Translations under genes and position numbers: made by a program
The notes under the pieces: model-generated
The model's database searches: none
The model's input: the letters and a program-made list of their open reading frames with translations, nothing else
Told to the model about the DNA's origin: nothing
Assembly (NCBI RefSeq): GCF_019056395.1
Contig: NZ_CP077639.1
Span: forward strand, 398,501-462,500
Direction: 5' to 3'
DNA length: 64,000 bases
Source of the DNA: Terribacillus sp. DMT04
GTDB taxonomy: Bacteria; Bacillota; Bacilli; Bacillales; Amphibacillaceae
Shown here: positions 1-64,000 of the stretch, in pieces
Numbering within the stretch: position 1 is the first letter of the stretch
Layout: each line of letters begins with the position of its first letter

Positions 1-774
1 GACGCTAAGCAGGAAATTCGCAGCCGTATCGACTTTTTGAAAAATTACTTACAAAAGACAGGTGCAAAAGGCTACGTATTAGGTATTAGCGGAGGGCAGG
101 ATTCTACTTTGGCTGGCCGTCTTGCGCAGCTGGCAATTGAGGAGTTAAAAGAAGAAGGCAAGGATGTTACATTTGCGGCTGTGCGACTGCCGCATGGCGA
201 GCAGGCAGATGAGGACGATGCACAGTTAGCACTGAAGTTCATCGAGCCGGCAGAATCTTATGTATATAATATCAAAGCCCCTGTCGCAGAAACTGCTCGT
301 GCTTTTAAAGATGCAACGAATGAGGAACTTGCTGATTTTCATAAAGGAAACGTAAAAGCACGGATGCGCATGATCGCGCAGTATGCAATTGGCGGCCAAA
401 AAGGCTTGCTTGTAATAGGTACAGATCACGCGGCAGAGGCAATTACAGGCTTCTATACGAAATACGGTGACGGTGCTGCTGACGTTCTGCCGCTAAGCGG
501 ACTGAATAAACGTCAAGGTAAGCAGCTGCTAATCGAGCTCGGTGCACCAGAACGCCTATACGAAAAATTACCGACTGCCGATTTACTTGATGACAAACCA
601 GGACAAACGGATGAAGCAGAACTTGGGTTAAAATACGAAGATATTGATGATTATCTAGAAGGGAAAATCATCGATGAGGAACCAGCTAAGCTTCTGGAAG
701 AGCGTTATTTCAAAACAACACACAAACGGCAGATGCCAGCTTCTATGCATGATGATTGGTGGAAAGAATTGTAA
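1..774 (+). CDS. nadE: NH3-dependent NAD synthetase (5'-truncated by window)
   Basis: Makes NAD from nicotinic acid adenine dinucleotide, ATP and ammonia, the last step of NAD synthesis in the cytosol. The reading frame is open from base 1, so the true start lies upstream; 257 residues are visible and roughly 15 N-terminal residues are missing compared with the 272-residue B. subtilis enzyme. The ATP-pyrophosphatase P-loop SGGQDS follows the motif GYVLGI near residue 30. The substrate-contacting stretches [14 protein letters not shown] and KRQG are present, and the C-terminal [14 protein letters not shown] tail is typical of this family. There is no glutaminase domain, so ammonia is the direct donor. 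A strong terminator follows directly. Identity is secure; only the start is unknown. Confidence 0.95.
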
Positions 775-780
775 TGCAAG

Positions 781-810
781 AGAGACTCTCAGGCGAGGGT
801 CTCTTTTTTT
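781..810 (+). terminator. Terminator of nadE
   Basis: AGAGAC (781-786) pairs with GTCTCT (799-804), and the stem continues through a wobble into CTC/GAG around an AGGC loop. A run of seven T follows. It sits immediately after the nadE stop. Confidence 0.9.
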
Positions 811-883
811 GCGAAAATGTCTATACTTGAAAAAGAGAAACAGATGCGTGAGAATAATAGTTGCTGAAAGAGAGGTGTATACA

Positions 884-1279
884 ATGCTTAAAGAATTCAA
901 AGAGTTCGCTTTGCGCGGAAACGTTGTCGATCTGGCTGTAGCCGTTGTAATTGGTTCGGCATTCAGTGCTATTACGACATCATTGGTTAATGATATTATA
1001 ATGCCGCTTATCGGCATCATCACAGGCGGGCATGATTTTAGCGGATTGCAGCTTACTGTCGGTAATGCTGTTGTGAAGTATGGTGTATTTATTCAAACTG
1101 TTATTAACTTTGTATTAATTGCTGCTGTGTTATTCATGGTCGTTAAATTTATGAACCGATTAAAACGCAAACAGCCGCAGCCGGAAGAAGTTGTTCAAAA
1201 ACTGACAATGGAGCAGGAATTACTGACTGAAATTCGAGACTTGTTAAAGAAGGAAGAAAAAGTGAAAGATCAGTCTTGA
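884..1279 (+). CDS. mscL: Large-conductance mechanosensitive channel MscL
   Basis: Pentameric inner-membrane channel that opens under high membrane tension and releases solutes during hypo-osmotic shock. The 131-residue length is standard. The N-terminal motif [20 protein letters not shown] and the pore-lining first helix [11 protein letters not shown] are clear. A periplasmic loop (about residues 45-65), a second membrane helix and a charged C-terminal helical bundle follow. An in-frame reading frame continues upstream, but the ATG at 884 has a GAGAGGTG Shine-Dalgarno at 870-876 and begins exactly where MscL homologues begin, so the upstream part is not coding. It is separated from nadE by a terminator and probably forms its own transcript. 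Confidence 0.95.
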
Positions 1280-1314
1280 TTTAATCTCCTAAATAACCAG
1301 TAGCAGCATAATGA

Positions 1315-1507
1315 GGTTGGAACATAATTGTTTCAGCTAAAGAAAAGCCCGAACTTTGACGTGAATCTTTAGACTAAGATTGACTTAAGTTCGGGTTTTT
1401 AACGTTAATCTTAACTAGCGTAGGCTGAGGCCGTGTCCGTGGAAAGCGAGTGTGCTGCCCGAGCGACGGCTAAAAATGTTAGTTCACTTTTTAGTTACGT
1501 CCCAGCC
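1315..1507. repeat. Candidate interspersed repeat element of Bacillaceae type
   Basis: A non-coding block flanked by GGTTGGAAC (1315-1323) and GTCCCAGCC (1499-1507), which can pair as imperfect ends in RNA (8 of 9, one wobble). It contains a 9-bp perfect stem CCCGAACTT (1348-1356)/AAGTTCGGG (1387-1395) enclosing a smaller AATCTT/AAGATT hairpin and followed by five T, which may end mscL transcription. The second half holds GGCTGAGGCCGTGTCCGTGG and GAAAGCGAGTG, wording I remember as recurring between genes in many Bacillus and Oceanobacillus genomes. No open frame of note lies inside. Only one copy is visible here, so the assignment as a dispersed repeat rests on memory. Confidence 0.5.
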
Positions 1508-1524
1508 TTTTTGTCTGCGGCTAA

Positions 1525-1956
1525 CTATATCAATCCCCAGAAATCAGTCGTATAGAGTGTTAGTAACAATAGACAGAGAAAGATAAGCTGACTTAGCGTT
1601 ACTTTATAAGCGTTCGGATTTTTAGCGTATTTTCTTTCCATGACTGTCCGGACTAATTCAGAGACAATAATAAAGATAATTAGAATAGAGCTGGGATAGA
1701 TAAACAAATTAAGATTATCGATACCAGTCATCATTACGACAGGTGTAAATAAAAGAATCATAACTATTGTAGTAATTCGAAGGATCCAATCAATCTTTTT
1801 ATGTTTCGCATTAACATGGTTATACGAAAAGAATTTACTGCGCTCAACTCGAAACCATTTTCGCATAAGTGCATGAAAAGAGATCAGCAACAAAAGAATA
1901 GCGGCTAGCAATAAAAAGAATCTTATCCAAAAATCAGGTTCGATGCCGTAGTTCAT
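1525..1956 (-). CDS. DUF4181-like membrane protein
   Basis: A 143-residue integral membrane protein with four predicted membrane segments: about residues 8-28, 58-78, 84-105 and 122-140. The cytoplasmic-looking stretch after the first helix, with KWFRVERSKFFSYNHVN and KHKKIDW, matches my memory of the DUF4181 family of small Bacillus membrane proteins. The start ATG has a GAGGGGGG Shine-Dalgarno seven bases upstream. The gene stands alone, between the interspersed repeat on one side and a divergent MFS gene on the other. Function is unknown. A different small membrane family cannot be excluded without a profile search. Confidence 0.6.
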   Translation of the reverse strand: MNYGIEPDFWIRFFLLLAAILLLLISFHALMRKWFRVERSKFFSYNHVNAKHKKIDWILRITTIVMILLFTPVVMMTGIDNLNLFIYPSSILIIFIIVSELVRTVMERKYAKNPNAYKVTLSQLIFLCLLLLTLYTTDFWGLI

Positions 1957-2141
1957 TGCGTCCCCCCTCTTGGTTTTACGTACAAGAATTACTCCGTTTG
2001 CAACCTGGCTAATAAGTCCTCTTCAACTTTAACTTAAGACTAGAAATTTGTATGGTTGCTTCTACAGTTAAATGTACGAATAAATCATGAGAATGTTTCA
2101 TTTTGCTGCAGAGGGATGAGCCTAACAGCATCCTTGTAATC

Positions 2142-2150
2142 TGCTATAAT
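2142..2150 (+). promoter_or_regulatory. Extended -10 promoter of the MFS/DNA glycosylase pair
   Basis: TGCTATAAT (TG at 2142-2143, TATAAT 2145-2150) is a consensus extended -10 hexamer 26 bases before the MFS start codon. No good -35 hexamer is visible, which is usual for extended -10 promoters. Confidence 0.5.
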
Positions 2151-2175
2151 CTGGATTATGAGGAGATGAGGCAGT

Positions 2176-3411
2176 ATGCAAGCATTAAGGTCGCTCCATC
2201 CTTACAGCTGGACAATTATTATTGGTACGGTGTTCGGCAGGATGGCTACTAGTATGAGTATTCCTTTTTTGGCAATATATCTGACCCAGGAAAAGGGAGC
2301 ATCGGCTGGATTTACTGGCTTGATTATTGCGGTCAGTTCTTTGGTCGGTATTCTTGCCAGTTTTTATGGCGGGTATTTTTCTGATCGGTTTGGCAGAAAG
2401 AAAATTATGAGCATTAGCATTTTTGGCTGGTGTATTGTCTTTGTAGGTTTTGCACTGGCGGATGCGATATGGGTATTTTTTGTGATGAATGCACTGAATG
2501 GATTATGCCGTTCTTTGTTCGAACCAACATCGAAAGCACTGCTGTCTGATGTGACAGAGCCAAAGCATCGGCTGCTCGTCTTCAATATGCGGTATACAGC
2601 AATTAATATTGGAGTTGTATTTGGGCCGTTATTAGGGCTGTACTTTGGTTCATCAGCTTCGACAGCGCCGTTCTTTATCGCTGCACTTGTTTATTTCGTT
2701 TATGGTCTTGTACTCATTTTTCAATTTTTGCGCATTACAGTGGCGGAGACAGCGGCAGCTGGAAAACATATTGGTGTTCGGGAAGCGTTTCACGTTACGC
2801 GTAAGGATAAGCTGTTTATGCTCCTATTAATTGGTGTGACGATAAGTGTGTTTGGTTATTCCCATTTTAGTGCTACATTGCCGCAGTTTTTTGCTGCTGC
2901 ACCAAGCATAGAAGATGGCGCAAAGCTATTCAGTATGATGCTTACGTTAAATGCATTAACAGTGCTAGTAGTGCAATATCCGATTGTCACCGTAGCGAAG
3001 CGTTATTCGCTTGTATTATCACTAATGCTCGGAAATGTACTGATAGCCGTCAGTATGTTAAGTATGGCGTTTTTGCATGATATTGTGTGGATCGCGTGTG
3101 CTGTCATACTGTTTACAATTGGCGAGGTGCTACTGTTCTCGATGTCGGATATGTTTATCGATGAAATTGCCAACCCTGCGATGAAAGGAACGTATTTTGG
3201 TGCCATGGGCTTTACTGGGTTTGGCGGTGTGGCAGGGCCGTTGGCAGGCGGCTTGCTGCTTGATTATTTCGGAGCGATACAGCCGATCCCGATATTTACG
3301 ATTATTTCCTTCCTCGTTATACTTGGTGCGCCATTCTTATTCCAGGTTTGGGTAATGCTAAAAGGGAGAAAACAAGAACCAAAACCTGTTTTAAAGAAGG
3401 AGCATATTTAA
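2176..3411 (+). CDS. MFS transporter, drug-efflux type
   Basis: A 411-residue major facilitator with twelve predicted membrane helices in two six-helix halves. The loop between helices 2 and 3 carries the signature YFSDRFGRKK (G-x-x-x-D-R-x-G-R-[KR]-[KR]), and helix 5 contains GVVFGPLLGLYFG, resembling the antiporter motif C of proton-coupled drug exporters. The cytoplasmic tail after helix 12 is basic. The Shine-Dalgarno GAGGAGATGAGG precedes the ATG. Its stop codon shares one base with the start of the next gene (TAATG), so the two are translationally coupled. Substrate cannot be inferred; coupling to an alkyl-base glycosylase does not by itself say what is exported. Confidence 0.85.
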   Translation: MQALRSLHPYSWTIIIGTVFGRMATSMSIPFLAIYLTQEKGASAGFTGLIIAVSSLVGILASFYGGYFSDRFGRKKIMSISIFGWCIVFVGFALADAIWVFFVMNALNGLCRSLFEPTSKALLSDVTEPKHRLLVFNMRYTAINIGVVFGPLLGLYFGSSASTAPFFIAALVYFVYGLVLIFQFLRITVAETAAAGKHIGVREAFHVTRKDKLFMLLLIGVTISVFGYSHFSATLPQFFAAAPSIEDGAKLFSMMLTLNALTVLVVQYPIVTVAKRYSLVLSLMLGNVLIAVSMLSMAFLHDIVWIACAVILFTIGEVLLFSMSDMFIDEIANPAMKGTYFGAMGFTGFGGVAGPLAGGLLLDYFGAIQPIPIFTIISFLVILGAPFLFQVWVMLKGRKQEPKPVLKKEHI

Positions 3412-4001
3412 TGACTAGCTATGAGCCGCTGAAACAATCATTTTATGAACAGCCTACCTTGGAGCTTGCGCCACGTTTGTTGGGCTGTTTGTTGGTTCAT
3501 GAAACCCCGCAAGGAATCACTTCGGGCTATATTGTAGAGACAGAAGCTTACCGCGGTGCACTTGATCGTGCTGCGCATAGCTTTAATAATCGAAGAACAA
3601 AACGAACAGAGATAATGTTTCATGAGCCAGGGCATATTTATACGTACACCATGCACAGGCAAGTGCTGCTGAATGTAGTGAGTGCAGCTGCTGGAACCCC
3701 CGAAGCTGTTCTTATTCGTGCGTTGGAACCAAAGGATGGCATTCCACTGATGGAAACACGCAGACCTGACAAAAAGCCAAGAGAATTGACGAATGGACCG
3801 GGGAAACTTTGTCAGGCGATGGGGATTGAACAAGTCGCTCATTACGGCGGGAATTTCACGAAGCCGCCTTTATATATTACATCTGGATACACACCGGAGC
3901 AGGTGGAAACAGGTCCGCGAATCGGTATCCCGAATGCGCAGGAGGCCAAGGACTATCCATGGCGCTACTGGGTGCATGGCAACCGCTACGTTTCCAAGTG
4001 A
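3411..4001 (+). CDS. 3-methyladenine DNA glycosylase (AAG/MPG family)
   Basis: Removes alkylated and deaminated purines from DNA as the first step of base excision repair. The 196-residue protein begins at the ATG overlapping the preceding stop; AAGGAG lies eight bases upstream. Family marks are LAPRLLGCLL near the N terminus, IVETEAYRGALDRAAHSFN with the catalytic-site glutamate, the MFHEPGHIYTYTMH strand-turn, and NGPGKLCQAMGI, which forms the base-flipping pocket. The length equals that of the B. subtilis YxlJ/Aag type. It overlaps an MFS exporter gene, so the two are likely co-expressed. No Ada- or AlkA-like partner is visible nearby. Confidence 0.93.
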   Translation: MTSYEPLKQSFYEQPTLELAPRLLGCLLVHETPQGITSGYIVETEAYRGALDRAAHSFNNRRTKRTEIMFHEPGHIYTYTMHRQVLLNVVSAAAGTPEAVLIRALEPKDGIPLMETRRPDKKPRELTNGPGKLCQAMGIEQVAHYGGNFTKPPLYITSGYTPEQVETGPRIGIPNAQEAKDYPWRYWVHGNRYVSK

Positions 4002-4085
4002 GTCCCTTTTTAAAATAGCTAGAATCATGTAAAATGAATACATCATGTCTGGCATTACGCCGGCAATGCAAAAGGAGAGATAGCA

Positions 4086-5015
4086 GTGGGCAAAGTACTC
4101 GTCTTCGGACATAAAAACCCAGATACAGATGCGGTAACATCCGCAATTGCATACGCACATTTGAAGAACAAACTAGGGATGGAAGCAGAAGCTGTCCGCC
4201 TTGGCGAATTGAATGAAGAAACAGCTTTTGCGCTAAAAACGTTCGGCCTTGAAGCTCCTCGTATGATTGAGGCAATCAATGGAGAAGTCGAACAAGTTAT
4301 TTTAGTTGATCATAATGAAAAGCAGCAAAGCGTTTCAGATATTGATACAGTATCTGTCACAGAAGTGGTAGACCACCACCGTATTGCGAACTTTGAAACT
4401 GCTGATCCGCTTTATTACCGTGCGGAGCCAGTCGGCTGTACAGCTACAATTCTTAAGAAAATCTACAAAGAGCATGATGTGGAGATTCCAAAAGAGATTG
4501 CAGGCGCAATGCTAAGCGCAATTGTTTCTGATTCCTTGCTTTTCAAATCCCCTACATGCACAGAAGAAGATGTAAAAGCGGCGAAAGAACTTGCTGAAAT
4601 TGCTGATGTCGATGTGAATACATATGGCTTGGACATGCTTAAAGCAGGTGCTGATGTGAGCAAGAAAACGGCGGAAGAGTTAATCACACTTGATGCAAAA
4701 GAATTCCAAATGGGCGAAGCAACTGTTGAGATTGCACAGGTTAACGTTGTTGATGAGCAGGATGTCCTTGTGCGCCAAACAGAAGTTGAAGCTGCAATGA
4801 AGCAGAAAATTACAGACAAAGGCTTAAAGCTTTATCTATTCGCCATCACGAACATTCTAACAAATGACTCTACAGCGATTGCAATTGGCGCAGAAACAGA
4901 TGCTGTGGAAAAGGCTTTCCAAGTAACATTATCCAACAATACAGCTACGCTTAAAGGCGTTGTTTCTCGTAAGAAACAGATTGTCCCAGTGCTTACTGAA
5001 GTCATGAATGGGTAA
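4086..5015 (+). CDS. ppaC: Manganese-dependent inorganic pyrophosphatase
   Basis: Hydrolyses the pyrophosphate released by biosynthetic reactions. This is the class II (DHH-superfamily) enzyme of 309 residues. The metal-binding motifs are in order: [13 protein letters not shown] with the first His and two Asp near residues 8-14, LVDHNE near 75, and VVDHHRI near 97. The C-terminal DHHA2 domain ends with the substrate-contacting SRKKQIVP. The start is a GTG, with GGAGAG seven bases upstream, which also matches where the family begins. It has no CBS regulatory insertion, so it is the short housekeeping form. A very stable terminator follows, so it is probably monocistronic. Confidence 0.96.
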
Positions 5016-5020
5016 TCACT

Positions 5021-5057
5021 ATGAGGCAGGCATCATCTATGCCTGCCTCATTTTATT
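5021..5057 (+). terminator. Terminator of ppaC
   Basis: Thirteen-base perfect stem ATGAGGCAGGCAT (5021-5033)/ATGCCTGCCTCAT (5039-5051) with a five-base loop, then a T-rich tail. Confidence 0.9.
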
Positions 5058-5240
5058 TGCTGTCAGCATGGCCATAATGCTAAAGTAGATATAAATCCAC
5101 ATAATAACAACCTCGTAACATCTTCTATCATTCACGAACTCTGTTTTTTCTGCAGCAGCACAGGATACTTTTTCAAGAATTAAGGGAATAGCCATACAAA
5201 CTGCTGACTAATGCACAGAATAAAAGGGAGGCTTTTCAGG

Positions 5241-6212
5241 ATGAACTATACAACAATACCAGGGGTCAAATACCCGCTTTCTCAATTGATTCTTGGCACG
5301 ACCAAGTTTTTTGAAAACAAAAGAAATGATGTATTCGCTGTTCTGGATAGCTTCTTGCAAGCTGGCGGCAATACAATCGATACCGGTCCGAAATATGCCC
5401 AATACCAAGCAGAGAAATTGATTGGGCAATGGATGGCAGAGCGCGGCACTCGCGATGAAGTCATTCTAATTTCAAAAGGCGGTCATTACCATATTGATCT
5501 GGAAGGAGTGCATCATCCGGAGATGAGGCGTGTGAATCCGAGCGACATTACAAAGGATTTGCATGACAGTCTAGCGAATTTGCAGACAGATTTTATTGAT
5601 ATTTACCTTCTTCATCGAGATGATCGGAATGTGCCGGTACAGGTGCTGATGGATATGCTGCATGAACACCAGAAAGCAGGGAAGATAGGTGTATATGGTG
5701 TTTCCAACTGGGAGTCCGACCGTATTGAAGAAGCCAATGAGTATGCGGATAGGAAAGGGTACGACCGGATTCTTGTGAATAGTCCCAATCTAAGCTTAGC
5801 GCAGCTAAATGAGGTGCGATGGGCAGAGACAGTTGCATTAGATGGGGAATATGCGGCATGGCATCAGCGTACAAAAATGCCCGTCATCTCTTGGGCATCG
5901 CAAGCTGGCGGATTTTTCACGGGTACTTATGACAGAAATCATATATCAGATGAGGAAATTGCTCGTGTTTATTATAACGATGACAATTGGGAGCGCTATG
6001 ATCGAGCTGTCGAACTAGCAAATAAAAAAGGTGTAACAGCTAATCAAATAGCGGTTGCTTATGTACTGCATCAGCAATTCCCAACATGCGCCATCGTAGG
6101 GTGTAAAAATGTAAAGCGCCTGCAGGAAGCACTTCCGAGTGTAGAAATTGAACTGACAGCTGATGAAGTGAAATGGCTGAATCTTGAATTGGCGGATGCA
6201 AAGGTGCGATAA
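5241..6212 (+). CDS. Aldo/keto reductase family oxidoreductase
   Basis: A 323-residue TIM-barrel NAD(P)H-dependent oxidoreductase. An upstream in-frame ATG exists at 5211, but the Shine-Dalgarno GGGAGG (5226-5231) fits only the ATG at 5241. The active-site region reads NTIDTGPKYAQYQAEKLIG, with the Asp and Tyr of the tetrad, and VILISKGGH supplies the Lys. IYLLHRDD carries the His, and GVSNW, CAIVGCKNVKRLQEAL form the cofactor pocket. The enzyme resembles the YcsN/Tas type that lacks an obvious substrate assignment. It lies alone between ppaC and aroK, with no terminator before aroK, and might be partly co-transcribed with it. Confidence 0.9.
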   Translation: MNYTTIPGVKYPLSQLILGTTKFFENKRNDVFAVLDSFLQAGGNTIDTGPKYAQYQAEKLIGQWMAERGTRDEVILISKGGHYHIDLEGVHHPEMRRVNPSDITKDLHDSLANLQTDFIDIYLLHRDDRNVPVQVLMDMLHEHQKAGKIGVYGVSNWESDRIEEANEYADRKGYDRILVNSPNLSLAQLNEVRWAETVALDGEYAAWHQRTKMPVISWASQAGGFFTGTYDRNHISDEEIARVYYNDDNWERYDRAVELANKKGVTANQIAVAYVLHQQFPTCAIVGCKNVKRLQEALPSVEIELTADEVKWLNLELADAKVR

Positions 6213-6300
6213 GGGTATTTCTCTCTTACGATTTTTGTATTTATCGTATACAATAGAATATATTACAAGGTATACGACTGGTGGGGAGAGGAGATACATC

Positions 6301-6870
6301 GTGCGAACAATGAGCAGACAGCATATACCTGTGCGGGCGAAGAATATCGTCCTGATCGGATTCATGGGTGTTGGAAAAACGACAATCGGCAAGCTAGTCG
6401 CCGAGAAACTTTACAGAGACTTTATCGATGTTGATGCAGAGATTGAACAGCGGTATGGGATGGCAATTCCGGAAATATTCGCGCGGCATGGGGAAGACTA
6501 TTTCCGTGAGATTGAACGGAATACGGTCATTGATATTTGTGATAATAAACAATGCAATATCGTTTCTCTAGGCGGCGGAGCTTTCAAACAGGAAGCCATT
6601 CGAGAAGTTTGTCTCGAGAGCTGTCTGGTGTTGTTCCTCGATCTTAGCTGGGACCGTTGGAAGGAACGTATGGATTTATTAATCGAGAATAGACCAGTGC
6701 TGCACAATAAATCGGTTGATGAAGTGCAGCAAATATTCGATGAACGACAAGCTATCTATGCGGAACATAATGCACGCGTCACAACAGATAACCTCAATCC
6801 GGAAGAAGTAGCGGACTATATCGTAGAATTATTGAAGCTGGGCTGGGAACTTCATCAGCCGCTTTCTTAA
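6301..6870 (+). CDS. aroK: Shikimate kinase
   Basis: Phosphorylates shikimate at O3 using ATP, the fifth step of the chorismate pathway. The start is a GTG with GGGGAGAGGAG at 6283-6293; it gives 189 residues, close to the 186 of B. subtilis AroK. The Walker A loop GFMGVGKTT is near residue 21, the shikimate-binding DVDAEIE and FREIE stretches follow, and Walker B-like SLGGGAF is near 85. The lid region carries ENRPVL. The distinctive C-terminal tail KLGWELHQP is shared with Bacillus enzymes. It is not next to other aro genes here. A longer frame upstream exists but has no ribosome site. Confidence 0.96.
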   Translation: MRTMSRQHIPVRAKNIVLIGFMGVGKTTIGKLVAEKLYRDFIDVDAEIEQRYGMAIPEIFARHGEDYFREIERNTVIDICDNKQCNIVSLGGGAFKQEAIREVCLESCLVLFLDLSWDRWKERMDLLIENRPVLHNKSVDEVQQIFDERQAIYAEHNARVTTDNLNPEEVADYIVELLKLGWELHQPLS

Positions 6871-6885
6871 ATTAGCAGCGGATAC

Positions 6886-6925
6886 AAGAGCTATTGCAAC
6901 AAATTTTGTGTGATAGCTCTTTTTA
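6886..6925 (+). terminator. Terminator of aroK
   Basis: AAGAGCTAT (6886-6894) pairs with ATAGCTCTT (6913-6921); a T-run follows. Confidence 0.75.
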
Positions 6926-7059
6926 ACTAGAATAATTGTCATAATAATCGGAAAACTAGTCCGAGAAACTGGTTCATGATTCTCATTTTCCGCTTCATTG
7001 GTTTTCTATATGGGAAGGCGGGGTAAAGAAACGTACGATTATAAAGGAGGGTGAACGTC

Positions 7060-7932
7060 TTGCATCACAAAGATACGATTCATATTGTTTCTAGTGCGGA
7101 TGATAATTACGCGCATCACTTAGGTGTGATGCTGACATCATTGCTTTCGAATGTTAAGAAGAACAGACGCGTCATGTTATACGTAATCGATGGCGGCATT
7201 ACAAAAACAAATAAACGAATGCTGATGAAGACAACGATGCAATTCGGTACGCCAATTCGCTTCCTCTCTGTAAATACGGACTCATATAAAAATGCCACGG
7301 AAAGCAGGTATATCAATAAAACAGCTTATTATCGCATATCTATTCCTGAAGTGATAACAGATCCAAACGTGGAACGAGTTATCTACATCGACTGTGATAC
7401 ATTAGTATTGACCGATGTCTCGGAGCTGCAGGAACTGAACTTGGACGGGAAAATGCTTGCAGCTGTCGAGGATGCTGGGCAGCTGCAGCGTTTGGAGAAG
7501 ATGAATATTACGAACGAAGGCAGATACTTCAATTCTGGTATGATGGTGATTGATATGGAGAATTGGCGTAATCATTCTATTTCGGATAAAGTACTGCGGT
7601 TTATTAATGAAAACAATGATCCCGATTATCTGTACTTACATGACCAAGATGCACTGAATGCAATTCTATGGGATAAGTGGAAGCCAATCCATCCAAGATG
7701 GAACGCGCAATCGTTTATCATTTTGAAAACGAAAACACCAAAAGACCTTGCAGAGCGTAAACGTCACAAAGAAGCGCGGCAATCACCTGCAATTGTCCAT
7801 TTCACTGGTGCGAACAAACCGTGGAACTCGGATGTCGGACATCCGTACGCACCGTTATATTTTAAGTTTCTGCAGCAAACAGCTTGGAAAACTTTGCCCG
7901 GAAAGAAAGCACAGGAAGTATACGCTGACTGA
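7060..7932 (+). CDS. Glycosyltransferase family 8 protein
   Basis: A GT-A-fold retaining hexosyltransferase of 290 residues that should transfer a sugar from a UDP donor. The N-terminal HIVSSADDNYAHHLGVML is the nucleotide-binding strand, and the metal-binding DxD motif is IDCDT near residue 111. FNSGMMVIDMENWR and HFTGANKPW near the C terminus are also typical of family 8. The start was chosen as TTG at 7060: the Shine-Dalgarno AAAGGAGG ends at 7050, directly against the in-frame GTG at 7051 and nine bases before this TTG. No other sugar genes are adjacent, so acceptor and product are unknown. It ends in an exceptionally long terminator hairpin. Confidence 0.9.
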   Translation: MHHKDTIHIVSSADDNYAHHLGVMLTSLLSNVKKNRRVMLYVIDGGITKTNKRMLMKTTMQFGTPIRFLSVNTDSYKNATESRYINKTAYYRISIPEVITDPNVERVIYIDCDTLVLTDVSELQELNLDGKMLAAVEDAGQLQRLEKMNITNEGRYFNSGMMVIDMENWRNHSISDKVLRFINENNDPDYLYLHDQDALNAILWDKWKPIHPRWNAQSFIILKTKTPKDLAERKRHKEARQSPAIVHFTGANKPWNSDVGHPYAPLYFKFLQQTAWKTLPGKKAQEVYAD

Positions 7933-7966
7933 AGGAAGCCGAGAACTAACTGTTTGAATTATATAG

Positions 7967-8018
7967 AATCCAAACAATACTACTGTAATTAATAACAGTA
8001 GTATTGTTTGGATTTTTT
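7967..8018 (+). terminator. Terminator with 20-bp perfect stem
   Basis: The arms 7967-7986 and 7995-8014 are perfectly complementary over 20 bases, with an 8-base loop, followed by a T-run that overlaps the arm end. Confidence 0.93.
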
Positions 8019-8165
8019 TACGTTTGAAACTGAGGTGAAAGCATTGCTTCGGAAATATACTTTGCTTTCCTACAGGCGGAGGTGTAAGAGAAAAGGGATG
8101 AAAGTATTAATCGTTCGCTTTAAAGATGGAATAATTTTGTTTTGTCCCAGGTACTTTTTTAAATT

Positions 8166-8174
8166 TGTTATAAT
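8166..8174 (+). promoter_or_regulatory. Extended -10 promoter of nadR
   Basis: TGTTATAAT carries the consensus TATAAT (8169-8174) with a TGN extension, 28 bases before the nadR start. No clear -35 hexamer or known NadR operator is visible. Confidence 0.5.
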
Positions 8175-8202
8175 ACAGGAAACAGGTAAAAGGACGGTTT
8201 TC

Positions 8203-8745
8203 ATGGGTGAAGAAAAGAAGAAGCTATTAGGTAAAGCGAGGCGGAGTTGGCTGCTGGAGAAGCTGCAAGCAGCAGAAGGTCCTTTAAAGGGCAGTGTATT
8301 GGCAAAAGAAGCAAACGTCAGCAGGCAGGTGATTGTTGGGGATGTAACACTGCTAAAAGCGGAACAGCACCCGATCATTGCCACCAGCGAAGGATATTTG
8401 CTGCATCAACAGTCAGGTCAGGCAGCTGAAAAGATTGTTGTTTGTCAGCATCTGCCGGAAAGAACAGAAGAAGAATTACAGCTGCTCGTCGACTTGGGGG
8501 TTACCGTGAAGGATGTACGAGTGGAGCATCCGGTTTATGGATTGATGACCGCTTCTATTATGGTCTCCAATCGCAGAGAAGTGAAACAGTTTATCAGCAG
8601 AATTTCTCAAGGTAAAGCAGGCTATTTGTCAGAGCTGACAGGTGGTATTCATCTTCATACGTTAGCGGCTGAAGATGAGGATGTTCTGGAGGAAGCAGTC
8701 GTGGCACTAACTGATCATGGCTTCCTTTTGAAAGAATGGGATTGA
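8203..8745 (+). CDS. nadR: NAD biosynthesis transcriptional repressor NadR/NiaR
   Basis: DNA-binding repressor of NAD synthesis and niacin-uptake genes, using nicotinic acid as co-repressor in the characterised Bacillus and Thermotoga proteins. The 180-residue protein has an N-terminal HTH_11 winged helix (about residues 12-60, with VSRQVIVGDV as the recognition helix). The C-terminal 3H domain is named for its three metal-binding histidines: VEHPVYG near 108 and GGIHLHTL near 155. The ATG at 8203 has AAAAGGACGG upstream. An open in-frame extension before it lacks any ribosome site. It is not linked to nadABC or nifS here. Its 3' end lies inside a hairpin shared with the convergent gene. Confidence 0.94.
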   Translation: MGEEKKKLLGKARRSWLLEKLQAAEGPLKGSVLAKEANVSRQVIVGDVTLLKAEQHPIIATSEGYLLHQQSGQAAEKIVVCQHLPERTEEELQLLVDLGVTVKDVRVEHPVYGLMTASIMVSNRREVKQFISRISQGKAGYLSELTGGIHLHTLAAEDEDVLEEAVVALTDHGFLLKEWD

Positions 8746-8768
8746 CCGTCACACGGTCAATCCCACTT
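8738..8768. terminator. Shared bidirectional terminator spanning two stop codons
   Basis: Twelve-base perfect stem GGGATTGACCGT/ACGGTCAATCCC (8738-8749/8753-8764) with a 3-base loop. The last codons of nadR and of the convergent dehydrogenase gene both lie within it. T-rich tracts flank it on both strands. Confidence 0.75.
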
Positions 8769-9591
8769 TTCGTTCACTAATGGCCCAAAACTTCTTAGCC
8801 AATTCGGCATCATCTGCTTGTCCTTTTACTTCTTGAATTCTTCTTTTATAAAAGTAACCGCCTGACACATATTTTACTTCTGGACTCTCCGCTAAATATA
8901 ATGCCGTATCTGCACCTTCTGCAGGCGTTTGGAAGAAAGGCCGAAGCAGCTGATGAACCCTTCTGCCAAATCCGGTTTGTCTGTCTACTCCGAGACTTGT
9001 ACTTACCGCACCGGGGTGAACAGCATTTACCGTTGCATTGGAATGATGGAGACGCAGAGACAATTCCTTGGTAAATAATAAATTGGCAAGTTTACTATGT
9101 CCGTAGTTTTGCCACGGTGTAAATGATGCGGATTCCCCTACTTCATCCAAGCTGATTTTACCGATTTTATAAGCGCCGGAAGAAAGAACAATGATGCGTC
9201 CTTGGGAAGCTGCCTTGATTGGCTCTAACAGCAAATTAGTTAACAGAAAATGTCCGAGATGATTGACGCCCATCATCATTTCCAAGCCATCCTCAGTATA
9301 TTGCTTTTTCGTTGTGACAACACCGGCGTTGTTAAGTAGAACGTCGATGACAGGGTGGTTAGATTTCAGTACCTCTGCACATGTATGAATACTCGAAAAT
9401 GAAGCCAAGTCGCATGCGTAAAGGTGTATGTCTGCTGAGCCGCTTTGCTGTTTGGCTTGCTCGAGTGCATGTTGTCCGCGTTCTTCAGAGCGGCAGAGCA
9501 TACAAACGGTGTGTCCTTTTCTGGCTAAGGCTACTGTTGCTGCAAAACCCATACCTGCATTCGCTCCTGTAATGACAACGGTTTTCTGCAT
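8749..9591 (-). CDS. SDR family oxidoreductase (retinol dehydrogenase-like)
   Basis: A 280-residue classical-type short-chain dehydrogenase. The Rossmann motif TGANAGMG is at residues 8-15, NNAG near 88 and the catalytic YGHSK near 168, preceded by the active-site serine in VLSSGAYK. The arginine in CRSEERG after strand 2 suggests NADP(H) preference. The protein resembles the RDH11-14/WW-domain-oxidoreductase branch often annotated as retinol dehydrogenase, though its bacterial substrate is unknown. It lies 19 bases downstream of a flavin-reductase-like gene on the same strand, and the two probably form an operon. Its stop lies in a hairpin shared with nadR. Confidence 0.88.
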   Translation of the reverse strand: MQKTVVITGANAGMGFAATVALARKGHTVCMLCRSEERGQHALEQAKQQSGSADIHLYACDLASFSSIHTCAEVLKSNHPVIDVLLNNAGVVTTKKQYTEDGLEMMMGVNHLGHFLLTNLLLEPIKAASQGRIIVLSSGAYKIGKISLDEVGESASFTPWQNYGHSKLANLLFTKELSLRLHHSNATVNAVHPGAVSTSLGVDRQTGFGRRVHQLLRPFFQTPAEGADTALYLAESPEVKYVSGGYFYKRRIQEVKGQADDAELAKKFWAISERKVGLTV

Positions 9592-9610
9592 GGTTACACC
9601 ACTTTCCTGC

Positions 9611-10225
9611 TTATTTAGGGCGCTTCAATGTGAATAACTCACCCAGCTTGCTGTAATCATTGCCTGCTAATCGGCTGGTTGGCTGAATAGATTGAGCATC
9701 AAGATAGCCTGTTTCCTTGTCATAAACATCGGGAGAAAGATGGTATCCAACTACTTTAGCGAGCAAGAGGTCTGCGGTTGTCTGGCCATCTTCCTTTTTA
9801 ATTTCAATATGGTCATACAAAGTGCATTCCATTCGAATGGATGCTTCTGCTATGCCAGGAACCGAGATATACGTACTTGGTGCTAACGTGAAAGAAGTGA
9901 GCTCTAGTTCACTTTCCTCTTCTGATAAAGTGGCTGCCGTCTTATTCATTTCCTCAACGATAGCCTCTGAAGTGATATGCACTACTAACTCGCCGGTAGC
10001 AATAGCATGACGAGCAGTGTCTTTTTGTTTCGTACCATTTCTCTGGACGGATATGCTGACTAATGGTGGATCCGCACTAACAACAGAGAAATAGCTGAAC
10101 GGTGCGGCATTAATGACCTTATCTGACATAGTAGTGACGAAAGCGATTGGTCTTGGAATGATACTGCCTGATAGTATTTTATAATGTGTCTTTGCTGGAA
10201 GATTGTTTGCGTCTAAGGTATACAT
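9611..10225 (-). CDS. Flavin reductase-like FMN-binding protein
   Basis: A 204-residue member of the flavin reductase / FMN-binding split-barrel family. The conserved start of the fold is YKILSGSIIPRPIAFVTT, followed by NAAPFSYFSVVSADPPLVSI, which makes most FMN contacts in family structures, and KDTARHA. Homologues of this length are annotated as flavoredoxin-like or flavin reductase domain proteins and bind FMN tightly. The gene precedes the SDR gene by 19 bases, suggesting a two-gene redox operon. The electron donor and acceptor cannot be told from sequence. The Shine-Dalgarno AAAAGGAGC lies upstream of the ATG. Confidence 0.87.
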   Translation of the reverse strand: MYTLDANNLPAKTHYKILSGSIIPRPIAFVTTMSDKVINAAPFSYFSVVSADPPLVSISVQRNGTKQKDTARHAIATGELVVHITSEAIVEEMNKTAATLSEEESELELTSFTLAPSTYISVPGIAEASIRMECTLYDHIEIKKEDGQTTADLLLAKVVGYHLSPDVYDKETGYLDAQSIQPTSRLAGNDYSKLGELFTLKRPK

Positions 10226-10284
10226 GTTTACAGCTCCTTTTAGTCAGGGTAGCATAGAAATCTTACAAGCCCTTAACAGGTTTA

Positions 10285-10728
10285 TTACCGTTTAAAGATA
10301 TTCTTAAGCATAGAAGTGAAGGACTGCTCCTTCTCTTCTGCTTGTTCAGCTATGGTCGATTCCTCCTCATGCAGATAGATATCATCTTTATGTATTGCAT
10401 GATCAACATGCAATACGAGTGCTAAATCTGCATCAACATCTTGATTAGTCACTGACGTATAAGCGATGTTATAGTCAGCTGCTGCTTTTTTATATGGTTT
10501 AAAAAATCGTGTGCTTACTTCTCCGGACAATCGCAAGGATGCATCTGGGTATTGCTTCATCGCATCTGTTAACTGATTAATGCCTTTTTGCTGCACAACT
10601 TCTCCTTCTGTTAGGGCAAAAATGGTCCGTTCCCGCAAGGTGCCAAGGAACTCCTTTCTCTCACCGGCTTTCGTTTCTTTCACACCATATATTCCTTCAT
10701 TTAAATAATCATCAATATCTTTTTTCAA
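10285..10728 (-). CDS. YueI family protein (DUF1694)
   Basis: A 147-residue cytoplasmic protein of the YueI/DUF1694 family. The N-terminal segment DDYLNEGIYGVKETKAGERKEFLGTLRER is the best-conserved part of that family in Bacillaceae. The middle carries FKPYKKAAADYNIAYTSV, and the tail from about residue 120 is acidic and low in complexity. No catalytic motif is evident. Its biological role is unknown; the fold was solved by structural genomics without a function. It is transcribed divergently from the LytTR/ABC regulator gene, with only 82 bases between the starts, so the two may share control sequences. Confidence 0.8.
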   Translation of the reverse strand: MKKDIDDYLNEGIYGVKETKAGERKEFLGTLRERTIFALTEGEVVQQKGINQLTDAMKQYPDASLRLSGEVSTRFFKPYKKAAADYNIAYTSVTNQDVDADLALVLHVDHAIHKDDIYLHEEESTIAEQAEEKEQSFTSMLKNIFKR

Positions 10729-10810
10729 AGTTCTTCATCTCCGTTTTCGGTATTTCCAATTCATGGAGTTAGCTTTACAATAAAAGTAAGACAGGAGGAC
10801 GACAACGTAC

Positions 10811-11830
10811 ATGACAACAACATTGAAATTCGATAATCTTAGCAAAACTTCTCACAATACCACCTTGCTGCCTCCAATAGATATGGAGCTTGAAGCTGGT
10901 GAATGCTATGTCATCCGCTGTAATAAAGTCATTGGGAGCATGCTGCTTCAAATAATTGCCAAACAAGAAAATCCATCTACGGGTAGTGTACTACTATTTG
11001 ATGAAAATATCGAAAAACTAAAATCTGTTCATGATCGAATTGGTTTTTTGTATTTGGATGATGCACCCTACACACGAATGCGCGTAAAGGAATACTTGGC
11101 TTTCTTTCGTAAGCTTTACAGCAGTACAGTTGATCTTCATGATGTTATGCAGCAAGTTGGCCTGCGGGATGTGCAAAATGTACGAATTAGCAAATTGACA
11201 TTTTCGCAAGAGCGCAGACTGCAGATTGGCAGATTAATACTGCAGGACCAGCCAATATTGATAATGGAAGAGCCAGAACAAAATGTCGACCTTGAGACCA
11301 GCTTGATTATTCACCGGTTAATTGAGGAGCTGAAAAAGAAGGAGAAAACAATTCTCCTTACTACAATAGACTTGGAGAATGCTTTAGCACTTACGAAAAA
11401 CGTCTATTCTTTGACAGATAAAGCTTGTAAACAAATTGTTGTAGAAGAGGAAGCGGATGAGCTCACGGAAAGTGAAGTAGATGTTCAGCCAGTTAAGCTG
11501 GAGAAAATTCCAGCAAAGATTGACGATAAGATCATTCTTTTTAATCCATTTGATATTAACTTTATCGAAAGCAGTGAGGGCGTAGCACAGCTGCATCTTC
11601 AAGATGGAGTTTATCCTTGTACATATACACTTCAAGAATTAGAGAGCCGTTTACGAGCTTTTGGTTTTTTCCGCTGCCACCGTTCGTACTTGGTTAATCT
11701 GCAGCAGGTGAAGGAAGTCGTGACCTGGACAAGAAATAGTTATAGTTTAATTTTAGATGATCACACACGCAGCTCTGTTCCGTTGTCGAAGAGCCGCTTC
11801 GAAGAATTAAAGGGAATGCTCGGCTTGTGA
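10811..11830 (+). CDS. Degenerate ABC ATPase fused to LytTR DNA-binding domain
   Basis: A 339-residue fusion. Residues 1-215 follow the ABC ATPase fold, but the key motifs are broken. The Walker A position reads IRCNKVIGSMLL with no GxxGxGK[ST], the signature is KLTFSQERRLQIG rather than LSGGQ, Walker B is ILIMEEPEQN, and the switch histidine region reads LLTTIDLENA. Residues about 235-339 form a LytTR domain, with the hallmark FFRCHRSYLVNLQQV and a closing SKSRFEELK. I infer a DNA-binding regulator that uses a dead ATPase as sensor or docking module, controlling the ABC exporter encoded just downstream. It lies upstream of the exporter with a 154-base gap containing 21-bp-spaced repeats. The architecture exists in other Bacillota. 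Confidence 0.85.
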   Translation: MTTTLKFDNLSKTSHNTTLLPPIDMELEAGECYVIRCNKVIGSMLLQIIAKQENPSTGSVLLFDENIEKLKSVHDRIGFLYLDDAPYTRMRVKEYLAFFRKLYSSTVDLHDVMQQVGLRDVQNVRISKLTFSQERRLQIGRLILQDQPILIMEEPEQNVDLETSLIIHRLIEELKKKEKTILLTTIDLENALALTKNVYSLTDKACKQIVVEEEADELTESEVDVQPVKLEKIPAKIDDKIILFNPFDINFIESSEGVAQLHLQDGVYPCTYTLQELESRLRAFGFFRCHRSYLVNLQQVKEVVTWTRNSYSLILDDHTRSSVPLSKSRFEELKGMLGL

Positions 11831-11859
11831 TGTGCTCCATTGGGAAGGAAATCTGCAGT

Positions 11860-11909
11860 ATTCAGCCCTTTGTTTGCTCCATTCAGCTTTTTTAGGTGCT
11901 GTTAAGCCT
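11860..11909 (+). promoter_or_regulatory. Candidate LytTR operator: ~21-bp-spaced direct repeats
   Basis: ATTCAGCCC at 11860 and ATTCAGCTT at 11881 are exactly 21 bases apart, and a weaker GTTAAGCCT follows at 11901. LytTR proteins characteristically bind 9-bp direct repeats spaced by about two helical turns. The position between the LytTR gene and the ABC operon fits control of the latter. TGCTCCATT is also repeated at 11833 and 11875. Confidence 0.45.
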
Positions 11910-11984
11910 GATTTTAAAGCTTTTTTCAGTAAAAGCCGGTAACCTGTGATTATCAACCGTTACGAACGGAAAGGAGCAGCATGT

Positions 11985-12830
11985 ATGGATTACGCATTAC
12001 AAGTGAAGAACTTATCTAAGGTATTCGGACAGCAGCAAGCACTTCAGCAAGTTACATTCCATGTAAAAAAGGGAGAGATCTTCGGTTTTCTGGGACCGAG
12101 CGGATCGGGGAAGACGACGACTGTTAAAATCCTGACTGGTCAACTTTTACCGACTGCTGGCGACGTTACTATACTTGGAAAAAACGCATCGAAAATGAAT
12201 GGTGCAGATTTAGGACGTATTGGTATTTTGACAGATAACAGCGGATTGTATGAAAGAATGACCATTAAAGATAATTTGGAATTTTATGCAAAGTTGTATA
12301 ATGCCCCAGCTGGTCGCGTGGAAGAAGTTTTACAGTTAGTCGGTCTGGCAGAAGAGAAGAAGAAGCCGGTGAAAAAGCTGTCTAAAGGTATGAAGCAGCG
12401 TGTACTGCTCGCCCGCGCCGTGCTTCATAAACCAGACGTGTTATTTTTAGATGAACCAACATCCGCATTAGATCCGGGAAATGTCCTGAAGATGCACGAT
12501 TTGCTGCGTGATTTGAATCGTCAAGGAACGACGATTTTCTTGACTACACACAACATGGAAGAAGCTGCTCAGCTTTGTGATCGGGTTGCCTTCCTTCATG
12601 AAGGACAGATACGCGAGATGGATGCCCCGAAGCTATTGCAGCGAAAATATGCTAAGAACACCATTCATTTAGAACTGAAAAATGGAAACAATGAGACCAT
12701 CCCAAATGATGCAGCTGGTGCAGAACAACTATATCAGTACATGCAGGCAGAGGAGATTCTTGCTGTGCATTCAGATCAGCCAACGTTAGGAGATATATTT
12801 ATTGAAGTGACAGGGAGGAAATTGGCATGA
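11985..12830 (+). CDS. ABC transporter ATP-binding protein
   Basis: A 281-residue ATPase subunit of a drug- or peptide-type ABC-2 exporter. All catalytic motifs are intact: Walker A GPSGSGKTT near residue 39, signature KLSKGMKQR, Walker B VLFLDEPTSALD, and the H-loop in TTHNMEEA. The ATG at 11985 has AAGGAG eight bases upstream; an in-frame GTG 39 bases earlier lacks a ribosome site. The C-terminal 60 residues are an extra accessory region seen in this subfamily. The gene overlaps the permease by four bases (ATGA). Together with the preceding LytTR fusion it forms a regulator-exporter unit; the substrate is unknown. Confidence 0.93.
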   Translation: MDYALQVKNLSKVFGQQQALQQVTFHVKKGEIFGFLGPSGSGKTTTVKILTGQLLPTAGDVTILGKNASKMNGADLGRIGILTDNSGLYERMTIKDNLEFYAKLYNAPAGRVEEVLQLVGLAEEKKKPVKKLSKGMKQRVLLARAVLHKPDVLFLDEPTSALDPGNVLKMHDLLRDLNRQGTTIFLTTHNMEEAAQLCDRVAFLHEGQIREMDAPKLLQRKYAKNTIHLELKNGNNETIPNDAAGAEQLYQYMQAEEILAVHSDQPTLGDIFIEVTGRKLA

Positions 12831-13537
12831 ATACAGCGCGTTTATCAGCAATAATCGTAAAAGAATATCATGATTTAAAAGCAAATGTCCAAGTTTTAAT
12901 GATGGTTATACTCCCTGCATTCATGGCAGTCTTATACAGCCGAATGGGCAGTGGTGACGGGGGATTGTTTAGTTTTGTTTTTGTCTCTTTATTCTCTCTT
13001 GTCTTCGTTACCATGTATGTTCAGTCTATGCTCATTTCAGAGGAGAAAGAAAAAAATACGTTACAGTCTCTGCTTATGTCACCGGCAAATACAACAGAAA
13101 TACTAATCGGGAAAAGCATTATGACAACAGTAATAACAATCGTGTCCTTATTTATTTCTTGGTTGATTATGGATATTGAGATTTCAAATATAGGCATACT
13201 GCTGATTGTTCTGCTTTTATCAACCGTATTGTTCCTATGTATTGGAACAGTAGTTGGTCTAGTCAGTAAGAATTTGATTCAGACTGGTGTATATATTATG
13301 CCATTTATGTTTTTGTTCGGTTTTGCTCCAATGATTCAAATGTATTTTGAAGATGGAGTTGTTGGTAATATTATCAGTTATTCGCCAAGTGTCTATATTA
13401 TGGATATATCGGTGAGTGCGCTTGAAGGGCAAAGTTTCTCTTCTTACCAAACAGACTTGTTGTGGTTAACGGGCTGGACCATTGTCGGAGTTCTTGCCGC
13501 ATACGTACTTCTTAAAAAGAAAAATCTCTCCAGCTAA
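12827..13537 (+). CDS. ABC-2 type transporter permease
   Basis: A 236-residue membrane subunit with six predicted helices, starting around residues 22, 45, 98, 127, 155 and 212. The segment after helix 2, ISEEKEKNTLQSLLMSPAN, is the amphipathic coupling motif common in ABC-2 permeases. It starts inside the stop of the ATPase gene (ATGA overlap), so a stable complex of the two products is likely. This half-size permease would have to dimerise. A terminator shared with the convergent sugar transporter follows. Confidence 0.88.
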   Translation: MNTARLSAIIVKEYHDLKANVQVLMMVILPAFMAVLYSRMGSGDGGLFSFVFVSLFSLVFVTMYVQSMLISEEKEKNTLQSLLMSPANTTEILIGKSIMTTVITIVSLFISWLIMDIEISNIGILLIVLLLSTVLFLCIGTVVGLVSKNLIQTGVYIMPFMFLFGFAPMIQMYFEDGVVGNIISYSPSVYIMDISVSALEGQSFSSYQTDLLWLTGWTIVGVLAAYVLLKKKNLSS

Positions 13538-13566
13538 AAAAGCCGCCCATACCGGGAGGCTTTTCA
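13536..13566. terminator. Bidirectional terminator
   Basis: AAAAGCC...GGCTTTT with inner CCC/GGG pairing, flanked by A-run and T-run, between convergent permease and sugar transporter genes. Confidence 0.8.
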
Positions 13567-13567
13567 T

Positions 13568-14911
13568 TTAACCTATGCTGCGTTTGCGCAAATCATCTTC
13601 AATTTGTTCCAAGCTCTTTCCGCGTGTTTCTGTTGTAAAGAATTTCACGAATAGGAAGGCCAGGATACCGATAACGGCGAAGATATAGAACAGGTAGCTG
13701 ATACCAATTGCTTCTAACAAGATCGGGAATAACAGAGATACAATCAAGTTGGCACCGTGTAAAGCGAATGTTGCAGCGCCTGTTCCGATTCCGCGTACTT
13801 TCGTTGGAAATAGCTCAGGAAGCATGATCCACACGACAGGTCCCCATGTTGTTGAAAAGGCAACAATGAATAGGCCTAAACAGATAATAATGGCCCACGT
13901 CGCAACGATAGAGTCTGGAGCCAGCAAATTAATAGTGGAGAGTGCGATTAAGCTGACCACCATTCCGATATTACCTGCCATCAATAGTGTTTTGCGATTT
14001 ACTTTATCAACTATCTTAATAGCGATAAGTGTCATCAATACGTTAACTGTACCAATACCGACAGTGCCGAGTATCGCAGCTGAGTTACCAAAGCCAGCAC
14101 TTGTGAAAGTACTTGGAGCATAGTAAATAATCGTGTTGATTCCTATAAACTGCTGAAGGAAGGCAAGACCTAAACCTGCGATTAATGCTGGTCTGACCCA
14201 GCTGGAGAATAATTCCTTGATACCGCCTTCATCTTCTTTTTCAGCTTTTTGAATTTCAGAGATTTCATCTTCAATGGAAGCATTCTCTCCGCGGACTCTT
14301 TTTAAAATGCTCCGTGCCTTGTCTTCTTTTCCTGCTGTAAGAAGCCAGCGCGGGCTTTCAGGCATGAAGAACATACCGATTATCAAGATTACTGCAGGAA
14401 TGACAGCTAGACCTAGCATCCAGCGCCATGCGCCTGCATCTGAAAATGCATAATTTACTAAGTAAGATGATAAGATACCAATTGTAATTAGTAACTGATT
14501 CAAGGAAGCGAGTGAGCCGCGTTTCTCTTTTGGAGCGAGCTCGGATAAATATAAAGGTACAATTGTCGTCGAAGCACCGACAGCTAGACCAAGAATGACT
14601 CGAGCAATTACCATTGTAGTGACATTCACTGCCACAGCTGCACCTAATGCACCGATAAAGAACAAAATGCCGGCTGCAATAATTGTTTTCTTACGCCCAA
14701 TTTTATCTGTCACTCGTCCAGTAATGGCCGCGCTAATGATGGCGCCGACTAATAGAGAACTTACAATAAGACCTTCTGTAAAGGAGTTTAATCCGAGGTC
14801 TTCATCAATGTAAAGTAAAGCACCAGAGATGACCCCAGTATCATATCCATACAGCAAGCCGCCGAGGGCGCCAAAGAAATACAGCAAGCTATTGGATTGT
14901 TTTTTCTGCAT
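13568..14911 (-). CDS. Sugar porter family MFS transporter
   Basis: A 447-residue proton/sugar symporter of the family that includes XylE, AraE and B. subtilis CsbC/YwtG/IolT. Twelve helices are predicted. Diagnostic motifs are GYDTGVISGA in helix 1, GRVTDKIGRKK between helices 2 and 3, PLYLSELAPKEKRG after helix 4, PESPRWL before the central loop, QQFIGINTIIYYAP in helix 7 (sugar-binding glutamines), and the C-terminal ETRGKSLEQIE. The sugar is probably a pentose, hexose or inositol, but sequence alone does not decide. It stands alone, without a catabolic partner. The -35/-10 region upstream (14912-15050) shows no clear cre. Confidence 0.92.
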   Translation of the reverse strand: MQKKQSNSLLYFFGALGGLLYGYDTGVISGALLYIDEDLGLNSFTEGLIVSSLLVGAIISAAITGRVTDKIGRKKTIIAAGILFFIGALGAAVAVNVTTMVIARVILGLAVGASTTIVPLYLSELAPKEKRGSLASLNQLLITIGILSSYLVNYAFSDAGAWRWMLGLAVIPAVILIIGMFFMPESPRWLLTAGKEDKARSILKRVRGENASIEDEISEIQKAEKEDEGGIKELFSSWVRPALIAGLGLAFLQQFIGINTIIYYAPSTFTSAGFGNSAAILGTVGIGTVNVLMTLIAIKIVDKVNRKTLLMAGNIGMVVSLIALSTINLLAPDSIVATWAIIICLGLFIVAFSTTWGPVVWIMLPELFPTKVRGIGTGAATFALHGANLIVSLLFPILLEAIGISYLFYIFAVIGILAFLFVKFFTTETRGKSLEQIEDDLRKRSIG

Positions 14912-15092
14912 ATTGCCTACCTCCTATAAATCTTTAAATTTCGTACTGCGTTATGTAAGCCTTTTCCTCGTACTGTAAAAATTGAAACATTTCAATCAGC
15001 TTGTGATTGAAAAGTCCCACAATAAACCATTATAATTTAATGGTGACAGTGTTGGCTACATAAAAAAATTATTATTATTAGGAGGATTTTGC

Positions 15093-15989
15093 TTGTCTAA
15101 AAAGATGATTGCAATTGACCTGGATGGAACATTACTAAATACGGAAAGTCAAATCCCCGAAGAAAATAAAGCAGCAATTAAACGTGCACTAGAAGCAGAT
15201 ATGCTGGTAGCTATTAGCACTGGTCGTGCTACCTTCGATGTAAAATCACTTGTAGGTGACGATCTGGATATACCGATTATCGCTTCTAATGGTGGTACAG
15301 TTCATGACTATGGATATGAATTGCTTAATAAGGTTACCTTTGAAAAGGAGCTGGCAAAAGAGATTGCAGCTTCTCTTATTGAGCAGGATGTGTATTTCGA
15401 AGTCTATACCGAAACAGAGCTGCTTTCTCCTTATAATGGAGAAGAAAAGCTTAAAGCAGAATTGGATAAAGTGAGTTCCGCTAACCCGGACGAAAGCATG
15501 GAGCAGCTTTGGATTGGTGCCATGTCTCAGTTCAAGCAATCCGGAATTCGTTTTGTGCCGAATATAGAACATATATTTACAGAAGAGAGTACTATTTTCA
15601 AAATTCTTTGCTTCAGCTTTGACCTGGACAACTTGGCGAGGGCCTATAAAACCGTCAATCAGGATAATCGAATTGCAGTAACTTCCTCTGGTGAACATAT
15701 AATTGAGATTTTGCCTAAGAAGTCGGGTAAAGGGTATGCCGTTTCCATGCTGGCTGAAAAATACAAAATCAGCAAGGAAGATGTGTATGCAGTGGGGGAC
15801 AGCCCGAACGATATCAGCATGTTTGAAGTCGCCGGAAATGGTGTGGCGATGGAAAATGCGATGACAGAGCTGATGGAGATTGCAACGCATGTAACAAAGT
15901 CAAATGACGAATTAGGTGTGGCTTACTTCTTGGACAAGCTCATTGCTGGTGAGCAGGACGAACTGCGGCGTGTAGAAGAAGGTGTGTGA
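15093..15989 (+). CDS. Cof-type HAD-IIB family hydrolase
   Basis: A 298-residue sugar-phosphate or nucleotide phosphatase of the Cof/YwpJ type. HAD motif I is IDLDGTLLN at residues 8-16, motif II is AISTGR near 41, motif III is the Lys in KKSGKGYAVSML, and motif IV is VGDSPNDISMFEVAGNGVAM. The cap is the C2B type between motifs II and III. The start is TTG with AGGAGG about eight bases upstream. A second paralogue lies at 28476-29324. In B. subtilis this family dephosphorylates metabolites such as 5-amino-6-ribitylaminouracil phosphate, erythrose 4-phosphate or FMN with overlapping ranges, so no specific substrate is assigned. Confidence 0.9.
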   Translation: MSKKMIAIDLDGTLLNTESQIPEENKAAIKRALEADMLVAISTGRATFDVKSLVGDDLDIPIIASNGGTVHDYGYELLNKVTFEKELAKEIAASLIEQDVYFEVYTETELLSPYNGEEKLKAELDKVSSANPDESMEQLWIGAMSQFKQSGIRFVPNIEHIFTEESTIFKILCFSFDLDNLARAYKTVNQDNRIAVTSSGEHIIEILPKKSGKGYAVSMLAEKYKISKEDVYAVGDSPNDISMFEVAGNGVAMENAMTELMEIATHVTKSNDELGVAYFLDKLIAGEQDELRRVEEGV

Positions 15990-15995
15990 GCAGAG

Positions 15996-16024
15996 CCCGA
16001 TGCATCTGGCATCGGGTTTTTCTT
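15996..16024 (+). terminator. Terminator of HAD hydrolase gene
   Basis: CCCGATGC (15996-16003)/GCATCGGG (16009-16016), then a T-run. Confidence 0.85.
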
Positions 16025-16082
16025 TTGTCTGTATTTTTAAATAAATAGTGCGTAACTTGTCTGTTAAATGTAGAATAGAGAG

Positions 16083-16097
16083 TGATAATCATTCTCA
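16083..16097 (+). promoter_or_regulatory. Fur box upstream of ABC exporter
   Basis: TGATAATCATTCTCA matches the Bacillus 7-1-7 Fur consensus TGATAAT-N-ATTATCA at 13 of 14 positions. A possible -10 hexamer TAGAAT lies at 16071-16076, placing the box at the expected transcription start. Repression by Fur-Fe(II) is inferred. Confidence 0.65.
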
Positions 16098-16117
16098 AAG
16101 AAAGAAGTGTTGCTGGC

Positions 16118-17833
16118 TTGTTAAAGGACTTTTTTGCTTTTTATAAACCGTATAAACGGCTGTTCATGCTGGATTTTGGGAGTGCTGTATTTGTTGCACT
16201 GTTAGAACTAGCTTTCCCAATCGGAGTCAATATGATGGTGGACCGATTGCTTCCGACTGAAAACTGGAATTGGATTGTCACAGCTTGTATTTTGTTGTTC
16301 ATCGTCTATGGGTTAAGTACAGTTACGCAGTATATTGTCACTTACTGGGGTCATAAACTAGGAATAAATATTGAACGTGATATGCGTAAGCAATTATTTG
16401 AGCATATGCAAAAGCTTAGTTTTCGTTTCTTCGATAATACGAAGGTGGGCAATCTGATTTCTCGACTGACAAACGATTTGTTCATGATCGGAGAAATGGC
16501 CCATCATGGACCGGAAGATATATTCATTGCACTGATGACTATTGCAGGCGCCTTGGTTATTATGTTCTTCATCAATTGGCCGCTGGCACTTATGACGATG
16601 CTCGTCGTTCCAATTTTGTTCTGGATCGTTCTTTACTGCAATAAGAAAATGACAGAAGCATCGAGAAGGATGAATGAAGACACGGCAGACTTTAGCGCTC
16701 GCATTGAAAATACTGTCGGCGGAATTCGGGTTGTACAAGCGTTTACGAATGAGAAGCATGAAGAAGACCGATTTAAGGTCAATAATGAACGTTACCGACT
16801 GACAAAATTGCTGTCTTATAAAATTATGGCACTTAATTTATCTGTTACTTACATGCTAATGCGATTCATTGCTGTGTTTCAGCTTGTTGCCGGGGCTTGG
16901 TTCATCATTCAGGATAAAATGTCGTACGGTGATTTGGTGGCTTTTATTCTACTGACGAACGTATTCTTCCAGCCGATTCAAAAGATCGGTGCCATCATTG
17001 AGCTTTATCCAAAAGGGATTGCCGGTTTTCAGCGTTATATGGATATCATGCGGCTTGAACCGGATGTTAAGGATAATCCGAACGCCAAGGAAGTTGGCTC
17101 GCTATCTGGTCATATTCGTTACGACAGCGTTTCTTTTGGTTATAAGCAGGAGAGTATGATACTGAAAGATATCAGCTTTTCCATTAACGCTGGAGAGACC
17201 GTTGCTTTTGTCGGTCCATCCGGTGCGGGGAAATCAACCATCTGCAGCTTGCTGCCGCGCTTTTATGAGATCAATGACGGGAACATAACAATTGATAATG
17301 TACCAATCAAGGATATGACATTATCATCCTTGCGAAGTCAAATTGGTATTGTGCAGCAGGATGTGTATTTATTCGGAGGAACAATTCGTGAAAATATCGC
17401 TTATGGAAAGCTGGATGCCACAGATGAAGAAATTGAGGATGCTGTAAGAAGAGCGCAGCTGACTGATTTTCTAGCTGAATTACCAGATGGATTGGATACT
17501 GTGATTGGGGAGCGCGGCGTGATGATCTCCGGTGGTCAGAAACAGCGTATCTCCATTGCACGAGTGTTCCTTAAGAATCCGCCAATCCTCATACTCGATG
17601 AAGCAACATCTGCTTTGGATACCGAAACAGAAATCAAAATTCAAGAAGCACTTGAAGAGTTGTCAGAAGGAAGAACGACACTGGTTATCGCGCATCGACT
17701 AGCGACAATTAAGCACGCAGATAAAATTATTATGGTAACAAAACAAGGCATTACAGAAGAAGGAAAGCATCGTGATTTGCTGGATCATGATGGTGCGTAT
17801 CGTCGGTTATATGATGCGCAATTTGCACATTAA
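16118..17833 (+). CDS. ABC exporter, fused permease and ATPase, likely Fur-regulated
   Basis: A type IV ABC half-transporter of 571 residues that should work as a dimer. An N-terminal six-helix membrane domain (about residues 15-300) includes FFDNTKVGNLISRLTNDL after helix 2. The ATPase domain has Walker A GPSGAGKSTI, Q-loop QDVYLF, signature ISGGQKQR, Walker B ILILDEATSALD and H-loop AHRLATI. An upstream in-frame GTG at 16082 lies inside a Fur box and has no ribosome site, so I place the start at TTG 16118 with AAAGAAAGAAG upstream; this is less certain than most. The Fur box suggests induction under iron limitation, perhaps for siderophore or haem-related export. Confidence 0.88.
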   Translation: MLKDFFAFYKPYKRLFMLDFGSAVFVALLELAFPIGVNMMVDRLLPTENWNWIVTACILLFIVYGLSTVTQYIVTYWGHKLGINIERDMRKQLFEHMQKLSFRFFDNTKVGNLISRLTNDLFMIGEMAHHGPEDIFIALMTIAGALVIMFFINWPLALMTMLVVPILFWIVLYCNKKMTEASRRMNEDTADFSARIENTVGGIRVVQAFTNEKHEEDRFKVNNERYRLTKLLSYKIMALNLSVTYMLMRFIAVFQLVAGAWFIIQDKMSYGDLVAFILLTNVFFQPIQKIGAIIELYPKGIAGFQRYMDIMRLEPDVKDNPNAKEVGSLSGHIRYDSVSFGYKQESMILKDISFSINAGETVAFVGPSGAGKSTICSLLPRFYEINDGNITIDNVPIKDMTLSSLRSQIGIVQQDVYLFGGTIRENIAYGKLDATDEEIEDAVRRAQLTDFLAELPDGLDTVIGERGVMISGGQKQRISIARVFLKNPPILILDEATSALDTETEIKIQEALEELSEGRTTLVIAHRLATIKHADKIIMVTKQGITEEGKHRDLLDHDGAYRRLYDAQFAH

Positions 17834-17920
17834 CATGGTAGAGTTCCAAGGTAGTAAGTGTGGTCTCTTTGGTTGCATGTTGAGCTAGGTGTAGGTATAC
17901 GTATACGTTTGTAAGAGAAA

Positions 17921-17949
17921 GGGCGTTGCATGCAGCGTCCCTTTTATTT
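17921..17949 (+). terminator. Terminator of ABC exporter gene
   Basis: GGGCGTTGC pairs with GCAGCGTCCC through one bulge, followed by TTTTATTT. The 87 bases before it hold nothing recognisable except the palindrome GTATACGTATAC. Confidence 0.65.
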
Positions 17950-18074
17950 GACGAAATCTTGTACTTGCGATAAATTATTTACATAAAGTAACCCTATTAT
18001 TAAAGGTAACTAATGAGTTTCCTGTTATTTGGGTAATCTACATATGGTTAATATTTATATTTGGAGGAATAAAC

Positions 18075-18674
18075 ATGACACAAGATTTTTTCAAAGCACT
18101 GGAAAACAGAAGATCTATCTATAGTTTGGCAAAAGAATCTCCTGTATCAGATGAGCGAATTCAGGAAATCGTAGAGTTTGCTGTGACGTACACGCCATCT
18201 GCTTTTAATTCGCAAAGCACACGTGTGATTGTTCTACTTGGCGACAAGCACGATCGCTTCTGGGATATTACAGAGGATCAGCTTCGAGCAGTTGTTCCGG
18301 CAGATAACTTTGCACCTACGGAAGAGAAGATTGCGTCTTTCCGGAATGGCTACGGAACAGTGTTATTCTTCGAGGATGAGACAGTTGTAAAAGGTTTACA
18401 AGAACAATTTGCTCTTTATGCGGATAACTTCCCAATCTGGTCTGAACAAACGTCTGGTATGCACCAGCTTGTTGTGTGGACTGCTTTGGAAATGGAAGGC
18501 CTTGGTGCAAGCTTGCAGCATTATAACCCACTGGTTGATGAAGCAATTCAAAAGGAATGGGACATCCCAACAAACTGGAAGCTTCGTGGACAAATGCCTT
18601 TCGGTAAACCAACAATGCCAGCAGGAGATAAAGAATTCAAACCGCTGGAAGAGCGTGTGAAAGTAATTAAATAG
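18075..18674 (+). CDS. Nitroreductase family protein
   Basis: A 199-residue FMN-dependent oxidoreductase of the nitroreductase superfamily, of the YdgI/YodC/HBN1-like branch. The N-terminal FMN-phosphate motif NRRSIYSL is near residue 11, and TPSAFNSQSTRVIVL makes further flavin contacts. GMHQLVVWTALEMEGLGASLQHYNP is the conserved dimer-interface helix followed by the substrate loop. The C-terminal QMPFGKP loop closes over the flavin. It begins at an ATG with TTGGAGGAAT upstream. It is single and ends in a strong terminator. The natural substrate (quinone, nitro compound or other) is not evident. Confidence 0.9.
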   Translation: MTQDFFKALENRRSIYSLAKESPVSDERIQEIVEFAVTYTPSAFNSQSTRVIVLLGDKHDRFWDITEDQLRAVVPADNFAPTEEKIASFRNGYGTVLFFEDETVVKGLQEQFALYADNFPIWSEQTSGMHQLVVWTALEMEGLGASLQHYNPLVDEAIQKEWDIPTNWKLRGQMPFGKPTMPAGDKEFKPLEERVKVIK

Positions 18675-18676
18675 TG

Positions 18677-18715
18677 AAAATAGTCATTGTCTTTATGTGG
18701 ACAATGACTATTTTT
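18677..18715 (+). terminator. Terminator of nitroreductase gene
   Basis: AAAATAGTCATTGTC (18677-18691) pairs with GACAATGACTATTTT starting at 18700, then T-rich sequence. Confidence 0.9.
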
Positions 18716-18832
18716 ATATATATAATTATTAGAAAATTCTGTTACAAAAACATTACATAAGTTTCTTTTCCGTATGAGCGGGTATACAGTACTTACCAAC
18801 ACATATTAACTAAAAGAAAGGAAGGAAACAAA

Positions 18833-18982
18833 GTGAGTGTAAATCCATTTACGAAGAACTTGCAGCATGCGGGTGATTTATCGGACGATGAGCGTACGGA
18901 GATTCTGTCAACGTTGGAACGATACATGGATTACTTGCGAGACGAAATGTCGAAACCAAATGACCTTCCTACTGCCAAATAG
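18833..18982 (+). CDS. Small hypothetical protein, 49 residues
   Basis: A short gene with its own signals: Shine-Dalgarno GGAAGGAAA six bases before a GTG start, 49 codons, and a strong terminator right after the stop. The product is soluble and slightly acidic. A helical core reads DDERTEILSTLERYMDYLRDEM and is followed by a short KPNDLP tail. I do not recognise a family. It sits between two terminators, so it must have its own promoter. The ribosome site and tight packaging make it a likely real gene, but conservation in relatives would be needed to be sure. Confidence 0.6.
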   Translation: MSVNPFTKNLQHAGDLSDDERTEILSTLERYMDYLRDEMSKPNDLPTAK

Positions 18983-18984
18983 AA

Positions 18985-19019
18985 AAAAGGAGTATCCCTG
19001 CACAAGGGGTACTCCTTTT
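18985..19019. terminator. Bidirectional terminator
   Basis: AAAAGGAGTATCCC/GGGGTACTCCTTTT with one wobble and a 7-base loop, between the small gene and the convergent permease gene. Confidence 0.88.
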
Positions 19020-19022
19020 GTT

Positions 19023-19988
19023 TTACATGATTGCTGTAATTAAGAATGGCAAGGTGATAATAGACAGGATTGCACTGATTACGAAAGCTGAAGCAACCTC
19101 TGTTTCCAAGCTCTTGAAGCGAATTGCAATCATTGTAGCAACTGCAGAACCTGGGAATGATACAAGTAATACTGCTTGTACGAAATCATTGTGTGTCAAA
19201 CCAAGTGCATATGCAATACCAACCATTGCAAGCGGCTGAACGATCGCTTTCAAGATCGCAATGGAGAATGCAGACAAGCTAAGCTTAATTTTGTTAATAC
19301 CGATTGTTACACCAACTGCGAATAGTGCTACACCAGACACAACGTCACCGATTTGATCGAGTGATTTTTCTCCTAGTTCCGGAAGATGGAAATTGAAGAC
19401 AAGTACAAGAATTAGACCGATAATTGGAACGCAGGCAAGTGGTTCAGTAAGACCATGAAGTATGGACTTGCCTGTAACTTTTAGTAAGCTTTCTTTGTTC
19501 TCACTTGACTGAGAACTCTTGTTACGTGTCCCTACTGTACCGAAGATAGTAGACATTGGATCTAATACTGCATTTACAATGATACCCATTAAGGCGATTG
19601 GAATCGCGATGGCATCTGCACCGAAGATACTGCCCATAACTGGAATACCCATAAAGGCGAATGTCGGCTGTGTTGAGTTCAAGGAGAACATCGTTGACTG
19701 TACGAAATCATATCTAGAAGTCCATTTAGTTACAAGAAGTACAACGATGAAGAATCCGATAACACCTATCAGCAATGCTCCAAGGAACGGAGCTTTGTCA
19801 AAGATTGTTTGACGGGATGTTGTTGTAATACCGACGAATAAATGTGCTGGCAATGCAATTTTTGTTACGAGTGTGTTAATACCTTTAGATGTTTCTTTAT
19901 TAAATATGCCACGATTTCCGGCAATGAATCCAAGTAGGATTACAAAGAAAATCGGAACTAGAATGATGAAAATCTCACCAAAACTCAT
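19023..19988 (-). CDS. AEC family transporter (malate permease-like)
   Basis: A 321-residue membrane transporter of the auxin efflux carrier family with about ten helices in two inverted five-helix halves. The segment NSTQPTFAFMGIPVMGSIFG and the later FPGSAVATMIAIRF correspond to the two broken helices that form the transport site in this fold. It lies directly downstream of a malic enzyme gene on the same strand, the same pairing as ywkA-ywkB in B. subtilis. Uptake or export of malate or a related dicarboxylate is therefore the likeliest role. A hairpin in the 106-base gap may lower its expression relative to the enzyme. Confidence 0.88.
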   Translation of the reverse strand: MSFGEIFIILVPIFFVILLGFIAGNRGIFNKETSKGINTLVTKIALPAHLFVGITTTSRQTIFDKAPFLGALLIGVIGFFIVVLLVTKWTSRYDFVQSTMFSLNSTQPTFAFMGIPVMGSIFGADAIAIPIALMGIIVNAVLDPMSTIFGTVGTRNKSSQSSENKESLLKVTGKSILHGLTEPLACVPIIGLILVLVFNFHLPELGEKSLDQIGDVVSGVALFAVGVTIGINKIKLSLSAFSIAILKAIVQPLAMVGIAYALGLTHNDFVQAVLLVSFPGSAVATMIAIRFKSLETEVASAFVISAILSIITLPFLITAIM

Positions 19989-20039
19989 GTTATTTCCACT
20001 CCCTCAGTAGTTATATTGCTCAAATTGTCAAAATTAATA

Positions 20040-20069
20040 CAGGTGCCTCCTTTTTGAAGGAGTCACCTG
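20040..20069 (-). terminator. Intercistronic hairpin between malic enzyme and permease
   Basis: CAGGTGCCTCCTT/AAGGAGTCACCTG forms a 6+6 bp stem with one internal mismatch. The downstream tract on the minus strand is AT-rich but not a T-run, so it is either a weak terminator/attenuator or a 3'-end stabiliser of the upstream cistron. Confidence 0.5.
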
Positions 20070-20094
20070 CACCATAGGAAATTACGATAAAAGC

Positions 20095-21786
20095 TTAACC
20101 TTTGATGGATTTATATTCAGGTTTCCACGCAGATTGAGCTAGAAGGTCTTTAATCTCTTCAGGTTTTGCATCTGATACGCCATCTTCAATCGCTGCTTTT
20201 GCAACTGCTTCTGCTACGGCATTTGATACTGGTTGTAGCTCGTCAATTGCTGGAAGCAAGGAACCGCCATGTGTATTGCTCACAACCATGTCAGCAATTG
20301 CATTAGCTGCAGCTGCGAACATAGCATCTGTAATGCGGCTTGCTTTTGCAGCAATGGATCCAAGTCCAAGACCTGGGAACGCAAATGCGTTGTTTGCTTG
20401 TCCGATATGGTAAGTTGTGCCTTTGTATTCTACAGGGTCGAATGGACTTCCTGTTGCAATCAATGCTTTTCCATTTGTCCACTCAAGCAAGTCTTTTGGA
20501 ATTGCTTCTGCAAGCGGTGTTGGGTTAGACATTGGCATAATCACTGGATGTTCTACATGTTTAGCCATTTCTTTAATGATCTCAGCACTGAATGCACCAG
20601 CTTGTCCAGAAGTACCAATTAGAATTGTTGGTTTAACTTGACGGATCACTTCCGCAAGACCAATGATACCATCTTCTTTATTCCAATCTTTTACTTCATC
20701 CGCTGAACGAAGGTATGGTTTCTGGAATTCAGCAATACCATCCATGTCGTCAGTCAATAGACCGCGCTGGTCAATTGCCCAGAAGTTTTTCAATGCATCT
20801 TCTTTAGAGATACCATCAAGTACCATAGCTGCTGCAATTTGGTCCGCATTACCGATACCAGCAGAACCAGGTCCGAAGACAACGACACGCTGTTCGCTGA
20901 TTGGTGTACCAGTTACTTTGGAAGCACTCATAACAGCTGCTAGTGTGATGGCGCCAGTACCTTGGATATCGTCATTGAATGTAAGGATCTTATCGCCGTA
21001 TTTATCAATGATGTTACGTGCATTGCGGTTACCGAAGTCTTCCCAGTGCAATAGAACGTTAGGGAATTTCTCAACCGTTTTACTAATGAAAGCATCGATG
21101 AACTGATCGTACTGTTCACCGCGTACACGTTTATGACGGTTACCGACGTAAAGCGGGTCGTTAAGTAATTCATCGTTATCTGTACCAGCATCGATTACTA
21201 CTGGAAGGACACGGTTAGGGTCAATTCCTGCAGCAGCTGTATAAACAGCTAGTTTACCAATAGCGATATTCAGACCGCCTACACCCCAGTCACCAATTCC
21301 TAGGATACTTTCAGAGTCTGTTACAACAATCAAGTCTATCTCATCTGTGTTAAGCAATGTGTTGTCATACGCTTGTTCGATGTTTTCTGGATTGTTGATA
21401 TCCAGATAAACTCCGCCTGGACGTTGGTACTCATGGCTGTATTCTTGGATAGCTTGTCCAACAGTTGGAGTATAAACAACTGGAAGCATTTCGCTCAAAT
21501 GATCTGTAAGAAGGCGATAGTAAAGAACAACGTTACGGTTGTAAAGCTGATTTAATGTGTTGTTTTTCAACAAATTATTCGGCTGTGCATTGTATTGTTC
21601 ATAAGCACGTTTAACCTGTTCATCTAATGTTAGAACCGTCGCGGGTAGAACACCATCAAGACCAAGTTCCGCACGCTCTTCTTTTGTAAAAGCGACACCT
21701 TTATTTAGAAAAGGATTTGAGATTAAGTTCTTACCTCTAAGAGAAGTGGATACCGATCCATCTTCGTTGTTATGATATATGTTCAT
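20095..21786 (-). CDS. maeA: NAD-dependent malic enzyme
   Basis: Oxidatively decarboxylates malate to pyruvate, making NAD(P)H. The 563-residue length is that of the large (SfcA/MaeA) class. The N-terminal malic domain contains [19 protein letters not shown], with the catalytic Tyr, and [13 protein letters not shown]; the Lys that activates the substrate lies in this stretch. The metal-binding EDFGNRNA and FNDDIQGTG follow. The NAD domain has [15 protein letters not shown] as the Rossmann loop and [10 protein letters not shown] later. Its start has AAGGTGG upstream. It pairs with an AEC-type permease downstream, suggesting a malate-utilisation unit. The upstream gap holds a CRP/FNR-like palindrome. 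Confidence 0.95.
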
Positions 21787-22138
21787 ATCTGAAATTCCAC
21801 CTTTTCGAATGATTACTTACCTTTTGTAACTGCCACAATCAATTCTACCACTTTACAATTGTTAATCAATTTTAACAAAGTATTTAAAACAACTATTGCA
21901 TTAGCTGACTTTGTGTGGTATTTCACATACTTTCAAACCGCATTGTAAACCGCGGTATGAAGGTATTTTACAGATGTGAAATAAATTCTATTTTTACTTT
22001 GTTATTATTTTTTTTACTTAGTAAAGTATACATTAACCAACTTTTTAACTTATGTTTAATTATTCTGACTGTTCGGCTTTTTAAACATTTGTCCTCATGT
22101 TAAGCTAGATAAGATAGAGAGGGAAGGTGTATGAAATT
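21787..22138. promoter_or_regulatory. AT-rich divergent control region of malic enzyme and GlcD-type oxidase
   Basis: The only gene-free stretch above 300 bases. It contains TGTGTGGTATTTCACA at 21912-21927, 9 of 10 matches to the CRP/FNR consensus TGTGA-N6-TCACA. A 10-base inverted pair also occurs, TATTTCACAT (21919-21928) and ATGTGAAATA (21974-21983). Long T-rich tracts follow around 22002-22016. I could not pick confident promoter hexamers. Confidence 0.45.
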
Positions 22139-23500
22139 ATGGATATCATAAAGGAACTAAGCAAAGAAATTCACTCGGGAAGGATATCTGCATCTGCGTC
22201 TGTTATCAGTCAGCATAATCATGATGCGTCTTATCATCCTGCAGCTGATCCGGACGTCGTTGTGTTTCCTGAAAGTACAAAGGAAGTAAGTGCTGTTCTT
22301 TCAATTGCGAATAAACACGGCATACCTGTCACGCCTTTTGGTAAAGGATCCAGTTTGGAAGGACATGCTATCCCCTATAATGGCGGTATTTCATTAGATT
22401 TAGGTTTGATGAATCAGTTAATAACTATTGAAGAGACAGATGGGTACGTAGTGGCCGGGGCAGGCTTGACCCAGTTTCAATTGAATGATGCCCTGAAGAA
22501 GCATGGTTTATTCTTCAGTGTGGATCCGGGAGCTGAAGCGGCGCTTGGGGGGATGGCAGGGACGAATGCCAGCGGTTCTTACACAGTAAAATACGGGACA
22601 ATGCGGGACAACATATTGGATATGGAAGTAGTGCTGCCGAGCGGAGAGATCATTCATACTGGCTCAAAGGCATTGAAGTCTTCTTCTGGACTGCATCTTT
22701 CTGGATTGTTTGCTGGATCGGAAGGTACGCTGGGTGTCATTACGGAACTGACACTTCGTGTGCATCCAGTCCCAGAAGCAACAGTAGCTGCGCGAGCTGT
22801 TTTTCGCGATTTTGAAGAAGCAGTCACAGCTGTTGTAAGACTACGTACAGCAGGGTTGGACTTAGCGAGGATTGAATTCGTAGATGCCGCATCGGTTGCA
22901 CATGTAAACCAATTCGCGCAAACAACGTATAAAGAACAGCCAACTATCTTTTTTGAATTAAATGGAGAGCCGGAACATCTTCGACTTCAAATTGACCGGA
23001 TGGAGCAGCTGCTGAAACCCTTTGAGGTGGCGGAGTTTCTCACCGAGACAGACCCTGCCGCACAGGAGCGGTTATGGGACGCCCGACATAACTTAGCTTA
23101 CTATTATATACAAGCTGCTCCAACAAAGCAGATGCTTGTGACAGATGTTTGTCTTCCAATATCTAAGCTGTCGGAAGCCATTTTGCATGCAAGGCAGACA
23201 ATAGAAGAAAGCGGCTTAGAGGCTGGTATCGTCGGGCATGTGGGGGATGGAAATTTCCACATTATTGCTATGGTGGATTTTGCTAATGACACGGAAGTAA
23301 CAGCTGCGACAAAGCTGCACGCAGCCGTGGTAGATTATGCATTGGCGAATGAAGGAACGTGCACGGGAGAACATGGTGTAGGTGTTGGTAAGAAGAAGTA
23401 CCAGAAGCTGGAGCATGGTCCAGCATATGAATTAATGCGCACCATTAAAAGAGCGGTGGACCCGCACGGCATCATGAATCCAGGTAAACTAGTCGATTAA
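22139..23500 (+). CDS. FAD-binding oxidase, GlcD/D-lactate dehydrogenase type
   Basis: A 453-residue flavoprotein of the VAO/PCMH family that oxidises a 2-hydroxy acid such as D-lactate or glycolate. The FAD-binding half has TPFGKGSSLEGHAIP, the pyrophosphate-loop motif, then GTNASGSYTVKYGTMRDN and EGTLGVITELTLRV. The C-terminal half carries HVGDGNFH and GTCTGEHGVGVGKK, the metal- and substrate-site motifs. An in-frame GTG lies 12 bases earlier, but the AGGTG Shine-Dalgarno spans it, favouring ATG 22139. No GlcE/GlcF-like partner follows, so it resembles single-subunit D-lactate dehydrogenases. It is divergent from malic enzyme across a candidate FNR-like site; both act around pyruvate. Confidence 0.9.
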   Translation: MDIIKELSKEIHSGRISASASVISQHNHDASYHPAADPDVVVFPESTKEVSAVLSIANKHGIPVTPFGKGSSLEGHAIPYNGGISLDLGLMNQLITIEETDGYVVAGAGLTQFQLNDALKKHGLFFSVDPGAEAALGGMAGTNASGSYTVKYGTMRDNILDMEVVLPSGEIIHTGSKALKSSSGLHLSGLFAGSEGTLGVITELTLRVHPVPEATVAARAVFRDFEEAVTAVVRLRTAGLDLARIEFVDAASVAHVNQFAQTTYKEQPTIFFELNGEPEHLRLQIDRMEQLLKPFEVAEFLTETDPAAQERLWDARHNLAYYYIQAAPTKQMLVTDVCLPISKLSEAILHARQTIEESGLEAGIVGHVGDGNFHIIAMVDFANDTEVTAATKLHAAVVDYALANEGTCTGEHGVGVGKKKYQKLEHGPAYELMRTIKRAVDPHGIMNPGKLVD

Positions 23501-23506
23501 ACAGAA

Positions 23507-23542
23507 AAAAGAGCGTACTCCCCTCAGAATACGCTCTTTTTA
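23507..23542 (+). terminator. Terminator of the FAD oxidase gene
   Basis: AAAAGAGCGTA (23507-23517)/TACGCTCTTTT (23530-23540), followed by T. It may also serve the convergent small gene. Confidence 0.85.
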
Positions 23543-23543
23543 A

Positions 23544-23666
23544 TTATCCTTTTTTATTGCTGAATAGGTCTGAAATGGCATGCACTAATTCGACACCTTG
23601 AAAAGCTAAGATAGATAGTGCACTAATGGAAAATGCTACGACGATGACCGCTCTTGCCACAAACAT
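23544..23666 (-). CDS. Small single-span membrane protein, 40 residues
   Basis: Forty codons start from an ATG preceded by AAAGGAGGGG at good spacing. The product has one hydrophobic helix, VARAVIVVAFSISALSILAF (residues 3-22), followed by a short polar tail ending in SNKKG. It lies 54 bases downstream of a 100-residue membrane protein gene on the same strand, so the two may be made from one transcript. I do not know a family for it. The strong ribosome site and position before a terminator support a real gene; its function is unknown. Confidence 0.55.
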   Translation of the reverse strand: MFVARAVIVVAFSISALSILAFQGVELVHAISDLFSNKKG

Positions 23667-23720
23667 TTCCGTCCCCTCCTTTGGAATGCTAAGAACCTTT
23701 AAGCAGCAAAGGGAACCTAT

Positions 23721-24023
23721 TCAGCGGTAACTCGATTGATAGAAGACGGCCAGCAGGAAATGCCGAAGCTTCTGTTTCGTCTGCATCATACGCGCTTGCA
23801 TCGTATTTCCGGCAAGCAGTAACGGGAGAAGAATCAGGACTGCTGTTTGTGCTAATATCGGGAACCAGTGTTTGTCGTCATCCGGCAGATCCGCCTTATG
23901 ACTAGCAACATGCTGGGGCTCTATATCGTTTGTATGCCAATAATGTGACGGATGTACGAGCATCAGTTGAAGCATGACAGACAACAATAGACCAATAAAC
24001 AAAAAAGCAGCTTTGCTTTGCAT
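23721..24023 (-). CDS. Hypothetical membrane protein, 100 residues
   Basis: A small protein with a hydrophobic N-terminal helix (about residues 5-24) and a second helix (about 55-72). Between them is a histidine-rich extracellular-looking loop (HPSHYWHTN, EPQHVASHKAD). The C-terminal part is basic with RMMQTKQKLRH and is predicted to be cytoplasmic. The Shine-Dalgarno GGAGGTGGTGAGGAG is very strong. No family is recognised. It probably shares a transcript with the 40-residue membrane protein downstream. The first helix could be an uncleaved signal anchor. Confidence 0.6.
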   Translation of the reverse strand: MQSKAAFLFIGLLLSVMLQLMLVHPSHYWHTNDIEPQHVASHKADLPDDDKHWFPILAQTAVLILLPLLLAGNTMQARMMQTKQKLRHFLLAVFYQSSYR

Positions 24024-24128
24024 CTCCTCACCACCTCCTATCCTTTCGTATCTTTCAACTATATACCCCGTTACAGAAGGTTGTAAAGCCTATGCTGATA
24101 ATATTTACATTATTCAAAATTAATGTAA

Positions 24129-24162
24129 AAAAACCTGTCCTTTATTGGAAAGGCCAGGTTTT
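24129..24162 (-). terminator. Terminator of hxlR-type gene
   Basis: AACCTG (24132-24137)/CAGGTT (24155-24160) with inner CCTTT/AAAGG pairing; a T-run follows on the minus strand. Confidence 0.85.
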
Positions 24163-24173
24163 CAAGCTTATTA

Positions 24174-24506
24174 TTAAGTGGTCGAATCTAATTCTTCCGA
24201 ATCAACCCATTTTTCCGCCCATTCTCTTATAGAAGTGATCACAGGGCGCAATGCGCGACCTTTTTCGGTCAGTTCATATTCAATACGGACAGGTGTGTCC
24301 GGATATACTGTTCTTGTAGTAATACCTGCTGCTTCCAACTCTTTCAATCGTTCTGAAAGCAGCCGGCCGCTAATCGGCAGGGAAGATTCCAATTCAGAGA
24401 AACGCTGTGATCCTTCTAAGAGGCGGAAAATGATAAAGCCATTCCAGCGTTTACTCAGGAGCTCCATTCCTGTTTCAAAACGCGGACATAAATCTGCAGA
24501 TTTCAT
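24174..24506 (-). CDS. HxlR family transcriptional regulator
   Basis: A 110-residue winged-helix regulator. The family start is preserved: C7 in LCPRFETGMELLSKRWNGFIIFRLL, the cysteine that acts as thiol sensor in YodB/CatR/HypR-type members. The recognition region is LPISGRLLSERLKELEAAGI, and the wing is VRIEYELTEKGRAL. It is divergent from guaD with 178 bases between the starts, which contain a perfect GTTAC-N5-GTAAC palindrome that could be its operator. The regulon is unknown. HxlR members often sense quinones, aldehydes or oxidants. Confidence 0.92.
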   Translation of the reverse strand: MKSADLCPRFETGMELLSKRWNGFIIFRLLEGSQRFSELESSLPISGRLLSERLKELEAAGITTRTVYPDTPVRIEYELTEKGRALRPVITSIREWAEKWVDSEELDSTT

Positions 24507-24567
24507 CTATCATCACCTCTGTAAAAGCACTGTTTACTTTATTTGTTATTTCCTAATTATAAACGAG

Positions 24568-24582
24568 GTTACGAAAAGTAAC
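24568..24582. promoter_or_regulatory. Candidate operator in hxlR-guaD divergent region
   Basis: GTTACGAAAAGTAAC is a perfect 5-5-5 inverted repeat placed 62 bases before the hxlR start. Autoregulation by the HxlR protein is a guess from position. Confidence 0.35.
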
Positions 24583-24684
24583 AAGTATATTATTCGTATT
24601 CCTGCTCATGGCTCTATCTTTATAAACTGGCGAAATAGTAAGAATAATCCTATAATAGAACAAAGATGTATTGGAGGAAACAGA

Positions 24685-25155
24685 ATGAATCATCAATATT
24701 ATATAGATTATGCGTGCAAACTTGCTGCAGAGAATGTGAAAAGCGGAAAGGGTGGTCCGTTCGGAGCTGTAATTGTTCGAGGTGAACATATTATAGGTGA
24801 AGGGACCAACTTAGTCACAAGTATGCATGACCCGACAGCGCATGCGGAAATACAGGCAATACGTAATGCCACAAGCTTTGTCGGTCATTTTGAATTAGAG
24901 GATTGCATAATTTACTCGAGCTGCGAGCCTTGTCCGATGTGTTTAGGAGCAATTTATTGGGCGCGTCCAAAAGCATTATACTTTGCATATACAAAGAAAG
25001 ATGCTGCTGCAATTGGATTTGATGATGACTTTATTTATCAAGAAATCGATAAACCATACCAAGAGAGGAAAATTCATACGGCACAGCTAAAGGAGAGCGG
25101 TACAGCAAATCCGATGAGCGTGTGGATGGATAAAGAAGATAAAGTTGAGTATTAG
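24685..25155 (+). CDS. guaD: Guanine deaminase (cytidine deaminase superfamily)
   Basis: Converts guanine to xanthine and ammonia in purine salvage. The 156-residue length equals B. subtilis GuaD. Zinc ligands are His and the proton-shuttle Glu in THAE-type TAHAEIQAIR (near residue 53), and two cysteines in SSCEPCPMCLGAIYWARP (near 83-86). The C-terminal segment FIYQEIDKPYQER, characteristic of the domain-swapped bacterial GuaD, is present. The ATG has TTGGAGGAAA upstream. The frame is open further 5', but that part is non-coding and antisense to hxlR. It stands apart from other purine genes. Confidence 0.93.
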   Translation: MNHQYYIDYACKLAAENVKSGKGGPFGAVIVRGEHIIGEGTNLVTSMHDPTAHAEIQAIRNATSFVGHFELEDCIIYSSCEPCPMCLGAIYWARPKALYFAYTKKDAAAIGFDDDFIYQEIDKPYQERKIHTAQLKESGTANPMSVWMDKEDKVEY

Positions 25156-25161
25156 AAAAGG

Positions 25162-25184
25162 TGAACCCTGTTATACAGGGCTCA
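25162..25184. terminator. Bidirectional terminator between guaD and the MHYT protein gene
   Basis: CCCTG/CAGGG core extended by TGA/TCA, with T-rich flanks on both strands. Pairing is slightly better in the minus-strand RNA (G-U instead of A-C). Confidence 0.7.
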
Positions 25185-27231
25185 TCTCTTTTTTATGTGC
25201 TCTATTAAAAGCTTGCAAATAGGTGAGGAATTCACTTACTTGCAAGGGTTTGCTAAACATATAGCCTTGTGCATAGTCACACTTCAAATCTTGTACCCAA
25301 TTCAACTGTTCTTGACTTTCCACGCCTTCTGCCACAATAGTAAGTTCAAGTTTCTTCGCTAACGTCACAATAGAAGAGACGATTGCTTGGTCTTGAAAGT
25401 CTTCCGGCAGATTAGCAATGAAAGCACGGTCAATTTTAAGCGTGTCTACTGGAAGCTGCTTCAAGTAATTCAAACTATTGAATCCCTTTCCGAAGTCATC
25501 TAATGCAATGCGGATGCCAAGCTCTTTTAGTTCTCTGATGGTTTGTGCGGCGCCTTCGACATCTTGTATTGCCGTTTCTTCTGTTATTTCAATCTCTAGC
25601 CTGGATACATCAACTTCTGGATTTTCTCGCATTTGTTTACGGATAAAACTGACAAAGCGATTATTATAAAATTGCTGTGTACTTATGTTTACAGCCACAT
25701 GCAGATTGTGGAACGCTTTTTTGTTCATTTCGGCAAATACCAGCTCAATCATCTTTTTATCAAGAGCGACTATATCGCCGTTTTTCTCTGCCAATGGTAT
25801 AAATTGTGCAGGTGGAATTATACCGTGAACAGGGTGAATCCAGCGGCACAGAGCTTCCATCCCGTAGAGGCGATCGCCTGTACTTGCCATTTTAGGCTGG
25901 AAAAATACTTGAATTTCTCCATTAGCAATAGCGCTGCACAACTCTGATTCCAGTAGGAGCGGCTGCTTATTTTGTAACGTTTCATTAGCGAAGAATTTAT
26001 AATTCGATCGACCGTTTTCTTTTGCTAAGTACATGGCAATATCCGCGAAGCGCATTACTTCTTTGCTAGTTGTACCGTTGTCAGGGATTAACGCAACACC
26101 AACACTGGTGCTTACGCTCACTTTTCTTCCTTCTATAAAAAACGGTTCTTCCACACTTTGAATGATTTCGTGTGCGAGTTCAGTTGCATCTTCCTTCGTA
26201 GCTCCTGGATACAGCAAGGTAAATTCATCTCCGCCAAGCCGTGCAATTACGCTTTGTTTGGGCAGCATGCGCGACAGTCGCAATGTCACAAGCTGCAGCA
26301 GTTTATCACCGAACTTATGGCCGAGTGTGTCGTTGACGGCTTTAAATCGATCTAAATCCATGAAAAACAGCGCGGCTGTCTCATCTGTTCTATGCTCCAA
26401 GTAGTCACGAAGCTGTTGTTCGAAATAACGCCGGTTCGGTATCTTCGTCAATTCATCATGATTTGCGATATAGTTTAATTGATCTGCTTGTTTAGCCAGT
26501 TTCTGATCTGTAGTAGTAGAAACAAAAGCTAATACTTGGGTGAGCAGGATAACGAGCATCACACTAATGGCTAGATTAACGTTGTTTGGTGTGAAAATGG
26601 GCTCGGGAAGGATAGAGCTGCTGTTCACATGGACAACAGCAGCCTTCATTCCTGTATAATGCATACCGCAAATTGCAATACCCATTGTAATAGCGCTTGC
26701 TAACTTATAGAGATGCTGTGTCTGCTCCTTAGTGTGCTGGAAGTAGTGGAAAAGGAGCAAGGCGACACAAGATGCTATAATAGCAATCAATATAGATAAG
26801 TAGAAATATAATCTGTCGTGATGCATCATGCCATCCAGACGCATGGCCATCATGCCTATGTAATGCATACTTGTAATTGCAGCTCCCATACAGATACTGC
26901 CCGCTATAAGTCGCAATGCAGTGAGCCTAATAGAGGAGAGATAAAAGGCGATTGAGGTGCCCAGAAACGCAAAAATCACGGACAAAGTGACCATTCCTGG
27001 GTCATATGTAACTTCTGTCGGCAATTTATAAGCCAGCATGGAAAGAAAATGCATGGACCAGATACCGAGTGCCATCAAAAGCGAGCTAGATAGGAACCAA
27101 TAAGATTTTCGCCAGCCGGTAGTCCGATTTATTCTGGAACACATATCTAAAGCGATATAGGATGAAAGAATAGCAATAATAATGGATACGATGACAAAAG
27201 TGACGTTATAAGTCCCGGTGATTTCTTGCAT
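25171..27231 (-). CDS. MHYT-GGDEF-EAL membrane cyclic-di-GMP protein
   Basis: A 686-residue signalling protein. The N-terminal MHYT sensor (about residues 1-235) has seven helices with the repeated motifs SMHFLSM, SMHYIGM and GMHYTGM, proposed to bind copper and sense gases such as O2, CO or NO. The GGDEF domain (about 255-415) retains the cyclase loop RLGGDEF. The EAL domain (about 430-680) has MEALCRW, EITEE and DDFGKGFNSL, so the phosphodiesterase side also looks intact. Either activity may dominate in vivo. The stop codon lies within the terminator hairpin shared with guaD. Confidence 0.94.
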   Translation of the reverse strand: MQEITGTYNVTFVIVSIIIAILSSYIALDMCSRINRTTGWRKSYWFLSSSLLMALGIWSMHFLSMLAYKLPTEVTYDPGMVTLSVIFAFLGTSIAFYLSSIRLTALRLIAGSICMGAAITSMHYIGMMAMRLDGMMHHDRLYFYLSILIAIIASCVALLLFHYFQHTKEQTQHLYKLASAITMGIAICGMHYTGMKAAVVHVNSSSILPEPIFTPNNVNLAISVMLVILLTQVLAFVSTTTDQKLAKQADQLNYIANHDELTKIPNRRYFEQQLRDYLEHRTDETAALFFMDLDRFKAVNDTLGHKFGDKLLQLVTLRLSRMLPKQSVIARLGGDEFTLLYPGATKEDATELAHEIIQSVEEPFFIEGRKVSVSTSVGVALIPDNGTTSKEVMRFADIAMYLAKENGRSNYKFFANETLQNKQPLLLESELCSAIANGEIQVFFQPKMASTGDRLYGMEALCRWIHPVHGIIPPAQFIPLAEKNGDIVALDKKMIELVFAEMNKKAFHNLHVAVNISTQQFYNNRFVSFIRKQMRENPEVDVSRLEIEITEETAIQDVEGAAQTIRELKELGIRIALDDFGKGFNSLNYLKQLPVDTLKIDRAFIANLPEDFQDQAIVSSIVTLAKKLELTIVAEGVESQEQLNWVQDLKCDYAQGYMFSKPLQVSEFLTYLQAFNRAHKKEMSPV

Positions 27232-27361
27232 GAAGTTCCTCCAAGTTGTTAGGTAGTTCTATAGTCTTAGGAGTATTGTATACCCAAGGGGAGAAAAAGC
27301 AAACCAATATTTGGTGTAATTATAGTAAATTAACGTCTTTGTAAAATGGGAGGACTAGAAA

Positions 27362-28366
27362 GTGCGGAATGACTTTATATACGACGTCATCATTATTGGC
27401 GGCGGAACGACAGGATTGTATGCATCTTTTTATACAAACTTGCGCAAGATGACGACTTTACTGATTGAAGCGACAGCAGAATTTGGCGGAAAAGTAGCCC
27501 AGTTTTATCCAGAGAAGCATATTTATGATGTTGGCGCTTATCCTGCTGCTACAGGGGAGGAGATGGTTGCCCAGCTGCTGGAACAAAGCAGAAAAGCAAA
27601 ACCGGAAATCGTAACAGGTGAATTTGTTGAACATATCAAAAAGCGAAGTGACGGTATATTTGAATTAATGACAACGCAAGGTACACTGTACATGACGAGG
27701 ACAGTAATCCTTACTTGCGGGATGGGAACATACCAAATGAAGCCCCTTCCGCTTGAAGAAGCTTCCCTATATGAAGGGAAAAATCTTCATTATTACTTGA
27801 AGTCATCTGAAAACTTCCGGAATCAGCGTGTTGTCGTATATGCAGCAAACCGTACAGGAATTGACTGGGCGATGGCATTGGAGAAGACAGCAAAAGAAGT
27901 CACACTGCTGAATCAGCGTGATTATTTTCTCTATACGCCTCCGCAAGTAATGGAAGCATTAGCGGAAACATCGATTAAGGTCAAATACAACCATAATGTA
28001 ACGAAGCTGTTGGGGAATAAGCAAGGGTTGCACACACTGCTAGTAGAAAAAGATGGAATAGAAACGATGCTGCAAGTGGATGCGCTGCTATATTATGAAA
28101 ATGTAAATCTTACACAAACACCCTTTGATAATTGGGGGATTGAGACGGACAAGCACAAAGTTATCGTTGATTATGAGATGGCGACAAGCATACCTGGCAT
28201 ATATGCGGCGGGAGACGCTGTGCATTATCCGAAAAAAAATATGCTTATTGCTACAGGATTTGCTGAAACGATCACAGCAGTTAATAGTGCAAAACAATAC
28301 TTAGATCCTTCTGCAAGTGCACAAGTATATAGTACAATTGAATACCAAAAAAATAGAGGCAGGTAA
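27362..28366 (+). CDS. Ferredoxin-NADP reductase-like flavoprotein with degenerate NADPH site
   Basis: A 334-residue thioredoxin-reductase-type flavoprotein most similar to the Bacillus ferredoxin/flavodoxin-NADP+ reductase YumC/YcgT. The FAD Rossmann motif VIIIGGGTTGLYASFY is intact, as are PEKHIYDVGAYPA, the mid-region EGKNLHYY, and the C-terminal IYAAGDAVHYPKK. The second Rossmann loop, normally GGGDSAVDWA, here reads VYAANRTGIDWA and lacks all the glycines that hold the NADPH pyrophosphate. No CxxC is present. I infer altered or lost NADPH use. The start is GTG with GGGAGG eight bases before. Confidence 0.85.
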   Translation: MRNDFIYDVIIIGGGTTGLYASFYTNLRKMTTLLIEATAEFGGKVAQFYPEKHIYDVGAYPAATGEEMVAQLLEQSRKAKPEIVTGEFVEHIKKRSDGIFELMTTQGTLYMTRTVILTCGMGTYQMKPLPLEEASLYEGKNLHYYLKSSENFRNQRVVVYAANRTGIDWAMALEKTAKEVTLLNQRDYFLYTPPQVMEALAETSIKVKYNHNVTKLLGNKQGLHTLLVEKDGIETMLQVDALLYYENVNLTQTPFDNWGIETDKHKVIVDYEMATSIPGIYAAGDAVHYPKKNMLIATGFAETITAVNSAKQYLDPSASAQVYSTIEYQKNRGR

Positions 28367-28394
28367 GCGATACTGCTTAATATATGGGAGATTT

Positions 28395-28437
28395 AAAAGC
28401 AGGAGGCACTTAAGATATAGTGGTGCCTCCTGCTTTT
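28395..28437. terminator. Bidirectional terminator
   Basis: Fifteen-base perfect stem AAAAGCAGGAGGCAC/GTGCCTCCTGCTTTT (28395-28409/28423-28437) between convergent genes. Confidence 0.9.
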
Positions 28438-28475
28438 ATGTATCAAGTTCTTTCAGCAATGCTCTGGATATGCTT

Positions 28476-29324
28476 TTAATTCTGCAGTATTTCCCGCTCA
28501 AGCATGGTTGCAACACCATTTTCTTCGTTAGTTTCTGTCGTGTAGTCACACGCTTCTTTCACTTCGTCTGTTGCATTGCCCATTGCAACCTTGGTACCTG
28601 CGACCTCCAGCATCGGCAAGTCATTCATACTGTCTCCAACAGCAATAATATCTTCTGTTTTGATGTCTAATTTTTTCGCGAGTTTCTTCAGCGCATACCC
28701 TTTTGAGGCTTGGCCAGCCACAATCTCCAGATTAAAGTCAGCGGAAGAGTAGAGATTTAAATCATTCTTGCCTAATGTATCTGCTGCTACACGTCTCCTT
28801 TCTTCATCAAAACTGACAATTGTTATTTTGTAGATGTTTTTTTCTTCTTGGAAGACCTGCATATAGTCATCGATTTCCTTTATATTCGCTTGACCTAGCT
28901 GTCGCTCTTTTGCATTTCTCATTTCTTCTTGGTCTGCTTGTTGGACGATATCCATTTCATCTTCGAGCAGCTGCTTCGCATTGGAAGTAATGAATATTTC
29001 CTTATCTGTAACTATTTCAAAATAGTAATTCTCTTCGGCTAACCAACGAGTAATTTCTTTTGCATAAATCGACTTAAGCGGCAGGGGAAGAGTTAGGCTT
29101 CCGTCTGGATCATATGTCGTTGCACCATTTGCACCGATAATCCAAACAGACAAGTCTTGATTCTGGAAAAGGCGCTGCACATCAAATTGTGCTCTCCCTG
29201 TTGCAATGACAATTTGTGCACCTTTTTCTTGGGCCTTCTTGACAGCATCTGCATGAATCGTTGATATTGTATAGTTGTTATTAAGAAACGTTCCATCTAG
29301 GTCTATTGCTACTATTTTTTGCAT
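28476..29324 (-). CDS. Cof-type HAD-IIB family hydrolase
   Basis: A 282-residue phosphatase paralogous to the one at 15093-15989. Motif I is IDLDGTFLN, motif II VIATGR, motif III the Lys in ASKGYALKKL, and motif IV VGDSMNDLPMLEVAGTKVAM; the C2B cap lies between about residues 85 and 190. The C-terminal ETNEENGVATML is shared with the YcsE/YwtE group. It stands alone, convergent with the flavoprotein gene. Substrate is unassigned for the same reason as its paralogue: family members overlap in vitro. Confidence 0.9.
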   Translation of the reverse strand: MQKIVAIDLDGTFLNNNYTISTIHADAVKKAQEKGAQIVIATGRAQFDVQRLFQNQDLSVWIIGANGATTYDPDGSLTLPLPLKSIYAKEITRWLAEENYYFEIVTDKEIFITSNAKQLLEDEMDIVQQADQEEMRNAKERQLGQANIKEIDDYMQVFQEEKNIYKITIVSFDEERRRVAADTLGKNDLNLYSSADFNLEIVAGQASKGYALKKLAKKLDIKTEDIIAVGDSMNDLPMLEVAGTKVAMGNATDEVKEACDYTTETNEENGVATMLEREILQN

Positions 29325-29480
29325 AAGTGTATGCTCCTTTTTTCCTTTTTGTTATCAGTTCCCTTAATCTAGCAGGATGTAAACTGACGAAATTAGGGTA
29401 GTGAAGTATAATAAGATAGAAAGCCGCCCACAATTTTAACAATACATATATAGAAGGTTTTACCTAATGGAGGGAAAAGA

Positions 29481-30443
29481 ATGGCTGCAAAATTACTATC
29501 TGTAATTGTGCCTTCGTACAATGAAGCTGACAATGTGGAGCTTTTTTATGAAGAACTTACAAAAGAATTACAATATTCTTCTTATAACTGTGAGGTAATT
29601 TATGTAGATGATGGAAGCTCGGATACGACACTGCTGGAGCTGAAAGAGTTGGCGGATCAGCATTATAACGTGCATTACCTGTCATTTACGAGAAATTTCG
29701 GAAAAGAAGCAGCTATATTGGCGGGATTTCAGCATGCGAAAGGTGATTGTGCAGTTGTTATTGATGCCGATTTACAACATCCCGTTGCCCTGCTGCATGA
29801 CTTGCTGGAGGGCTTTGAAGAAGGATATGACCAAGTAATTGCAAGGAGAAACAGAAAGGGAGAAAGCATACCGCGCAAATTGCTTTCTACTTTGTATTAT
29901 CAGGTTATGAACAAGTTCATCGATGTTCGGATACAAAATGGCGTTGGTGATTTTCGATTGCTCAGCAGAAGAGCAATTGATGCACTGTTGATTCTAAGTG
30001 AAGGCAATCGTTTTTCCAAGGGGCTGTTCTCTTGGATTGGATTTGAACAGAAAACAGTTTATTACGATAACGTAACCCGTCAAAATGGAGAGTCCAAATG
30101 GTCAATTGGAAAATTAATCAATTATGGTATTGATGGTGTTGTGTCGTTTAATACAAAGCCGCTTCGTTTGTGCTTATATGCGGGATTTATTGTATTGTTC
30201 CTTTCTATCGCTTATATTTTGTACACATTTGTTGAAGTACTCATAAGAGGAGTTATTACACCTGGATACTTTACACTCATTACGGCTATTCTCTTCCTCG
30301 GAGGCGTTCAGCTTGTAAGTTTAGGTGTGATTGGAGAATACATCGGCCGTATCTATAATGAAACAAAGCGCAGACCGCACTATTTGATAAAAGATACAAA
30401 TATTGAGGAAATGAAACATTATGAAAAAAATATGGAAGCTTGA
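29481..30443 (+). CDS. csbB: Polyprenyl-phosphate glycosyltransferase CsbB-like (GT2)
   Basis: Family 2 enzyme, 320 residues, that should load a sugar (GlcNAc in B. subtilis CsbB) onto undecaprenyl phosphate at the inner membrane face. The catalytic domain has SVIVPSYNEADNVE, VDDGSSDTT, the metal motif IDADLQHP and NGVGDFRLLSRRA. Two C-terminal helices (about residues 232-255 and 268-290) place it in the membrane. It overlaps gtcA by 23 bases and is followed by yfhO, reproducing the CsbB-GtcA-YfhO set shown in B. subtilis to glycosylate lipoteichoic acid. The ATG has TGGAGGGAAA upstream. B. subtilis csbB is SigB/SigX-controlled; I do not see a clear SigB promoter here. Confidence 0.9.
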   Translation: MAAKLLSVIVPSYNEADNVELFYEELTKELQYSSYNCEVIYVDDGSSDTTLLELKELADQHYNVHYLSFTRNFGKEAAILAGFQHAKGDCAVVIDADLQHPVALLHDLLEGFEEGYDQVIARRNRKGESIPRKLLSTLYYQVMNKFIDVRIQNGVGDFRLLSRRAIDALLILSEGNRFSKGLFSWIGFEQKTVYYDNVTRQNGESKWSIGKLINYGIDGVVSFNTKPLRLCLYAGFIVLFLSIAYILYTFVEVLIRGVITPGYFTLITAILFLGGVQLVSLGVIGEYIGRIYNETKRRPHYLIKDTNIEEMKHYEKNMEA

Positions 30444-30825
30444 ATTCCCCCGATTTGTCATTGTTGGGGTACTTAATACAATTTGTTATTACCTCGTTTA
30501 TCTGCTGTTTTATCAAGCAGCAGATGTTTTTTATCTTCTGTCTCATTGGATTGGCGTCATTTTAAGTATGATTTTCTCATTCTTTTTAAATAGTTATTTC
30601 ACGTATGGGGTACGACCGACTTGGCGTAAGTTTTTCCAGTTTCCTTTAACACAGGCAGTCAATATAGCAGTCTCCTCTGTTCTTGTGTCTTTATTTATTG
30701 AGGTTTTAGGCTGGAGCGGGACAGTGGCTCCAATTGCAGCTGTCTTTATTACGGTGCCCATCACGTTTATTATCACAAGTAAAATTATGAAGAATGGACG
30801 TGAGGATGTGACACATGAAGCGTAG
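30421..30825 (+). CDS. gtcA: GtrA family flippase-like protein GtcA
   Basis: A 134-residue membrane protein of the GtrA/GtcA family with four helices (about residues 11-30, 37-58, 75-97, 100-120). The conserved start FPRFVIVGVLNTICYYLVY and the FFLNSYFTYGV motif at the end of helix 2 are present. Family members are thought to flip sugar-loaded undecaprenyl phosphate across the membrane. The gene starts inside csbB (23-base overlap) and ends inside yfhO (11-base overlap), so the three products are almost certainly made together. In B. subtilis gtcA is not next to csbB-yfhO, so the compact cluster makes the functional link clearer. Confidence 0.9.
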   Translation: MKKIWKLEFPRFVIVGVLNTICYYLVYLLFYQAADVFYLLSHWIGVILSMIFSFFLNSYFTYGVRPTWRKFFQFPLTQAVNIAVSSVLVSLFIEVLGWSGTVAPIAAVFITVPITFIITSKIMKNGREDVTHEA

Positions 30826-33427
30826 AGGCAAAGTTGTGCTGCTTATCTTAGCAGCGCTGATTTTTTCAATCGCTGTACATATGCACTTTATCAGTGAATA
30901 CTTCGACGGTCGTTTTATGCTCGGACCTAACGATGGAATGGCGCAAATGCTGCCATTCAAGCAGCATTTATATGAGCAATACACACAGGGGAATTTCTTT
31001 TATTCCTTTTCATTCGGACTTGGCGGCGGTATTTATAGTCAGCTCGCGTATTATTTCTCGACGAGTATCGTGTACCTGCTTACCTTGCTGTCGATTAAAG
31101 GACTGGAGTTAGCCGGTGTCATTGGCAGCCCGGATGTTATTACTTGGGCAAGAGCAATTTTGCCAGTAAGCATTATCCGGCTTGCGGCAGCATTGCTTCT
31201 TGCAGTCGGTGTGTTTCGCTATTTGCGTATTCCATATGTGCCTGCATTCATTGGGGCTTGTTTTTATGCAGGGAGTGCCATTTACTTTCGGCATGTTGTG
31301 TATTGGGAGTTTTTCGCCAATGCTTTTCTTTGGCTGCCGCTGCTTGTATTAGGCGCAGAGAAAATCATTCGGGAGCGGAAACCGTATTGGATGATTGCTG
31401 CAGTAGCACTGTCTGTTTTTGATAATTTTTATTTCTCTTACATAAGCTTTTTGTTTATCGGAATTTATGTGATTGCCAGATGGTTGATCAAGCTTTCTGA
31501 CCATGAAGTGCCAATCAGAACACAATTACTTTACTTTGTTCCTGCAGTCATTCTCGGGTTTGGGATTGGTGCTATTTCATTCGTGCCGGCAGTATATGCT
31601 TTCTTAAACAACTATCGGCCAGCCTTTGAAGATGTAATTCCTTTCTATGAGAATGAAGACAATATCTTGTTCACTAGCCGAACGCTATTTGTACCTGTTT
31701 TGTTTGTTTTACTAGTTTGTACAGTTGGATTTTATAAAAATAAGTTGTTTCGTTTATTTGCTTTATTAAGCATCTTGTTCATTTTCTTCCAAGGCAGTCC
31801 TCGGATCGCCAGTATTTTTAATGGCTTTTCTGCACCGCAATACCGTTTTGAGTATTTATCTATGTTTGTCATTGCGGGAACGATTGCCGTCGGGATAACA
31901 TTATTAACTAAAGTGAAGAAATGGCATTTACTATTTGCGATTGGTCTTGTTATCTTGCTCTATAGCCTCTATCTCCGTCATGACTTGACGTTAGAATGGG
32001 GAGATGATTGGGCAAAACAAGTTTGGACTGGTGTGGTACTAGTCCTGCTGGCTTTTCTATTGTATGCATGTAAACGGAAGCCCGTCATATTAGGGCTATG
32101 TATGGTGGTAGTCTTTGCAACCTATGTCCCGCTGATTAATGCACATCAAGAGGAGCAGCTTACGAACGCTGGTAATGTAGAGACTTCTACTTTGACGTAT
32201 TTGAAGAGTGATAAATATGCTAATAAAGAACAGCAGGAATTGATAAGAGAGGTATTGGACTCAGATGATCGTTTCACTAGGCTGGAGTGGAAGACAGATA
32301 ATCGAAACAATACAAATCTCGTGCAAGGATTTCCTGGCGTGAGCATTTATTCAAGCATCCTGAATAAGGAGCTGCTGTTTTTCTATTATTACGATATGAA
32401 TATTGATATGAAGCGGGAAAGTGTTAGTCGCATCTCTGGATTTGGCAGCAGAGCCAACTTGTACAGCTTGCTTAATGGAAAATATATCATGTACGATAAA
32501 CGGGAACCGATAGAAGCACCATATGGTTTTACCCTATATATAGAGAGTGATCGTTATGTTGTCTATCGTAATGAGAATTTACTTCCATTTGCAAAAGTGG
32601 CGGACGATGTGTTGACGGAAGAAACGTTAGTAAATTACACGCCGCTTGAAAGAGAACGAGCCATGCTAGATGGAATCATCCTTGCTGATGGGGAATCTAC
32701 TTCACAAGCTGCGTCACTTCCAGATCTGATGAACAAGGTTTCCATACAGGCAGTGGGTGGCTCTTATCAAAATGGTCAGCTGCAAGTAGAGCAAGAGGAA
32801 GGCGGCTTAAACTTGCAGCTTGACGGAGAGTTACCGCAAACAGGCGACTATTATCTTAGTTTTTATTTGAAAAATAATGATCCTGCTGCACCATTATTTG
32901 ATCTGACTGTGAATGAGTTTCAAACAGATAGAAAATCAAGACAATCTATTTACCGAACAAAAGTGAATGAATTAACAATTCGAGTAAAAGCAGCAGATAC
33001 AATCCGCATACGTTTGCCAAAAGGCAGTTACAATCTGGAAGACTTACACTTACAGCATGAGGATTATCAGAAGCTTGAGAATTCCGTCACAGAAGCTGAG
33101 GATATTCCGTTTTCCATTGGTCATAATCAAGTCACTGTAGATTATACAAACGAGCAGGAAGGCAGTTATATGAAAATACCGGTTCCATATGAAAAAGGAT
33201 GGCAAGTGTCAGTGAATGGAGAAGAACAAGAACTGCAGAAAGCAGATTATGCATTTCTTGGTGTAAAGCTGCAGACTGGAGATAATCATATTGTGTTTAC
33301 CTACCGGCCGCCTTATTGGAATTTGGTATTAGCTCTTTGTATCGGAAGTTTGCTTTTCTCAGTAGGCTGGGCAGTCTTTTTGCGAAAACGTCATATGGCG
33401 GGTGAAAAAGATGAAAAAGAAGCATAG
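30815..33427 (+). CDS. yfhO: YfhO family GT-C glycosyltransferase
   Basis: An 870-residue integral membrane protein with an N-terminal hydrophobic region of about twelve helices (residues 1-430). A large extracellular domain (about 440-830) follows, and a last helix near 845-862 precedes a basic tail. GPNDGMAQMLPF in the first extracellular loop carries the acidic residue expected of GT-C catalytic loops. B. subtilis YfhO transfers GlcNAc from the lipid carrier to lipoteichoic acid outside the cell, and the order csbB-gtcA-yfhO here matches that pathway. It overlaps gtcA by 11 bases. The length is close to the 861 residues of B. subtilis YfhO. Confidence 0.9.
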   Translation: MKRRGKVVLLILAALIFSIAVHMHFISEYFDGRFMLGPNDGMAQMLPFKQHLYEQYTQGNFFYSFSFGLGGGIYSQLAYYFSTSIVYLLTLLSIKGLELAGVIGSPDVITWARAILPVSIIRLAAALLLAVGVFRYLRIPYVPAFIGACFYAGSAIYFRHVVYWEFFANAFLWLPLLVLGAEKIIRERKPYWMIAAVALSVFDNFYFSYISFLFIGIYVIARWLIKLSDHEVPIRTQLLYFVPAVILGFGIGAISFVPAVYAFLNNYRPAFEDVIPFYENEDNILFTSRTLFVPVLFVLLVCTVGFYKNKLFRLFALLSILFIFFQGSPRIASIFNGFSAPQYRFEYLSMFVIAGTIAVGITLLTKVKKWHLLFAIGLVILLYSLYLRHDLTLEWGDDWAKQVWTGVVLVLLAFLLYACKRKPVILGLCMVVVFATYVPLINAHQEEQLTNAGNVETSTLTYLKSDKYANKEQQELIREVLDSDDRFTRLEWKTDNRNNTNLVQGFPGVSIYSSILNKELLFFYYYDMNIDMKRESVSRISGFGSRANLYSLLNGKYIMYDKREPIEAPYGFTLYIESDRYVVYRNENLLPFAKVADDVLTEETLVNYTPLERERAMLDGIILADGESTSQAASLPDLMNKVSIQAVGGSYQNGQLQVEQEEGGLNLQLDGELPQTGDYYLSFYLKNNDPAAPLFDLTVNEFQTDRKSRQSIYRTKVNELTIRVKAADTIRIRLPKGSYNLEDLHLQHEDYQKLENSVTEAEDIPFSIGHNQVTVDYTNEQEGSYMKIPVPYEKGWQVSVNGEEQELQKADYAFLGVKLQTGDNHIVFTYRPPYWNLVLALCIGSLLFSVGWAVFLRKRHMAGEKDEKEA

Positions 33428-34061
33428 AAGAAAACCGCACAATTTATTGTCGGCATTTCGTACGGTAGTCGTCGTTGGTCTAGGCTTATTTTTCTTGTTG
33501 TTTGTCATATCTATTCTGGTAGAAGAAGACGATGGACAGGAACAACAGACAGGAAGAGCACTTTCAAAGAGTGCTTTACAATATCGGGATGTTATTTATG
33601 AAGAATTAGCCAAGTCAGAACAGGAATCACTTGCTCCGCTTGTTCTTTCCGTCATGATGCAAGAGTCGGGGGGCAGAGGAGATGATCCGATGCAAGCTTC
33701 CGAAAGCAAATGCGGGGAGATTGGCTGTATTGAGGATGCTAGTGAGTCTATTGCTTATGGCGTCTCCCATTTTGTCGATGTATTAGAAGCAGCAGATGGT
33801 AAGACAGACGTTGCAGTGCAAGCTTATAATTTTGGACCTGGGTTCATTGATTTTGTCGAAGCGAATGGCGGTACATTTAACAAGGACTTAGCCATTCGAT
33901 TCTCCCAAGAACAGTTTGAGCAGGTCGACAATCCAGAAATCTATCGCTGTATACGCCCAGAATCAGAAGAACTTGATGCCTGCTATGGTGATATTCAATA
34001 CGTGGAAGCTGTATACAGTTATCTGCCAGCTGCCGAAGCGGCTTATGAAGCGAATAAATGA
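33411..34061 (+). CDS. Lysozyme-like peptidoglycan hydrolase, membrane anchored
   Basis: A 216-residue protein with a basic N terminus, one membrane helix (about residues 14-36) and an extracellular lysozyme-like domain (about 60-210). The domain has the catalytic glutamate in SVMMQESGG and the supporting motifs YGVSHFVDVL and VQAYNFGPGFI. It resembles the CwlT/Tn916 Orf14 N-terminal muramidase family. Two cysteine pairs (KCGEIGC and RCIRP...ACYG) suggest disulfides outside the cell. It overlaps the end of yfhO by 17 bases, linking wall hydrolysis to the teichoic-acid cluster. A GTG three codons earlier is possible; ATG 33411 has better spacing to GGCGGG. Confidence 0.85.
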   Translation: MKKKHRRKPHNLLSAFRTVVVVGLGLFFLLFVISILVEEDDGQEQQTGRALSKSALQYRDVIYEELAKSEQESLAPLVLSVMMQESGGRGDDPMQASESKCGEIGCIEDASESIAYGVSHFVDVLEAADGKTDVAVQAYNFGPGFIDFVEANGGTFNKDLAIRFSQEQFEQVDNPEIYRCIRPESEELDACYGDIQYVEAVYSYLPAAEAAYEANK

Positions 34062-34082
34062 AGTATCTTTCAAAGTATATAA

Positions 34083-34135
34083 AAATCCAACCAATGCGGG
34101 TCTTTTCTGAATAACAGCATTGGTTGGATTTTTTT
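34083..34135 (+). terminator. Terminator of the csbB-gtcA-yfhO-lysozyme operon
   Basis: Fifteen-base perfect stem AAATCCAACCAATGC/GCATTGGTTGGATTT (34083-34097/34117-34131) with T-run. Confidence 0.92.
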
Positions 34136-34192
34136 GTTCGGCAGCTTACTTAACAGCCTGCTTTATATGGAGTTTAGAAGGGAAAGCGTGCA

Positions 34193-35059
34193 TTATGTCC
34201 CGGAATTATTAAAGTTAGAGAACACATTAAAGTCACGCCACGCCTCCTCAATTGTGCGGAGGCGTTTTTTGACATCAGCAGCCTTCTCTTTTCCAATTAA
34301 AGCGATGAACGCATGAATTAAACTGATTGGCGCAGTTAGCGAATGTGTCAGCGAAGGCGATTTGCTGGAAGCCATGAACGAATAATCAGCTACGGATAGC
34401 AAAGGAGAAGATAAGCCGTCAGTAAAGGCGATTGCCTTCGCTCCGCGATCCTTTGCCATTTGAAACAGCCGCAGCGTGTGATTGGAATAGCGGACAAAGC
34501 TTAAAGCTATGAGCACATCGTCTTCCCTTATTGTTGAAATTTGGTCAATTGCCCGGTCAGAGGGCTCCACAATCTCTACGTTCTCAAAAATAAACGATAG
34601 GTGATAATGCAATAAATCAGCTACACTAACGGCGCTACGATTAGCCAAGATAAAGATTCGTTTAGAATGAATAACTGTGTCAGCTGCAGCATGAAAGGCT
34701 GGCATATCAATCCCTTCCATTGTTTCTTGAATGTTCGCCTGATCTCGCAGGAAGATGGCATATAAATCTTGATCTTCAGATTCGGTTTCGTCAGAAGGCT
34801 GCTTGAACCGTTCGGTTGCATTTAATTGGTCCTGCATCGCATTTTGAAGCGCCAGCTGCATCTCTGGAAAGCCGCGGAACCCCATAAAGGAAGCAAAACG
34901 AACGATTGTGGCATCACTTACTCCAGCTGATTTTGCTAATCCTTCCACATTAAGAAACGGTGACTGATTCGGGTGTTCTATAATAAAATTGGCGATTTTC
35001 TTCTGGGACTTCGACATATGCTCCCGCTGACTAGATATTTTATGGTAGATATCCGGCAC
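34193..35059 (-). CDS. MurR/RpiR family transcriptional regulator
   Basis: A 288-residue regulator with an N-terminal HTH_6 domain (about 1-77; LAKSAGVSDATIVRFASFMGF is the helix-turn-helix) and a C-terminal SIS sugar-phosphate-binding domain (about 125-265; RIFILANRSAVSVADLLHYH and DVLIALSFVRYS). The SIS domain normally binds a phosphosugar effector. The gene is 22 bases downstream of coaA and on the same strand, and may be co-transcribed. No sugar-phosphate gene is adjacent, so its target is unclear. A plus-strand terminator-like hairpin lies inside its 3' end. Confidence 0.9.
   Translation of the reverse strand: MPDIYHKISSQREHMSKSQKKIANFIIEHPNQSPFLNVEGLAKSAGVSDATIVRFASFMGFRGFPEMQLALQNAMQDQLNATERFKQPSDETESEDQDLYAIFLRDQANIQETMEGIDMPAFHAAADTVIHSKRIFILANRSAVSVADLLHYHLSFIFENVEIVEPSDRAIDQISTIREDDVLIALSFVRYSNHTLRLFQMAKDRGAKAIAFTDGLSSPLLSVADYSFMASSKSPSLTHSLTAPISLIHAFIALIGKEKAADVKKRLRTIEEAWRDFNVFSNFNNSGT
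34240..34270 (+). terminator. Intragenic antisense terminator-like hairpin
   Basis: ACGCCTCC (34240-34247)/GGAGGCGT (34258-34265) followed by T-run, read on the plus strand, inside the 3' end of the minus-strand rpiR-type gene. It could stop read-through from the lysozyme operon, or be coincidental coding sequence. Confidence 0.45.
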
Positions 35060-35081
35060 GATGGAAAGACCCCTTTCACTA

Positions 35082-36005
35082 TCAGAGTTTACGTAAGTAT
35101 ACGTCTTCGATTTCGTGATTGTTTCCTTTTCTTAAAATAAGGTCAGAACGGCCTTTTGTTGGCAAGATGTTTTCATGCAGATTTTTAGCATTAATTGTCT
35201 CCCAAATTGTTTCTGCCGTTTGCAATGCTTCTTCCACCGGTACCTCTGCATAATGACGGAAATAGGATTTTGGATCCTGGAATGCCGTTGCTCGGAGCAT
35301 AAGGAAACGCTCTTTGTACCATTTTTCAATGTTCTCTTCGTCTGCATCGATATAAATGGAGAAGTCGAAGAAATCACTGACAAAGAATTGGTACTCTTTC
35401 TTCACCTGCAGCACGTTTACCCCTTCTACGATTAAGATATCCGGGTTTGTAACTAGCTCTGTTTGTTCAGATAGGACATCGTATGTGAGGTGGGAATACT
35501 GCGGACCTTTTATATTGGTCGTTCCCGCCTTCACTTGCCCCATGAATTCTATCAATGCTTTTATATCATAGCTTTCTGGAAATCCTTTTCGCTGCATCAG
35601 CTGTTTTTCCTGTAACACAGCATTAGGATAGAGAAAACCATCAGTTGTGACAAGTTCGGTCTTCTTATCTGGCAAGGCACGGGAGAGCATCAATTGCAGA
35701 AGTCTCGCGATGGTACTCTTTCCAACGGCAACACTGCCGGCAATGCCAATGATAAACGGTACTTTCTTTTCGTTCGTACCAAGAAAAGCCCCTGCTTTAG
35801 CATGAAGCGTTTCGGCTGCTTCTAAATAGTAGGAAATAAGATTGGTCAGCGGCATATAAGCAGTCTCTACCTCAGGCAAAGATATCCTCGTATTAATACC
35901 GCGTATTTCTTCAAGTTCTGTTTGTGTCAGGGGTAGGCGTTCTGTTTTGGAAAGAGCTGCCCAGTTTTCCCGTGAAAAATGATAGTAAGGTTTATATGTA
36001 TGCAT
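35082..36005 (-). CDS. coaA: Pantothenate kinase, type I
   Basis: Phosphorylates pantothenate with ATP, the first committed step of coenzyme A synthesis. The 307-residue enzyme is the type I (E. coli CoaA-like) form. P-loop GIAGSVAVGKST lies near residue 95, followed by VTTDGFLYPN, the substrate-site KGFPESYD, and ILIVEGVNVLQ. The C-terminal FRHYAEVP and LRKGNNHEIEDVYLRKL are typical. An in-frame TTG four codons upstream overlaps the GAGGG Shine-Dalgarno, so ATG at 36005 is preferred. Feedback inhibition by CoA is a property of the family. It precedes the RpiR regulator by 22 bases. Confidence 0.93.
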   Translation of the reverse strand: MHTYKPYYHFSRENWAALSKTERLPLTQTELEEIRGINTRISLPEVETAYMPLTNLISYYLEAAETLHAKAGAFLGTNEKKVPFIIGIAGSVAVGKSTIARLLQLMLSRALPDKKTELVTTDGFLYPNAVLQEKQLMQRKGFPESYDIKALIEFMGQVKAGTTNIKGPQYSHLTYDVLSEQTELVTNPDILIVEGVNVLQVKKEYQFFVSDFFDFSIYIDADEENIEKWYKERFLMLRATAFQDPKSYFRHYAEVPVEEALQTAETIWETINAKNLHENILPTKGRSDLILRKGNNHEIEDVYLRKL

Positions 36006-36130
36006 GATTACCCTCAACTTTTGTCTGCTATTTTGAGAAATAGTTCAACTTACAAACGTTTACAAATACTTTACCATTTTACTACTTTAAAAATTAATAA
36101 TCCAGAGTAGATTCTTGGGGTATATAGAAA

Positions 36131-36169
36131 TAGAAAACGCTTGCATAACTTGTATATACAAGTTATGCT
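36131..36169 (+). promoter_or_regulatory. Trehalose operon promoter with overlapping cre and TreR operator
   Basis: TAGAAAACGCTTGCA (36131-36145) matches the CcpA cre consensus WTGNAANCGNWWNCW at 14 of 15 positions. A 26-bp perfect palindrome centred on TTGTATATACAA (36143-36168) matches the known TreR operator core. A SigA-like promoter TTGCAT (36141-36146), 17-base spacer, TATGCT (36164-36169) is embedded in both. Catabolite repression and trehalose-6-phosphate induction are inferred. Confidence 0.85.
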
Positions 36170-36216
36170 TTAGCTGTATTCGCTTACATCATCAAAGAAA
36201 AGGTGAGGTGCAAAAA

Positions 36217-37632
36217 ATGGATCTAAGACAGCAGGCGGAAGAAATCGTCGCAGCATTGGGTGGACGAGATAATATACAAGCGGCAACCCATTGTGTCACG
36301 CGGTTGCGATTGGCACTGCATGATGAAGGAAAGGTCGATAAAGAAACGCTTCAAAATATTGATGTAGTAAAAGGTTCATTTTCAGCAAATAACCAATACC
36401 AAGTTGTTATCGGTCAAGGAACAGTTGATAAGGTGTATAAGGAGTTTATTAAAGTAACTGGGATTGGGGAATCTACCAAAGAGGAAGTCAAAGAAAGCGT
36501 CAGCGGAAAAGGAAATCCGCTGCAGCGGGCTTTAAAAACACTTGGTGATATATTTATTCCGATATTGCCGGCGATTGTGACGGCAGGTCTTTTGCTTGGG
36601 ATTCATAACATCTTGAATAATGAGGGTATTTTCTTCGACGGATCGATTATTCAAGTGTATCCACAGTGGGCGGGCATAGCAGATATGATTTACGTTATTG
36701 CGAATACCGCCTTTGCCTTTCTGCCCGCATTAATTGGGTGGTCTGCAGTAAAGAAATTTGGAGGCAGCCCGCTGCTGGGAATGGTGCTCGGTTTAGCGTT
36801 AATTCACCCGTCATTATTAAGTCCGACAGATTATGCTAGTGCAGCTTTGGAAGGAAATGCGCCAGTATGGAACTTATTCGGACTGGAGATCCAGCGTATC
36901 GGTTACCAAGGGCAAGTGCTGCCTGTGCTGTTTGCATCATGGGTGTTGGCGAGAATTGAAGTGTTCCTAAGACGTAAAGTCGCAGACAGCTTTCAATTAC
37001 TAGTGGTGGCACCTGTCGCGCTTCTGCTCACAGGTATACTAAGCTTTGTCGTCATCGGGCCAGTCATGTTCCTAGTTGGTAATGCAATTACCGATGCATT
37101 TGTAGCAGTGTTTGACACAGCAGCGCCAGTAGGCGGGTTACTGTACGGTGCGTTGTATGGAGCACTTGTTGTCACTGGCTTGCATCATACATTCTTGGCG
37201 CTAGATTTGCAGCTGATTGCGAATACAGGTGCAACATTCTTATGGCCGATTCTAGCGTTGTCTAATATATCACAAGGGTCAGCTACATTAGGTGTCATGC
37301 TGGCAACCAAAGATGAAAAACTGCGCGGCTTATCACTAACTTCTTGGATTAGTGCATGGTTAGGTGTAACAGAGCCGGCTGTGTTTGGTGTGAATCTGCG
37401 CTTCCGTTATCCATTCTTTCTCGCTTTAGGTGCTTCTGCCATAGCAGGAACTTTTATTGCTTGGAGAAAAGTTGAAGCAAGTTCAGTCGGTATCGGCGGT
37501 GTGCCGGGAATCTTCTCCATTCTGCCAGGCAGCTGGGGTGCTTTTGCTATCGGAATGGGAATTGTCATTGTTGTTCCATTTGTTACAACCTATTTGTTCG
37601 CGAAAAAAAGAATGTATAAGAAAGGAAGATGA
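36217..37632 (+). CDS. treP: PTS trehalose-specific EIIBC component
   Basis: Imports trehalose and phosphorylates it to trehalose 6-phosphate. The 471-residue protein has an N-terminal EIIB domain (1-80) with the phosphocysteine in ATHCVTRLR near residue 26, then a ten-helix EIIC domain (about 105-465) containing the GITEPA-like motif GVTEPAVFG and GLHHTF. There is no EIIA domain, as in B. subtilis TreP, so phosphate must come from a separate glucose-type EIIA. The ATG has AAAAGGTGAGGTG upstream. The frame extends further 5' through the operator and is not coding there. Gene order treP-treA-treR equals that of B. subtilis. Confidence 0.95.
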   Translation: MDLRQQAEEIVAALGGRDNIQAATHCVTRLRLALHDEGKVDKETLQNIDVVKGSFSANNQYQVVIGQGTVDKVYKEFIKVTGIGESTKEEVKESVSGKGNPLQRALKTLGDIFIPILPAIVTAGLLLGIHNILNNEGIFFDGSIIQVYPQWAGIADMIYVIANTAFAFLPALIGWSAVKKFGGSPLLGMVLGLALIHPSLLSPTDYASAALEGNAPVWNLFGLEIQRIGYQGQVLPVLFASWVLARIEVFLRRKVADSFQLLVVAPVALLLTGILSFVVIGPVMFLVGNAITDAFVAVFDTAAPVGGLLYGALYGALVVTGLHHTFLALDLQLIANTGATFLWPILALSNISQGSATLGVMLATKDEKLRGLSLTSWISAWLGVTEPAVFGVNLRFRYPFFLALGASAIAGTFIAWRKVEASSVGIGGVPGIFSILPGSWGAFAIGMGIVIVVPFVTTYLFAKKRMYKKGR

Positions 37633-37637
37633 TTAAT

Positions 37638-39311
37638 ATGCAAGAACCGTGGTGGAAAAGAAGCACAATCTATCAAATTTATCCGAAGAGCTTCAACGAT
37701 ACAACAGGTTCTGGAATGGGAGACTTGCAAGGCGTTATTGAGAAGCTGGACTATATAAAGGAACTTGGTGTTGACATGGTTTGGCTGACACCAATATACC
37801 GGTCGCCGCAGCGTGATAACGGATACGATATAAGCGATTATTACGACATCGAACCTGCTTACGGTACGATGGAAGATGTAGAACGTTTAGTGCAGGAGCT
37901 GCATAATCGTGATATGAAGCTGATGATGGATATCGTAATCAATCACACATCAACTGATCACGAGTGGTTCCAGCAAGCCAAAACCTCAAAAGATAATCCG
38001 TACCGCGATTATTATATTTGGCGAGACTCCAGTGATGGAGACGCACCAAACAATTGGGTGTCCAAGTTTGGCGGAACTGCCTGGGCTCTCGAGGAGCATA
38101 CTGATCAGTATTATTTACATCTGTTTGACAAAACGCAAGCAGATCTTAACTGGGAGAATAACGAAGTTCGCAACAAGTTATACGAAATGATGAACTTCTG
38201 GGCAGAAAAAGGACTGGATGGATTCCGCCTGGATGTTATCAATCTTGTATCAAAAGTCCAAAGCTTCCCGCATGATGAAAGTGCTGCCGACGGTCAGTTC
38301 GGCAAAGCGTACTATACAGATGGTCCAAGAATCCATGAATTTATGAAAGAGATGAACCAAGCCGTATTTGCTCCTCACAATCTTATCACAGTAGGTGAAA
38401 TGTCTTCGACGAGTCTGGCTGCTTGCCAGCAGTATACGAGTCCAGATGTAAATGAGCTGGATATGACGTTCAACTTTCAGCATTTGAAAGTGGACTATGA
38501 AAAGGGAAAGAAATGGACAGACGGAAAACTCGATTTTATCAAACTGAAACAGATTCTATCAGATTGGCAAATAGGCATGCATCAAGCTGGCGGATGGAAT
38601 GCGTTGTTCTGGTGCAACCATGACCAGCCGCGTATCGTAAGCCGGTTTGGCGATGATGATTTGTATCGCCGTGAGTCCGCAAAGATGCTGGCAACCGTCA
38701 TGCATATGATGCAAGGGACGCCTTATATTTACCAAGGGGAAGAGATAGGGATGACAGATCCTAAGTTCTCTTCCATAGAAGATTATAATGACGTGGAAAC
38801 GCAAAACGCCTACACAGAATTGAAGGAATTGGGATTGGCTGAAAGTGCGGTTATGCAGATTATCCAGAGACGTTCCAGAGATAATGCCAGAACCCCGATG
38901 CAATGGAGTGCAGCGAAAAATGCTGGCTTTTCAGAAGGGGAACCATGGCTGTCTGTGGCATCGAACTATAAGAAAATTAACGCAGAGAAGGAAGTAAAAG
39001 ATAAGGACTCTATTTTCTATCATTATCAAAAGCTGATTCGCTTGCGAAAAGAATATGCTATTATAACGCATGGAGATTATGAACCGTTATGCATGGATAA
39101 TGAACGTATCTTCAGTTACGAACGGAGATGGAATGGTGAAAAACTTCTTGTTGTAGCGAATTTCTTTGGAGAAAGCACAGAATTCACTTATCCCAAAAAA
39201 GAAACAGAAGAGGCTGAGATTCTTCTCTCCAACTATCAAGATAGTGCACCAGACTACAGTAAGATACAGCTTCGCCCATATGAGGCGGTCATTTACCTTA
39301 TTAAATTGTAA
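37638..39311 (+). CDS. treA: Trehalose-6-phosphate hydrolase
   Basis: Cleaves trehalose 6-phosphate to glucose and glucose 6-phosphate in the cytosol. A GH13 enzyme of 557 residues with the regions in order: MDIVINHTS near residue 100, GFRLDVIN with the nucleophile Asp near 200, VGEMSS with the acid Glu near 255, and WCNHDQPR near 325. The barrel starts with KRSTIYQIYPKSFND. An ATG three codons earlier overlaps the treP stop, but AAAGGAAG abuts it directly and sits nine bases from ATG 37638, so the latter is preferred. It is translationally close to treP and followed by treR. Confidence 0.95.
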   Translation: MQEPWWKRSTIYQIYPKSFNDTTGSGMGDLQGVIEKLDYIKELGVDMVWLTPIYRSPQRDNGYDISDYYDIEPAYGTMEDVERLVQELHNRDMKLMMDIVINHTSTDHEWFQQAKTSKDNPYRDYYIWRDSSDGDAPNNWVSKFGGTAWALEEHTDQYYLHLFDKTQADLNWENNEVRNKLYEMMNFWAEKGLDGFRLDVINLVSKVQSFPHDESAADGQFGKAYYTDGPRIHEFMKEMNQAVFAPHNLITVGEMSSTSLAACQQYTSPDVNELDMTFNFQHLKVDYEKGKKWTDGKLDFIKLKQILSDWQIGMHQAGGWNALFWCNHDQPRIVSRFGDDDLYRRESAKMLATVMHMMQGTPYIYQGEEIGMTDPKFSSIEDYNDVETQNAYTELKELGLAESAVMQIIQRRSRDNARTPMQWSAAKNAGFSEGEPWLSVASNYKKINAEKEVKDKDSIFYHYQKLIRLRKEYAIITHGDYEPLCMDNERIFSYERRWNGEKLLVVANFFGESTEFTYPKKETEEAEILLSNYQDSAPDYSKIQLRPYEAVIYLIKL

Positions 39312-39323
39312 AGGCCTGATGGA

Positions 39324-40037
39324 ATGCAAAGAAAATTTCAAGCAATCTACGATGTGATAGCAAGAGAAATACAAGCGGCTAAAATGAAGGCAGGGCAGCT
39401 GCTGCCTTCTGAAAATGAGCTGTCAGAACGATTTGACACGTCAAGGGAAACCGTACGAAAAGCGTTGCAGCTATTATCGCAGAATGGTTATATTCAGAAA
39501 CTGCAAGGAAAGGGCTCTGTAGTTCTGGAACAGAATAAACTGCCGCTGCCGGTAAGCGGATTGACAAGTTTCAAGGAATTAGCCCGTTCGATGTCCCAGG
39601 CAGTGGAAACACAAGTGCTGACACTCAAGCACAAGGCAGCGGATGAGTATATGCAAGAAGTGCTGCAATGCGAAAAAGGCACACCCGTCTGGGAGCTGCA
39701 CCGTTTGCGAAAGCTAGATGGAGAAGCGGTGATTTATGACAAAGATTTGCTGTTGGCTGCGTGCGCACCGGCACTTACGGAAGCGATTGCTTGTGATTCT
39801 GTCTATGATTATTTAGAGCAAGAGCTCGGTTTATCAATTAGCTATGCAAGAAAAGAAGTTGTCGTAGAGGAAGCAGAAGCAGCAGATACAGAGGTAATGG
39901 ACATGGAAGGTTATCAACAGCTTGTAGTCGTGCGCAGTGCTGTTTATCTGGAAGACACAACATTATTTCAATATACAGAGTCGAAACACCGTCCAGATAA
40001 ATTCAGGTTTGTCGATTTTGCTCGAAGAACGAAATGA
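39324..40037 (+). CDS. treR: Trehalose operon repressor TreR (GntR family)
   Basis: A 237-residue GntR/HutC-type repressor. The N-terminal winged helix has YDVIAREIQAAKMKAGQLLPSENELSERFDTSRETVRKAL (as separate parts, residues 8-47), and the C-terminal UTRA domain (about 90-230) binds the effector, trehalose 6-phosphate in B. subtilis. It is the last gene of treP-treA-treR, 12 bases after treA, with AAAGG as ribosome site. The perfect operator palindrome before treP is its expected target, giving autoregulation through the operon promoter. A terminator, whose stem also contains two DnaA-box-like sequences, follows. Confidence 0.95.
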   Translation: MQRKFQAIYDVIAREIQAAKMKAGQLLPSENELSERFDTSRETVRKALQLLSQNGYIQKLQGKGSVVLEQNKLPLPVSGLTSFKELARSMSQAVETQVLTLKHKAADEYMQEVLQCEKGTPVWELHRLRKLDGEAVIYDKDLLLAACAPALTEAIACDSVYDYLEQELGLSISYARKEVVVEEAEAADTEVMDMEGYQQLVVVRSAVYLEDTTLFQYTESKHRPDKFRFVDFARRTK

Positions 40038-40046
40038 ATAGAATGG

Positions 40047-40083
40047 AAAATGTGCATAGAACCAAGGCTATGCACATTTTTTT
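40047..40083 (+). terminator. Terminator of the tre operon
   Basis: AAAATGTGCATAG (40047-40059)/CTATGCACATTTT (40068-40080), thirteen perfect pairs with T-run. Confidence 0.9.
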
Positions 40084-40207
40084 GTGGGTAAAGACAGGCT
40101 TGTACACAGAAAAATTCTGTTTGTTCACATAATTTGTGCATAAGACAACTTATGCACAGAATAATTTGACGAATGATGCAATGCGCTATTTATCCACATG
40201 TGGATAG
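40051..40207. other. DnaA-box cluster between convergent genes
   Basis: Nine 9-mers match TTATNCACA perfectly or with one mismatch, on both strands. Perfect: TGTGCATAA 40135-40143 (reverse), TTATGCACA 40150-40158, TTATCCACA 40190-40198. One mismatch: 40051-40059 (reverse), 40068-40076, 40083-40091 (reverse), 40100-40108, 40121-40129, 40199-40207 (reverse). Two form a 10-bp hairpin around ACAA. The region holds no open frame and no divergent promoter need, since both flanking genes end here. Two of the boxes belong to the terminator stem. A DnaA-titrating or regulatory cluster is inferred. Confidence 0.6.
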
Positions 40208-40212
40208 TTTAT

Positions 40213-40704
40213 TTAAGGGCGAATTCGTTTACCTAAAATGATTAAGTCCCGCTCAACACCATCTAGTTCTGCTATCTTTGGCATATTGGCCCACGGTGTA
40301 AAACCAAACCTTTCGAAAAGCTTCATGCTCGGTTGATTATGGCCGAAAACAAAACCTAAGACAGTCTTGAAATGAAGAACTTCTGCTTGATCTAAAACAA
40401 ATTGCAGCATATTTTTGCCAAGTCCTTTTCCTCTTGTGTCTTCATGCAGATAAATGCTGACTTCTACTGTTTTATCGTAAGCGGCTCGGCCGTAAAAAGG
40501 TTCTAAACTAATCCAGCCAAGTATATGATTGTCCTCTTCTACCACCCAAAGCGGTCGCTTTTCATTGTGATGATGAAACCAAACTAATCTGCTTTCTACA
40601 GTTATTTCTTCCAAGTCTGCTGTGACCATGCGGCCTGCAATAGTGGAGTTATAAATGGAGACAATGTCAGGAAGATCCTCAATAGTAGCGTTACGGTAGT
40701 GCAT
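40213..40704 (-). CDS. GNAT N-acetyltransferase (phosphinothricin acetyltransferase-like, YwnH type)
   Basis: A 163-residue acetyl-CoA-dependent acetyltransferase. The acetyl-CoA loop is RGKGLGKNML near residue 95, preceded by VEVSIYLHEDT. The N terminus RNATIEDLPDIVSIYNSTI and the C-terminal NQPSMKLFERFGFTPWANMPKIAELDG match the PAT/YwnH branch. This branch acetylates phosphinothricin and methionine sulfoximine in vitro. The physiological amine is unknown. Its 3' end borders the DnaA-box cluster. Confidence 0.9.
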   Translation of the reverse strand: MHYRNATIEDLPDIVSIYNSTIAGRMVTADLEEITVESRLVWFHHHNEKRPLWVVEEDNHILGWISLEPFYGRAAYDKTVEVSIYLHEDTRGKGLGKNMLQFVLDQAEVLHFKTVLGFVFGHNQPSMKLFERFGFTPWANMPKIAELDGVERDLIILGKRIRP

Positions 40705-40824
40705 GTCAATTCCCCCAAAGTGTTTTTGGCTAATTATACTAAAGCATAAGCAGGAAGCATAGTCCGATTGTATATGGGGTAAAGAGTAACTAGGAGAACA
40801 GGAAGATGGAAGGGTGTGGGTTAG

Positions 40825-41058
40825 ATGTATTCTGTAACATTTGGTAAGTTACTTCAATTCACCGGAATCGGATTAGTTATAGGTTTTATCATTGGAATGG
40901 TAGCTATGCTGGGTTTTGATTTAGACTTTATGGCTATGATAGTCAGTGTCTTGCTTAGTATTATTGCTGCTTTTGCCGCAGCAATGTACGCTGAATTATA
41001 TCACATTCGGCAAGCGGTGAATGAACAGACTGATAAAACATTGAAAAGAAATAAGTAA
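40825..41058 (+). CDS. Small two-helix membrane protein, 77 residues
   Basis: Two predicted membrane helices (about residues 9-30 and 34-55) are followed by a short amphipathic cytoplasmic tail, YHIRQAVNEQTDKTLKRNK. Such small proteins with a glycine-rich first helix (GIGLVIGFIIGMVAML) are common beside Bacillaceae regulators but have no named function that I recognise. AAGGGTG lies about eight bases before the ATG. It is isolated between a divergent acetyltransferase gene and a marR gene, with its own terminator. Confidence 0.65.
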   Translation: MYSVTFGKLLQFTGIGLVIGFIIGMVAMLGFDLDFMAMIVSVLLSIIAAFAAAMYAELYHIRQAVNEQTDKTLKRNK

Positions 41059-41061
41059 GCA

Positions 41062-41098
41062 AAAGTTTCGGCTGCAAGGATCAGCCGGAACTTTTTTT
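41062..41098 (+). terminator. Terminator of small membrane protein gene
   Basis: AAAGTTTCGGCTG (41062-41074)/CAGCCGGAACTTT (41082-41094), one mismatch, T-run. Confidence 0.88.
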
Positions 41099-41107
41099 AA
41101 TTGATTT

Positions 41108-41138
41108 ATTTCACATGCATGAAATATTGAGTTATACT
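41108..41138 (+). promoter_or_regulatory. marR promoter with overlapping inverted repeat
   Basis: TTCACA (41110-41115), 17-base spacer, TATACT (41133-41138) form a SigA-like promoter. ATTTCA-N6-TGAAAT (41108-41113/41120-41125) overlaps the -35 and is a plausible MarR operator. Confidence 0.6.
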
Positions 41139-41174
41139 AATACTAGAGTACAAAGCATTTTTGGGGGTTTGTTA

Positions 41175-41579
41175 ATGGAAAGCAGAGACATTGTTGATTT
41201 TATCGAATTGGTACGTAATGTGAACAAAGCATTACGTAAAGAGTGGGATTTTCAGATTTCTGGGCCGCAGCTGGTTTTGCTGAGGCTTTTAAAAAATAAT
41301 GGGCCGATGCGCATGTCAGATTTGGCAGAAGAAGTTGGAATCAGCTTTAGCGGTGCAACTAATTTAGGCAACCGAATGATGAAGGACGGTTACCTAGAGC
41401 GAATTCACTCTGAGAAAGACCGAAGAGTAGTTATGCTGGCGATCACACAAAAGGGCTCTGATTTTTATGAGAGTTTTTCAGGTGCGCGTGACAAAGCGCT
41501 TGGTTCCTTCCTAGATAAACTGACAGAAGAAGAGAAGAACGAATTCATCCGGCTGAGCAGAAAAATGCTTGCTGATTAA
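41175..41579 (+). CDS. MarR family transcriptional regulator
   Basis: A 134-residue winged-helix regulator. Helices flank the DNA-binding core, in which MRMSDLAEEVGISFSGATNLGNRMMKDGYLER is split across the helix-turn-helix, and the wing is EKDRRVVMLAITQKG with the conserved D-x-R. The ATG at 41175 follows GGGGG at proper distance; the frame upstream runs into the promoter and is not coding. The gene is 18 bases before an MFS exporter gene, a classic self-regulated efflux pair. An inverted repeat at its promoter is the likely operator. Confidence 0.92.
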   Translation: MESRDIVDFIELVRNVNKALRKEWDFQISGPQLVLLRLLKNNGPMRMSDLAEEVGISFSGATNLGNRMMKDGYLERIHSEKDRRVVMLAITQKGSDFYESFSGARDKALGSFLDKLTEEEKNEFIRLSRKMLAD

Positions 41580-41597
41580 ATAAAAGGAGATGAGTGT

Positions 41598-42836
41598 ATG
41601 TCGGACATTCGTAACGAAACGATACCCGATGGGCACGAAATTGAAAAAGCAGAACAAGAATTAAAAGAAGATGCACATAGTATAAAAAAAATCTTTCAGC
41701 AACCGAAAGCAGCGTGGGCGGTTGCTTTTGCTTGCGTTGTTGCATTTATGGGAATTGGTCTTGTTGACCCGATCCTTCCTTCTATTGCTGCGCAAATGGA
41801 TGCAACGCCAAGCCAAGTGGAGCTCTTATTTACTAGTTACCTGCTCGTCACAGGTATTATGATGCTCATTACAGGCTGGTTATCCAGTCGGATTGGACCG
41901 AAGATGACGCTGCTGATTGGTTTGGTTATTATTATCCTATTCTCTACTCTAGGTGGGCTGGCGAGCAATATTGATGCGCTTGTTGGTTTGCGGGCTGGCT
42001 GGGGGCTGGGAAATGCCTTGTTTATATCTACAGCACTAGCTGTTATAGTCAGTGTTTCAAGCGGCGGTTCGGCAGCAGCTATTATGCTGTATGAAGCAGC
42101 ATTAGGTTTAGGAATGTCTGTTGGTCCGCTATTGGGCGGTTTGCTTGGATCAATTCACTGGCGGGGACCTTTCTTCGGAGTGGCTGTACTAATGCTGATC
42201 GGATTACTGGCAGTGTGGATTTTATTGACAGATATACCGAAACCAGCAAGAAAAAGCCCGCTTTCAGCGCCATTTCAGGCACTGCGGCATCCAGGGCTCT
42301 TGGCGATTGGATTGACAGCTCTATTTTATAACTTCGGATTCTTCACTTTGTTGACTTATTCACCATTTGTCTTAAATCTTGGAGAATTTGGTATTGGATT
42401 TGTCTTCTTCGTCTGGGGTGTGATGCTTGCAGTTGGTTCTATTTTTATCGCTCCTTCGTTTGAATCAAAACTAGGTACGAAAAAGTCACTCAGCTTGGTA
42501 ATGGTCGGTATTATCGTTACGTTGTCTCTCATGGGGATCGGCTCCCATACGCCATGGTTCCTTATCGTAATGATAGCGCTGATGGGGCTGCTGCTCGGTA
42601 TTAATAATACAGTCATGACAACGGCTGTGATGGAAGTATCTCCAGTAGAACGTTCTACTGCTTCAGCGGCATACAGCTTCCTGCGATTCACAGGTGGTTC
42701 TATCTCACCATGGCTTGCTGGGAAAGTATCTGAGCATATTTCAATTGGAGCGCCATATTTTGTTGCAGCAGCAGCTGTACTTGTTGGATTAGTGTTATTC
42801 ATTACAAGAAGAAGTGCGATGGATCGCTTAAGTTAA
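41598..42836 (+). CDS. MFS multidrug efflux transporter
   Basis: A 412-residue proton antiporter with an acidic cytoplasmic N-terminal extension of about 45 residues and twelve helices. Helix 1 holds FMGIGLVDPILPSIAAQM, the loop after helix 2 holds GWLSSRIGPKM, and helix 5 holds ALGLGMSVGPLLGGLLG, the antiporter motif C. It resembles the YfmO/YvmA-like efflux proteins. It follows marR closely with AAAGGAGATGAG as ribosome site, so it is very likely controlled by that MarR protein. The drug or metabolite exported is not predictable. A terminator follows. Confidence 0.9.
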   Translation: MSDIRNETIPDGHEIEKAEQELKEDAHSIKKIFQQPKAAWAVAFACVVAFMGIGLVDPILPSIAAQMDATPSQVELLFTSYLLVTGIMMLITGWLSSRIGPKMTLLIGLVIIILFSTLGGLASNIDALVGLRAGWGLGNALFISTALAVIVSVSSGGSAAAIMLYEAALGLGMSVGPLLGGLLGSIHWRGPFFGVAVLMLIGLLAVWILLTDIPKPARKSPLSAPFQALRHPGLLAIGLTALFYNFGFFTLLTYSPFVLNLGEFGIGFVFFVWGVMLAVGSIFIAPSFESKLGTKKSLSLVMVGIIVTLSLMGIGSHTPWFLIVMIALMGLLLGINNTVMTTAVMEVSPVERSTASAAYSFLRFTGGSISPWLAGKVSEHISIGAPYFVAAAAVLVGLVLFITRRSAMDRLS

Positions 42837-42840
42837 TAGA

Positions 42841-42873
42841 AAAGTCATGATCAGCTGATCATGGCTTTTTTTG
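42841..42873 (+). terminator. Terminator of marR-MFS operon
   Basis: AGTCATGATCAG/CTGATCATGGCT stem with T-run; arms almost continuous around a minimal loop. Confidence 0.88.
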
Positions 42874-42935
42874 ATGGTGCAAACCTTAAATGCTATAATC
42901 GCAAATCCGATTATGATACCCTATTGTTAATCGCA
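42871..42935 (+). promoter_or_regulatory. Promoter and candidate operator of the cobalamin-STAS operon
   Basis: TTGATG (42871-42876), 17-base spacer, TATAAT (42894-42899) with TG extension make a strong SigA promoter. ATAATCG (42895-42901)/CGATTAT (42908-42914) is a perfect 7-6-7 inverted repeat at the -10 and start site. TAATCGCA recurs at 42896 and 42928, 32 bases apart. Confidence 0.6.
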
Positions 42936-42960
42936 GAATACAGCAATATAGGGGGGTTCC

Positions 42961-43266
42961 ATGTATATCGTACATTCGATTTTTAATGTTCCTGCTGAAA
43001 AATCAGAGGAAGTAATTGCCATTTATCAAAACAGGTCGAAACTAGTGGATCAAGCTCCAGGCTTCCAGCAGTTCCGACTGCTTCACAATAAGAAGAAGCC
43101 AGGAGAATTGACTGTTGAAATTACTTGGGAAGACAAGCAGAGCTATATAGATTGGGTAAGCGGGGATGATTTCAAGCGTATCCATGACTTGGAGAAAAAT
43201 TACCCAGATCAAGAACTGGCGTCTATCCGGCCAACGGTGAAAATGTTTGAGGTGGTGGCGCAGTGA
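42961..43266 (+). CDS. IsdG/HmoA-like antibiotic biosynthesis monooxygenase domain protein
   Basis: A 101-residue ferredoxin-like-fold protein of the ABM superfamily. Asn9, Trp65 and His75 occur with the spacing of the haem-degrading IsdG triad (Asn7, Trp67, His77), including the ten-residue Trp-His step, so haem binding or cleavage is plausible. The rest is FQQFRLLHNKKKPGELTVEITWED, a typical strand pair. The RBS is an unusual run of six G, eight bases or fewer before the ATG. It is the first gene of an operon: its stop overlaps the next GTG by four bases. Other ABM activities remain possible. Confidence 0.75.
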   Translation: MYIVHSIFNVPAEKSEEVIAIYQNRSKLVDQAPGFQQFRLLHNKKKPGELTVEITWEDKQSYIDWVSGDDFKRIHDLEKNYPDQELASIRPTVKMFEVVAQ

Positions 43267-43640
43267 GCACAACAATCCGAGCAGATGAATTGCTTGATAA
43301 TATTGTGGAAGACATCTTTGACGCGTATCCATCTTTATATGAACGTTACGGGGAGAACGGAAAGATACGAACGCGCGAGGATAATCAGCATCACTTAAAT
43401 TATTTGCAGACTGCTTATGAGGCGGATGATATACAGCTGTTCAATGATTATACGCTGTGGCTGTATGAATTGCTTTCTGCTCGCGGTATGAATGAAAAAA
43501 TAATCATCGACAATTATGTGCGGCTGATACCACTACTGGAAGTATATGTGGATAAGAAAAAGTATGCCTTTTTTAAAGCGTGTTTGGAAGAAGGAATTCA
43601 AGTATTGCATGCAGAAAAAAACAAGGACGAAGACAACTGA
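43263..43640 (+). CDS. Helical protein of unknown function in cobalamin-STAS operon
   Basis: A 125-residue, mostly helical, soluble acidic protein. It starts at a GTG overlapping the previous stop (GTGA). Notable stretches are ELLDNIVEDIFDAYPSLYERYG, here split after ELLDNIVED, and LFNDYTLWLYELLSARGM followed by EKIIIDNYVRLIPLLEVYV. The general pattern of amphipathic helices recalls the N-terminal sensor or dimerisation domains of RsbR/RsbU-type stress regulators, but I cannot assign a family. It sits between an IsdG/HmoA-like gene and the B12 photoreceptor-like gene, 12 bases before the latter, so a role in the same signalling unit is likely. Confidence 0.7.
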   Translation: MSTTIRADELLDNIVEDIFDAYPSLYERYGENGKIRTREDNQHHLNYLQTAYEADDIQLFNDYTLWLYELLSARGMNEKIIIDNYVRLIPLLEVYVDKKKYAFFKACLEEGIQVLHAEKNKDEDN

Positions 43641-43652
43641 GGGTGATACGTG

Positions 43653-44300
43653 ATGACAGAAGCTTGGCGGCATTTTGCAGCAGCGTTGCTTGCTGGTGAT
43701 GAGCGGCAGGCATACAGCCTTTTAGCAAATGATCCAAGACCGAGTATCCGTGTGTACAAAGAGATCATAACACCGGCAATGTATGATATAGGAGAGAAGT
43801 GGCTGCGTAATGAAATTACAGTAGCGGACGAACACTTGGCGACAAGTGTATGTGACTTTGCACTGGCGCAGTACGTATTTCCGTTTAAACGGAGAAACAA
43901 GCATTCAAAAGATAAAGTGATGTTTCTTTGTTTGGAAGAAGAGCAGCATGTGATTGGTTCTAAGATGGTGGCGGCCTTATTTGAAGAACAGCATTGGCAG
44001 GTCCGGCATCTTGGTCCTAATCTGCCTCTGGCACATGCTTTAAGCAGTGCAGAACAGTGGCGGCCAGAAGTAATTGGTTTATCTGCTGCGATTCCTTATC
44101 GTATACCTGCTTTGAAGGAATACATTGCCGCCTTCGAGCAATTACCTTGGCAGCCAAGGGTAATGGTTGGAGGGCGAGTGGTTTCCATGCATGATATCAG
44201 GCCTTATTGCGGCAGGCAGACACAAGTTATTTACGATTTAGAACAAGTGGCAGCATGGCTGAATGAATTGGCGGAGGAAGAGGCAGATGGTGTCTGGTAA
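43653..44300 (+). CDS. Stand-alone cobalamin-binding protein with CarH-type light-sensor signature
   Basis: A 215-residue protein made only of a helical cap (about residues 1-78) and a B12-binding Rossmann domain (about 85-210). The cap contains W50 followed after nine residues by E60-H61, the W-x9-EH signature of adenosylcobalamin photoreceptors such as CarH/LitR. The Rossmann part has E97-x-H99-x-x-G102, supplying the lower axial histidine, then HLGPNLPL and GLSAAIPYR. The MerR DNA-binding domain of CarH is absent. The next gene, a STAS protein, starts inside this one, suggesting the signal goes to a protein partner. GTG one codon earlier is too close to TGAGGGTG. Confidence 0.85.
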   Translation: MTEAWRHFAAALLAGDERQAYSLLANDPRPSIRVYKEIITPAMYDIGEKWLRNEITVADEHLATSVCDFALAQYVFPFKRRNKHSKDKVMFLCLEEEQHVIGSKMVAALFEEQHWQVRHLGPNLPLAHALSSAEQWRPEVIGLSAAIPYRIPALKEYIAAFEQLPWQPRVMVGGRVVSMHDIRPYCGRQTQVIYDLEQVAAWLNELAEEEADGVW

Positions 44301-45045
44301 GTTTCTGCCGTTGCCTTATTTCTTCATTAGCTCCGATTGGAAGATACTTGATTATTCACGTGCTGCCAGCAGTATTTTCTTAATTGGAGATGATTTTAAC
44401 AGTTTGGTTGATGAGGGGAACCGGCAGAAAGTCAGCCAGTATATACAGCCGCATTTGTCTGAGATCCACTTCGAACTGAATATGAAAACAAAGCATGATC
44501 CGTTGGCTGTGTTCAAAATATCTGTTCAATGGGAAGCGGACAGGGCACATATCATTTGCGTAGAGAAAACGAAAGAGGTTGACCAGCTTGCCAGTCAATT
44601 AATGAAACTTCGCTCTAGGCTCTCAGAGACAGACTTTGAATTGCTGGAAAAGAAAGAAGAGCTGGAGGATGCGATCAATCGTATCTATAAACTTAGCGGT
44701 CCGTTCATTCCGCTTTATAAAGAATCTGGTCTGATACCTTTATTTGGTGATCTGCAAGCCGATAAGCTGGAGGTAATGGAAGCGAACATTTTAGCGAAGA
44801 TAGACGAAGGAGAATATGAGCAAGTCTTTTTCGACTTTCATGGCGTCGGTGAGATAACGATAGCTGGAAAAGAGAAGCTCGGACAGCTATTTGAATCGAT
44901 TCAGCTGATGGGAACAAAGACAATAATTGTTGGACTTTCTCCATCACAGGTTCAAGGCTTTGGATCAAAAGGTACGTTGCAAGCTGACACAATGGGCAGT
45001 CTGCAACAGGCAATCTCCATGTATGTAAAAAAAGCAGAACTATGA
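44287..45045 (+). CDS. PAS-like/coiled-coil/STAS protein, RsbR-related
   Basis: A 252-residue protein. A PAS-like N terminus (about 1-95; YFFISSDWKILDYSRAAS) is followed by a coiled coil (about 100-140) and a C-terminal STAS domain (about 140-245) that resembles the stressosome protein RsbR in SGPFIPLY, LFGDLQ, FDFHGVGEI and LMGTKTIIVGL. From memory, RsbRA is phosphorylated by RsbT on two threonines. The equivalent of the second appears kept (EITIAGK), while the first is replaced (LQADK). The gene overlaps the cobalamin-binding protein gene by 14 bases. I infer it relays the B12/light signal, possibly into the general stress pathway. Confidence 0.8.
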   Translation: MVSGKFLPLPYFFISSDWKILDYSRAASSIFLIGDDFNSLVDEGNRQKVSQYIQPHLSEIHFELNMKTKHDPLAVFKISVQWEADRAHIICVEKTKEVDQLASQLMKLRSRLSETDFELLEKKEELEDAINRIYKLSGPFIPLYKESGLIPLFGDLQADKLEVMEANILAKIDEGEYEQVFFDFHGVGEITIAGKEKLGQLFESIQLMGTKTIIVGLSPSQVQGFGSKGTLQADTMGSLQQAISMYVKKAEL

Positions 45046-45061
45046 GCAGTTCTGCTTTTTT
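45030..45061. terminator. Bidirectional terminator
   Basis: AAAAGCAGAACT (45030-45041)/AGTTCTGCTTTT (45048-45059); the 5' arm codes the last residues of the STAS protein. T-rich on both strands. Confidence 0.88.
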
Positions 45062-45063
45062 GT

Positions 45064-45486
45064 TTAAAGATCGACTGTATAAACGTCGCTTTTATTAATA
45101 TTTTTTAAATAAATTTTATCTGGTTTGATTTCCAAGACAACATAATCAGGATCGTCTGGGCCATCTAGCCAGGCCTTAAAGCTGTCTTTCCACAGCTGCT
45201 GTTTCAATTCCGGAGATTCGCTTACTTTGGCGTCTGCTTCGATTTCGACAAACTCATCACCAACACCATCGCCATTATAGCCCAATAAGATATGGACGTT
45301 GTGGTTGCTCTCAATATCGTCTACTTTATGGGAGCTTCCGCTTGTCGCGCAATATAAGGTGAATCCTTCATTGAAAAAGGCCATGTATCGGCTGTAAGGT
45401 TTGCCATCTTGGACAGTGGCAAGCGTTCCAATCTTCTGTTTATCCAGAATTTGTTCCACATGTTTTTTGACTTCTGCTTGTTCCAT
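45064..45486 (-). CDS. ydaG: General stress protein 26-like PNPOx-fold protein
   Basis: A 140-residue split-barrel flavin-binding protein of the pyridoxamine 5'-phosphate oxidase-like family, equal in length and closely similar in outline to B. subtilis YdaG. Typical parts are KIGTLATVQDGKPYSRYM, LYCATSGSSHKVDDIE, NVHILLGYNGDG and VVLEIKPDKIYL. The ATG at 45486 follows AAGGAGGAGAG; a start six codons upstream would fall in that sequence. In B. subtilis ydaG belongs to the SigB regulon, and a SigB-like promoter is visible upstream here. It is convergent with the STAS gene. Confidence 0.88.
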   Translation of the reverse strand: MEQAEVKKHVEQILDKQKIGTLATVQDGKPYSRYMAFFNEGFTLYCATSGSSHKVDDIESNHNVHILLGYNGDGVGDEFVEIEADAKVSESPELKQQLWKDSFKAWLDGPDDPDYVVLEIKPDKIYLKNINKSDVYTVDL

Positions 45487-45517
45487 TTCGCTCTCCTCCT
45501 TCACTTTCTACAGGTAG

Positions 45518-45544
45518 TATCCCTTTTTTGGCAGCTTATTAAAC
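45518..45544 (-). promoter_or_regulatory. SigB-like promoter of ydaG-type gene
   Basis: Minus strand GTTTAA (45544-45539), 15-base spacer, GGGATA (45523-45518). This matches the SigB consensus GTTTAA-N13-15-GGGWAW with one deviation in the -10. It lies 31 bases before the start codon. Confidence 0.55.
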
Positions 45545-45614
45545 CCGAAAACAGGGAATGGTAAAGAGTGCAGACGAGATATGAACTTAAAAGCCAACCA
45601 CTGGAGGGAATAAT

Positions 45615-46472
45615 ATGACCAAGATACAAGAAGAGCATAAACCGCAAACTAGGTGTCAGTCAGAATTCGGACAGCTCAAGCATGTCGTTGTCTGTCCGCC
45701 AGCATATATGGAAATTAGAAAAGTGATTAACGAAACGCAAAAGCATTATTTGAACCATAATATTGACCGAGAACTAGCAATGGCACAGCATACTAACTTT
45801 GTCACCGCGCTTCGAGATCATGGAGTGGATGTCATGTCTTTACCGGCACATGAACCGTTCAATGAGCAAGTTTACACACGTGATATTGGTTTTTGTATAG
45901 GCGATGTGTTATTTGCGTCGAATATGGAAGATGATATCCGCAAGGGAGAAACAAAAATATTGCGTGAGTGGCTTGAACATCAGGAGCTTACATACAAAGA
46001 CATTACCGATGGAACAATTGAGGGCGGCGATGTGGTAGTAGATGGAAAGCGCGTATGGATTGGGCTCAGCAAACGAACAGAGGAGAAAGCTGTTCAGCAA
46101 GTGCAACAGCTGCTTCCGGATTATGAGGTTATATCTGTAAAGATTCGTGAAGATATTCTGCACTTAGATTGTGTCTTCAATCTGGTGCGTGAGGACTTAG
46201 CGATCCTTTATCCGGATGCTTTTGAACAGAAAGATCTGGAACGGTTCCGTCAGCTTTACAAGACCATCGAGGTATCGGAAGAAGACCAGTTTTATATGGG
46301 GACAAACGTTCTTTCCTTTGCTCCAGATAAACTGTTAAGTCTGCCTTCCAACAAGCGAGTAAATGAAGCGCTGCGAAATGAAGGCATCACAGTTGTTGAA
46401 GTGAACTTCTCGGAAATCATAAAATCCGGTGGCTCATTCCGCTGCTGTTCGCTGCCGTTGGAACGTGCATAA
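45615..46472 (+). CDS. Dimethylarginine dimethylaminohydrolase-like protein (YkgA type)
   Basis: A 285-residue enzyme of the guanidine-modifying (amidinotransferase/arginine deiminase) superfamily. The catalytic residues can be followed: the Glu/Asp of TIEGGDVVV near residue 137, His in DILHLDCVFN near 183, and the nucleophile Cys near the C terminus in SGGSFRCCSLPLE. YTRDIGFCIGD forms the substrate-side loop. It is close to DDAH and to B. subtilis YkgA; hydrolysis of a methylated arginine or related guanidino compound is likely. It has its own Shine-Dalgarno (GGAGGG) and no linked arginine genes. Confidence 0.85.
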   Translation: MTKIQEEHKPQTRCQSEFGQLKHVVVCPPAYMEIRKVINETQKHYLNHNIDRELAMAQHTNFVTALRDHGVDVMSLPAHEPFNEQVYTRDIGFCIGDVLFASNMEDDIRKGETKILREWLEHQELTYKDITDGTIEGGDVVVDGKRVWIGLSKRTEEKAVQQVQQLLPDYEVISVKIREDILHLDCVFNLVREDLAILYPDAFEQKDLERFRQLYKTIEVSEEDQFYMGTNVLSFAPDKLLSLPSNKRVNEALRNEGITVVEVNFSEIIKSGGSFRCCSLPLERA

Positions 46473-46553
46473 CTGTATTAAAGTGTTATCTGTGAGCGGA
46501 TTGCTTTACTCTATCCCGACCCTTTAGCATAATAAGCCATGGAGGCGATTAGA

Positions 46554-47720
46554 TTGGATAACTTTACGTTTTATAACCCAACGAAATTGATTTTTGGTAA
46601 AGATCAATTAGATAAATTAAAAGAAGAAATTCCTGCTTACGGAAAGAAAGTATTGCTTGTTTATGGAGGCGGCAGCATTAAGCGCAGCGGTCTGTACGAT
46701 AATGTGTTAAAGGAATTAGCTGAAATTAATGCAGAAGTATTTGAACTTGCTGGCGTAGAGCCAAACCCGCGTGTTACAACAGCGCGAAAAGGTGTTGAGA
46801 TCTGTAAGAGCGAAAACATCGATGTGATATTGGCAGTCGGAGGCGGAAGTGTAATCGACTGTACAAAAGCTATTGCAGCGGGTGCAAAATATGATGGAGA
46901 TGTATGGGATATCGTAACGAAGAAAGCGTCCGCTGACGATGCTCTTCCATTCGGGACTGTACTGACACTTGCAGCAACAGGCTCCGAGATGAATCCTGGT
47001 TCAGTTATCACGAACTGGGAAACAAACGAGAAGTACGGCTGGGGAAGTGCGCATACATTCCCGAAATTCTCGATTCTGGATCCGCAAAACACATTTACGG
47101 TGCCGCGTGACCAAACAATTTACGGTATCGTTGACATGATGTCACACGTATTGGAGCATTATTTCCATACGACAACTAACACAGAGCTGCAGGATCGTTT
47201 CTGTGAGTCTTTGTTGCGGACAGTTATGGAAATAGGTCCGAAACTGCTTGATGACTTGGAAAATTACGAGCACCGTGCAACAATCCTTTACAGCGGCACG
47301 ATGGCATTAAACGGCGTATTAAACATGGGCTACCATGGCGACTGGGCAACGCATAACCTTGAGCACGCAGTGTCTGCTGTACATGACATTCCGCATGGCG
47401 GCGGTTTGGCAATTTTGTTCCCGAACTGGATGAAACATGTGCTGGATGAAGAATCTGCTCCCCGCTTTAAGCAGCTTGCAGAGCGCGTATTCGGAGTTGA
47501 TACTGCTGGTAAGTCTGATAAAGAAGCGGCACTGGAAGGAATCGATGCATTGCGCGCATTCTGGAATAGCATTGATGCACCAGCTACCCTTCGCGATTAC
47601 GATATCTCTGACGACAGCTTGGAGCTTATGGCTGAAAAAGCTTATGCAAACGGAGAGTTCGGCGGTTATCGTACGTTGAATAAAGAAGATTCACTTGAAA
47701 TTTACAAAGCATCTTATTAA
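46554..47720 (+). CDS. Iron-containing alcohol dehydrogenase (YugJ/BdhA type)
   Basis: A 388-residue group III, NAD(P)H-dependent butanol-dehydrogenase-like enzyme. The dinucleotide site is [13 protein letters not shown] and [17 protein letters not shown]. The metal site comprises Asp in [15 protein letters not shown] with two His, and the later [11 protein letters not shown] region after HDIPH. The start codon is TTG at 46554: GGAGG (46541-46545) lies eight bases before it, while an in-frame ATG at 46539 overlaps that Shine-Dalgarno. Homologues start with the equivalent [13 protein letters not shown] very strong terminator follows. It reduces aldehydes to alcohols in the family's known members. 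Confidence 0.92.
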
Positions 47721-47727
47721 GAACAGG

Positions 47728-47765
47728 AAAGAACCTGCGCTGACTCAGCGCAGGTTCTTTTTTTA
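47728..47765. terminator. Bidirectional terminator
   Basis: Fifteen perfect pairs AAAGAACCTGCGCTG/CAGCGCAGGTTCTTT with a three-base ACT loop, then T-run. It touches the stop codon of the convergent SDR gene. Confidence 0.93.
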
Positions 47766-48665
47766 GGAACTTACCATTGTACCGCCATTTACGTGGATAA
47801 TCTGGCCAGTTACATAAGAAGAGTCTTCGGAAGCAAGATAAACATAGGCCGGAGCGAGCTCATACGGCTGACCGGCACGCTTCATCGGAACATCTTGCCC
47901 AAATGTAGCTACTTGCTCTGCTGAAAAACTGGATGGAATAAGTGGTGTCCAAATAGGTCCTGGCGCCACGCCGTTCACTCGAATTCCTTTGGTGGCTAGA
48001 TTTTGGGATAGTGCACGAGTAAAACCGACAATGGCTCCTTTGGTGCTAACATAATCAATTAAGTCTGGTCTGCCTTCATACGCAGTCACGGATGTTGTGT
48101 TGACAATCGTGCTGCCATCTTTCAGATGCGGCAGCGCAGCCTTCGTTAGGTAGAAGAAAGCAAAGATGTTTGTATGAAATGTGGCATCCCATTGTGCAGT
48201 GGCGATATCAGTAAGGGCATGCTGCGGAAACTGAACACCATGATTGTTCACTAAGATATCCAGCTTTCCATATGTTTTTATCGTACGGGCAACTACAGCA
48301 CGGCAATGTTCTTCACTGCGCAAATCGCCTACAATCAATGTGCAGCGACGGCCAAGCTGCTCAATTCGGTTTTTTGTTCGTTGGGCATCTTCATTTTCAT
48401 ATTCGTAATAATAAGGAATCACAACATCTGCGCCTTCTTTAGCAAAAGCTATTGCAGCAGCTGCGCCAATCCCGCTGTCTCCTCCGGTTATAATCGCTGT
48501 TCTTCCTTCTAACTTTCCTGATCCTATATAGCTATCTGACTCAATGATTGGTCTCGGCTGCATGAGTCCTTCAATACCAGGCTGCTGGTCCTGATGCTGA
48601 GGCGGGAAATAAAAATTCGTACCGGGCTGAACCGGCCGGTATTTTCTGTTCGGCTGCTGTGTCAA
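47763..48665 (-). CDS. SDR family oxidoreductase (YhdF/YhxC/general stress protein 39-like)
   Basis: A 300-residue extended-N-terminus short-chain dehydrogenase. Residues 1-45 are proline- and glutamine-rich (FYFPPQHQDQQPGIEGLM), a hallmark of this Bacillus subgroup. The core has TGGDSGIGAAAA, NNHGVQFPQ, catalytic Ser in TTSVTAYEG and YVSTKGAIVGF, then VNGVAPGPIWTPL. The start is TTG with GAGGAGGCC six bases upstream. Paralogues in B. subtilis are stress-induced; I see no clear SigB promoter here. It is divergent from gldA. Substrate unknown. Confidence 0.9.
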   Translation of the reverse strand: MTQQPNRKYRPVQPGTNFYFPPQHQDQQPGIEGLMQPRPIIESDSYIGSGKLEGRTAIITGGDSGIGAAAAIAFAKEGADVVIPYYYEYENEDAQRTKNRIEQLGRRCTLIVGDLRSEEHCRAVVARTIKTYGKLDILVNNHGVQFPQHALTDIATAQWDATFHTNIFAFFYLTKAALPHLKDGSTIVNTTSVTAYEGRPDLIDYVSTKGAIVGFTRALSQNLATKGIRVNGVAPGPIWTPLIPSSFSAEQVATFGQDVPMKRAGQPYELAPAYVYLASEDSSYVTGQIIHVNGGTMVSS

Positions 48666-48807
48666 TGGTTGGCCTCCTCTTCATTACTAGCTCCATTTGA
48701 AATATATGCAAGTAAGGCTGTACTTTTGCCTTGATTTTAATGTTAGTTAAATTGGTAAACAGGGTAGAAGATTAGGTAAGCAAATTTAAGTGATGGAGGG
48801 GTCAACG

Positions 48808-49917
48808 ATGGAAAAAGTATTTACCAGCCCGAGTCGATATGTACAAGGTAAAGATGTCCTGTTAAAAGCAGGAGAGTACGTGAAGAAAATCGGTAATAAC
48901 GCGCTTGTGCTAGCGGATGACTTTGTTTGGGATTTAGCCGGTAACGCAGTTCTCGATAATTTAGAGAATGAAGGTGTGAAATCTACAAAAGTCGTATTTG
49001 GCGGTGAAGCATCTACTGAAGAGATTCAACGTATTGCAGGCGAAGGAAAGGCAAGCGATGTCGTAATCGGTATTGGTGGTGGTAAGACACTTGATACAGC
49101 GAAAGCAGTTGCAGATGAGCTGCAGGTTGGCGTTGTTATCATGCCGACGACAGCATCCACAGATGCGCCGACAAGCGGCTTGAGTGTTATCTACTCTGCT
49201 GAAGGTACATTTGAAAGTTACAAGTTCTACGATAAAAACCCAGACCTGGTATTAGTAGATACGAAAATCATTGCACAAGCCCCGCCTCGCTTCCTAGCTT
49301 CCGGTATTGCTGATGCAATGGCAACTTGGGTGGAAGCACGTGCTTCTATCGAAGGCAGAGGAACTACTATGGCAGGCGGAAAAGCAACACTAGCTGGTCA
49401 AGCAATTGCAGAAAAAGCAGAAGAAGTATTATTTGAGTACGGTCTGCTTGCATACGAATCGAACAAACGGAAAATTGTAACACCTGCTCTAGATGCAGTA
49501 ATCGAAGCGAACACCTTGCTCAGCGGTCTTGGCTTTGAAAGTGGCGGCCTTGCAGGAGCGCATGCGATTCATAATGGATTCACAGCTCTGCATGGTGACA
49601 TTCACAGCCTGACACACGGCGAAAAAGTAGCATTTGGTACACTCGTACAGCTTGCCTTAGAAGACCGCACATTAGATGAAATTAACACGTATATTGATTT
49701 TTATCTAGCACTGGGACTTCCAGTTACACTAGAAGACATCAAGCTAAAAGATGTTTCCGACGAAGACTTGCAGAAAGTAGCCGAACAAGCAGTACAAGAA
49801 GGTGAATCCATTCATAACATGCCTGGCGTTGTCACAGCTGATCAAGTAGTTGATGCCATTAAAGCTGCTGATGCTTATTCCAGGGCTTATAAAGAAACAA
49901 TCGGATTCGAAGGTTAA
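48808..49917 (+). CDS. gldA: Glycerol dehydrogenase
   Basis: Oxidises glycerol to dihydroxyacetone with NAD+, or runs in reverse. The 369-residue protein is the zinc-dependent family III enzyme. NAD is held by [17 protein letters not shown] near residue 92 and [12 protein letters not shown] near 117. Metal ligands are Asp in [10 protein letters not shown] near 173 and two His, in GAHAIHNGF near 255 and [10 protein letters not shown] near 272. The ATG at 48808 follows GGAGGGG by six bases; an in-frame GTG upstream would include that site. No dha kinase genes are adjacent. Confidence 0.93.
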
Positions 49918-49925
49918 AATAAACG

Positions 49926-49968
49926 AAAAGCTGGGACAAGTAAAATTGTTCCAGCTTTTTTTCTTTGC
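49926..49968 (+). terminator. Terminator of gldA
   Basis: AAAGCTGGGACAA/TTGTTCCAGCTTT with one mismatch, then T-run. Confidence 0.88.
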
Positions 49969-49971
49969 CTA

Positions 49972-50021
49972 TTGACGTGTACTTCTGTACTAGTGTACTA
50001 TCTAATTAATACAGCAGTACA
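49972..50021 (+). promoter_or_regulatory. Promoter and repeat operator of YtrAB-like ABC cluster
   Basis: TTGACG (49972-49977), 18-base spacer, TACTAT (49996-50001). The spacer holds three direct copies of TGTACT at 49978, 49986 and 49994, 8 bases apart, and an inverted copy AGTACA lies at 50016-50021. YtrA-type GntR proteins act on operators of TGTAC-like sequence, so the GntR encoded in this cluster is the likely binder. Confidence 0.6.
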
Positions 50022-50037
50022 TCAGGAGGGTTAGTTT

Positions 50038-50823
50038 ATGCAAGCTTGGTTTTCGTTAGTGAAAAAAGAATTTCGTGTTGGAATGCCCATCTTTCTTCTA
50101 GCAGTTATTTTATATATTGTTGCATTGTTGATTGTAGGCATAACTGGTTATAGATTCGGCTATACCATGGATGCAATTGGTATTATGAGTCTTTTCTGGG
50201 GAGCAGGGCATTTCTTTTTTATTACGGTTTACATGCTTTACAGTCTAGGTGTCGAAAGGAAAAGATTGCATCTTTGGCTCCATAACCCCATGCATGCAGG
50301 AGGATTACTTACTGCAAAGCTAGTGACAGGTACGGGTTATTTAGTCATTTCTTTGCTGCTAGTTAGTATTACAGCCTATATAGGTGGGCTGAACTTTATC
50401 GAAATACCAGAGGGAACGTGGTTTAAGTTAGGTGTGTTAGCGTTCATTCATATTGTATTAGCTTCTATAGACTTTTCTATCTACATCATCCTTGCTTATT
50501 GCATTTTTCTCTTTCTAGAAAGATATATGGCTTCCTTCCTTAGTGGTACGGTCGTTTTTATTGGCTCTTGGTTATTTATTTATCTCTTCTTCTGGCTATT
50601 TGGTCAGTCAGAAGCTTACTTGACGATAACGGAGTGGGGAAGTATCGACCTTGGTTATGTAGCACAGGCATTGAACTTTGACATGAATACAAGAGAAGTT
50701 GCTGCAAGTTTGCAAGGTACAGAAACGCAAATCTACATTGGTAATTATGTTATAGAGCTTATTACAGTTTCTATCATCTTTTTCATCGCATCATGGATAT
50801 TAGACAAAAAAGTAGAGGTGTAG
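50038..50823 (+). CDS. ABC transporter membrane protein, YtrC/D-like
   Basis: A 261-residue integral membrane protein with six to seven predicted helices and little else, consistent with an ABC-2-like permease subunit. It is the first gene of a cluster with a YtrA-type regulator and a YtrB-type ATPase, three bases before the regulator, and so probably forms a transporter with that ATPase. The GGAGGGT ribosome site precedes ATG. Sequence similarity to known permeases is not obvious by eye; assignment rests on topology and context. Confidence 0.75.
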   Translation: MQAWFSLVKKEFRVGMPIFLLAVILYIVALLIVGITGYRFGYTMDAIGIMSLFWGAGHFFFITVYMLYSLGVERKRLHLWLHNPMHAGGLLTAKLVTGTGYLVISLLLVSITAYIGGLNFIEIPEGTWFKLGVLAFIHIVLASIDFSIYIILAYCIFLFLERYMASFLSGTVVFIGSWLFIYLFFWLFGQSEAYLTITEWGSIDLGYVAQALNFDMNTREVAASLQGTETQIYIGNYVIELITVSIIFFIASWILDKKVEV

Positions 50824-50826
50824 AGA

Positions 50827-51204
50827 ATGGCCGATACATTTCAATCATCCCAGCCGATATATCTGCAGCTGGCAGATCGGCTGAACAGGCAGATTGTCAG
50901 CGGTGAATTGAAGCCTGGTGACAAGCTGCCTTCCGTTCGGGAAATGGCGGTTTCATCAAAAGTTAATCCGAATACGGTACAGCGAACGTACCGCGAACTG
51001 GAGGCGTCAGGTATCGTGGAATCACGCAGAGGGCAAGGAACATTTGTAACAGATAATGAAGACATCTTATTCTCCACTCGTGAGAAATTAAAAAAAGATC
51101 AAATTGAAAACTTCATCCAAGTCATGCATGACATGGGATATGAGAATGAGGAAATACAAGCAGGGCTGCGATTGTATCTTGAAGGAGGCAGAAGTGATGA
51201 TTGA
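50827..51204 (+). CDS. GntR family transcriptional regulator (YtrA subfamily)
   Basis: A 125-residue regulator with an N-terminal GntR winged helix (about 10-75; LKPGDKLPSVREMAVSSKVNPN, then TVQRTYRELEASGIVE, and the wing GQGTFVT) and the short C-terminal helical tail that defines the YtrA subfamily. Such repressors control adjacent ABC transporter operons, often induced by cell-wall antibiotics. It overlaps the ATPase gene by eight bases. The three TGTACT repeats at the cluster promoter are its likely target. Confidence 0.92.
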   Translation: MADTFQSSQPIYLQLADRLNRQIVSGELKPGDKLPSVREMAVSSKVNPNTVQRTYRELEASGIVESRRGQGTFVTDNEDILFSTREKLKKDQIENFIQVMHDMGYENEEIQAGLRLYLEGGRSDD

Positions 51205-51886
51205 GTTCAAAAATGTGACAAAGCGATACATGACGAAAACAGCATTACGAGATGCTAACCTGAAGCTTGATCAAGGGAAGATCATTGGCTTTGTCGGGTT
51301 AAATGGAGCGGGAAAATCCACAACAATGAAATTGATTGCTGGACTTGCTGTACCAACAAAAGGGTCAATTGAAATTGACGGGGAGAAAGTGACACGCCGA
51401 ATCGCATCAAAGGTCAGTTATTTATCAGAGCTGGATGAGTATTACGCCTTTTATACTGTCCAGCAGACGATTGATTTCTTTGCAACGCAATTTAAGGATT
51501 TTAACAAACAGAAAGCAGAAGAAATTCGAGCGTATATGAATTTGGATGCCAATACGAAGGTGAAGCATCTTTCCAAAGGAAACCGCGGACGTTTAAAGAT
51601 CATCTTAACGTTATCGAGAGAAGTGCCTGTCCTGCTGATGGATGAGCCGCTTTCGGGTTTGGATCCGCTTGTGCGTGATTCCATCGTAAAAGGGTTAATT
51701 ACATTTGTGGACACAGAAAAACAAACTGTTCTGCTCTCCACGCATCAAATTATGGAAGTGGAAATGATTCTTGATGAAGTTATCGCAATGAAGGATGGTG
51801 CTGTCGTTGATCATCGTAATGTCGAAGATCTTCGCTACGATGAGCAGCAGGGCATTTTGGAATGGATGGGTGCGATTTATGAGTAA
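51197..51886 (+). CDS. ABC transporter ATP-binding protein (YtrB-like)
   Basis: A 229-residue ATPase with Walker A GLNGAGKSTT, a shifted signature HLSKGNRGRLKI in place of LSGGQ, Walker B VLLMDEPLSGLD and H-loop STHQIMEVE. The degenerate-looking signature is usual for YtrB/EcsA-like proteins. The ATG at 51197 has GGAGGC upstream and overlaps the GntR gene. It should pair with the membrane protein encoded before the regulator. Forty-three bases later a second ABC ATPase begins, making a compact five-gene set. Confidence 0.92.
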   Translation: MIEFKNVTKRYMTKTALRDANLKLDQGKIIGFVGLNGAGKSTTMKLIAGLAVPTKGSIEIDGEKVTRRIASKVSYLSELDEYYAFYTVQQTIDFFATQFKDFNKQKAEEIRAYMNLDANTKVKHLSKGNRGRLKIILTLSREVPVLLMDEPLSGLDPLVRDSIVKGLITFVDTEKQTVLLSTHQIMEVEMILDEVIAMKDGAVVDHRNVEDLRYDEQQGILEWMGAIYE

Positions 51887-51929
51887 AGAAGCCTTAGAGC
51901 TATTAAAACAAGCAAAGGAGCGAAAAAGT

Positions 51930-52850
51930 ATGCAAAAACAGCCAGCAGTTGAAATTAAGCAGGTTACCAAGGTCATACGCGGTCGCAAAATTATTGATAA
52001 TATCAATTTCTCTATTTATCCAGGGGAGGTGTTCGGCTTTCTGGGGCCGAACGGAGCTGGTAAGACAACGACAATCCGAATGATTGTCGGGTTAATGGGC
52101 ATTACAGATGGCGAGATTCTGATTAAGGGCAATAGTATTAAGACATCTCATGGTGCAGCCATGAAACATATTGGAGCAATTGTTGAAAACCCGGAAATGT
52201 ATAAGTATTTGTCCGGATATCTGAATCTTGTACATTTTGCGAGAATGGGTGACAACGTCGATAAACAACGAATTGATGAGGTAATTGAGTTAGTTGGTCT
52301 GAAAAATAGAATCCACGACAAAGTGAAGACCTATTCTCTAGGCATGCGGCAGCGTCTTGGTATCGCGCAAGCATTGCTGCACAGTCCGGATGTTCTTATT
52401 CTCGATGAACCGACAAACGGACTTGATCCAGCGGGTATCCGCGAGATGCGTCATTATATTCGGAACTTAGCAGAAAAAGAAGGGCTCGCAGTCATTGTCT
52501 CAAGCCACTTGTTAAGTGAAATGGAATTAATGTGTGACCGAATTGGTGTTCTTCAACACGGTAAGATGCTCGGGGTGCAGCAAGTTCATGAATTGTCTAA
52601 TGAACAAACACAAATCGTCAGCTTCCAAGTTGAACCAGCAGAACAAGCGGCCATCGTGCTTCGAGATATGGGCAGCAAGAAACCACAAATGAAGGATGAC
52701 AAAGTTTTGATTGAACTGACACGTGACGAAATCCCAGTCGCTGCAGCCAAGCTCACCAAGGAAGCTATTAATATCTACGGCATCCAAGCAGAAACAAAAA
52801 CATTAGAAGATACGTTCTTGGAATTGACTGGAGGGAAGGAAATTGTCTAA
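51930..52850 (+). CDS. ABC transporter ATP-binding protein (bacitracin-export BcrA-like)
   Basis: A 306-residue ATPase: Walker A GPNGAGKTTTIRM, signature YSLGMRQRLGIAQAL, Walker B VLILDEPTNGLDPAGI and H-loop SSHLLSEMELMCDRI. It closely resembles the ATPase at 57768-58694, so the two are paralogues. An ATG at 51879 is in frame, but AAAGGAG sits nine bases before ATG 51930, and the paralogue begins at the equivalent place. It overlaps the permease by eight bases. BcrA-type transporters often protect against peptide antibiotics; that is inference from family only. Confidence 0.9.
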   Translation: MQKQPAVEIKQVTKVIRGRKIIDNINFSIYPGEVFGFLGPNGAGKTTTIRMIVGLMGITDGEILIKGNSIKTSHGAAMKHIGAIVENPEMYKYLSGYLNLVHFARMGDNVDKQRIDEVIELVGLKNRIHDKVKTYSLGMRQRLGIAQALLHSPDVLILDEPTNGLDPAGIREMRHYIRNLAEKEGLAVIVSSHLLSEMELMCDRIGVLQHGKMLGVQQVHELSNEQTQIVSFQVEPAEQAAIVLRDMGSKKPQMKDDKVLIELTRDEIPVAAAKLTKEAINIYGIQAETKTLEDTFLELTGGKEIV

Positions 52851-53787
52851 GTTTATTGGATTGGTACGAAATGAACATATGAAGACATTCCGCCGTTTGT
52901 CGACGTGGATTATGTTGGGTATTGCAGCTGTTTTATTTATTACGATTGCAGCATTTACAGCTTATTATGCGCCAGATAATAATAGCGACTGGCGTGCAGA
53001 GAACGAACAGCAAATCAAGGATTATCAGCAATATGTAGAGGAAGGCACGCTGGAGCAAGCGGACGTAGCAGGTGATATAGCATTGCTTCAGTATCAGCTT
53101 GATCAAGATATTCAGCCAGTTCAAGAGAATACATTGCCTGCCTATATGGAGACGGTTATGTTCTATGGTTCAGCTTTCCTTATTATGTTTGTTGCTATTA
53201 TTGCAGGAGGGATGGTATCCACTGAGTTTGGTACAGGAACCATCAAACTGCTGCTCACAAAAACACCATCGCGCTTTAGTGTGTTAACGTCTAAGTATGT
53301 GAGCATGCTAGTCACAATGATTATCTTCTTCTTATCCTTTATTGGATTTTCGTTTATCGTCGGAGGTTTATTCTTTGGCTTTACAAACTTTGACGCGAAA
53401 GAAATTATCATTGAAAACGGAGAAGTGTTGAATAGCAATATGCTCGTATCTACAATAAGAGATTACGGGTTGAACTTTATCCAAGTATTGATATATGCAA
53501 CCATTGCTTTTGCTTTATCTACAGTGTTCCGCAACACAGCACTTGCAATCGGATTTTCTATCTTTATATCAATGTTTTTCCCGACAATCAGCATGGTTCT
53601 TTCTAGATATGATTGGTCAAAATATATTCTTTTCAACAATGTGGATTTAATTGCTTACACTCCCGGAAATACACCGCCAGTTGCGGATATGACATTGACT
53701 TTTTCGATAGTGGTCATGCTAGTCTACTTCCTTATTATTACAGCCATTACTTGGTTCAGCTTTATCAAAAGGGACGTAACTGCGTGA
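52843..53787 (+). CDS. ABC-2 family permease
   Basis: A 314-residue membrane subunit with six helices. The first (about residues 19-42) is followed by a large extracellular loop of about 75 residues (WRAENEQQIKDYQQ and LDQDIQP), then the conserved STEFGTGTIKLLLTKTPSR coupling segment. The start is TTG with GGAGGGAAGG upstream, overlapping the ATPase gene. It is paralogous to the permease at 58687-59613, sharing LVRNE at the N terminus and WIMLGI in helix 1. No terminator is evident before ohr. Confidence 0.88.
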   Translation: MSKFIGLVRNEHMKTFRRLSTWIMLGIAAVLFITIAAFTAYYAPDNNSDWRAENEQQIKDYQQYVEEGTLEQADVAGDIALLQYQLDQDIQPVQENTLPAYMETVMFYGSAFLIMFVAIIAGGMVSTEFGTGTIKLLLTKTPSRFSVLTSKYVSMLVTMIIFFLSFIGFSFIVGGLFFGFTNFDAKEIIIENGEVLNSNMLVSTIRDYGLNFIQVLIYATIAFALSTVFRNTALAIGFSIFISMFFPTISMVLSRYDWSKYILFNNVDLIAYTPGNTPPVADMTLTFSIVVMLVYFLIITAITWFSFIKRDVTA

Positions 53788-53887
53788 GCACATCAGTTGC
53801 AATATGTTTAAAATAGCTGTAAAAAGGAAGTAATAACATTGTATGCAGTTTTTTTAAAACTAATAAACGAAGTAGGAGTGAATGAAC

Positions 53888-54304
53888 ATGAGTGACGTAT
53901 TATTTACATCTCACGCAAAAGCAACTGGTGGACGTGAAGGGCATGTGAAATCTGACGATGGATTGATTGATCTTGATCTTGTCCAGCCGGGCAGCAAGAA
54001 AGACCAGCAAGGTTCTAATCCAGAACAATTATTCGCAGCGGGATATTCTGCTTGTTTCGACGGTGCTTTCAACCATGTAGCAAGAGCTGAACGTAAACGC
54101 GTTGAGACAGAAACTTCTGTTGATGTAAGCCTATTAAAAGATGGTGACGGTTTTAAAATTGCTGCTGCTATCACAGTAGACGTGAAAGGCGTTTCCCAGG
54201 AAGAAGCGGAAGATCTTTTAGAAAAAACACATCAGTTCTGCCCGTATTCCAAAGCAACTCGCGGCAACATCGATGTAGATTTGAAAGTTAACGTTGTACA
54301 ATAA
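53888..54304 (+). CDS. Organic hydroperoxide resistance protein (Ohr)
   Basis: A 138-residue thiol peroxidase that reduces organic and fatty-acid hydroperoxides, using lipoylated protein as reductant in studied members. Reactive Cys56 is in GYSACFDGAF and the resolving Cys118 in FCPYSKAT; Arg16 and Glu46 complete the active site. The ATG at 53888 has AGGAG nine bases upstream, while an earlier ATG is too near. It is not next to an ohrR regulator, so it might be of the OhrB (stress-sigma) rather than the OhrA type. A shared terminator follows. Confidence 0.93.
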   Translation: MSDVLFTSHAKATGGREGHVKSDDGLIDLDLVQPGSKKDQQGSNPEQLFAAGYSACFDGAFNHVARAERKRVETETSVDVSLLKDGDGFKIAAAITVDVKGVSQEEAEDLLEKTHQFCPYSKATRGNIDVDLKVNVVQ

Positions 54305-54313
54305 ATAAAAACA

Positions 54314-54350
54314 AAAAACCACTTCTCCAGATTGGAGAGGTGGTTTTTTC
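54314..54350. terminator. Bidirectional terminator
   Basis: AAAAACCACTTCTCC/GGAGAGGTGGTTTTT with one mismatch and a five-base loop, between convergent ohr and yidC2. Confidence 0.9.
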
Positions 54351-54355
54351 TATGC

Positions 54356-55138
54356 TCAATTTTTCTTTTGAAATAGTTTTTTTGCCAATAATGTCTGACA
54401 GATGACGAAGATACCGCCAACTGCCCAATACAAAGGCAGTACAGCTGGAGAACTGAATGAAATAAACCCAATCATAAGCGGTGAAATGATACCGATCAGG
54501 CGTGTTTGCTGTCGTCTGGCTGGATCGACACCAATCTGAGAAACGCGGTACTGCAGCCAATAAATTGCCATTGCAATAATGGTAAGACTGATATCGGCTG
54601 TACCGAGATTGAACCATAGGAAATCATGTGTTGCAATCTCTGGTGTGCTGCGAATCGCAGAATAAAAGCCGAATAAAAATGGCATTTGAATCAGCAGAGG
54701 CAGACAGCCCATAGCAGAGAATGGATTCATGCCGTGCTTACGGTACAATTGCATCATTTCCTGCTGTTGTTTCTGGCGTGACTCGGCATCTGTCTTGTTT
54801 TTATATTTCGCCTGTACTGCATCCAATTCAGGTTTGAAAAGCTTCATCTTTTCCTGCGTTTCGTACCCTTTTTTCTGCTGTATCAGCATAAAGGGCATCA
54901 AGACAAGCCGAACTGCTAATGTAATGAAGATAATGCTGATTCCGTAGTCATCATGCATATAGCTGGCAATTAATTTAATCAAGTAAGAAAAGGGATCTAC
55001 AAAATAGTGATTGAACCAGCTGCCATCAGATGGCGCCCCATTTTCTCCTTGGCATCCTGCCAGCAAGAGTACGAGGGTAAGAGAGCTTAATATAATACCG
55101 TACTTTTTAAAGAAAGTGAATACAGATGTGCGTTGCAT
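54356..55138 (-). CDS. yidC2: Membrane protein insertase YidC2 (OxaA2), lipoprotein
   Basis: Inserts and folds membrane proteins, alone or with SecYEG. The 260-residue protein has a lipoprotein signal with lipobox LLAGC ending near residue 29 and five membrane helices (about 52-82, 128-150, 165-185, 200-220, 222-245). The hydrophilic groove arginine lies in TLAVRLVLMPFML near residue 76, and the basic first cytoplasmic loop carries KKGYETQEKMKLFKPELDAVQAKYK as separate segments. It follows a MifM-like leader gene on the same strand and its ribosome site lies inside a hairpin, so it is the regulated YidC2/YqjG type rather than SpoIIIJ. Its ATG has AAGGAGG nine bases before. Confidence 0.93.
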   Translation of the reverse strand: MQRTSVFTFFKKYGIILSSLTLVLLLAGCQGENGAPSDGSWFNHYFVDPFSYLIKLIASYMHDDYGISIIFITLAVRLVLMPFMLIQQKKGYETQEKMKLFKPELDAVQAKYKNKTDAESRQKQQQEMMQLYRKHGMNPFSAMGCLPLLIQMPFLFGFYSAIRSTPEIATHDFLWFNLGTADISLTIIAMAIYWLQYRVSQIGVDPARRQQTRLIGIISPLMIGFISFSSPAVLPLYWAVGGIFVICQTLLAKKLFQKKN

Positions 55139-55467
55139 ATTTGATTTCCTCCTTGTTGTATCGAATGGTTATTCTTTACATACAACAAGGACTCCGCTTC
55201 ACTATCATCATCTGGACCATCTTTTCGCATCGTTATGCGAATCAGCCAACAGATAATTGGTCTGCTGTGCGCAATATGCTCCGGCATATGATAGTACCGA
55301 TTATCTATTGGACAAATATATTGCCAATGCATCGCTTCTGAGGAGCGAAAATGGCTGGCAACACTAGTTGTCGTCTTGTGGGCCAAGATAACAGTCATCG
55401 TTAGCCCGATATAGAAAACCAACGAAGTAAAATCTTCAGCGAATACGTTCCAAAAAGCGTAAAACAT
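55087..55467 (-). CDS. mifM: MifM-like translation-arrest leader peptide
   Basis: A 126-residue protein preceded by AAAGGAGGTGA and ending 52 bases inside yidC2. The N terminus has one membrane segment (about residues 12-30). Residues 77-92 read RITMRKDGPDDDSEAE, followed by SLL. In B. subtilis MifM, arrest needs Arg69-Ile70, Trp73, Met80 and an acidic run at 86-89; here R77-I78-T79, M80 and acidic 86-92 are arranged similarly but with a shorter gap. The codons right after the acidic run form the 5' arm of a hairpin that hides the yidC2 ribosome site. I infer stalling opens it when membrane insertion is poor. The overlapping C-terminal part after residue 100 may be only passively coded. Confidence 0.78.
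   Translation of the reverse strand: MFYAFWNVFAEDFTSLVFYIGLTMTVILAHKTTTSVASHFRSSEAMHWQYICPIDNRYYHMPEHIAHSRPIICWLIRITMRKDGPDDDSEAESLLYVKNNHSIQQGGNQICNAHLYSLSLKSTVLY
55150..55191 (-). promoter_or_regulatory. Ribosome-site-sequestering hairpin before yidC2
   Basis: In the minus-strand RNA TCCTTGTTGTAT (55191-55180) pairs perfectly with ATACAACAAGGA (55161-55150), 12 bp with an 18-base loop. Five of seven bases of the yidC2 Shine-Dalgarno AAGGAGG (55154-55148) are in the 3' arm. The 5' arm begins at the codon after the acidic arrest stretch of the leader. Confidence 0.8.
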
Positions 55468-55629
55468 CTGCATTCACCTCCTTTCATTCCTTCTATTTTC
55501 CTATACACGCCGGAACTTGTCAAAGTGGCGCAGGGATTCCTCTATCTTGTGGAGAAATGGCTTATAAGAAGCGTTTTCTCTGCTAGAGACAGTTTATTTC
55601 AATTAGTTTTATGACGGAGGGGGATGAAC

Positions 55630-56136
55630 ATGATAAACTGGTTAGCGAGACTACAAGCTGCAGAGGTGAAGCCTATGTTTAAGATACGCGAAGCTAAGTT
55701 ATCAGATTATGAGCAAATTGCGATTCTTTACAAGGAATTATATAACACACATTATGAGCATCAGCCGGAGTATTTCGCCAAAAAGGCAGAACCGCTGGAT
55801 CAGCATGTGTTCGAGAGTAATATATACTTAGATAACAAGAAAGTTTTTCTCGTAGAAAAAGCGAAGGAAGTAATGGCTTTTGCTACTATACGGATTACGA
55901 GCGAAACAGTTTCGCATAAGGCCCATATTTTTATCGAGGAATTTTGTGTTCGCTCTGATATGCGCGGGAAAGGAATCGGCGGCCATTTATTCGAGAAAAT
56001 CAAACGTCACGGTAAAAAGATAGGCGCCACCGAAATTGAATTGAATGTATGGAATTTCAATAACCGAGCGGAAGACTTCTATGTCAAAATGGGGATGCAA
56101 GTCCGGTCCAAACGCATGGGTATATCTTTGAAATAA
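55630..56136 (+). CDS. GNAT family N-acetyltransferase
   Basis: A 168-residue acetyltransferase. The core begins at FKIREAKLSDYEQIAILYKELY, and the acetyl-CoA loop is VRSDMRGKGIGGHLFEKI near residue 115. ELNVWNFNNRAEDFYVKMGM forms the C-terminal strand-helix typical of the fold. An ATG two codons earlier directly abuts GGAGGGGG, so ATG 55630 is used. An internal ATG at 55675, preceded by AGAGGTG, would remove 15 N-terminal residues and start at the usual domain edge, so it is a real alternative. Acceptor unknown. It is alone and ends in a perfect terminator. Confidence 0.85.
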   Translation: MINWLARLQAAEVKPMFKIREAKLSDYEQIAILYKELYNTHYEHQPEYFAKKAEPLDQHVFESNIYLDNKKVFLVEKAKEVMAFATIRITSETVSHKAHIFIEEFCVRSDMRGKGIGGHLFEKIKRHGKKIGATEIELNVWNFNNRAEDFYVKMGMQVRSKRMGISLK

Positions 56137-56139
56137 TTG

Positions 56140-56176
56140 TCGAAAAACCCCTTTGCGAAGGGGTTTTTCGATTTTT
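56140..56176 (+). terminator. Terminator of GNAT gene
   Basis: Fourteen perfect pairs TCGAAAAACCCCTT/AAGGGGTTTTTCGA with a TGCG loop, T-run. Confidence 0.92.
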
Positions 56177-56279
56177 AGATTAATAAATCAGATCTTGTGA
56201 AAATAAATGTAGCCAAGCTGTCACCTCAAGATTATAATTATCTGGAATTACTTAAATAAATTTCCAGGAGGAAACGTAC

Positions 56280-57644
56280 GTGACAAAGAAGCTATTGGTT
56301 GGAATAATCATGGTTTTGCTTTGCTTGCAAGCGGTGGCACCGCAGACAGCGTTTGCTGCCATTAACAAACAAGAGCTGGAAGCCTATGCGGCTGCGCTTG
56401 GAACAGATGTAAAAGGTTTGAACCAGTATTTAAAAGATTTTGAGTGGGGGACCATCGAAGAATATGAAGCTAGCTCGATGGAAGAATTACGGGGATGGTT
56501 AGGAGAGCCTGTCACAGAAGAGAACCTTCAGACTTTCTTGGATGAGTCAGGTTATACAGTAGAAGATATCACGAAAGCGTTGACAGAAGTGGGTTTGGCT
56601 GAAAAAGGATATACTCCGGCTGATATTCTGCTTTATTCCGATTTGAACTGGTTATTGGGAGACCCTGCAACCTCTGAAAACCTTCAAGGATTAACGGAGG
56701 AACTCGGATTAACGGAGAAAGAACTTGCGGGTTTGTTTGCTGCAAACGGACTGGATTTGCATAGCTATATCAGCATGGATGACATATATGAAGTAATTTA
56801 TAACGAAGTCAACGGTGTGTCCTTGCATTTTCTCTTACAGGAAATCGAACTGACACAGGAAGCATTCAATCAGCTATTAGCTGATAATGATAAAAAGCTG
56901 GAAGACTTCCAAAGCTATGATGAACTCGCTGAATTTGTATACGAAGCAACAGGCTACGGCGAAATCTCAATAGATGATTATTGGGAAATGGCTGGTTCGT
57001 TTCTTGATTTAATCGGCATAAGTAAAGGGGAATTCTTCCGAGCATATGCGTATATGGAAGAAGTAGTGCTGCATGATCCGGAAGCCTTTATTACAGGTTT
57101 GGAGGATATTGCTGCACGCGCAGAAGCTCTCGGCAACTTCGAGACTTCCACAGAATTGACGGAAGCGCAAGGACAAGAGCTGATTGCAATCTGGGATGAC
57201 CTGATGGGGATTTTCCAAATGAAAGCCGTTTTCTATTTGGTTGATGGCGACACAAAAACGGCAGTAACAATGGAAGAGTTACTCAAAGTGACAGATTTAG
57301 AGAATCGTGTTTTGCTAGTAGATCTGCTTGATACGCAAGGAAACCATTTGCTTAACTTCACAATTACGGGTGAGCTTTTTGGTTCTGATTTAGTCACAAA
57401 GGCGCCGGTGTTGGAAGTTCCAGAGACTGAAGCGGCAGTGCCTTTGTACACACACGAAGCTCCAGTCAAAGAAAAGGCAGTAGCAGTGCCAGCTAAGGTT
57501 GCTGCAGAAACGGTAAAACAAGAAGGTAAGCGTCTGCCAGATACAGCATCTCCAATTGGTAATATCTTTGCTTGGGGTATTGCATTACTGGCAGCTGGGG
57601 CAGCTCTTTATGTATGGAATCGACGCAAAAAACTTTCTAATTGA
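56280..57644 (+). CDS. Processed acidic surface protein with LPDTA sortase signal
   Basis: A 454-residue secreted, wall-anchored protein. An N-terminal signal peptide (about 1-27, ending TAFAA) is followed by a strongly acidic, helical region with imperfect ~70-residue repeats (compare LGEPVTEENLQTFLDE with LGDPATSENLQGLTEE). A C-terminal sorting signal follows: LPDTA at 419-423, a hydrophobic span and RRKK. LPDT[AS] is the recognition site of the B. subtilis class D sortase YhcS. The family is known as processed acidic surface protein and often has a dedicated sortase beside it, but none is in this window. Start is GTG after AGGAGG. Confidence 0.85.
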   Translation: MTKKLLVGIIMVLLCLQAVAPQTAFAAINKQELEAYAAALGTDVKGLNQYLKDFEWGTIEEYEASSMEELRGWLGEPVTEENLQTFLDESGYTVEDITKALTEVGLAEKGYTPADILLYSDLNWLLGDPATSENLQGLTEELGLTEKELAGLFAANGLDLHSYISMDDIYEVIYNEVNGVSLHFLLQEIELTQEAFNQLLADNDKKLEDFQSYDELAEFVYEATGYGEISIDDYWEMAGSFLDLIGISKGEFFRAYAYMEEVVLHDPEAFITGLEDIAARAEALGNFETSTELTEAQGQELIAIWDDLMGIFQMKAVFYLVDGDTKTAVTMEELLKVTDLENRVLLVDLLDTQGNHLLNFTITGELFGSDLVTKAPVLEVPETEAAVPLYTHEAPVKEKAVAVPAKVAAETVKQEGKRLPDTASPIGNIFAWGIALLAAGAALYVWNRRKKLSN

Positions 57645-57652
57645 TACGTACA

Positions 57653-57687
57653 GCACCATGAATTCTATGATTCATGGTGTTTTTTTA
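57653..57687 (+). terminator. Terminator of surface protein gene
   Basis: GCACCATGAAT/ATTCATGGTGT with a six-base loop and T-run. Confidence 0.88.
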
Positions 57688-57767
57688 TAGAAAAGTGAAA
57701 CAAACAGCCAAGGTGCTCCGTACATATTATGGAAGGATGACAAAATTGTTACAGGAAGGGTGAAAAA

Positions 57768-58694
57768 ATGGCAGAACCGGCCATGCAGCTGATTGGCTTG
57801 AAAAAGCAGATTGGTTCGAAATTAATTGTAAAAGGCTTGAACTTTGATATTCAGCCGGGTGAAGTATTTGGATTCCTAGGTCCAAACGGAGCGGGTAAGA
57901 CAACAACAATCCGCATGATGGTAGGTCTTATTCGTATCTCGGAAGGAGACGTACGAATCCAGGGGAAAAGTATTAAATCAGATTTCAAAGGTGCTATCCG
58001 GCATGTAGGGGCAATTGTAGAGAATCCAGAATTATACGGATTTATGTCTGGTTACAAGAATTTACTTGTCTTTTCCCGCATGATTCCAGGAATAACGAGA
58101 GACCGTATTGATGAAGTTGTGAAGCTCGTTGGATTGGAAAAAAGCATTAACCAGAAAGTGAAGCGGTATTCATTAGGAATGCGGCAGCGTCTTGGTATTG
58201 CACAGGCATTATTACATAGACCATCAATATTAATACTAGATGAGCCGACAAACGGATTAGATCCATCCGGTATCCGTGAAATCCGCCATTATATTCGCAA
58301 ATTAGCAGAAGAAGAAAACGTGGCAGTTATCGTTTCCAGCCATTTGCTTTCGGAAATGGAGTTAATGTGTGATCGTATCGGTATTTTAAAGAATGGCGAA
58401 CTGATTTCTATCCAGGAAGTCCGTAGTACGGACGGAGACGTGCCAGAAGAAATGGTGAAGATAGATTGTGCAGCAGCGCAGCTTCAAACGGCCAAACAGC
58501 TGCTTCAAGAGCAATTTGGTATTGCGGCGGTTGACAATAATAATCAGCTGTTATTCCCGATCTCCCGTGATCAGATACCATCAATTATTAAGGCTTTAGC
58601 CGTAGCTGATATTGAGATGTATGGGGTTGCAGTTGAGCGGAAGACACTGGAAGATAAATTCTTACACGTGATTGGAGAGAATGTCATTGAGTAG
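57768..58694 (+). CDS. ABC transporter ATP-binding protein (BcrA-like paralogue)
   Basis: A 308-residue ATPase with Walker A GPNGAGKTTTIRM, signature YSLGMRQRLGIAQAL, Walker B ILILDEPTNGLDPSGI and H-loop SSHLLSEMELMCDRI. These blocks are almost identical to those at 51930-52850, pointing to a duplication about 6 kb apart. The extended C-terminal region after residue 225 is more diverged, as expected if it sets partner choice. It has GGAAGGGTG before the ATG and overlaps the permease start. It begins a run of five same-strand genes ending with three DUF4064 proteins. Confidence 0.9.
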   Translation: MAEPAMQLIGLKKQIGSKLIVKGLNFDIQPGEVFGFLGPNGAGKTTTIRMMVGLIRISEGDVRIQGKSIKSDFKGAIRHVGAIVENPELYGFMSGYKNLLVFSRMIPGITRDRIDEVVKLVGLEKSINQKVKRYSLGMRQRLGIAQALLHRPSILILDEPTNGLDPSGIREIRHYIRKLAEEENVAVIVSSHLLSEMELMCDRIGILKNGELISIQEVRSTDGDVPEEMVKIDCAAAQLQTAKQLLQEQFGIAAVDNNNQLLFPISRDQIPSIIKALAVADIEMYGVAVERKTLEDKFLHVIGENVIE

Positions 58695-59613
58695 TAACTT
58701 TTTCCAACTGGTGCGGAATGAGCAGACCAAACTGTACAGCCAGGTAGCAACTTGGATTATGCTTGGCATACTTGTAGTTGTCGTATTGGGATTTGCACTC
58801 ATTATGCGGACTGCAGATGGATTTATCGCAAATTATGATGATGCAACTTGGAAGCAGGATCTGCAGCAGGAAAATCAGGATTTGGCAGAATATGATGCTA
58901 CAGGCACCCAGATCTTAATTAACAACTACCGAATAGAAAATGATTTGAAACCTGAAGGAACAACAGCTTGGGATTTTCTTTATCAAAGTAATTTCATGAC
59001 AAGTGTGCTCAGCTTGCTGACGATCATCGTTGCAGGCGGCATCATAGCGAATGAATTTCGTTGGGGTACTATTAAACTGTTATTAATACGTCCTGCATCA
59101 AGGACAAAGATTTTCTTTGCGAAATATACAAGCGTGCTCCTGTTTGCTTTAACTGCACTGATTGTATTATTCATCTTTTCTTGGTTATTCGGCATGCTGT
59201 TCTTCGGTCTCGGAGGAGACGGAGTCATGCTCCAAGTGAAGGACGGAGAAGTTGTCGAAACATCTGTCTGGATTCGGATTGCACAAGACTACGGCTTGCA
59301 GCTAGTGAAACTGGTTGTCTGGGCAACATTTGCCTTTATGATTTCTGCTGCTTTGCGTAATGGGGCATTAGCTATTGGAACAGCAATTTTCTTAATGTTT
59401 GTTGGAAGCTCTGTTGTTCCGTTTATTTCCGATAAAGCTTTTGGGAAATATGTTTTATTCTCAAATCTTGACTTAACTCAATTTACAACAGGGTATAAGA
59501 TTATTGAGGATTTGACCCTTACATTCTCGGTTGTAACCATTATTGTGTATTATCTGGTCTTCCTTGTAATAGGTTGGGTATTGTTCACAAAACGTGATGT
59601 AGCAGGTAATTAA
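58687..59613 (+). CDS. ABC-2 family permease (paralogue)
   Basis: A 308-residue membrane subunit with six helices and a long first extracellular loop (LQQENQDLAEYDATGTQI). NEFRWGTIKLLLIRPASR is the coupling segment. I chose TTG at 58687 because GGAGAG lies at 58674-58679 and the paralogue at 52843 starts with the same pattern, TTG-Ser then FxxLVRNE; ATG 58681 is the alternative. The start lies within the end of the ATPase gene. The two paralogous pairs may export related compounds with different specificity. Confidence 0.87.
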   Translation: MSSNFFQLVRNEQTKLYSQVATWIMLGILVVVVLGFALIMRTADGFIANYDDATWKQDLQQENQDLAEYDATGTQILINNYRIENDLKPEGTTAWDFLYQSNFMTSVLSLLTIIVAGGIIANEFRWGTIKLLLIRPASRTKIFFAKYTSVLLFALTALIVLFIFSWLFGMLFFGLGGDGVMLQVKDGEVVETSVWIRIAQDYGLQLVKLVVWATFAFMISAALRNGALAIGTAIFLMFVGSSVVPFISDKAFGKYVLFSNLDLTQFTTGYKIIEDLTLTFSVVTIIVYYLVFLVIGWVLFTKRDVAGN

Positions 59614-59636
59614 ATCAATAGGAGAGGGGAATTTTT

Positions 59637-60062
59637 ATGGTAAAAAGAACAGCGGAAAAAGTGTTAGTTATTATCGGAGCGGTATTATTTCTAATCGTTG
59701 GTGGCTGGACTGCATTGGGATTAGGTGCTTCAGAAGAGACCACGACAAACCAGCTTACAAGCCAAGGTGATTTAACACAAGATCAAGCGGAAGCATTTAC
59801 AGATCTAATGAGCGGCGTATCAATATGGATGATCATCGTACTCGTTATTTGTGCAATTCTCGGTTTTGTTTCCCTGGCGATGCTGAAAAATAATAAACCT
59901 GCGAAGGGCGCAGGTATCCTGCTTATCATTACAGCAGTACTTGGAACTGTTTTATCTATTTTTATGGGCTTCATCAGCGGCATACTTTATTTGATTGCTG
60001 GCATCATGGCGATTGTGCGTAAGCCAGTTGAGCAATATAATGATAGAGGGGAAACTTATTAA
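59637..60062 (+). CDS. DUF4064 membrane protein, copy 1
   Basis: A 141-residue protein with four predicted helices (about 8-28, 60-82, 88-110, 112-130). It begins with the family motif KRTAEKVLVIIGAVLF and ends with the helix-4 segment GILYLIAGIMAIVRKP. It lies 23 bases after the ABC permease with AGGAGAGGGG as ribosome site. Two more copies follow in tandem. DUF4064 has no known function; linkage to an ABC exporter suggests a role in envelope stress or transporter assembly, which is inference. Confidence 0.88.
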   Translation: MVKRTAEKVLVIIGAVLFLIVGGWTALGLGASEETTTNQLTSQGDLTQDQAEAFTDLMSGVSIWMIIVLVICAILGFVSLAMLKNNKPAKGAGILLIITAVLGTVLSIFMGFISGILYLIAGIMAIVRKPVEQYNDRGETY

Positions 60063-60089
60063 GAAGTAATTGCAGGAAGGAGGAGGAAC

Positions 60090-60500
60090 ATGCTAAGACG
60101 TACAGCGGAGAAAGTACTTGCCACCATTGGTGCGGTCGTCTTCCTTTATACTGCAATCTCGACTTGGATTCGTTTGGCTGCATACGACCCGGAAGCTGCT
60201 CGCCAGGAAATTCTGGATAGCGGCGTAGACCAGGCGGTTGATACTGGAATGGTTGCGGATATGGCAAATACCTTAGGCGCATTTGTTATTGCCGTAGGTC
60301 TGATTTGTGCCGTTCTCGGTATTGTTGCAGCGGTTAAACTGAAGGCTAACCGCAAGCAAACAGGCCTAGGAGTTATGTTGATCATCGTATCGTTAGTAGG
60401 ATCCATTGCAACATTTTTAGCCGGATTCATCGGCGGAATGTTGTATCTTATTGCTGGTGTGATGGTATTGGCTAGAAGACCAGCACAGCATATCGAATAG
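60090..60500 (+). CDS. DUF4064 membrane protein, copy 2
   Basis: A 136-residue homologue of its neighbours, with the same RRTAEKVLATIGAVVF opening, an extracellular loop rich in acidic residues (ARQEILDSGVDQA), and GMLYLIAGVMVLARRP near the end. It has the strongest ribosome site of the three (AGGAGGAGGAAC). Divergence between copies is clear, so the duplications are not recent. The 27-base gap to copy 1 has no terminator. Confidence 0.88.
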   Translation: MLRRTAEKVLATIGAVVFLYTAISTWIRLAAYDPEAARQEILDSGVDQAVDTGMVADMANTLGAFVIAVGLICAVLGIVAAVKLKANRKQTGLGVMLIIVSLVGSIATFLAGFIGGMLYLIAGVMVLARRPAQHIE

Positions 60501-60522
60501 ACGAAAAGAGAGGAGAAACAGC

Positions 60523-60960
60523 ATGATTAAACGTACTGCAGAAAAGGTTTTGGGAATTATCGGTGTTGTACTTAATGCATTAGGTGCTATCTTAACTGGG
60601 ATATTGATTGGTGTAGCTGGAGATGACATCTCGCAGGAATTATACAATGATCCTACGATTACAACGGAAGATGCAGATATTATGAGCAGCTTTTTAGGCG
60701 GTTTAGGGTGGTATTTCGTTGTTGTTAGTGCGATTTCAGCTATTCTCGGTATCGTTGGTATTGTTTTGTTACGCCGCAACAGCCGATCAACAGCTGCTGG
60801 TGTAGTATTTATTGTTACAGCGGTGCTGTCAGCAATTTTAACTTTGTTTGGATCGTTTGTAACGTCCATTCTTTACTTGGTTGCAGGTATCTTGGCAATC
60901 GTCCGAAAACCGATAGATCAGCACAACGCGCAAGACAGCAACACGATAGACAATTACTGA
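60523..60960 (+). CDS. DUF4064 membrane protein, copy 3
   Basis: A 145-residue third copy: KRTAEKVLGIIGVVLNALG at the start, loop EDADIMSSFLGGLGW, and SILYLVAGILAIVRKP at the end, then a polar tail. It ends the apparent ABC-DUF4064 operon, followed by a clear terminator. Like the others it should span the membrane four times with both ends inside. Confidence 0.88.
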   Translation: MIKRTAEKVLGIIGVVLNALGAILTGILIGVAGDDISQELYNDPTITTEDADIMSSFLGGLGWYFVVVSAISAILGIVGIVLLRRNSRSTAAGVVFIVTAVLSAILTLFGSFVTSILYLVAGILAIVRKPIDQHNAQDSNTIDNY

Positions 60961-60965
60961 TACGG

Positions 60966-60998
60966 AAGGGGTACTGCCAAGAGCAGTGCCCCTTTTTA
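60966..60998. terminator. Bidirectional terminator
   Basis: AAGGGGTACTGC/GCAGTGCCCCTT with one wobble and five-base loop, T-run; serves the DUF4064 operon and possibly the convergent crcB pair. Confidence 0.88.
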
Positions 60999-61340
60999 CG
61001 TGGATAAGCCGATTATTGCTAGTGTTATACCAATTGCATAGCTGCCTAGCACATAACTGATAGCTGCAGCGATTTTTCTTTTACTCCCTAATTGTACAAG
61101 CTCCAGATGGAAAGTGGAGAAAGTTGTAAAAGAACCTAAAAAACCTACGGCGAGGAAGTTTTGCCATTCTGCACCCCAATTTAACTGGTACACAAGCCCA
61201 AGCAAAAAGGAACCAGCTGCATTTGTCAGCAAAGTCGGAAGCGGGAAGTCTTTCTTCCATATATGTTGTCCTTGCCTGCTGATCTCGTAGCGCGCAATGG
61301 CACCGAGCCAACCTCCGAGGAGCACGAAAATGATAGTCAT
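60996..61340 (-). CDS. crcB: Fluoride channel subunit CrcB/FluC (second gene of pair)
   Basis: Exports fluoride passively across the membrane as a dual-topology dimer. The 114-residue protein has four helices. Family marks are GGWLGAIARYEISR near the N terminus, TLLTNAAGSFLLGL with the pore asparagine in helix 2, and GFLGSFTTFSTFHLELVQL, the broken helix 3 with the fluoride-lining phenylalanines. It starts within the stop of the upstream crcB (ATGA), and the two products probably form a heterodimer, as where bacilli carry paired genes. No fluoride riboswitch is visible upstream of the pair. Confidence 0.93.
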   Translation of the reverse strand: MTIIFVLLGGWLGAIARYEISRQGQHIWKKDFPLPTLLTNAAGSFLLGLVYQLNWGAEWQNFLAVGFLGSFTTFSTFHLELVQLGSKRKIAAAISYVLGSYAIGITLAIIGLST

Positions 61341-61729
61341 GCTGACCGCCTCCTTTGTGCTGGATTTGGTGCTAGCTGCAAGCCAAACATAAGTGCTCCC
61401 AATCCAGCCGCAGAGCTGATTATCAAGTAAATTAGTGCTACACTTGCCATATTTTCTTGTAGAAGCAAAGCAGCTTCCAGACTGACTGTCGAGAATGTTG
61501 TGAAAGCACCGACCATTCCAGTAGTCAGTGCCTTTGCCAGCGCTTGTTTTTGAGCAAAGTAACGCTGCTTAACCAGGTTAGTGAAATACCCCATTAGGAA
61601 GCAGCCGATGGTATTAATGATAAGTGTACCAATGGGGAAATTTCCTGTTTGCGGAATAACTACTCCGACAAGGTAGCGAAGCAGTGCCCCGATGCTGCCG
61701 CCACACCCGATTGCAAGATATATCTTCAT
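61337..61729 (-). CDS. crcB: Fluoride channel subunit CrcB/FluC (first gene of pair)
   Basis: A 130-residue partner of the downstream subunit. Motifs are GCGGSIGALLRYLVG, TLIINTIGCFLMGYF and GMVGAFTTFSTVSLEAALL. The basic residues are distributed so that its topology could be opposite to that of its partner. ATG at 61729 follows GAGAAGG by seven bases; a TTG two codons earlier is too close to it. The leader of about 60 bases contains a TATAAT-like element but no crcB-motif RNA. Confidence 0.93.
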   Translation of the reverse strand: MKIYLAIGCGGSIGALLRYLVGVVIPQTGNFPIGTLIINTIGCFLMGYFTNLVKQRYFAQKQALAKALTTGMVGAFTTFSTVSLEAALLLQENMASVALIYLIISSAAGLGALMFGLQLAPNPAQRRRSA

Positions 61730-61825
61730 GAACAAACCTTCTCTTTTCGCATATATTGCTGTATCCTGTATTATACCCCAGAACCTGTGTTACGCTAGTG
61801 ACATGGTTTCATAAGGAAAGGTAGT

Positions 61826-62029
61826 ATGAATATGATGAAGAACGCAGCAATTTTGAGTGAGGAATATTTCTTATCCTACTTTCGCCTGCTGCTGAATACC
61901 CGCGGCTGTACTGTCGAGGAAGCTTATCAGCTAACAGTGGATCAAATCTTTGAAGGAGACCTTAATCTCTTTGGTGAAGATACCAAAAAGAATTTCAAGC
62001 TTGCTTACCAAGCCATCAAAGGAAGCTGA
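61826..62029 (+). CDS. Small hypothetical protein, 67 residues
   Basis: A short soluble protein with good translation signals (AAGGAAAGG before ATG; two further in-frame ATG codons follow at 61832 and 61835 and either may be the true start). The sequence is helical: SEEYFLSYFRLLLNTRG, VEEAYQLTVDQIFEG and KKNFKLAYQAIKG. I do not recognise a family. It sits between the divergent crcB pair and a Fur-box-linked flavodoxin, with no hint of function. Confidence 0.6.
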   Translation: MNMMKNAAILSEEYFLSYFRLLLNTRGCTVEEAYQLTVDQIFEGDLNLFGEDTKKNFKLAYQAIKGS

Positions 62030-62055
62030 AACTCCCTAAGCGCTCGATTTGACAT

Positions 62056-62070
62056 TGAGAATGGTTATCA
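62056..62070 (+). promoter_or_regulatory. Fur box upstream of flavodoxin
   Basis: TGAGAATGGTTATCA matches the 7-1-7 Fur consensus TGATAAT-N-ATTATCA at 12 of 14 positions, about 30 bases before the flavodoxin start. Iron-limited induction is inferred and would fit known flavodoxin biology. Confidence 0.65.
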
Positions 62071-62100
62071 ATTAAAATGAGAGCAGATGAAGGGGAGTGA

Positions 62101-62571
62101 ATGAAGGTGGCAAGTGTTCTGATTGCATTCACCAGTATGTCAGGCAATACAGAAGAAATGGCTGACATTATGGAACAGACGTTAGAAGAGCAAGGAGCGG
62201 ATGTAACGAAGCTCCAGATTGATATAGATGAGGTTGATGTATTTACATTGACAGATTATGATGGCATCTTAATGGGCACTTACACGTGGGGAGATGGAGA
62301 CATTCCATATGAAATAGAGGACTTCTATGATGAATTAGATGACATCGACTTAGAAGGCAAACCCGTTGCCCTTTTCGGGTCTTGTGACTCCATTTATACA
62401 AGCTTTGGTGCCGCTATTGACACATTTAAAGAAAAATTTAAGGAGCGCGGAGCGGAGATTGTTTCTGAAAGTCTCAAGGTGGATCTTTCACCTGAAGACG
62501 AAGATATACGCAATTGCCAGGAGTTTGCCGCATCGTTCGCTTCCATACTTGATAAACAGCGCAGTTTATAA
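62101..62571 (+). CDS. Flavodoxin
   Basis: A 156-residue FMN electron carrier that replaces ferredoxin when iron is scarce. The phosphate loop is TSMSGNTEEMAD at residues 10-21, the aromatic isoalloxazine loops are near TYTWGDGDIP (residues 60-69) and SCDSIYTSFGAA (98-109). The overall charge is acidic. It resembles YkuN/YkuP, which in B. subtilis are Fur-controlled, and a Fur box lies just upstream. The ATG is only three bases from GGGGAG; GTG at 62107 has better spacing and may be the true start. Confidence 0.92.
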   Translation: MKVASVLIAFTSMSGNTEEMADIMEQTLEEQGADVTKLQIDIDEVDVFTLTDYDGILMGTYTWGDGDIPYEIEDFYDELDDIDLEGKPVALFGSCDSIYTSFGAAIDTFKEKFKERGAEIVSESLKVDLSPEDEDIRNCQEFAASFASILDKQRSL

Positions 62572-62572
62572 G

Positions 62573-62602
62573 AGCAGTCTGCTAATGCAGGCTGCTTTTT
62601 CT
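62573..62602 (+). terminator. Terminator of flavodoxin gene
   Basis: AGCAGTCTGC/GCAGGCTGCT with one wobble and four-base loop, T-run. Confidence 0.85.
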
Positions 62603-62711
62603 TGTGGCTGCACAAAAATGAACGCAACGAACACTTTTTTTAATTAAAGAAGGATTTTGTAGAAGAATGTCGAATGAATTTGGGTATAGAGATAGATTAG
62701 GAGGTAGAACG

Positions 62712-63125
62712 ATGAACATTTTCCCTTTAGAAACAAAGCATCACGACGAGATGATCGACATTACGGACTCTATTCAGCGTTATATTCAATCTATTGGCAT
62801 CAAGGAGGGAATCGTACATATCTCTTCTATGCATACCACTGCGGGCATCACAGTCAATGAGAATGCAGATCCGGATGTGAAGATTGATTTTTTGCGCCGG
62901 CTTGATGAGGTGTATCCTTGGGAACATCCTAAGGACCGGCATATGGAAGGGAACACAGCAGCCCATTTAAAGACAAGTACTGTCGGACACGCCCAAGTTG
63001 TATCTCTTTCAGAAGGTAAGCTTGTCCTCGGTACGTGGCAAGGCATTTACTTCTGTGAATTTGATGGACCTAGAAATCGTACGTATGCGGTACAGGTTAT
63101 AGCAGCCGAAAAGAGTGAAGCATAA
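62712..63125 (+). CDS. yjbQ: YjbQ/UPF0047 family protein
   Basis: A 137-residue trimeric beta-sandwich protein of the YjbQ family, sometimes annotated as having weak thiamine-phosphate synthase activity. The three conserved histidines are in [28 protein letters not shown] and GHAQVVSL, and the closing motif is [21 protein letters not shown] at 62712 has AGGAGGT upstream; the longer frame has no ribosome site. It shares one base with the start of the EAL gene (TAATG), so the two are coupled. Physiological role is unsettled. Confidence 0.92.
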
Positions 63126-64000
63126 TGGAGCAATCCTATGCGTGCGCAATGTGCGGAACTGTCCTCCATATCCCTCATGCTGGGGAATTGCTGCTGAAGC
63201 TGCCTGCTGCAAATAAAAACTTAGCAATTGGAAATCCGCATAAACAGACAGATACATATTCTATTTTTCAATACTTTACATTGCAGCAGCTGGAACAAAT
63301 GCTCCTTACGCTGCGTCACCAGAATGTGAGTGGTGCAGTCTGTACGGTGGCTGAGAAAGTAACCCATCACTATCCAATGATTTCTGTCGAGGAGCTGCTT
63401 CATCGTATCCTTTATCCGCAATTCACAGAGATTATCCATCAACAGGCGTTCCATTCTTATGTACAGCCTATTATCTCGATAGAAAATGAGAAGGTTTACG
63501 GATATGAACATCTGTTGCGTACGGATAAGCCTGAAGTATCCCCCGCTGCACTGTTTACTTTTGCTTCAGAAGCAGGCCTCACTTCTATGCTGGATCAGCG
63601 TGCGAGACAGACAGCAGTAAAGAAAAGAGCAGAAGAAAGGATTGCGAAAGGGATAAAGAGTTTTATCAACTTTCTGCCGTCTACTATTTATAATCCTGAC
63701 TTTTGTTTGAGACAAACTTTTCAGGCTGTTGACAAGTATCACATCGATCCAAGTGATCTTGTATTTGAAGTTGTGGAAACGGAAAAGGTGGATGATGTTG
63801 CTCGTTTGAAGCGTATATTCAAACGGTACAAACACGAAGGAATGCTAGTGGCCTTGGATGATGTTGGAGCCGGATATGCGACACTCGATCTTTTTAAAGA
63901 ACTGGAACCAGACTTCGTTAAAATTGACAGAGCATACATATCTTATTGTGACCGAGACGTAGAAAAACAAGAATTCCTGTATAAGGTAATCGAGGTTGCA
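63125..64000 (+). CDS. EAL domain protein (3'-truncated by window)
   Basis: The frame is open from ATG 63125 to the window end, 292 codons without a stop. An N-terminal region of about 100 residues starts with a CAMCG pair of cysteines and ends near VEELLHRILYPQF. It is followed by an EAL domain: YVQPIISIENEKVYGYEHLLR (split before VYG), NFLPSTIYNPDF, FEVVETEKVDD, LDDVGAGYATLD and VKIDRAYI. The motif itself is EHL rather than EAL, but the metal-binding Glu, Asn, Glu, Asp-Asp and Lys positions appear filled, so c-di-GMP hydrolysis is possible. It is coupled to yjbQ by a one-base overlap. The C-terminal part is not visible. Confidence 0.85.
   Translation, partial: MEQSYACAMCGTVLHIPHAGELLLKLPAANKNLAIGNPHKQTDTYSIFQYFTLQQLEQMLLTLRHQNVSGAVCTVAEKVTHHYPMISVEELLHRILYPQFTEIIHQQAFHSYVQPIISIENEKVYGYEHLLRTDKPEVSPAALFTFASEAGLTSMLDQRARQTAVKKRAEERIAKGIKSFINFLPSTIYNPDFCLRQTFQAVDKYHIDPSDLVFEVVETEKVDDVARLKRIFKRYKHEGMLVALDDVGAGYATLDLFKELEPDFVKIDRAYISYCDRDVEKQEFLYKVIEVA

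Follow-up and report, generated by a model that had tools for sequence, protein, structure and literature searches.

On balance, we consider it probable that the four-gene operon described here encodes a photocobilin-like receptor for cobalamin (B12) and bilin that is split over two chains, is accompanied by its own heme-processing protein and signals by contact to a partner with a PAS-like domain and a STAS domain. The operon lies in a window of 64,000 nucleotides (the whole stretch of DNA that was analysed) from Terribacillus sp. DMT04 and has the following features.

42871..42899, + strand: sigma-A-type promoter-like site, TTGATG-N17-TATAAT with TG before the second hexamer (10/12 matches)
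42961..43266, + strand: gene 1, ABM; IsdG/HmoA-like dimeric barrel (PF03992)
43263..43640, + strand: gene 2, HEL, about 125 aa, GTG start; photoglobin-like stand-alone protein, proposed to bind bilin
43653..44300, + strand: gene 3, B12 protein, ATG start (GTG at 43650 also possible); CarH-type cobalamin-binding domain
44287..45045, + strand: gene 4, partner protein, ATG start; PAS-like N-domain, coiled coil and RsbR/YtvA-like STAS domain
45028..45061, + strand: terminator hairpin that overlaps the stop codon of gene 4 and is followed by T's

A preliminary description of this DNA had proposed a four-gene operon with overlapping genes, and all four ORFs lie where it placed them. Genes 1 and 2 overlap by 4 bases, and genes 3 and 4 overlap by 14 bases when gene 4 is read from the ATG at 44287 (its longest ORF starts at 44263). 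The hairpin at the stop codon of gene 4 has a folding energy of -17.3 kcal/mol (z -4.5), which was equalled in 0/200 shuffles. This hairpin is missing from the output of the consensus signal scan. The promoter-like site is not evidence of function, because the region contains one such site, fewer than the average of 4.8 in its shuffled versions.

The B12 protein, HEL and ABM

The product of gene 3 matches PF02310 (50.5 bits) and PF02607 (44.5 bits), both above cut-off, which confirms the helical cap (four helices) and the B12-binding domain (a Rossmann domain), as recognised earlier. It carries the motifs W50-x9-E60-H61 and E97-x-H99-x-x-G102, numbered from the ATG at 43653 (one less than in the GTG numbering), and W50, E60, H61, E97, H99 and G102 are invariant in 32/32 aligned relatives with identities down to 31%. 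The 32-row alignment (A1) omits L035 (a near-copy of L036), the decayed L047 and L048, L097 and L099, whose B12 gene is split into two ORFs, as well as the weaker relatives L049–L056. Light-responsive domains are marked by the combination of W-x9-EH and ExH (PMC10979010, PMC11796333). The view that this is a CarH-type domain without a DNA-binding domain also held: no MerR model matched gene 3 at E ≤ 0.1 in the Pfam search, and against the NCBIfam CarH equivalog, a MerR-type repressor with a cut-off of 400 bits, it scored 59 bits. The closest solved structures are the cobalamin domains of CtMerR and SasPcob (about 1e-16). From the SignatureFinder set, GxxW, EH and GxxxP are present in gene 3 and GxxH is absent, the window protein having Glu where 10/32 relatives have Gly. 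Directly after the capping Trp, gene 3 has Leu; E, Q or L stands there in 32/32 sequences. A cobalamin adenosyltransferase is encoded in the same genome. The assignment of gene 3 as a stand-alone CarH-type cobalamin-binding domain is supported at the sequence level, and the protein would be expected to bind adenosylcobalamin (AdoCbl) and to respond to light.

HEL had been listed as an unknown helical protein and an extra part, which was incomplete: it appears to be a bilin-type globin homologous to the photocobilin globin, a putative bilin binder that forms, with ABM, the second half of the sensor. Its identity rests on profile evidence, since single-protein Pfam searches were empty for the window HEL and scattered for 24 relatives, among which weak matches included MetOD1 (in 4), Phycobilisome (in 3) and, with the lowest E value, DUF1642 (5.3e-5, in 2). 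When a 24-protein HEL profile was compared with solved structures, it matched the photocobilins 8j2x/8j2w at their globin domain (4e-4), phycocyanin alpha (5.4e-4) and 8j2y (0.0096), and the next unrelated chain followed at 0.56. With nine fused relatives added, the E values of the same matches improved to 5.4e-8, 1.4e-5 and 2.2e-4, and the further matches were mostly phycobiliproteins; a comparison profile made from the partner N-domain gave a single match, at 0.89, in the same search. The alternative that HEL is an RsbR-type globin was rejected, as the HEL profile matches include no RsbR N-domain chain.

Two bilin contacts of SasPcob, Asp270 and Trp296 (photocobilin paper, PMC10979010), align with D40 and W66 of HEL, both of which are invariant in 36/36 sequences and belong to the only five invariant columns. 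The alignment of HEL with AbPcob recovers the published Asp-to-His change and five named pocket residues. L035 was left out of alignments A3 (24 rows) and A4 (21 rows). The predicted model of HEL, of middling confidence (pLDDT 66.9), is of the globin type: globins and phycobiliproteins account for 49 of the 50 Foldseek matches listed, the top ones being heme globins (neuroglobin, E 0.055), and none of the 50 reaches E 0.001. Fusion of HEL and the B12 protein in one chain was found in 9/11 loci newly fetched by a phylum search, the nine fused relatives coming from other parts of the phylum, and one fused locus has ABM directly upstream.

ABM had been regarded as an IsdG/HmoA-like extra. The fold stands (PF03992, 53.4 bits), but its role as an extra understates it, as ABM appears, by sequence comparison, to be a heme-processing or bilin-supplying partner of HEL. 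S6, W65 and H75 of ABM occupy the places of IsdG-type Asn7, Trp67 and His77 and are invariant, so that the Asn-Trp-His triad of IsdG is Ser-Trp-His in 21/21 sequences; heme cleavage by ABM is doubtful because Ser replaces the catalytic Asn. ABM also scores far under the NCBIfam IsdG/HmoA-type cut-offs. IsdG-type enzymes yield staphylobilin or mycobilin, not biliverdin (PMC6018153). Classical heme oxygenase was rejected as a bilin source, since PF01126 was found in 0/25 cassette genomes by a search that was positive in 3/14 control genomes.

Gene neighbourhoods and the partner protein

When 159 genomes from the family were searched, all B12 matches of at least 150 bits (15/15, window included) were found to adjoin a gene-4-type partner. 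This partner is a STAS protein at 14 of the 15 loci and kinase-like at one. Co-occurrence with STAS genes in other genomes, whose absence the preliminary description had named as a refuting result, is thus present. HEL is present in 161/397 sampled genomes of the order. Both HEL and a stand-alone B12 protein were found in 149 of these 397 genomes, HEL only in 12, the B12 protein only in 24 and neither in 212, at a B12 threshold of 1e-38 that was set post hoc and separates stand-alone from weaker matches; the p-value of this table is no fair probability because the genomes are related. The ABM subfamily is confined to genomes with HEL (149/149) and occurs in 149/161 of these.

ABM lies directly upstream of HEL at 68/73 loci, 57 of which show the 4-base overlap. 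The 73 loci with a HEL ORF correspond to 64 distinct ones, 60 of them with ABM upstream by ORF calling; a six-frame search recovered ABM in L038 as well and contributed two more HEL loci with ABM (L037 and L158), giving 63/66. ABM is absent from the HEL loci L042 and L161 and broken in L099. In some genomes, ABM-HEL is located apart from the B12 gene.

The preliminary description saw gene 4 as a PAS/coiled-coil/STAS protein resembling RsbR of the stressosome. Its STAS domain stayed under the Pfam cut-off (19.3 vs 22.6 bits), and a STAS profile of 30 relatives found YtvA (1.4e-20) and RsbR (about 1e-16) as best matches among solved structures, which upholds the STAS assignment. The PAS assignment is weak: for the N-domain, at about residues 14–106 of the 260-aa reading, Pfam PAS_9 was detected in 4/28 relatives (best E 4.2e-5) and not in the window protein, and the N-domain profile gave no match supporting PAS among solved structures. 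The predicted model of the gene 4 STAS protein is poor (pLDDT 43). The likeness to RsbR extends to the STAS domain and to the presence of a SigB operon in the genome but not to the phospho-threonines, which we take to be T171 and T205 of B. subtilis RsbR; H193 and G232 (260-aa numbering) stand at these two positions in the window protein. Among the 30 relatives, Thr or Ser occupies the first position in 22 and the second in 6.

The rsb-sigB operon of the same genome encodes RsbW and SigB above cut-off, and its RsbR, S, T, U and V were named by similarity and gene order. SigB above cut-off was found in 41/42 cassette or B12-partner genomes, including kinase- and GGDEF-types, so that its presence does not discriminate STAS-type genomes. 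The sole genome without SigB above cut-off, G219, is of the kinase type, a single data point. In relatives, either a GGDEF domain or a His-less kinase takes the place of the STAS output behind a common N-domain. All kinase-like partners that were read (6/6) lack the phospho-accepting His; this type of partner presumably resembles a sporulation kinase.

Proposed mechanism and alternative explanations

In the mechanism that we propose, the B12 protein would bind AdoCbl; W50 would cover the adenosyl group, E60-H61 would lie at the dimer interface and H99 would be the lower ligand. HEL would bind a linear tetrapyrrole via D40 and W66 and dock on the B12 domain, and ABM would supply or process the heme-derived bilin. 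Light taken up by the bilin or the cobalamin would lead to breakage of the Co-C bond, and the changed complex would contact the gene 4 product at its PAS-like N-domain. The STAS domain of this product would in turn feed the RsbR-RsbS-RsbT stressosome and SigB. Bilin and AdoCbl binding, the light response, docking, the SigB output and the direction of the SigB effect are the parts of this scheme that we infer.

In a B12-only sensor, the B12 protein would be the sole photoreceptor, as the preliminary description had it, and HEL would be a globin that has lost bilin binding, as in AbPcob, and only shapes the complex. Such a sensor would agree with the occurrence of stand-alone B12 proteins without HEL in 24/173 genomes, for example at loci in which the B12 gene is accompanied by a short partner or a GGDEF partner and neither ABM nor HEL (L105–L108, L049–L053), and with AbPcob, a poor biliverdin binder that is still light-responsive (PMC10979010). 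However, the Asp lost in AbPcob is kept by HEL in 36/36 sequences, and HEL goes together with a protein of the heme-degradation type in 149/161 HEL genomes, and we regard this explanation as unlikely. Less probable still is a cofactor-status sensor that makes no use of light, in which ABM and HEL read heme or its breakdown, the B12 protein monitors redox state or the level of AdoCbl, and the partner passes this on to a stress or cell-fate output. The heme-type barrel of ABM with its altered active site, the heme globins among the fold matches of HEL and the redox-responsive PpaA/AerR-type regulator described in PMC10734443 are consistent with such a sensor, whereas the invariance (32/32) of W-x9-EH and ExH, the motifs of light-responsive domains (PMC10979010, PMC11796333), argues against it.

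The same two-pigment sensor might instead act through a STAS protein outside the stressosome, for example in sporulation or within a different STAS network, or with the protein serving as a scaffold. The loss of both STAS phospho-sites in the window and the replacement of STAS by a His-less kinase-like protein (6/6) or GGDEF in relatives point in this direction, but the top structures for the STAS profile, YtvA and RsbR, are stressosome or stressosome-linked proteins, and 22/30 relatives keep Thr/Ser at the first phospho-position; we consider this route somewhat unlikely.

If the split receptor with the STAS partner as its stressosome input is real, it would provide a B12-plus-bilin light input to a SigB-type stress response in Bacillus relatives, in which light input to this response has, to our knowledge, so far been tied to YtvA-like LOV proteins. 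One sensor pair would be rewired to different outputs by exchange of the domain that follows the docking domain. Separate chains, being easily recombined, would be suited to optogenetic tools. It would also suggest what bilins made by IsdG-type proteins may do in the cell; the fate of bacterial bilins has been called largely unknown (PMC6018153). As a tentative extension, it is possible that the operon represents a modular receptor of separate chains with a bilin from a dedicated IsdG-type protein, perhaps not biliverdin, with STAS, His-less kinase and GGDEF outputs interchangeable via a shared PAS-like domain and with green-to-red control of the general stress response.

Comparison with known systems

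The photoglobin family, reportedly described by Schneider et al. in 2022, is said to be a non-heme globin associated with B12-binding light-sensor and signalling domains. Citations in PMC10979010 likewise link photoglobins to B12 light-sensor domains. The photocobilins SasPcob and AbDPcob (PMC10979010) share with the window a CarH-like B12 domain and a bilin-binding globin, the W...EH and E/DxH motifs, the bilin-contact Asp and Trp and, as proposed here, action by contact on other proteins; the partners predicted in Saccharothrix include STAS and SpoIIE/PP2C proteins (PMC10979010). Unlike in photocobilins, in which the globin and the B12 domain form one chain, they are encoded by two genes in the window (fused in 9 relatives), the globin is translationally coupled to an IsdG-type protein and the PAS-like/STAS output is separate. 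In the clusters of BBAG-2 globins (Rockwell et al. 2023, PMC10151467), a separate bilin-binding globin also neighbours a B12-binding protein, some with heme oxygenase; these are Myxococcales-type clusters with a canonical heme oxygenase or bilin reductase, whereas the window and its relatives represent Bacillales-type genomes with ABM instead, PF01126 in 0/25 and a STAS, kinase-like or GGDEF partner.

CarH/LitR proteins have the cobalamin domain and its motif in common with gene 3, which lacks their MerR domain; the His that follows the capping Trp in TtCarH is found in 0/32 aligned sequences. AerR/PpaA, acting with CrtJ/PpsR (PMC9144470), is likewise a stand-alone B12 domain that contacts a partner protein, but CrtJ is a transcription factor of purple bacteria, and the abstract of that paper mentions no globin or ABM partner. 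The stressosome inputs RsbR and YtvA share the C-terminal STAS domain; YtvA is itself a light input, whereas in the window the putative sensor is in other chains, the phospho-threonine positions are not kept and the partner N-domain is not the RsbR globin and is not identified as LOV by Pfam. IsdG/HmoA-type enzymes share the fold, Trp and His of ABM, in whose family an invariant Ser replaces the catalytic Asn. Among the titles and abstract openings of the literature searched, none described this operon, the gene neighbourhoods of Schneider et al. (2022) lying outside that comparison. Since photoglobins, photocobilins and clusters with separate globin and B12 genes have been described before, what appears new is the proposed arrangement of a split B12/globin pair with ABM and STAS.

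Gene organisation and the B12-binding protein

Four open reading frames (ORFs) at 42961–45045 form a tightly packed unit, and a strong hairpin with T's lies over the stop of gene 4.

42961–43266, gene 1 (ABM), an IsdG/HmoA-type barrel; 4-base overlap with gene 2
43263–43640, gene 2 (HEL), a proposed stand-alone photoglobin-like, bilin-binding globin; gap of 12 bases to gene 3
43653–44300, gene 3 (B12 protein), a CarH-type domain; ATG start at 43653, 14-base overlap with gene 4
44287–45045, gene 4 (partner), a coiled-coil/STAS protein; ATG start at 44287

We slightly favor reading this unit as a split photocobilin-like receptor that carries B12 and a bilin and signals by contact to the STAS protein. 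The closest named loci are in Terribacillus halophilus (93% for the B12 protein) and T. saccharophilus, and the B12 protein is patchy within the genus (5 of 10 members in a family-level search).

Gene 3 encodes a cap and a Rossmann B12 domain, above the cut-off of both Pfam models; among solved structures, the cobalamin domains of CtMerR and SasPcob (a photocobilin) are the closest, with TtCarH behind. W50, E60, H61, E97, H99 and G102 are invariant in all 32 aligned relatives. In these relatives W50 is followed by E, Q or L and never by His, and thus a light state of the TtCarH bis-His type is not expected; the corresponding residue is Gln in SasPcob and Arg in CtMerR (PMC11796333). The published GxxH signature is absent from the window protein, which has Glu, and occurs in only 10 of the 32 relatives, so mining based on it would miss most stand-alone B12 proteins of this group. 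The genome encodes a cobalamin adenosyltransferase, and its one further B12-domain match is weak and below the cut-off.

Some relatives of this gene set are decayed or split. At L047:6076–6513 the ABM start runs into the B12 end, at L054:5824–6312 the B12 cap runs into HEL, and at L048 fragments of B12 and HEL flank an intact kinase-like gene. The B12 gene is read as two ORFs at L097:5519–6045 and L099:5344–6014, either genuinely or through sequencing error, and ABM is also broken at L099.

HEL, its fused relatives and ABM

The preliminary description left the gene 2 product as an unknown helical protein, and window HEL has no match in Pfam. When a profile of 24 HEL relatives was compared with all solved chains, photocobilins were matched at their globin domain (4e-4), followed by phycocyanin alpha (5.4e-4) and the photocobilin AbPcob (0.0096), while the next unrelated chain scored 0.56. 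A phylum-wide search of 398 genomes with this profile gave 15 matching genomes and returned 12 loci; of the 11 loci newly retrieved, 9 encode HEL and the B12 domain in a single ORF (proteins of ~360 residues; HEL at ~13–128, B12 domain at ~142–320). With the fused sequences added, the profile gave E values of 5.4e-8 for SasPcob, 1.4e-5 for AbPcob and 2.2e-4 for phycocyanin; the remaining matches to E 10 were mostly phycobiliproteins. A control profile of the partner N-domain yielded a single match, at 0.89. In the predicted HEL model (pLDDT 66.9), globins and phycobiliproteins account for 49 of the 50 matches listed; among these, heme globins rank first and none reaches E 0.001 or better.

Five HEL columns (D40, L48, F60, Y63 and W66) are invariant in 36 sequences (27 HEL and 9 fused). 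Asp270 of SasPcob makes the key contact with the bilin rings, and ring D and the corrin are both contacted by Trp296 (PMC10979010). The numbering of that paper equals the 8j2x chain number plus 5, as anchored by W61, E71, H72 and H108, and with this offset Asp270 and Trp296 correspond to HEL D40 and W66. AbPcob serves as a check on this register: it has His in place of the Asp, and Trp289, Leu294, Arg297, Val299 and Val303 are also named (PMC10979010); all six residue letters fit under one offset.

Of 397 genomes surveyed in the order, 161 encode HEL and 173 a stand-alone B12 protein at E ≤ 1e-38: 149 encode both, 12 HEL alone, 24 B12 alone and 212 neither. The ABM subfamily (E ≤ 1e-25) is found in 149 of the 397, all of which have HEL; 12 have HEL without it and 236 have neither. 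ORF calling places ABM immediately upstream of HEL in 68 of 73 loci, 57 of them with the 4-base overlap; after a six-frame check the figure is 63 of 66 distinct loci. The pair is also kept where it is separate from the B12 gene (as in most of L151–L160). Among solved structures, the matches of the ABM profile include IsdG, IsdI, HmoB and a mycobilin-producing oxygenase. The IsdG triad Asn7-Trp67-His77 (PMC6018153) is equivalent to Ser6-Trp65-His75 in ABM, invariant in 21 of 21 sequences. A PF01126 heme oxygenase was absent from all 25 cassette genomes searched. This absence, together with the co-occurrence and pairing with HEL, makes ABM the best candidate for a putative supplier or handler of the HEL ligand. 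HEL without the ABM subfamily (E ≤ 1e-25) occurs at L161:3920–4324 and in 11 more genomes, and L177 (1104–2535), one of the nine fused loci, has ABM just upstream of the HEL-B12 gene.

The partner and its alternative outputs

B12 matches of at least 150 bits adjoin a partner in 15 of 15 cases in the family search. The STAS region of gene 4 is closest to YtvA and RsbR. At the positions of the RsbR phospho-sites Thr171 and Thr205 it has His and Gly. Of 30 relatives, 18 have Thr at the first site, 5 His, 4 Ser, 2 Asn and 1 Gln, and 6 carry Thr or Ser at the second. The partner N-domain, perhaps weakly PAS-like, is on sequence comparison the constant part across partner types. It is common to the kinase-like and short partners (profile comparison probability 99.9%) and less sure in GGDEF partners (82%; matches of 1.6e-5 in L163 and 1.6e-6 in L166).

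Kinase-like partners (ORFs of 367–370 aa in L045, L048, L103, L104, L128 and L139) retain the ATPase domain, with the phospho-accepting His replaced by T, E, E, N, N and N in the six read; they are possibly pseudokinases behind the B12 sensor. GGDEF was confirmed by Pfam in the partners of L049, L050, L163 and L166. The sensor set of L163 and L166 may be wired to cyclic-di-GMP. At L163:3032–5282 and L166:1928–4296, the GGDEF partner, B12, ABM and HEL genes share one locus. In the short partners of L105–L108 (180–220 aa), a helical tail follows the N-domain and by eye resembles the second dimerization helix of kinase-like partners.

Proposed mechanism and known systems

By homology, binding of AdoCbl would keep the B12 protein in the dark state, and bilin-loaded HEL, to judge from the fused relatives, would dock at the corrin edge like the SasPcob globin. 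Light absorbed by either pigment would break the Co–C bond, and the altered B12/HEL complex would then change the partner N-domain and, via the coiled coil, the STAS domain. This change may alter RsbT release and SigB activity, a proposal based on the STAS similarity and on photocobilins acting on other proteins by contact. Less probable alternatives to this reading are a sensor using B12 alone, a sensor of cofactor status, and an output other than the stressosome. The genome has a canonical rsbR-S-T-U-V-W-sigB cluster (C1 549184–553471) and 17 STAS matches; of 42 genomes covering every partner type, 41 have SigB above the cut-off, and its presence therefore gives no clue to the output used.

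Photoglobins were reportedly predicted in a 2022 study. Photocobilins were characterized in 2024 (PMC10979010), and separate clusters of globin and B12 protein with heme oxygenase were described in Myxococcales in 2023 (PMC10151467). The ABM-HEL-B12-STAS operon was not found in the literature searched, although the 2022 photoglobin study by Schneider et al. may already describe it. Since the related systems are known, we class it as a variation on them.
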